Positions 1-14,474 of a DNA stretch of 14,474 bases are shown here, one piece after another. Source of the stretch: Candidatus Woesearchaeota archaeon (GTDB taxonomy: Archaea > Nanobdellota > Nanobdellia > Woesearchaeales > UBA525); NCBI GenBank assembly GCA_013331575.1, contig DUGD01000062.1, positions 401 to 14,874 of the forward strand. Reading direction: 5' to 3'. Below the pieces are notes generated by a model that saw only the letters and a program-made list of their open reading frames with translations, ran no database searches and was not told the DNA's origin. Position numbers and translations under genes: made by a program. Position 1 is the stretch's first letter. Each line of letters starts with the position of its first letter.

Positions 1-1
1 G

Positions 2-205
2 CTCAAGCTAGGAGTATGTGGCGAACACGGCGGCGATCCTGCATCGATCGACTTCTTCCACCGCGCGGGATTGGATTATGTGTCCTGCTCGCCGTACCGC
101 GTGCCTATCGCGCGCCTTGCGGCCGCACATGCCGCTATCAAGGCGAAGAACGCCAGTGCGAAGTCGAGCGCGACCAAGCCTGCTGTGAAGAAAGGGAAGA
201 AGTAA
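2..205 (+). CDS. ppdK: Pyruvate, phosphate dikinase, C-terminal end (partial)
   Basis: The reading frame that starts at base 2 is open to TAA at 203-205. It encodes 67 residues beginning [13 protein letters not shown] and continuing [18 protein letters not shown]. These are the hallmark C-terminal motifs of pyruvate phosphate dikinase, which interconverts pyruvate, ATP and phosphate with PEP, AMP and pyrophosphate. In this family the Cys of [10 protein letters not shown] is the proton donor of the PEP/pyruvate barrel domain. PEP synthase lacks the EHGGDP and SCSP signatures, so PPDK is preferred. The last ~25 residues are a Lys/Ala/Ser-rich tail ending VKKGKK, beyond the usual family end. The N-terminus lies outside the window. 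An ATG at 16 opens another frame whose product is not meaningful. Confidence 0.93.
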
Positions 206-215
206 GTGTCTAGGA

Positions 216-248
216 TTATTTTTTTCTTTTTTTCTATTAGTTTTTCTA
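216..248 (+). terminator. T-rich terminator after ppdK
   Basis: Several T runs, two of them 6-7 nt long, begin 11 nt after the ppdK stop codon, with no strong hairpin. This is the usual form of archaeal termination signals. Confidence 0.6.
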
Positions 249-304
249 TCAGTATTTATTTATAGTCAACATATTGACATCAGTTCTTAAATCAATTGCA
301 ATAC

Positions 305-314
305 TAATATAAAC
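305..314 (+). promoter_or_regulatory. TATA box for the 346-870 gene
   Basis: TAATATAAAC lies about 36 nt before the ATG at 346. That predicts a transcription start near 335 and a short leader of about 11 nt. Confidence 0.5.
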
Positions 315-345
315 GACGAGACGAACCCTAAGCACGAGGGAACGC

Positions 346-870
346 ATGACAATAAACTTGACACAGTCGTTCAATTTCGAAACCGATTCGCTCAAGAGCT
401 TCGAGACGATGCTTGAAGCATTTGTCCGCAGCGCATACCGCCGCGATGCACTATCAGGCATACCTTCGCAAAAGAAAGGAGAGCTTGCCAACCTCTACTT
501 CAGTACAGTCAGACCCGGCGCATTCTACGACGGAAAAAAACGGATGCAACATCCGGCCGACGAACATGGCAAGATCGAGTCATACTCCGAATCACAATTC
601 TTCCATGTCTGCTCGATAGGTAGCGACGATTTCGGCAGATACAACGGCAGCAAAAGCGTGGATGATGAACGCACACTCGTGCAGCTCGCGATGGAGCACA
701 TGCGAAACGCTGACGTCGATGCGTTCTTCAGTGAGTGCGGCGATGGGTACGATTACTCATTCAACCACATGGACGGCAGTATCAAGGAAGGGTATCGCAT
801 GTCGGCGGAATCAAACTCCATGTATCCGAGACTCGATCTTTCGTTATGCCACATCTACTACGGAAAGTAG
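346..870 (+). CDS. Hypothetical protein, unrecognised (174 aa)
   Basis: I do not recognise this protein. It begins MTINLTQSFNFET and is soluble and mixed-charge, with no signal peptide or membrane segment. The centre is rich in aromatic, acidic and Gly residues (VCSIGSDDFGRYNG, then SECGDGYDYSFNHMDG), which looks like loops of a folded alpha/beta protein. Only three Cys are present, not arranged as a metal site. The ATG at 346 fits the upstream TATA box, and the preceding T-tract separates it from ppdK, so it is probably a monocistronic gene. It converges on the metallophosphoesterase gene, whose stop lies 70 bp away. Function unknown. Confidence 0.7.
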   Translation: MTINLTQSFNFETDSLKSFETMLEAFVRSAYRRDALSGIPSQKKGELANLYFSTVRPGAFYDGKKRMQHPADEHGKIESYSESQFFHVCSIGSDDFGRYNGSKSVDDERTLVQLAMEHMRNADVDAFFSECGDGYDYSFNHMDGSIKEGYRMSAESNSMYPRLDLSLCHIYYGK

Positions 871-874
871 GATA

Positions 875-901
875 GAATAGACAATCAAATAATAGACAAT
901 A
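875..901. repeat. Short direct repeat between convergent genes
   Basis: AATAGACAAT occurs twice about 15 nt apart in the 69-bp gap between the two convergent stop codons. The gap is AT-rich and shows nothing else. Confidence 0.35.
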
Positions 902-939
902 GAATTCTTGAATACCATACTGCCAAGACCGCGAAAGAA

Positions 940-1803
940 TCACAAGACGGTCTTCGCAACGTACAATCCGTCGGAACTCTTCTCCAATTCGAACAAGCGA
1001 GGTTGTTTGGGTCCGCTTACGTTGTGGACCTTGAGCAATCCGACAGACCACGCATCAGAACGGTGGGTATGCCCCGTGAACCCGAGCACGACCTTCTCCC
1101 GAAGATAATGCTCGGCGTGCGCTTGCGAGCCCATATACCAATTCAAGTACGCGAATTTCGGAGTATCACCCATAACGAACTGGGTGCTAGGGACGAAGTG
1201 CACTCCAAGGACCACCGCCGACACCGCAGTATCGGCATGCACGGCATCGAGGTGGTTGGACAATCGCTCTGTGCAGTGCGCGAAGAGATCATCGGGCGAG
1301 TAGTTCTTCAATAAACGCCCCTTGAATTCTTGTCCACAAAAGTACGCAGTCGCACGAGCACGGATTGCCGCAGGATCATTAGGATACCCAAAAACGTCGT
1401 CCATACAATGCTTCGTCCAAAGAGTACCGTCATACCAGCCCACATTGCCGACGAATGCAACATCACCCACCACTTTCGGCACAGCATCGAGCAACGAAAA
1501 TCCGTACGCGCCGACACGAGACGCCATCTCATCGTAATGCTCCGATACAAATGAGTTCCTAATCTGTTCCAGATCATTGTTGCCTAAGGTGAAAAGTTTC
1601 ACCGGCGCAGGTGATGCGGCAAGCATCTCAAGTCCGCGTTCGAAACGGTCCCATCCACGCTGCGGAGTATCATGATCCGGTTCCGCCAAATCACCGCCGA
1701 AATAGAGCACGTCAGCGTCCAAGCGCGATACTTCGCGCAATGTGTTCATACCAAAATCTCCCCATTTTCCGATATGCAGATCAGAGAGTGTGACAATTCT
1801 CAT
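940..1803 (-). CDS. Calcineurin-like metallophosphoesterase (287 aa)
   Basis: This is a predicted cytoplasmic metal-dependent phosphoesterase. The motifs appear in the expected order: DLHIG (D8, H10), GGDLAEPD (D38), GNNDLEQ (residues 74-80), GVHFVP (H202) and GHTHR (H245, H247). These are the two-metal ligands of the calcineurin-like superfamily. The odd point is the third motif: the family's GNHD/E carries a His that protonates the leaving group, and here that position is Asn (N76), although the metal-binding Asn (N75) remains. Substrate cannot be inferred; the length suits a stand-alone phosphoesterase. The ATG at 1803 lies about 24 nt from the centre of its TATA box, so the transcript is probably leaderless. 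It is divergent from the kinase-like gene at 1905. Confidence 0.85.
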   Translation of the reverse strand: MRIVTLSDLHIGKWGDFGMNTLREVSRLDADVLYFGGDLAEPDHDTPQRGWDRFERGLEMLAASPAPVKLFTLGNNDLEQIRNSFVSEHYDEMASRVGAYGFSLLDAVPKVVGDVAFVGNVGWYDGTLWTKHCMDDVFGYPNDPAAIRARATAYFCGQEFKGRLLKNYSPDDLFAHCTERLSNHLDAVHADTAVSAVVLGVHFVPSTQFVMGDTPKFAYLNWYMGSQAHAEHYLREKVVLGFTGHTHRSDAWSVGLLKVHNVSGPKQPRLFELEKSSDGLYVAKTVL

Positions 1804-1820
1804 GCAGGCAAGGAACGACG

Positions 1821-1834
1821 ATACATATAAAAAA
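1821..1834 (-). promoter_or_regulatory. TATA box for the metallophosphoesterase gene
   Basis: On the minus strand this reads TTTTTTATATGTAT, centred about 24 nt before the ATG at 1803. It is one half of a compact divergent promoter region (1804-1904). Confidence 0.6.
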
Positions 1835-1863
1835 GTATTTATTTACACCACCACGTAGTAGTT

Positions 1864-1875
1864 AATAATATAAAT
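1864..1875 (+). promoter_or_regulatory. TATA box for the kinase-like gene
   Basis: AATAATATAAAT is centred about 35 nt before the ATG at 1905, predicting a leader of 10 nt or less. It is only ~30 bp from the opposing TATA box, so both divergent genes could share regulation. Confidence 0.55.
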
Positions 1876-1904
1876 GACGACGTGCCCCGCACCCCTGAAG
1901 CCAC

Positions 1905-2525
1905 ATGCCCTCAGTAACCCTAGAGCAGCTAAGGCAATACTACGATAACAGCGTAGATATATCTGCAGCAATAGTGCACGATATCGACCCCACGATGGAG
2001 TATGTGCGCAGGCTCACACCCTCCAGCGTTTACGTGTTCCAAGTACGAAAACGCAAAAACATATTTGTGTTGAAAGTAGCAATAGAAGGCATCGGCGATA
2101 CCAAATGGAAAATACAGCACTTAGCTAAAGAAAAAAAGACATTGACACTAGCGCACGACATCCCAGGCATCACTCACCTCGTCAAGGCATATCGGGATAA
2201 CGGGCCATACAGAAACGCAATACTCAAAGAGTTCTTCGAAGGCAATACGCTCAGAACAGTGTACTCAAGATACTACGGGGACCGCGCACGATTCAACGGA
2301 AGTAGGCTACGACCTCAACTCGAACGCACAGTGCGGGAACTGCACGCGCGCGGCGTCGCGAACTTAGACCTCACGCCTAACAACATAGCCATCTCGGGAA
2401 AAGAAGAAGACATCTGTCTGATCGATGCAGGATATGGCGAGTTCAAACGTGGAATGACAGCAGAACAATTCAACAGGTACAGACAAGATGATCTCGACGA
2501 TGTCGAACGCGTGTTAAGACAATAA
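1905..2525 (+). CDS. Small atypical protein kinase-like protein (206 aa)
   Basis: This looks like a minimal kinase fold of the Bud32/RIO/lipopolysaccharide-kinase type. Visible motifs are the nucleotide-binding lysine in FVLKVAIEG (K57), a helix-C-like glutamate (E76 in AKEKKTL), a hinge at ILKEFFEGNTL, a catalytic loop HARGVANLDLTPNNI (D155, N160) and a metal-binding ICLIDAGYGE (D174, in place of DFG). All core residues needed for phosphotransfer are present. At 206 residues there is almost no C-lobe after the DFG position, similar to Bud32 size. The tail lacks the Lys/Arg-rich end that I expect of Bud32, so I do not call it Bud32. Codon use is richer in ATA and ACA than in the core genes nearby. 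The substrate is unknown. Confidence 0.72.
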   Translation: MPSVTLEQLRQYYDNSVDISAAIVHDIDPTMEYVRRLTPSSVYVFQVRKRKNIFVLKVAIEGIGDTKWKIQHLAKEKKTLTLAHDIPGITHLVKAYRDNGPYRNAILKEFFEGNTLRTVYSRYYGDRARFNGSRLRPQLERTVRELHARGVANLDLTPNNIAISGKEEDICLIDAGYGEFKRGMTAEQFNRYRQDDLDDVERVLRQ

Positions 2526-2561
2526 CGAACACCACCCTCAAACACAAATATCACACACAAA

Positions 2562-2571
2562 CATTAAAAAC
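2562..2571 (+). promoter_or_regulatory. Probable TATA box for mscL
   Basis: CATTAAAAAC lies ~48 nt before the mscL ATG and predicts a leader of about 23 nt that holds the ribosome-binding site. Confidence 0.45.
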
Positions 2572-2601
2572 CGCCACTCCAATTCTGGCAAAAGAATAAC
2601 T

Positions 2602-2608
2602 GGAGGGG
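2602..2608 (+). promoter_or_regulatory. Shine-Dalgarno site of mscL
   Basis: GGAGGGG ends 6 nt before the ATG at 2615. It is among the strongest ribosome-binding sites in a window where several genes appear leaderless. Confidence 0.7.
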
Positions 2609-2614
2609 TATTCC

Positions 2615-2965
2615 ATGAAGAAACTCAAAGAAGCTGCTGCCTCAGTGAAAGGCGGCTCCGACAAGATAACGGGAGGGTTCATCGCCTTCTTGAAGAATTA
2701 CGGCGTCATCGGTCTTGCCATCGCAGTCATCATCGGCGCGGCAGTGGGCAAACTCGTCTCAGCGCTCGTCGCGGACATCATCATGCCCATCGTGACGCCA
2801 TTCATCCCCGGCGGCAACTGGCGTGAGGCCGTCGTGAACATCGGCCCGATCGTGCTGAAACTCGGCGACTTCGTCGGCGCAGTGCTCGACTTCGTCATCA
2901 TCGCCTTGGTGGTCTACCTCATCGCGAAGTGGATCCTCAAAGAGGAGACAGTCACGAAGAAGTGA
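2615..2965 (+). CDS. mscL: Large-conductance mechanosensitive channel MscL (116 aa)
   Basis: MscL forms a membrane pore that opens on osmotic downshock. The N-terminal segment FIAFLKNYGVIGLAIAVIIG, followed by AAVGKLVSALVADIIMP, matches the MscL first transmembrane helix with its Gly/Ala-rich pore lining and conserved DIIMP end. A short loop (FIPGGNWREAVVNIG) links to the second helix, FVGAVLDFVIIALVVYLIAKWI. A basic C-terminus follows (KEETVTKK). The 116-residue length is short for the family (about 130-150), with both the periplasmic loop and the cytoplasmic C-terminal bundle reduced. The extended Lys-rich N-terminus before the first helix is unusual. A strong Shine-Dalgarno site supports the start. 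Confidence 0.9.
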   Translation: MKKLKEAAASVKGGSDKITGGFIAFLKNYGVIGLAIAVIIGAAVGKLVSALVADIIMPIVTPFIPGGNWREAVVNIGPIVLKLGDFVGAVLDFVIIALVVYLIAKWILKEETVTKK

Positions 2966-2967
2966 AG

Positions 2968-3004
2968 TTTCTTTCTTTTCATCCTTCTATTTTTGTTTTC
3001 ATTC
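2968..3004 (+). terminator. T-rich terminator after mscL
   Basis: Pyrimidine-rich sequence with repeated T runs starts 3 nt after the mscL stop codon. Confidence 0.55.
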
Positions 3005-3032
3005 TTAGACTCTTCACGCGTAATACCGCAGA

Positions 3033-3040
3033 TGTATATT
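3033..3040 (+). promoter_or_regulatory. Possible promoter of structured element copy A
   Basis: TGTATATT is TATA-like. A start about 26 nt downstream (near 3063) would place the helix of copy A within 25 nt of the RNA 5' end. No protein gene on the plus strand follows, so a non-coding transcript is the simplest explanation, but the box could be chance. Confidence 0.3.
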
Positions 3041-3086
3041 GTGTTGGCATTCGGATTAGTCGTAGACGTAGTAGATAACTGAACGA

Positions 3087-3177
3087 GTGCTGCCTTGGCG
3101 GGGCCTTGGGTTCGAAGTTCGCGTTCCCATAACTCGGAAATCACATTGCGAACGACTGCACCCTCTCGCCGCAGCAC
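3087..3177 (+). ncRNA. Structured intergenic RNA-like element, copy A
   Basis: This is the shortest of three related elements (see 8126 and 10675). The closing helix is GTGCTGC (3087-3093) with GCAGCAC (3171-3177), 7 bp perfect. A CTT bulge follows, then GGCG (3097-3100) with CGCC (3167-3170). An internal hairpin pairs GTTCGC (3117-3122) with GCGAAC (3148-3153); the same hairpin sequence occurs in copy B. Relative to the other copies the outermost pairs change on both sides, keeping complementarity. It lies between mscL and the convergent gene ending at 3208. Strand is uncertain; the plus strand is chosen because of a TATA-like box at 3033. The conserved 3' tail of copies B and C is missing. 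Family not recognised. Confidence 0.6.
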
Positions 3178-3188
3178 AAAAGAGAAAC

Positions 3189-3204
3189 AGTAAAGAAAAA
3201 AAGG
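3189..3204 (-). terminator. T-rich terminator of the 3208-3630 gene
   Basis: The minus strand reads a T7 run followed by CTTTACTG, 4 nt after the stop codon at 3208-3210. Confidence 0.5.
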
Positions 3205-3207
3205 AGT

Positions 3208-3630
3208 TCAGAACAGCTTGAGCTCAAGACCAACAAAGGCTTTGCTCGTGGTGCTCTCCGCAAGCATACTCTCCATCGTACTCTCGACATCACCCGCGCT
3301 GCAGCGGCGCGCGTCATAAGTGGTCAGACGCTCGGTCTCCCCCATGCATGACGAGGAGAATTTACCACAGTGCTTCACCGCGACGAGATACGGTCTTGTC
3401 TCATCGTGCAAGAGCGCGCGGTCTGCATCGGAATAGGGTGCGCGTTTGCCGAGCTGCGCAGGCATCTCTCTCATGGCGAAATTGCGCGCGCTCGAAAGGT
3501 CGCCGAACGTGCACAACGCATCGTAAAGACGCATCTCACCATAGCTCTTCCAACGTTCCGCCTTGACATCTCGCTTGAAGAGTACGAAGTACTCACCGCC
3601 CTGTGCATTCTCCCTATATTCGCCGTACAT
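3208..3630 (-). CDS. Hypothetical protein, unrecognised (140 aa)
   Basis: I do not recognise this protein. It begins MYGEYRENAQGGEYFVLFKRD and ends VGLELKLF. It is soluble, with mixed charge, three Cys and no signal peptide or membrane segment. A longer frame opens at 3756, but the internal ATG at 3630 is preferred. It has the Shine-Dalgarno sequence GGAGG 6 nt upstream (3637-3641) and a TATA box at 3681-3690 that would place the transcript start near 3660, inside the longer frame. The gene appears monocistronic, with its own promoter and T-tract terminator. Confidence 0.68.
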   Translation of the reverse strand: MYGEYRENAQGGEYFVLFKRDVKAERWKSYGEMRLYDALCTFGDLSSARNFAMREMPAQLGKRAPYSDADRALLHDETRPYLVAVKHCGKFSSSCMGETERLTTYDARRCSAGDVESTMESMLAESTTSKAFVGLELKLF

Positions 3631-3636
3631 GTTGCT

Positions 3637-3641
3637 CCTCC
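3637..3641 (-). promoter_or_regulatory. Shine-Dalgarno site fixing the start at 3630
   Basis: The minus strand reads AAGGAGGAGCAAC then ATG. The 6-nt spacing is good and rules in the internal start. Confidence 0.65.
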
Positions 3642-3680
3642 TTCGTGCGCGAGCACGAACTACTTCAGGGAAGACATACC

Positions 3681-3690
3681 GATATAAATA
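3681..3690 (-). promoter_or_regulatory. TATA box of the 3208-3630 gene
   Basis: TATTTATATC on the minus strand, centred about 56 nt before the ATG, predicts a ~30-nt leader that contains the Shine-Dalgarno site. Confidence 0.55.
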
Positions 3691-3816
3691 GTTTGTGTAT
3701 TTACTACAATTACTCGCCGTTGAATACAAAAGCCGCATACAAATACTACCAAGCAAGACTACAACGAACGAGAACTACAAGTAGTAGACGAAAACTAAAT
3801 ATTCAGAAAAGAGAAC

Positions 3817-4083
3817 TTACAGCTTCTCGAACGCCGCGAGGAAATCCTTGTTGCGCTTCTGCAGTCGCGAGCTCGCACCGAGGAGCGCCTCTTTGGCATC
3901 GGCCGAGGATTCGACGACGAACTTCGGGACGCCGACAAGCGGGTGGTCGATATTGTACGCCGCGATCTTGACAGACTCGTCATTCCACAATTCCTGCTTG
4001 AGCGCGTTGCAGAACGTGTGATCCGCGCCGCGCAACTCGAAGACGATCCGGTGCTTCTTGCTCTCAAGGATGGTGATTTCCAT
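3817..4083 (-). CDS. rpoL: DNA-directed RNA polymerase subunit L (Rpo11), 88 aa
   Basis: Rpo11 is the archaeal counterpart of eukaryotic Rpb11 and of the alpha N-terminal domain. It pairs with Rpo3 to nucleate polymerase assembly. The sequence MEITILESKKHRIVFELRG, then DHTFCNALKQELWND, then YNIDHPLVGVPKFVVES, is the canonical Rpb11-type dimerisation fold: an E(L)RGEDHTxxNxLrxxL helix followed by the Y-xxxHPL-xxP strand pair. At 88 residues it is full length for an archaeal RpoL. A longer frame opens further upstream, but the TATA box centred at 4110 puts the transcript start almost exactly at the ATG at 4083, so the mRNA is probably leaderless. Divergent from the dolichol-kinase-like gene. 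Confidence 0.93.
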   Translation of the reverse strand: MEITILESKKHRIVFELRGADHTFCNALKQELWNDESVKIAAYNIDHPLVGVPKFVVESSADAKEALLGASSRLQKRNKDFLAAFEKL

Positions 4084-4103
4084 AGAGTGCGAGAACAAGG
4101 ACC

Positions 4104-4116
4104 CCTTTATAAATAT
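4104..4116 (-). promoter_or_regulatory. TATA box of rpoL
   Basis: The core TTTATAAA (4106-4113) is centred ~27 nt before the rpoL ATG, the archaeal spacing for a leaderless transcript. Confidence 0.7.
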
Positions 4117-4169
4117 TGTGGGCTCATCGACGAGGCGGAAAGAGCACCTGCAACAACACCATCGCAACC

Positions 4170-4180
4170 CTTATAAAAAG
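4170..4180 (+). promoter_or_regulatory. TATA box of the dolichol-kinase-like gene
   Basis: CTTATAAAAAG is centred ~26 nt before the ATG at 4200, again predicting a leaderless transcript and fixing the start choice. Confidence 0.7.
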
Positions 4181-4199
4181 ACCCTGCTGCTATACGAGC

Positions 4200-4817
4200 A
4201 TGACACCATTACGGTACAGAGGCAGCTTCAAACTCGAGATAGTGAGAAAATCGGTCCACGTGCTCGTCGGCATCCTCATCACACTCCTCTTCGGCGCGCG
4301 CATACTCGACCTGCCCGTCTTCTTCCTTCTCATCATGCTCTTTGCAGCAGTCATGCTCTACAACGCGAAAGCCGAACGCGAACTCCTCACGAAAATACTG
4401 AGCATCAATCGCGCCGACGCAAGCATCCCGGGGATAGACATCCTCTTCTACCTGCTCGGGTGCTTCATCGTGCTCTGGATATTCCCGGAGAATATCGCGA
4501 GCGCCGCGATCATGATCCTCGCGTTCGGCGATGCGGTCGCGCACCTCATCAGCCGCAGCTTCGGCGCGACCCAGACCGCACTGACGAAAACGACATATCT
4601 AGAAGGGACCATCCTGGGCGGCGCGGCAGGAGCGATAGCAGCATGGCTCTACGTACCACTACTCCCCGCCATAATCGCGAGCTCCGCGGCGATGATAGTC
4701 GAGGCAGGCGAGTTACGCATCGCCAACCACCACATCGATGACAATATCATCATCCCGATCGTCGCGGCAGTCACCCTGTGGATACTGCACATCATTTTCC
4801 CGACGATACTCATCTAG
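4200..4817 (+). CDS. Dolichol kinase / phytol kinase family membrane protein (205 aa)
   Basis: This belongs to the CTP-dependent polyprenol kinase superfamily (Sec59, Dgk1, phytol kinase). It is likely to phosphorylate an isoprenoid alcohol in the membrane. Supporting motifs are KLEIVRKSVHVLVG (R16, K17, H20), FGDAVAHLISRSFG (G110, D111), TKTTYLEGTILGG (K130, E135) and HIDDNIIIPIVAA (D180, D181, N182); the last is the family's DDN-xxxP signature. About seven hydrophobic segments are visible (near residues 20-35, 39-54, 81-97, 98-118, 134-152, 153-168, 184-203). In archaea such a protein would supply dolichyl phosphate for glycosylation or salvage prenols for lipid synthesis; which of these applies is inference. 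A longer frame from 4116 is rejected on promoter position. Confidence 0.88.
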   Translation: MTPLRYRGSFKLEIVRKSVHVLVGILITLLFGARILDLPVFFLLIMLFAAVMLYNAKAERELLTKILSINRADASIPGIDILFYLLGCFIVLWIFPENIASAAIMILAFGDAVAHLISRSFGATQTALTKTTYLEGTILGGAAGAIAAWLYVPLLPAIIASSAAMIVEAGELRIANHHIDDNIIIPIVAAVTLWILHIIFPTILI

Positions 4818-4872
4818 ACCACTGCAGAGCACACACATTAAATTCGTATGTAAGCACGCTGTGGAAGAAAGG

Positions 4873-4881
4873 AATATAAAC
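4873..4881 (+). promoter_or_regulatory. TATA box of the radical SAM gene
   Basis: AATATAAAC is centred ~25 nt before the ATG at 4902, so this transcript is probably leaderless too. Confidence 0.6.
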
Positions 4882-4901
4882 TAAGACACCACCCCACAGT
4901 A

Positions 4902-5468
4902 ATGACGTTTAGTCGCAAAGCAAGGATTCTCGTGACGAAAGCATGCCACAGACAGTGCGCTGGGTGTTGCAACACATACACCACCATCATGAAACACGCC
5001 AGTTACATAGAACGCATAGCGGATTTACCGACAGAACTGGATGAGATAATGATCACCGGAGGAGAGCCGATGCTTGTGCCGGAGAGAACACAACGACTCA
5101 GCACGCAAATAAGGAATAGATACCCTGCATCGAAACTCTATTTGTATTCCGCAGAATACAATGAAGCGATGAAGAACACCATACCAATCGTCGACGGTCT
5201 TCATTACACAGTACATGAAGGCGCAACGCTTCAAGACATAACATCACTCAACAGACTCCAAGAGTTGCTACAGTCTCATAAAGCACAATGGAGAGAAAAA
5301 TCATTTAGGTTATACATCGACAACCGCGTAATACTGCCCGTGACCATTAACCCCGATATCTGGAGCCAAGTAAACATATCCAAATGGTTCACAGAACAAG
5401 AGTTGCTGGACAAACAACCGACCGGGCTACCAGTCGGAGAATCGCTCTTTATCTATATCGGGACATAG
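4902..5468 (+). CDS. Short radical SAM protein (188 aa)
   Basis: A radical SAM enzyme uses a [4Fe-4S] cluster to cleave S-adenosylmethionine. The cluster motif CHRQCAGC is the canonical CX3CX2C (C15, C19, C22), followed by an additional C23. ITGGEPMLVP (residues 51-60) is the SAM-binding GGEP motif. The chain continues for only about 130 residues after that. The whole is roughly half to two-thirds the length of typical single-domain members, and no auxiliary cluster cysteines remain. It is therefore a minimal enzyme or a part-barrel. Codon use is rich in ATA and AGA compared with core genes, so acquisition or weak selection is possible. It converges on the CBS gene with a 24-bp gap. The substrate is unknown. 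Confidence 0.85.
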   Translation: MTFSRKARILVTKACHRQCAGCCNTYTTIMKHASYIERIADLPTELDEIMITGGEPMLVPERTQRLSTQIRNRYPASKLYLYSAEYNEAMKNTIPIVDGLHYTVHEGATLQDITSLNRLQELLQSHKAQWREKSFRLYIDNRVILPVTINPDIWSQVNISKWFTEQELLDKQPTGLPVGESLFIYIGT

Positions 5469-5492
5469 CAGCACCGCACAAGCGACAAAAGA

Positions 5493-5963
5493 TCACTCTT
5501 CTTCATCCAAGACCGGCTCCTGACCGAGCGGCTTGCGATGCTCCTCACGCAAACGATACGCATCGGCGAACGTATCGAAGAGTTGCGGTTGGACACGCAA
5601 GATGTCTTTCACCGTCACGAACCCAACGAACTTCCCATCATCGAGCACGGGAAGATGGCGGACATCAGAGTCTTTCATGATGAGAAGCGCATCCATGATA
5701 TCGGTGCCCGGCCCGACGGTTATCAGATCCTTCGTCATGATACGATGCACCGGAGTGTTACGCACGTCGTACCCTTCGAGAATGGCACGCTGGACAAAAT
5801 CAGTCTCCGTCACGATACCCACGAGCTCGTGACCGCGTTTGAGAACGACAGAACCGACATCGAACTTCTCCATGAGCGCCGCGACATCGCGGATAGTGAG
5901 TTCAGGCGACGCTACGACAGGCTTGATGGTCATCACATCCAGCACTCTCAAGCCCGAATCCAC
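5493..5963 (-). CDS. Two-CBS-domain protein (156 aa)
   Basis: A tandem CBS pair forms a Bateman module that binds adenosyl ligands (AMP, ATP, SAM) and is often a stand-alone regulator in archaea. First repeat: VLDVMTIKPVVASPELTIRDVAALMEK with GSVVLKRGHELVGIVTETDFV (about residues 8-60). Second repeat: VHRIMTKDLITVGPGTDIMDALLIM with VRHLPVLDDGKFVGFVTVKDIL (about 72-125). A charged C-terminal tail follows, ending LDEEE. No extra catalytic or DNA-binding domain is fused. The start is GTG at 5963, preceded by the minus-strand sequence GGTGAGG. The next in-frame ATG would cut into the first domain. The likely TATA box is at 5996-6005. Confidence 0.9.
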   Translation of the reverse strand: MDSGLRVLDVMTIKPVVASPELTIRDVAALMEKFDVGSVVLKRGHELVGIVTETDFVQRAILEGYDVRNTPVHRIMTKDLITVGPGTDIMDALLIMKDSDVRHLPVLDDGKFVGFVTVKDILRVQPQLFDTFADAYRLREEHRKPLGQEPVLDEEE

Positions 5964-5995
5964 ATCCTCACCGACGAGCAGGCAACGACGGATGG

Positions 5996-6005
5996 TTTAA
6001 AAAAG
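5996..6005 (-). promoter_or_regulatory. Probable TATA box of the CBS gene
   Basis: The minus strand reads CTTTTTTAAA, centred about 37 nt before the GTG start. Confidence 0.5.
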
Positions 6006-6015
6006 TATTGGCGCG

Positions 6016-6120
6016 AAAAAAACATAGATTACGACAATACAACGTCGTTTTGACAAAAAAACGGCATTCTGCGACCGACAAAACCTTGAGAACAACACAC
6101 CGCAGGATACAATATATAGA
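6016..6120 (-). other. Possible small transcription unit between the CBS and nucleotidyltransferase genes
   Basis: A TATA-like TCTATATATT (6111-6120, minus strand) has no protein gene at the expected distance. About 26 nt downstream would be a start near 6089. Downstream there are two T7 runs (6055-6061 and 6016-6022). Between the runs lies a hairpin, ACGAC (6031-6035) with GTCGT (6044-6048). This could be a ~35-70 nt RNA or a second, distal promoter for the CBS gene. The rest of the 234-bp gap shows nothing else beyond the terminator at 6151-6185. Confidence 0.22.
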
Positions 6121-6150
6121 ATCAACAGCCTCCTGAGCAACAAAAGAGAG

Positions 6151-6185
6151 AAACAAAAAAAGAATGCTGACCAGACCCGATCAGC
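6151..6185 (-). terminator. Hairpin plus T-tract terminator of the nucleotidyltransferase gene
   Basis: On the minus strand, GCTGA (6185-6181) pairs with TCAGC (6170-6166) across a 10-nt loop. A run with seven consecutive T follows. The hairpin begins 12 nt after the stop codon, the form of an intrinsic terminator. Confidence 0.6.
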
Positions 6186-6197
6186 GCACATACAGGA

Positions 6198-8042
6198 CTA
6201 GCCCATCAGTATCTCGACATTGTTGCCGAAGATCTTCTTGACATCCTCGAAGAGACGTTCATGCAAGAAGACGCGCGGCGGTATCTTGACGGTCGCAAGC
6301 GAATGCTCGAGCGCCTCGAGCGAACTCGCGGCCAAATTCACGATACGGCCTTCGTGCGTGAGGTCTCCTTTGAGAACCTCCTTCTCCTGCGCATCGAGGT
6401 CCATGATGATGAACGCGATGCTGTCAAGCAGCACGACCTCGCCGAAACGCTCGCCGTACTTCACGCGCACACGCGCGCGCTCAAGCTCCTTGCCGCGCTT
6501 GCGCTGCACATGCTCGATGACGTGCTTGAGGAACTCCCCAGCATCCTTATGGAGCTGCGAGACTTCGGCGCGCGAGAGTTTCCCCGCGTCGTAATCGCGC
6601 TTCGCCTTGTGCACCTCTTTGAGGATACGCAAGTACCGCTCGGGAATGATGCCCTTATGCACGATCTCTTTCTCGAAGAGCTTTACGCACTCGTCATCGC
6701 TCGCGCGCTCGATGCCTTCGAGCTTGAGGACATCACGGATGACCGTGATGACCGATTCGTAGATGTGGACCGTGCTCTCGAGCTCCTTGCGCTCCTCGAT
6801 GGCCTGGTACAGTTTAGAGAGCGCCTTGAGGTACTTCTCGGCCTTCTCGAGCATATCCTGGACCTCGTGGCCGGTGATGTTCTTCTTGATACCATACTCG
6901 ACATCCTTATGCGTCTTGAGCACGTGCTCCCAGAACACCACGTGCTCTTCGCTGAAGAGCTTCTCTTTCTTCACGAAAATCTCACGCATGACCTCCGCGA
7001 GCTCGCGGGGAGCGGGAGGCGGCAGGCCGTAGAGCATGAGCGCCGCCTGGCTAGGCGTGAGGACAGTATACCAGATGTCCTCTACCGCGATATCCTTGAG
7101 CTTGAAACGGATGCGATCGAGCATCTGGTCGCCCGTGGAACGGTAGAGGTCGATGGCTTCGCTCGAAGGGCGTATCTTGCCCATCTTAAGTAAGTGCTTC
7201 CACGGCATGAAGATACCACGGTCGTAGAGCGGTACGCCATCGCGCAGGAAGGTGAAGATGATAGGGTTGGCCTCCTTGATATTATCCCAGAAGTCGGTCA
7301 GGATATAGACTTGGATGGAGAGCTTGTTCTGCACACCCGTCATCTGACCAGCCTGGATCGCCATATCGTTGATGATACCGCGCAGCTTGTCCTTGAGTTC
7401 AGTGCGCGTCATCTTCTTGACATCGGTATCATCGATGACGATGTAGACGTCGATATCCGAGTTCGGATTCGCCTTGCCGCGCACCAGGCTTCCGCCGAGC
7501 ACGTAGCACGCGATGTACTTCTCGAACTTCTTGATGACCATAGACCTGTGGATCTCGCAGATCTTGATCGCGGCGAGCATACCGGTATCGTAGACAGGCG
7601 CGCTCACGGCGAGGACCTGCAAGAGATCGTACTTCGCATCGTAGCAGGATTGCCAGAGCTCCGTGATAAGGAGGACATCGATCGCCATCTGCTCATCCAC
7701 GTCCTTCGCGACTTGGCCCATGGCGGCAGTGAGCTTCTCATGCAGCTCGTCTTTGGACATCTTCGTGCTGTCTTGATCATCCACGAGGATGATGACATTG
7801 ACCTTATCCTTGCGCTCCCCTTCCTGTTCGGGCGGTGCGAGCGCGATACCCATGACGTACCCTTCGAATTTAGCGAGGAGTTTCTCCTTGAATTTGTCGA
7901 GCATGACTTTCATATTCTCCATACGCTCCTTGACTTCCGGAGACATCGGCGGAGGAACATCGGCAATCGACGTTTCCACACCAGCAGGTTCAGAAACAGC
8001 GGGCGCGGTGTTGCTCTCATGCGAAGAATTCTTTTTTGCCAT
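6198..8042 (-). CDS. Tandem nucleotidyltransferase-fold protein with HEPN-like helical region (614 aa)
   Basis: Residue numbers count from the ATG at 8042; a TTG codon just before it is less likely. After a ~30-residue disordered N-terminus comes a first nucleotidyltransferase-like domain (about 45-155) that lacks the GS and DxD motifs. A second one (about 165-275) carries VLGGSLVRGKANPNSDIDVYIVI, with GGS at 183-185 and SDID at 195-198. The two align through DKFKEKLLAKFEGY/IKKFEKYIACY, IAIDVLLITELW/LSIQVYILTDFW and APVYDTGML/VPLYDRGIF, so they are a duplication. After that, LTPSQAALMLYGLPPPAPREL (about 328-348) leads into a long alpha-helical, HEPN-like region and a small C-terminal alpha/beta end. 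Nucleotidyltransferase plus HEPN arrangements often act on nucleic acid or nucleotides; the substrate here is unknown. Transcribed alone from a TATA box at 8075-8082. Confidence 0.82.
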   Translation of the reverse strand: MAKKNSSHESNTAPAVSEPAGVETSIADVPPPMSPEVKERMENMKVMLDKFKEKLLAKFEGYVMGIALAPPEQEGERKDKVNVIILVDDQDSTKMSKDELHEKLTAAMGQVAKDVDEQMAIDVLLITELWQSCYDAKYDLLQVLAVSAPVYDTGMLAAIKICEIHRSMVIKKFEKYIACYVLGGSLVRGKANPNSDIDVYIVIDDTDVKKMTRTELKDKLRGIINDMAIQAGQMTGVQNKLSIQVYILTDFWDNIKEANPIIFTFLRDGVPLYDRGIFMPWKHLLKMGKIRPSSEAIDLYRSTGDQMLDRIRFKLKDIAVEDIWYTVLTPSQAALMLYGLPPPAPRELAEVMREIFVKKEKLFSEEHVVFWEHVLKTHKDVEYGIKKNITGHEVQDMLEKAEKYLKALSKLYQAIEERKELESTVHIYESVITVIRDVLKLEGIERASDDECVKLFEKEIVHKGIIPERYLRILKEVHKAKRDYDAGKLSRAEVSQLHKDAGEFLKHVIEHVQRKRGKELERARVRVKYGERFGEVVLLDSIAFIIMDLDAQEKEVLKGDLTHEGRIVNLAASSLEALEHSLATVKIPPRVFLHERLFEDVKKIFGNNVEILMG

Positions 8043-8074
8043 CAAAGATCACAGTTCTTCGGTGCCGACGGGAG

Positions 8075-8082
8075 TTTATAAA
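8075..8082 (-). promoter_or_regulatory. TATA box of the nucleotidyltransferase gene, possibly bidirectional
   Basis: TTTATAAA is centred ~37 nt before the ATG at 8042, giving an ~11-nt leader. The core is palindromic, so on the plus strand it would predict a start near 8105, just ahead of structured element copy B. Confidence 0.6.
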
Positions 8083-8125
8083 GGTTTGGGGATGAGAAAT
8101 AGAAGTAAGCAACACCGGAAACCCG

Positions 8126-8345
8126 ATCGCTGCCTTGGCGTGCATCCTGAGGGGTGAGTTCGCGAGACGAAATCGAAGCGACAATGCGAACCCCGAGGCA
8201 CGGAGGATTCGGACTGTTATCCGAATCCTTGTACCGGGATACCGCGTATCCTCGGCAATTCGAGAGTAGATGCGCCGCAGCGATAGGATGAGACGAAATA
8301 GTTGATGACTCACAACAAGAAGCAGTTGACAGTGAGCGATGCACT
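8126..8345 (+). ncRNA. Structured intergenic RNA-like element, copy B
   Basis: The closing helix is ATCGCTGC (8126-8133) with GCAGCGAT (8277-8284), 8 bp perfect. A CTT bulge follows, then GGCG (8137-8140) with CGCC (8273-8276). Inside are GTTCGC (8158-8163) with GCGAAC (8186-8191), extended by GGG (8152-8154) with CCC (8192-8194) past a TGA bulge. Also present are GGATTCGG (8205-8212) with CCGAATCC (8221-8228), and GGATAC (8237-8242) with GTATCC (8246-8251). The 3' tail from 8282 (GATAGGATGAGACG, then AATAGTTGA) is nearly identical to the tail of copy C and extends to about GATGCACTCGAGA near 8345. The element fills the gap between the nucleotidyltransferase promoter and the transglutaminase stop. 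No open frame in it looks coding. Strand and exact ends are uncertain; the family is not recognised. Confidence 0.65.
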
Positions 8346-8411
8346 CGAGATCAGGGATGTTAGCACACTCTTGCCGCGGCGGAAGTCAACAATTAAATGA
8401 CTACAGACAAC

Positions 8412-9719
8412 TCATCGCCGCGCGTGCCAGGTAGCATAGCTCGACCGTGCCTCACGCGCCTGCAGAAGTTCGAGCGCAGACCGCGCGAGACGAACGTATG
8501 ACTCCACCTCAGTCCGAGAGAACGAGCGATTGTTCAGGCTATCGGTCGCATAGCGGTCGTCATCGCCAAGCGATGCTGCAGGAATAATAGCAGAGAACAG
8601 AGTGCCATGCAATCGGCGAGCGTCGTTTGCGTAGATACTGAAGAAGGTCGGACGATACGACTCGTCGAAGAACACCGTTGTGCGCCGATACGCGGAATGA
8701 GTATCCTGTTGCTCCACGGTGACCTGCCAATGACGCTTCTCCAAGGAATATCTCGCATCCATATCAGTGATAACACTCAAACGGTTATTGGTTGTATCAC
8801 GCGATGGTATAAGCGCATCATCAATAGACAATGCCATCCCATCAGGGTACTGCCGTTTTGAATAGGTGCCGTAATCGAGCTTTTCGCTCTCGAACGCGAC
8901 GCCGATCTCGCGCTGCAAGTCGACGTTATTACGGGTAGTCGTCTGAAGCGTTATCTGCGGGCCTGCCGCGAGCAATCTATCATCGAACGCGACGTTTCGC
9001 ACTGTTGCCTTGGTCCACAAGTGCTGTAGCGCGACTTCGGATGCGACGGCATCGATAGTCGAGTACACCGGCATCGTGAAATCGCCGTTGCTGATGCCCG
9101 CGGTGCCATACTTGTTCGTCGTGCGGTCACGGTACACCGCGATGATATGGCCATCGCCCTGCTCTGGCATGAGCGCGAGACCGGAGACATCATAACCGAG
9201 ATTGCGTAATAGACCGGCCATCAGCACGAATCCCTCCTTGCAGTTTCCGGCTCGTTTCTCCAAGATGGCGGGGACGCGGTTGTACAGATTGTCGCTTCCG
9301 CGACCAAAGACGAGCGAAGAACGACGCACATAATCGATGTTGCGGCTCACCCATTGCTGTGCCTGCTCTGGAGAGCCGATCTCGCCAAGAATCGCCTCCA
9401 ACCCCTTTGATCGAACAGATATTCCGACAGGACGCTGCACCGGTGCATCAGAGTATCGCGGTACAGTTGAGTACACCCGATGTTCAGGCGACGTCGGAAC
9501 GGGAGTGCGCGTTGGCGCGACCTCACGCTTCACAATGATAGGTACAGTAGCGATAGGCACCGTAGCGATGGCTGGAGTACGGGCGGCGACAGGTGTTGAG
9601 CCGGTAGGCGTTGGAGCAACGTAGCCAGTGGCCCGCAACGGCCTCTTCGTCTGCGCCATCATCGGCGTCGTGGCAAGAGTGGCTGCGAGTACCGCTGCCG
9701 AAAGGTTTCTGAAACGCAT
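8412..9719 (-). CDS. Secreted transglutaminase-like cysteine peptidase family protein (435 aa)
   Basis: An N-terminal signal peptide is visible: MRFRN, then a hydrophobic Ala/Leu/Thr stretch to about residue 22 with a likely cleavage at MMAQ. A Pro/Thr/Val-rich linker follows (about 25-95) containing ATVPI twice in a row and many TP pairs. The catalytic core has the transglutaminase-like Cys in AGNCKEGFVLMAGLLRNLG (C160), the His in GDGHIIAVYRD (H191) and an acidic residue in ISNGDF (D213), the Cys-His-Asp order of the fold. About 220 further residues of beta-rich sequence (YSLEKRHWQVTVEQQD, RRTTVFFDESY) have no recognised domain. It is probably extracellular or cell-surface tethered, cleaving or crosslinking peptides. 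The ATG at 9719 fits a TATA-like box near 9745. The gene is divergent from L15e. Confidence 0.75.
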   Translation of the reverse strand: MRFRNLSAAVLAATLATTPMMAQTKRPLRATGYVAPTPTGSTPVAARTPAIATVPIATVPIIVKREVAPTRTPVPTSPEHRVYSTVPRYSDAPVQRPVGISVRSKGLEAILGEIGSPEQAQQWVSRNIDYVRRSSLVFGRGSDNLYNRVPAILEKRAGNCKEGFVLMAGLLRNLGYDVSGLALMPEQGDGHIIAVYRDRTTNKYGTAGISNGDFTMPVYSTIDAVASEVALQHLWTKATVRNVAFDDRLLAAGPQITLQTTTRNNVDLQREIGVAFESEKLDYGTYSKRQYPDGMALSIDDALIPSRDTTNNRLSVITDMDARYSLEKRHWQVTVEQQDTHSAYRRTTVFFDESYRPTFFSIYANDARRLHGTLFSAIIPAASLGDDDRYATDSLNNRSFSRTEVESYVRLARSALELLQAREARSSYATWHARR

Positions 9720-9738
9720 AGTCTCAGGAATCCGGATG

Positions 9739-9751
9739 ATTTGTTAAAGTT
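9739..9751 (-). promoter_or_regulatory. Weak TATA-like box of the transglutaminase gene
   Basis: The minus strand reads AACTTTAACAAAT, centred ~26 nt before the ATG at 9719. The spacing is right but the match is weak. Confidence 0.35.
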
Positions 9752-9753
9752 GA

Positions 9754-9909
9754 TGGTGTGCAAAAAGAGGCCGCCTTGGAGTAAACCCACGACGCGAGTA
9801 TTTTCTGAAGGAAAATCTTGCGAGCGGCGTGATAATCCTGCGAGGGACCGAGCAGTACGAACTCCGCGGCGAGAGTACAGTCGTCGTCATCGAAGGAATA
9901 CCTTTATAA
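9754..9909 (+). pseudogene. Coding-like open frame without a start codon (51 codons), possible gene remnant
   Basis: This frame follows a TGA at 9751-9753 and runs to TAA at 9907-9909. It encodes a protein-like stretch including REYFLKENLASGVIILRG, EQYELRGE and STVVVIEGIPL. The amphipathic strand pattern and G/C-rich third positions resemble real genes nearby. There is no ATG or TTG; the only GTG (9829) would leave 26 residues. The TAA overlaps the L15e TATA box. It may be the truncated 3' end of a lost gene, a gene with an unusual start, or chance. I do not recognise the sequence. Confidence 0.3.
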
Positions 9910-9910
9910 A
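9901..9910 (+). promoter_or_regulatory. TATA box of L15e
   Basis: CCTTTATAAA predicts a start near 9932, leaving a leader of about 77 nt, the longest leader of any protein gene in the window. Confidence 0.6.
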
Positions 9911-9941
9911 CCATCGGCGGTTTCTTCGTCATATACCAGAG

Positions 9942-9995
9942 ATGTGGCGGATTGCTTCGCTGAATCTGGCCGGAAATATGTTCCGGAGAAAATAA
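9942..9995 (+). CDS. Possible 17-codon upstream ORF in the L15e leader
   Basis: An ATG about 10 nt from the predicted transcript start opens MWRIASLNLAGNMFRRK and stops with TAA two nt before the L15e Shine-Dalgarno site. It overlaps the leader hairpin at 9970-9986. The near-leaderless position and the tight coupling to the ribosome-binding site make translation possible. It has no Shine-Dalgarno site of its own and may be chance. Confidence 0.25.
   Translation: MWRIASLNLAGNMFRRK
9970..9986 (+). promoter_or_regulatory. Perfect hairpin in the L15e leader
   Basis: CCGGAA (9970-9975) pairs with TTCCGG (9981-9986) around a 5-nt loop. It ends 10 nt before the Shine-Dalgarno GGAGG (9997-10001), a position where it could modulate translation of the ribosomal protein. 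Confidence 0.45.
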
Positions 9996-10008
9996 CGGAG
10001 GCACCAAC

Positions 10009-10572
10009 ATGGGATATCTCAAATACGTCAAGCAAGCTTTCAACGCTCCTTCTGAAGAGATTAAAGCGGTCCAGCGCGAGCGCTTACTCGAGATGCGCCG
10101 CGAGCCGGTCGTCCACCGCATCGAGCGCCCCACGCGCATCGATCGCGCGCGCAGCTTAGGCTACAAGGCAAAGCCCGGTGTTCTCATCGCACGTGTGCGC
10201 GTCCGCCGCGGTAAGCACGTCCGCCCCGATATCAAGGGCGGCCGCAGACCTTCGCGATTCCACCAGGACAAGAACCTGCACAAGAACTACCAGCAGATAG
10301 CTGAGGAGCGCGCAGCGACGAACTACCTCAACTGCGAAGTCTTAGGCAGCTACCAGGCGGGCCAAGACGGTTACTCATACTGGTTCGAGGTCATCCTCGT
10401 CGATCGATCGCACCCCGTTGTGCTTGCTGACAAGCGTCTCATCGGCATCGCAGCCCAGACGGGCCGCGTCTTCCGCGGAGTCACATCGGCAGGTCGCCGT
10501 GGCCGTGGTCTGCGCAGCAAGGGACAAGGTGCCGAGAAGGTGCGCCCGAGCCGCCAGGCGAACGGATACTAG
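10009..10572 (+). CDS. rpl15e: 50S ribosomal protein L15e (187 aa)
   Basis: L15e is an archaeal/eukaryotic large-subunit ribosomal protein with no bacterial homologue. It begins MGYLKYVKQAFNAPSEE and continues with RPTRIDRARSLGYKAKPGVLIARVRVRRGK, then GRRPSRFHQDKNLHKNYQQIAEERAA, LNCEVLGSYQAGQDGYSYWFEVILVDRSHP, and a basic Gly/Arg-rich C-terminus (RRGRGLRSKGQGAEKVRPS). This matches the family over its full length. The start is backed by GGAGG at 9997-10001, 7 nt upstream. It stands alone here, not in a ribosomal operon, and its long leader with hairpin and uORF suggests its own control. A strong T-tract follows. Confidence 0.97.
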   Translation: MGYLKYVKQAFNAPSEEIKAVQRERLLEMRREPVVHRIERPTRIDRARSLGYKAKPGVLIARVRVRRGKHVRPDIKGGRRPSRFHQDKNLHKNYQQIAEERAATNYLNCEVLGSYQAGQDGYSYWFEVILVDRSHPVVLADKRLIGIAAQTGRVFRGVTSAGRRGRGLRSKGQGAEKVRPSRQANGY

Positions 10573-10576
10573 ACAG

Positions 10577-10612
10577 AGTTTTTCTTTCTTTTTTTCATAG
10601 TTTTTCTTATCA
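10577..10612 (+). terminator. T-rich terminator after L15e
   Basis: Repeated T runs (up to 7) start 7 nt after the stop codon, with no clear hairpin. Confidence 0.6.
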
Positions 10613-10674
10613 TTCAAAAACTGCTAGAGAGATCGCTACGCAATCAGCGTCGTCAGTTCAGCAACAGTACGACT

Positions 10675-10848
10675 CGCTGCCTTGGCGTGCAGTCTGAGGG
10701 CGGAGCGTGGCTAGGCAGCAGCCGACGCCACCATGCGACGCCCGAAACAACCCTCAAGTATATCCGCCGCAGCGATAGGATTAGACGCAATAGTTGACTA
10801 CAGACGAGAAGGTGTAGTTGACGACTACACAACTAACGATGCAGCGAG
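10675..10848 (+). ncRNA. Structured intergenic RNA-like element, copy C
   Basis: The closing helix is CGCTGC (10675-10680) with GCAGCG (10769-10774). A CTT bulge follows, then GGCG (10684-10687) with CGCC (10765-10768). Next inside, TGAGGG (10695-10700) pairs with CCCTCA (10751-10756), and an irregular GC-rich arm is closed by GTGGC with GCCAC. The 3' tail (GATAGGATTAGACG, then AATAGTTGA) matches copy B, and a 6-bp hairpin GTGTAG (10812-10817) with CTACAC (10825-10830) follows. Near the end, GCAGCGAG (10841-10848) is perfectly complementary to CTCGCTGC (10673-10680 region), offering an alternative partner for the 5' strand. The inner arms share little sequence with copy B although the frame is conserved. 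It lies between L15e and the convergent DUF483-like gene. Confidence 0.63.
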
Positions 10849-10863
10849 AAAAGGATTGTTGTG

Positions 10864-11595
10864 TTAGCTTATCGCGCGAAGCTTCTTGTGCTTTCGCAAT
10901 TGTGCCTCAAACTGTGCGTTGTACGTGCCGAGAAACCATTGGCGAGTAGACTGTAATTCTCTTTCCTTCGTAAGTGCGTCCCAGTATTCTTTGTGCGCTT
11001 CGCGTTCTGGTTCGCCTTCCCAATTGAATTCAACGAGTGCCCTCGCCGCATCAGGGTCGTTTCTTTCAAGAGCATCTTTCCACGTATTGAGCGTCGCTAT
11101 CGCGTCATCGCAGTGCGCGCTGCAAGGAGTGAATGCCGGAGGTCGATAATCAAAGACTGCAGGATAACTACCATGCTCCGCAATCATCGCCCCTAGCTCT
11201 CTTCTAAAAGGGTGTTTCGTATCGCTTTTTTTCGCACCGAAAGGTCGTATCATGCTTTGGTGAGAGTATTCTTTGACGCAACATTGAGGATACCCTAAGA
11301 ATTTTCCATCAATGCGATGGATATCTGCAACAGTTTTGTTGGTTAGTGGCTGTAGTTTGTCCCTGAAGAACTCTCTAAGTCGTTCTGGTGCAGCGACGCA
11401 CGCGTGGAGGTGGATGTCATACTGCGACGATCTGGAGGTGCATTCAAGATCGCTCTCTCTGATAATGCGCTGGAAAGGCCCCCAATCGCCTGCGATAAAC
11501 GCGCCGGGTTTCACATCTTCAATTACTAGTAATAACTCTGCGCGTAGGAATGGATCTATAGACCGCCAATCCTCCGATGCATAAAGCGGATTCAC
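10864..11595 (-). CDS. DUF483-like cysteine-motif protein (243 aa)
   Basis: The protein carries LGYPQCCVKEY (C105, C106) and, about 50 residues on, FTPCSAHCDDAI (C158, C162). The GYPxCC...PCSxxC pattern is what I recall for archaeal DUF483 proteins, whose biochemical role is not established. The four Cys could bind a metal or cluster; this is inference. No signal peptide or membrane segment is present, and the C-terminus is Lys/Arg-rich. The start is GTG at 11595, giving NPLYASEDW. A TATA box at 11616-11626, centred ~26 nt upstream, supports a leaderless transcript from exactly this GTG. It converges on L15e across element copy C. Confidence 0.6.
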   Translation of the reverse strand: MNPLYASEDWRSIDPFLRAELLLVIEDVKPGAFIAGDWGPFQRIIRESDLECTSRSSQYDIHLHACVAAPERLREFFRDKLQPLTNKTVADIHRIDGKFLGYPQCCVKEYSHQSMIRPFGAKKSDTKHPFRRELGAMIAEHGSYPAVFDYRPPAFTPCSAHCDDAIATLNTWKDALERNDPDAARALVEFNWEGEPEREAHKEYWDALTKERELQSTRQWFLGTYNAQFEAQLRKHKKLRAIS

Positions 11596-11615
11596 GCGCT
11601 ATGTTATGAGAAGGC

Positions 11616-11626
11616 TATTTATTAAT
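11616..11626 (-). promoter_or_regulatory. TATA box of the DUF483-like gene
   Basis: The minus strand reads ATTAATAAATA, centred ~26 nt before the GTG start. This supports that non-ATG start. Confidence 0.55.
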
Positions 11627-11638
11627 GTTGCCATTATT

Positions 11639-11656
11639 AACTACTGATTAGTAGTT
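11639..11656. promoter_or_regulatory. Perfect 7-bp inverted repeat upstream of the DUF483-like promoter
   Basis: AACTACT (11639-11645) and AGTAGTT (11650-11656) flank GATT, 12 bp upstream of the TATA box. It is a candidate operator or activator site. It shares TTAGTAGT with the inverted repeat at 12234-12254. Confidence 0.35.
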
Positions 11657-11737
11657 TAATACTGCAATTTTGGCAGACATAGAGAGTATACCTGAATAAC
11701 TCATCAACGTAAATGCACTGTAGCGAGAAGAATCAAA

Positions 11738-11765
11738 AGAGATAGAAAAACAGGATTGAAAAAAT
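11738..11765 (-). terminator. T-rich terminator of the 11766-12170 gene
   Basis: The minus strand has a T6 and then a T5 run directly after the stop codon. Confidence 0.5.
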
Positions 11766-12170
11766 CTAATAGCACGTATCCTTGAAGCCCGTGTGGCGTT
11801 CGACGCGGGCCTTGTACAGATCCCGCATCGAGTTGACATAGACGCGCTTCATCTGCTGGCGACGGGCATATGCGACCGCAGGATTCTCGGGCGCGGCCTT
11901 GACAGGAGTAGCGACGGACGACTCAAGTGAATCGCCCTGCGATGCACCATCCTTCACCATTGAACGCAGCTGACGCACCGCGGCGTGTGCATTCTCATAA
12001 CGAACGAACTCCTGCCACCCAGGGGAGAGGAGATCATAGTCACTTTTCGCAGCCTTAAGCTGGTTCCAGCCCGCTTTGGCAGCCTTGACATCACCGAAGG
12101 CGAGGACAGGATAGAGGCACTCGGCAACGAAGAAATTCTGCTCTTTCACAGTGGGTAAACGTATACTCAT
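11766..12170 (-). CDS. Hypothetical protein, unrecognised (134 aa)
   Basis: I do not recognise this protein. It begins MSIRLPTVKEQNFFVAECLYPVLAFGDVKAAKAGWNQ. It is mostly alpha-helical and Ala/Lys-rich, with a low-complexity linker (SLESSVATPVKAAPENPAV) separating the N-terminal helices from a basic C-terminal helix (RRQQMKRVYVNSMRDLYKARVERH). The frame extends to 12200, but the ATG at 12170 is preferred: the minus strand has AAGGTG about 5 nt before it, and a TATA box at 12201-12212 leaves room only for a very short leader. It is divergent from the small gene at 12310, sharing a ~140-bp promoter region. Confidence 0.65.
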   Translation of the reverse strand: MSIRLPTVKEQNFFVAECLYPVLAFGDVKAAKAGWNQLKAAKSDYDLLSPGWQEFVRYENAHAAVRQLRSMVKDGASQGDSLESSVATPVKAAPENPAVAYARRQQMKRVYVNSMRDLYKARVERHTGFKDTCY

Positions 12171-12200
12171 GGTATCACCTTGCAGCCTATCTAGACTCAA

Positions 12201-12212
12201 AAGTATATAAAT
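12201..12212 (-). promoter_or_regulatory. TATA box of the 11766-12170 gene
   Basis: The minus strand reads ATTTATATACTT, centred ~36 nt before the ATG. A second AT-rich candidate lies at 12217-12228. Confidence 0.5.
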
Positions 12213-12233
12213 ATTACTATTTTTTAACTATTT

Positions 12234-12254
12234 GTTAGTAGTAAAAATACTAAC
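12234..12254. promoter_or_regulatory. Perfect inverted repeat abutting a TATA box (candidate operator)
   Basis: GTTAGTA (12234-12240) and TACTAAC (12248-12254) flank a 7-nt spacer. The right arm directly adjoins the TATA box of the 12310 gene, covering the BRE position, so a bound dimer would block TFB. Confidence 0.45.
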
Positions 12255-12265
12255 CTTTATAAATG
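12255..12265 (+). promoter_or_regulatory. TATA box of the 12310-12738 gene
   Basis: CTTTATAAAT predicts a start near 12286 and a ~24-nt leader that contains the Shine-Dalgarno AGGAGG (12296-12301). Confidence 0.65.
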
Positions 12266-12309
12266 ATTCTTCGTCCCTACAAGCAGGAAGTATACAGGAG
12301 GAGACCTAT

Positions 12310-12738
12310 ATGAGCTCAATCATCGAACTTGAAACTGTAGTCGCGAAACTCAGCGCGATAAACGACGGCACTCAATGGAATGATATTGCGTCCCCGAAAA
12401 CAAGGTGCTGGAATAGCCGCATCCTTGCCGAATTCTCGAGCAGATTGGCTCGCAAATTCACCGGCCCCATCATCGCTGAAACATTTCTCCTCGTTGGGTG
12501 CGATAGCATCTCCCGCATGATGCAAGGAGAGACGATGCAACCGTACGACCCGAAAAAGAGTTTCGACCCAATCTACGGTCTTCGATGCAACGAGTACGCA
12601 GAATTACGCGACAGCCTTCCAGCCATTGCAGCTCAGATCGATCCAGCATTCGGCATAGAGGTCAAGACAGTGTACGACGAGATGCTGGCATCCATGACAC
12701 CTACGCAGCAGAAGATGTACAAGGTCGGGTTGTTCTAG
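12310..12738 (+). CDS. Hypothetical protein, unrecognised (142 aa)
   Basis: I do not recognise this protein. It begins MSSIIELETVVAKLSAINDG and ends MTPTQQKMYKVGLF. It is soluble and mostly helical, with no signal peptide or membrane segment. The centre (RLARKFTGPIIAETFLLVGCDSISRMMQGE) is the best-looking conserved-type helix pair. A longer frame starts at a TTG further upstream, but the ATG at 12310 has AGGAGG 8 nt before it and sits downstream of a good TATA box. The adjoining inverted repeat suggests transcriptional control. Function unknown. Confidence 0.68.
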   Translation: MSSIIELETVVAKLSAINDGTQWNDIASPKTRCWNSRILAEFSSRLARKFTGPIIAETFLLVGCDSISRMMQGETMQPYDPKKSFDPIYGLRCNEYAELRDSLPAIAAQIDPAFGIEVKTVYDEMLASMTPTQQKMYKVGLF

Positions 12739-12744
12739 GCCAAA

Positions 12745-12765
12745 ATACAGGATTATTTTTTCATA
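12745..12765 (+). terminator. T-rich tract after the 12310-12738 gene
   Basis: A T6 run within an AT-rich stretch lies 7-20 nt after the stop codon. The same stretch may hold the weak promoter of the next gene. Confidence 0.4.
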
Positions 12766-12788
12766 ATCTTCATCTACCGTGAAAACGT

Positions 12789-13367
12789 ATGCCGCCGCAC
12801 ATCCAAAACCTCGACCTGGACGCGAGAGTCGCAGACCAATCCAGCGATCAATGTCCACAAGCGACGAGGTCTGTAGCGATTGGCACAACAAGGACGTTCA
12901 AAGAGACCATCGTCGATGCAATCAAGGCATACTACACCCCGACCGCACTCGAACGCAAGAACGACGCCCAAGTCTACCGCTATGTTGGCGCGCACATCTT
13001 CAGGAAATTCCTCCCGACTGGAGGGGATTACGCGCAAAGATTTTTTGGAAACGCAATGCGCGGATGGTCAATAAAGGATAGCATCAAACAATTCAAGGAC
13101 AAAAAGAAAGGACTAGAGGCATACATCGACTCAACGTGTGTGGTAGAGACGTCACACGTCATAGCAGGAGCAGCATTGGCCGCGATAACGTTATCTCTAT
13201 ACGCCGTCAACCATAACAAGACATCGCTGGCAATAATGACCAGCATCAACATAATCGGCAACCTATACCCTAGTCTTGTCCAGCGCTACAACAGAGCGCG
13301 ACTGACGAACACACTCGAGAAGCTTGAGAGCAGAACACCTTCTCAAGCATCGCCAGCAAGTTATTAG
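12789..13367 (+). CDS. CrtO-like (glycosyl-4,4'-diaponeurosporenoate acyltransferase family) membrane protein (192 aa)
   Basis: The C-terminal half matches what I know of the CrtO acyltransferase family. YRYVGAHIFRKFLPTGGDY (about 63-81) resembles the family's (Y)xxxGVxxFKxxLPxxG opening. ETSHVIAGAALAAITLSLYAV (120-140) has the conserved E-(T/S)-x-H at the membrane entry. NIIGNLYPSLVQRYNRARL (154-172) is the family's N-xYPxxxQRYNRxR signature. Two hydrophobic segments (about 123-140 and 146-163) place it in the membrane. The first ~35 residues look unstructured, and the start could lie further in. In bacteria the named enzyme acylates a staphyloxanthin precursor; no carotenoid genes lie nearby, so the real substrate is unknown. 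It converges on the HPF-like gene with a 7-bp gap. Confidence 0.62.
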   Translation: MPPHIQNLDLDARVADQSSDQCPQATRSVAIGTTRTFKETIVDAIKAYYTPTALERKNDAQVYRYVGAHIFRKFLPTGGDYAQRFFGNAMRGWSIKDSIKQFKDKKKGLEAYIDSTCVVETSHVIAGAALAAITLSLYAVNHNKTSLAIMTSINIIGNLYPSLVQRYNRARLTNTLEKLESRTPSQASPASY

Positions 13368-13374
13368 CAAATCC

Positions 13375-13719
13375 TTAGAAATTCCTGTTCGAATGGATCT
13401 CAGCGTGCTTCTGCACCTGCTCGAAGACGCGCTTAAGCGCGGCATCAAGAGCCATGTAGAGATTGAGCTCAGTCACTTCAGCAGCGAACTCATGACCATC
13501 GACATTGACCTTAACGATGATCTCAGATTTACCATGCCCCCCTTCGTGATGGTGGACTTCCTTGAACGTCACCGCAAGACGCGAGAACCCAGGGATGCCG
13601 TCCGTGAACTTACGAGCGTATTGACCGACCATCTTCTTCACGACGATGACTTCGGTGAAATCACGACCAGAGAACCCTGATAAGACTATGTTACCACCGA
13701 GTTCCATCGACTCTTCCAT
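13375..13719 (-). CDS. Protein resembling ribosome hibernation-promoting factor (HPF/YfiA fold), 114 aa
   Basis: The order of elements fits the HPF/YfiA beta-alpha-beta-beta-beta-alpha fold: strand GGNIVLSGFSG, helix TEVIVVKKMVGQYARKF, strands RLAVTFKEVHHHE and KSEIIVKVNVDGHEFAAEVTE, and helix NLYMALDAALKRVFEQVQKHAE. The stretch VDGHEFAAEVTELNLYMALDAALKRVFEQ resembles the family's V(N)GxxxxAexexxDmYxAIDxxxxkLexQ. HPF proteins bind the small subunit decoding site and idle ribosomes. The His-rich turn (HHHEGGHG) is unusual. ATG 13719 is chosen; GTG 13731 and ATG 13707 are alternatives with no decisive Shine-Dalgarno site. The match rests on pattern only, so another small alpha/beta family remains possible. 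Confidence 0.5.
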   Translation of the reverse strand: MEESMELGGNIVLSGFSGRDFTEVIVVKKMVGQYARKFTDGIPGFSRLAVTFKEVHHHEGGHGKSEIIVKVNVDGHEFAAEVTELNLYMALDAALKRVFEQVQKHAEIHSNRNF

Positions 13720-13780
13720 CGTTACCCACACTGTCTAGGGAATCACTATCCCAACACTATACCGCACTCTTAGATACTGT

Positions 13781-13793
13781 AGTATATAATAAT
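13781..13793 (-). promoter_or_regulatory. Possible TATA box of the HPF-like gene
   Basis: The minus strand reads ATTATTATATACT, predicting a start near 13761 and a ~42-nt leader. Confidence 0.4.
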
Positions 13794-13806
13794 TTCCCCG
13801 GGAAGA

Positions 13807-13820
13807 CTCCTAGAAAGGAG
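13807..13820 (-). terminator. Small hairpin after the 13831 gene
   Basis: CTCCT and AGGAG pair around a 4-nt loop, 11 nt past the stop codon. It lacks a good T-tract, so terminator function is a guess. Confidence 0.25.
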
Positions 13821-13830
13821 ATACAAGAAA

Positions 13831-14241
13831 CTATCTATACCCGAGTCTGAAATCCAAACTCTTTGTTTGCAAAGGTTGAACATTGGCCAATACACGCTCA
13901 AGTTTTCCAATAAATGCAGTATCGGGTTTTGTTCCAATTTGATGAGTGTATTGCGACGGACCAAGCCTCTCAACATACAGGACCATCAACACAGGAGGCT
14001 GCGGAGCGCCTCTTGTTGAAATGAATTGCCCCGTGGCATGTGCCGGATCAGCAGCCAGTATGACCGCCCGCTCTTCTGCAGTAGGTTGAACGAGGTGATC
14101 CACCATATAGTGCAACCACATCGAAGGCACATTTATGCGTCGGTTCAGATCGGGCAAGTACACATGCCACTCTTGACTCCCCATCCGAGCACAACCTTCA
14201 TCAGCATTAAACCTACATATCGCGAAACCCATCTTAGGCAT
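13831..14241 (-). CDS. Hypothetical protein with W-xx-HY-xxx-H motif (136 aa)
   Basis: I do not recognise a named family. The chain has a compact N-terminal part, GFAICRFNADEGCARMGSQEWHVYLPD. It then has NVPSMWLHYMVDHLVQPTAEER, whose aromatic/His pattern looks conserved and could bind a ligand or metal. A region with LMVLYVERLGPSQYTHQIGTKPDTAFIGKLERVLANV follows. It has two Cys and no membrane segment. The start is ATG 14241. ATG 14232 is equally possible and sits ~26 nt from the TATA box centre, the leaderless spacing seen elsewhere here. Confidence 0.62.
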   Translation of the reverse strand: MPKMGFAICRFNADEGCARMGSQEWHVYLPDLNRRINVPSMWLHYMVDHLVQPTAEERAVILAADPAHATGQFISTRGAPQPPVLMVLYVERLGPSQYTHQIGTKPDTAFIGKLERVLANVQPLQTKSLDFRLGYR

Positions 14242-14251
14242 CGGTACTGCA

Positions 14252-14265
14252 ACATAACATAATAA
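14252..14265 (-). promoter_or_regulatory. TATA box of the 13831-14241 gene
   Basis: The minus strand reads TTATTATGTTATGT, centred ~26 nt before ATG 14232. Confidence 0.4.
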
Positions 14266-14336
14266 CGTACCGGTTTGTACGGAACAACACCAATATACAT
14301 GCGAACCTAATTGCTCACACTAAGAACTTAAGAATA

Positions 14337-14360
14337 TAGAGAAAAAGAAAGAAAAAAAGT
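14337..14360 (-). terminator. T-rich terminator of the gene at the right edge
   Basis: The minus strand reads T7 then CTTTCTTTTTCTC, directly after the stop codon at 14361-14363. Confidence 0.55.
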
Positions 14361-14474
14361 TCACTCCTCGACGTTGCTCGGCTGCTTCGCGACCTTGGGG
14401 AGCGGTGCCTTGGCCTTCTTCTCAGCCTTCTTAGGCGCCTCTTCCGCGGCCGGCTCAGCAGGAGCCTCAGCAGA
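14361..14474 (-). CDS. C-terminal tail of a Lys/Ala/Glu-rich protein (partial)
   Basis: The minus-strand frame is open from the window edge to TGA at 14361-14363 and gives 37 residues: SAEAPAEPAAEEAPKK, then AEKKAKAPLPKVAKQPSNVEE. Codon use is strongly G/C-ending like the core genes. Such Ala/Lys/Glu/Pro tails are common on archaeal ribosomal and other nucleic-acid-binding proteins, but the body of the protein lies outside the window and cannot be identified. Confidence 0.75.
   Translation of the reverse strand, partial: SAEAPAEPAAEEAPKKAEKKAKAPLPKVAKQPSNVEE

Follow-up and report, generated by a model that had tools for sequence, protein, structure and literature searches.

A dispersed intergenic repeat family with strongly conserved structure in a Candidatus Woesearchaeota genome

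Repeat copies in the window and their common fold

The window, i.e. the whole stretch of 14,474 nt analysed here, contains four copies of a structured repeat element, all on one strand (Table 1). The sequence-only reading had counted three; these are all real, and a covariance model added the one at 9770–9870. The frame it described, CTGC-CTT-GGCG ... CGCC-GCAG, is found in the sequence at all three sites, and the outer pairs compensate there as claimed. The extent first given for copy 1 stands, but the right ends of copies 2 and 3 had been placed at 8345 and 10848, beyond the closing helix, and are now at 8284 and 10774. Copies 1–3 do each sit immediately beyond the stop of a gene on the minus strand, as had been noted, but this is not general: copy 4 lies between two gene starts, and in the genome 59 of 113 copies have a minus-strand gene as downstream neighbour. 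Copy 3 is the top R1 match of the whole genome, a match that is by construction, as this copy is also an R1 seed. Copy 1 is absent from the R1 list at E values up to 0.001, and a stretch nearly identical to its interior is present in L026. A tRNA search of the window found none.

Table 1. Repeat copies in the window and parts of copy 3, with scores from the models R1 and R2
Feature	Position	Strand	Description
Copy 1	3087..3177	+	Short interior of GGGGC type; handle GTGCTGC-CTT-GGCG / CGCC-GCAGCAC; R2 26.2 bits with filters off
Copy 2	8126..8284	+	Type A, its 3′ side carrying additional hairpins; outer helix ATCGCTGC / GCAGCGAT; R1 and R2 match 8124-8286, R2 70.2 bits
Copy 4	9770..9870	+	Type A; handle GCCGC-CTT-GGAG / CTCC-GCGGC (compensatory); R1 and R2 match 9765-9875, R2 69.1 bits
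Copy 3	10675..10774	+	Canonical type A; R1 102 bits, R2 98.5 bits
CTT bulge of copy 3	10681..10683	+	Each letter kept in 121-122 of 123 copies
P2 inner helix of copy 3	10698..10743	+	GGGCG 10698-10702 with CGCCC 10739-10743; encloses a symmetric GA/GA internal loop and one more hairpin

On one strand the element folds into a hairpin: the outer helix is followed by an unpaired CTT, a helix of 3–4 bp and then an inner fold; the fourth pair of the helix beside the bulge fails in 27 of 118 cells. Length is roughly 75–165 nt, with a median of 110 nt including 5-nt flanks. Within the window's genome the only near-invariant part is the handle GC-CTT-GG/CC-GC. Behind it, several interchangeable types of inner fold have been swapped (among them P2/P3 with GA/GA loops and a hairpin whose loop is GATTNNTGCA). 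The GA/GA positions are kept in 100–108 of 123 copies, and in subtype B the unpaired GA residues become paired AA/TT. Many copies have extra perfect hairpins inserted inside, in L279 within the conserved loop itself.

Statistics of pairing and conservation were taken over 123 distinct copies. Helix cells are paired in 95.7%, compared with 72% after shuffling and 30–53% after sliding, and there are 574 double-sided changes where shuffling predicts 167, which bears out the earlier proposal that pairing is kept while the sequence changes. We know of few dispersed repeats with compensatory evolution this strong among the copies of one genome. The arms are nearly always perfectly complementary, with few wobble or other mismatches. 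Wobble pairs make up 53 of 2312 in the element and 21 of 280 in 13 tRNAs from stretches of this genome and a relative (G002), a scarcity that a DNA fold would favour. The folding strand is the + strand by the excess of G.U (53) over A.C (21), with a reservation; a strand-biased mutation spectrum could give the same excess.

Abundance, relatives and known elements

The copies constitute a new dispersed repeat family with strongly conserved structure, and there are about 140 or more in the window's genome (G000; 1.63 Mb, ~75% complete). The 11-mer CTGCCTTGGCG occurs 44 times there and its reversed control twice, and in 39 of the 44 cases CGCCGC[AT]G follows within 350 nt; the shared frame is therefore far beyond chance. 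A covariance-model search located 119 places, about one per 14 kb and with both orientations present within the same contigs, and R2 gives 127 matches. The multi-copy family that had been foreseen for this genome is found there and in relatives. Eleven of the 119 places score below ~31 bits, three of them being exact-frame copies. R2 matches under this level are unsafe alone because frame-selected sequences can reach an E value of 6.6e-5. A frame-pattern scan of genome contigs returned 70 stretches, 23 of them in three archaeal MAGs (UBA525, t2.113 and PL23a_bin.69); the other 47 are bacterial by title, and the 16 scored with R2 reached 14–28 bits. Viral contigs gave seven frame-pattern matches (R2 22–31 bits) and none to the subtype-B pattern. 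Both the viral and the bacterial matches are taken as chance. Among plasmids copy 3 has no match at E 1e-5.

Within the family the element is present in seven of nine genomes, the window's among them, and it also occurs in a few further families of the order; two same-family genomes, 74% and 86% complete, have no match. Copy number spans 0 to 127 inside one genus. R2 matches number 60 in G002, 39 in G003, 20 in G004, 56 in G006 and 30 in G008. In several genomes of other families the element occurs just once or twice, with the same loop (matches were read in G027, G087 and G159). Across genomes of other families GATTNNTGCA is retained while coordinated changes affect the arms and even the handle.

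Between G000 and G002 there are 33 locus pairs with at least one matched gene. By eye, the element occupies the matching gap in six; in the remaining 27 it is in another gap or this cannot be told. One matching-gap pair (L030/L207) is a reciprocal first sequence match. L037/L214, with one flank matched, ranks first of 46 one way and sixth of 124 the other way, and four pairs show no special likeness (L194/L230, L027/L236, L191/L234 and L183/L224, the last in opposite orientation). There is one locus for which a related genome has orthologues of both neighbours; the element is kept there with compensatory changes, and its flanks are less conserved. No empty site was seen.

The suggestion that the element has no known RNA relative agrees with Rfam, which gives no match to the window at gathering level and none to 16 sources at E values up to 5. 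Like tRNA, C/D, H/ACA, RNase P and SRP RNAs of archaea, the element has covarying helices, but it differs from them in having no Rfam match and no promoter signal. The portions available to us of four papers (PMC12306157, PMC9668308, PMC3733652, PMC10969869) do not describe these repeats.

In the part of PMC3733652 available, REP and BIME elements appear as high-copy, extragenic and palindromic, with alternative complementary stem residues, and unpaired GA residues that may turn into paired AA/TT. The element shares these properties, the last in subtype B; 119 of 123 copies are outside genes as predicted by a crude gene finder. However, it is longer than GTAG- and CGTC-tagged REPs, has a two-level fold in place of a single short stem, and lacks a GTAG or CGTC terminal tetranucleotide tag at its stem ends. 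Most carriers also lack the Y1/RAYT transposase of REPs. With integron attC sites, which have extrahelical bases, it shares a variable interior and a single-strand fold, here derived from sequence and compatible with either an RNA or a DNA strand; structure-specific recognition would be a further likeness that we propose. The handle sequence presumably differs from the attC R and L boxes. The element is dispersed on both strands, unlike the one-orientation cassette arrays of integrons, and no surplus tyrosine recombinase is present in G000, G003, G008 or G169. A single-strand fold has been reported for archaeal attCs (PMC9668308, as far as the available portion goes). MITEs, in the accessible part of PMC10969869, are non-coding and intergenic with terminal inverted repeats and variable copy number, and the same can be said of the element. 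It differs in that neither a target-site duplication nor a parent insertion sequence was found, and in that its sequence has diverged while pairing is kept.

Genomic setting and multiplication

A sense gene lies upstream of 76 of 113 copies and is missing for 37. Flanking genes are oriented (+,+) in 42 cases and (-,-) in 25, a sense bias downstream of genes that could mean transcription. T-runs are present between sense gene and element in 20 of 71. In a simple hexamer test for an own promoter, TATA-like sequences were upstream of 14 of 123 copies, compared with 49 of 454 random intergenic positions and 73 of 207 gene upstreams. Edge direct-repeat lengths match those of shuffled flanks in the 123 copies, i.e. 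there is no target-site duplication, and over 5-nt flanks and by composition neither edge has conserved bases, except for A-richness just downstream. GC skew shows no bias by element strand. The downstream sequence TAGTTGAC was considered as part of the unit and set aside as too rare (16 of 123).

Sets of copies are 86–93% alike despite different flanks, which represents multiplication of copies. The outer helix is where the likeness stops in many alike pairs, and other pairs remain alike for another 14–42 nt upstream. Three pairs with 100% identity were dropped, as each consists of adjacent copies and the segments extracted for them cover the same DNA.

The Y1 transposase (PF01797) has no match in G000–G005 and G007 (G000 being ~75% and G002 95% complete), and one each in G006 and G008. 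Reverse transcriptase is found in 4 of 19 genomes, the window's not among them, and a single PF00589 tyrosine recombinase gene is in each of G000, G003, G008 and G169, and also in the copy-free G001. As none of the three tracks the presence of the element, they were discarded as drivers. A regular-expression search of the fetched stretches for TnpB-like motifs found none.

RNA, hairpin upkeep or a mobile unit

The serious rival to a mobile element is a transcribed structured RNA family, with a common CUU-bulged, protein-binding handle and variable domains, whose members come and go as in a gene family; the RNA would be part of the 3′ ends of neighbouring transcripts or come from unseen promoters. 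This is possible but rather doubtful. The compensatory changes, the sense genes upstream, the G.U excess and the orthologous locus where the element is better conserved than its flanks all agree with it, and the loop common to low-copy genomes tilts the balance slightly from the mobile towards the RNA reading. However, TATA-like signals are at the random intergenic level, T-runs intervene in 20 of 71 cases, about a third of copies have no upstream sense gene, wobble pairs are rare, near-alike copies have multiplied, and two family members have no match. The sequence-only reading had left the choice between a new ncRNA class and a structured interspersed repeat; for the promoter result, rare wobble pairs, multiplied copies and the two family members without it, the repeat is the better fit. 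A more specific form, which we consider unlikely, is a new archaeal class of handle-plus-cargo RNAs: some 140 paralogues in a 1.6-Mb genome, with a dedicated protein binding the CUU-bulged base helix, unrelated inner folds plugged in, and amplification afresh in each lineage of one order. If RNA, this would be a very large paralogous structured RNA family for a small archaeal genome.

The paired changes might also come free of selection, if template switching or gene conversion copied one arm onto the other. The near-perfect arms and the extra perfect hairpins, even within the loop of L279, are what such upkeep would leave. However, the CTT bulge and the GA/GA positions persist in nearly all or most copies, which argues against arm correction as it would erase them, and the G.U excess on one strand also speaks against it, although mutation biased by strand could do likewise; this explanation is improbable. 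Less probable still is a relaxed bulge-helix-loop substrate of the splicing endonuclease, where the base helix is cut and the interior released and circularised. The literature, as far as available to us, places bulge-helix-bulge motifs and circular RNAs in archaea, and nearly all copies have a 3-nt bulge beside a helix of ~4 bp. The known substrate has two 3-nt bulges on opposite strands of a 4-bp helix, whereas the element has one bulge and an open loop on the inner side, and its fourth pair fails in 27 of 118 cells. The splicing endonuclease is not known to require the strict CTT, and the copies show no promoter signal.

Our tentative preference, at somewhat short of an even chance, is a REP/attC-like dispersed unit, recognised by how one of its strands folds and multiplied by a putative enzyme. 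Against it, no mobilising enzyme, empty site or GC-skew bias was found, the orthologous locus keeps its element, genomes with one or two copies share a loop as functional genes would, and the sense bias is present. In its favour are multiplication, the range of copy number in one genus, intergenic siting, the missing flank motif and promoter, a + strand fold beyond the controls, rare wobble pairs, swapped interiors and the few copies in divergent gaps. If mobile, the element points to an enzyme able to read a folded strand, in an archaeon in which no Y1 transposase or surplus integrase was found. With the models and the four copies of the window, both the RNA and the mobile readings become testable. 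As for a REP- or attC-like way of working, we infer that a putative protein would recognise the folded single strand by the handle around its CTT bulge, and would copy or move the unit, the interior being free to vary provided that the fold closes. Copies landing in divergent promoter gaps would mostly be lost; 12 of 113 copies are in divergent gaps, though 66 of the 245 gaps of at least 120 nt are divergent.

Copies in the window and in its genome

The sequence-only reading had described a frame of CTGC, an unpaired CTT, GGCG, an interior, CGCC and GCAG, and the frame is found as described; the right ends of copies 2 and 3 did not stand and have been moved. The four window copies, one of them with both sides of the frame changed, share the + strand (table; L numbers are individual loci).

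Coordinates of element copies and associated features
Feature	Location	Strand	Remarks
Copy 1	window 3087-3177	+	short GGGGC-type interior, as in L019 and L026
Copy 2	window 8126-8284	+	extent corrected
Copy 3	window 10675-10774	+	extent corrected
Copy 4	window 9770-9870	+	GCCGC-CTT-GGAG / CTCC-GCGGC, both sides changed
Repeats GTAGTTGAC / GTAGTTGACGACTAC	window 8300-8340, 10786-10832; L030, L020, others		GACGAGAAGGA-like spacers; downstream of some copies
Perfect short hairpins	window 8190-8260; L013, L018, L021, L031, L035, L043; L279:1501-1638		varied sequence, within copies
Subtype B copy	L278:1501-1597		sole such copy in G178
Longer repeat	L189:2470-2660; L017:1040-1220; L182:5630-5810; L292, L296, others		left part [CT]CGTGCTT[CT]AGCTCGA
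Reverse transcriptase genes (PF00078)	L312-L315		G038, G169, G007, G006 (genomes of the order)
tRNA-Trp(CCA)	L012:639-766		53-nt intron at position 37/38

The same reading had expected a multi-copy family, and covariance models bear this out, with about 140 copies or more in the window's genome (G000; 1,625,642 bases, 99 contigs, 74.6% completeness), a total that rests on searches scoring up to 150 candidates per genome and leaves out eight weak R1 places lacking the exact frame. The 11-mer CTGCCTTGGCG occurs 44 times in G000 against twice for its reversed control, and CGCCGC[AT]G lies within 350 nt of it in 39 of the 44. Model R1, built from 16 canonical copies (alignment A2), finds 119 places at E ≤0.1 (four weaker than E 0.01, 11 below 31 bits). 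R3, the model for a second interior type, has 22 listed places at ≥70 bits, 21 of them new relative to R1, and eight exact-frame copies are absent from the R1 list. The sequence TAGTTGAC is found within 200 nt downstream of 16 of 123 copies.

Fold, interiors and persistence

Fold statistics are based on R1 matches (E ≤0.001) in 97 G000 sources totalling 467,887 bases, chosen around hits; there are 124 matches, 123 of them distinct. Standard pairs fill 95.7% of 2541 cells (22 pairs, 123 copies), compared with 72.3% after shuffling and 30-53% after sliding by 1-3 columns. The compensatory changes claimed from three copies recur on this scale, 574 cells being changed on both sides versus 167 when shuffled, in an alignment whose fitting to the model is a bias in favour of pairing. 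The MAFFT alignment A2, which is not model-fitted and from which its own structure was drawn, gives the same picture, with 94.6% paired versus 79.2% shuffled and 29-49% slid, and 51 double changes versus 15. Pair 17-253 is unpaired in 27 of 118 cells. The base of the element, its handle, is nearly invariant in G000 (GC-CTT-GG left, CC-GC right; bulge letters in 121-122 of 123 copies), and the inner helix P2 is variable, flanked by two symmetric GA/GA loops (counted positions kept in 100-108 of 123).

Interiors are interchangeable. The canonical type A consists of helices P2/P3, and subtype B reads CAGGA-arm-GATTNNTGCA-arm-GACG with fully variable arms; 12 subtype B sequences (alignment A6) are 97.2% paired, with 73 double changes versus 21, and their GA/GA positions are sometimes turned into A-T pairs. 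Further types exist besides these and the GGGGC type. Extra perfect hairpins occur in many of the long copies, and L035 is a member of the L015/L017 subfamily plus about 100 nt of inserted hairpins, as if a second hairpin family targeted the loops of the element.

G002, of the same family, has a median identity to G000 of 58% over 62 best-matching genes. One element, at L030 in G000 and L207 in G002, lies in the same orientation between neighbours that are orthologous on either side. These copies are mutual best matches among 46 and 124, and differ by compensatory changes in helices P1 (C-G to T-A) and P2 (A-T to G-C). The element itself scores 49 and is conserved (shuffled maximum 16.5), the upstream flank is marginally so (19.5; shuffled mean 12.8, maximum 21), and the downstream flank is unconserved (13.0 versus 12.3); one copy, at least, is therefore old and has kept its shape in place. 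The L037/L214 pair, with one flank matched, has the 3′ hairpin in common, and four further same-gap pairs show no special likeness. Of the 33 locus pairs, 27 either have the element outside the matching gap or leave its position undecided, and most copies are not visibly shared between the two genomes.

Distribution among genomes

Distribution is patchy and copy number highly uneven. Model R2, from alignment A5, has matches at E ≤0.001 in seven of nine same-family genomes (G000 127, G002 60, G006 56, G003 39, G008 30, G004 20, G007 4) and none in G001 (same genus, 74% complete) or G005 (86% complete). Under stricter filters, with up to 19 candidates scored per genome, at least six genomes match it in a sample of 193 from the order, two of them outside the family. 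R3 is found in at least 10 of 371 phylum genomes, all from this order and spread over six families (up to 11 candidates scored per genome). When as many as 150 candidates are scored, the R3 counts at E ≤1e-4 are G000 70, G169 69, G003 51, G006 46, G038 38, G008 14, G002 11, G004 2, G027 2, one each in G007, G178 and G188, and again none in G001 and G005; in type A carriers these counts partly repeat type A copies, and many of the weaker among 43 R3 matches in G000 stretches are type A places.

Letter-by-letter reading of the G027, G087 and G178 hits shows the loop CGATT[CT]ATGCAG together with different arms, and the handle is likewise changed in step (GC-CTT-GA/TC-GC in G027, AG-CTT-GA/TC-CT in G087). 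One G159 copy has its loop split by an inserted hairpin; the other G159 hit and that in G004 score weakly, at 34-36 bits. G178 (96% complete) belongs to another family, and its subtype B copy lies in a convergent gap between two ORFs, which from their translations we take to resemble methionine aminopeptidase and histidyl-tRNA synthetase.

As a common driver, PF01797, PF00078 and PF00589 were each rejected, as none tracks the element across the genomes searched. PF01797 occurs as a single gene in G006 and in G008 and is missing from G000-G005 and G007; PF00078 is present in four of 19 genomes and absent from G000, G002 and G003; PF00589 has one gene in each of G000, G003, G008, G169 and also the copy-free G001.

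Multiplication, probable folding strand and proposed mode of action

Sets of copies are 86-93% alike in different flanks. Likeness stops at the outer helix in many pairs and extends 14-42 nt upstream in others, in some of them within a longer inverted repeat. Among the 123 copies there is no target-site duplication at the edges and no conserved flank motif, nor does GC skew depend on the strand of the element (58 positive). With our own gene finder, 119 of 123 lie outside predicted genes, and divergent gaps make up 66 of 245 gaps of ≥120 nt; neighbour strands relative to the element (n=113) are (+,+) 42, (+,-) 34, (-,-) 25 and (-,+) 12.

The main rival explanation is a transcribed RNA family. 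TATA-like hexamers lie 15-60 nt upstream of 14 of 123 copies and on the other side of 19 (random intergenic 49/454, genes 73/207). All 14 occur at copies, 40 in number, that lack a sense gene upstream, and may belong to the neighbour's own promoter; they are no proof of an element promoter, since the hexamers used form an almost symmetric set. It seems to be the + strand that forms the fold, because G.U outnumbers A.C, 53 to 21 in 2312 G000 cells (pair 17-253 and a conserved U.G pair left out) and 23 to 10 in 46 G002/G003 copies (U.G pair left out), an excess that a strand-biased mutation spectrum could mimic. Wobble pairs make up 2.3% in the element versus 7.5% (21/280) in 13 tRNAs of the G000/G002 stretches, a set whose finder itself favours pairs; this rarity leans towards a DNA fold without deciding the matter. 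Rfam searches, at gathering level in the window and at E ≤5 in 16 sources, gave nothing resembling the element, for which the sequence-only reading had known no matching archaeal RNA, and no description of resembling repeats was seen in the literature searched.

A spreading element is favoured by the uneven copy number, the multiplied copies, the missing promoter signal and the two genomes of the family that have no copies. The conserved bulge, GA loops and loop sequence, together with compensatory change, speak for the folded + strand as the thing that would be recognized. In its way of working the element would be most like a REP or an attC site, a likeness short of demonstrated membership: the terminal tag of REPs and the one-orientation order of attC arrays were looked for and not found, and the REP transposase (PF01797) is missing from most carriers.

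The longer repeat was looked at in 14 places, 11 of which hold a copy (type A and subtype B). Its right end is, we presume, reminiscent of IS200/IS605-TnpB ends; the fetched stretches have no TnpB motif. Several of these repeats terminate in a hairpin, e.g. CCCCGCCCTTTAGGGCGGGGTTATTCATT.
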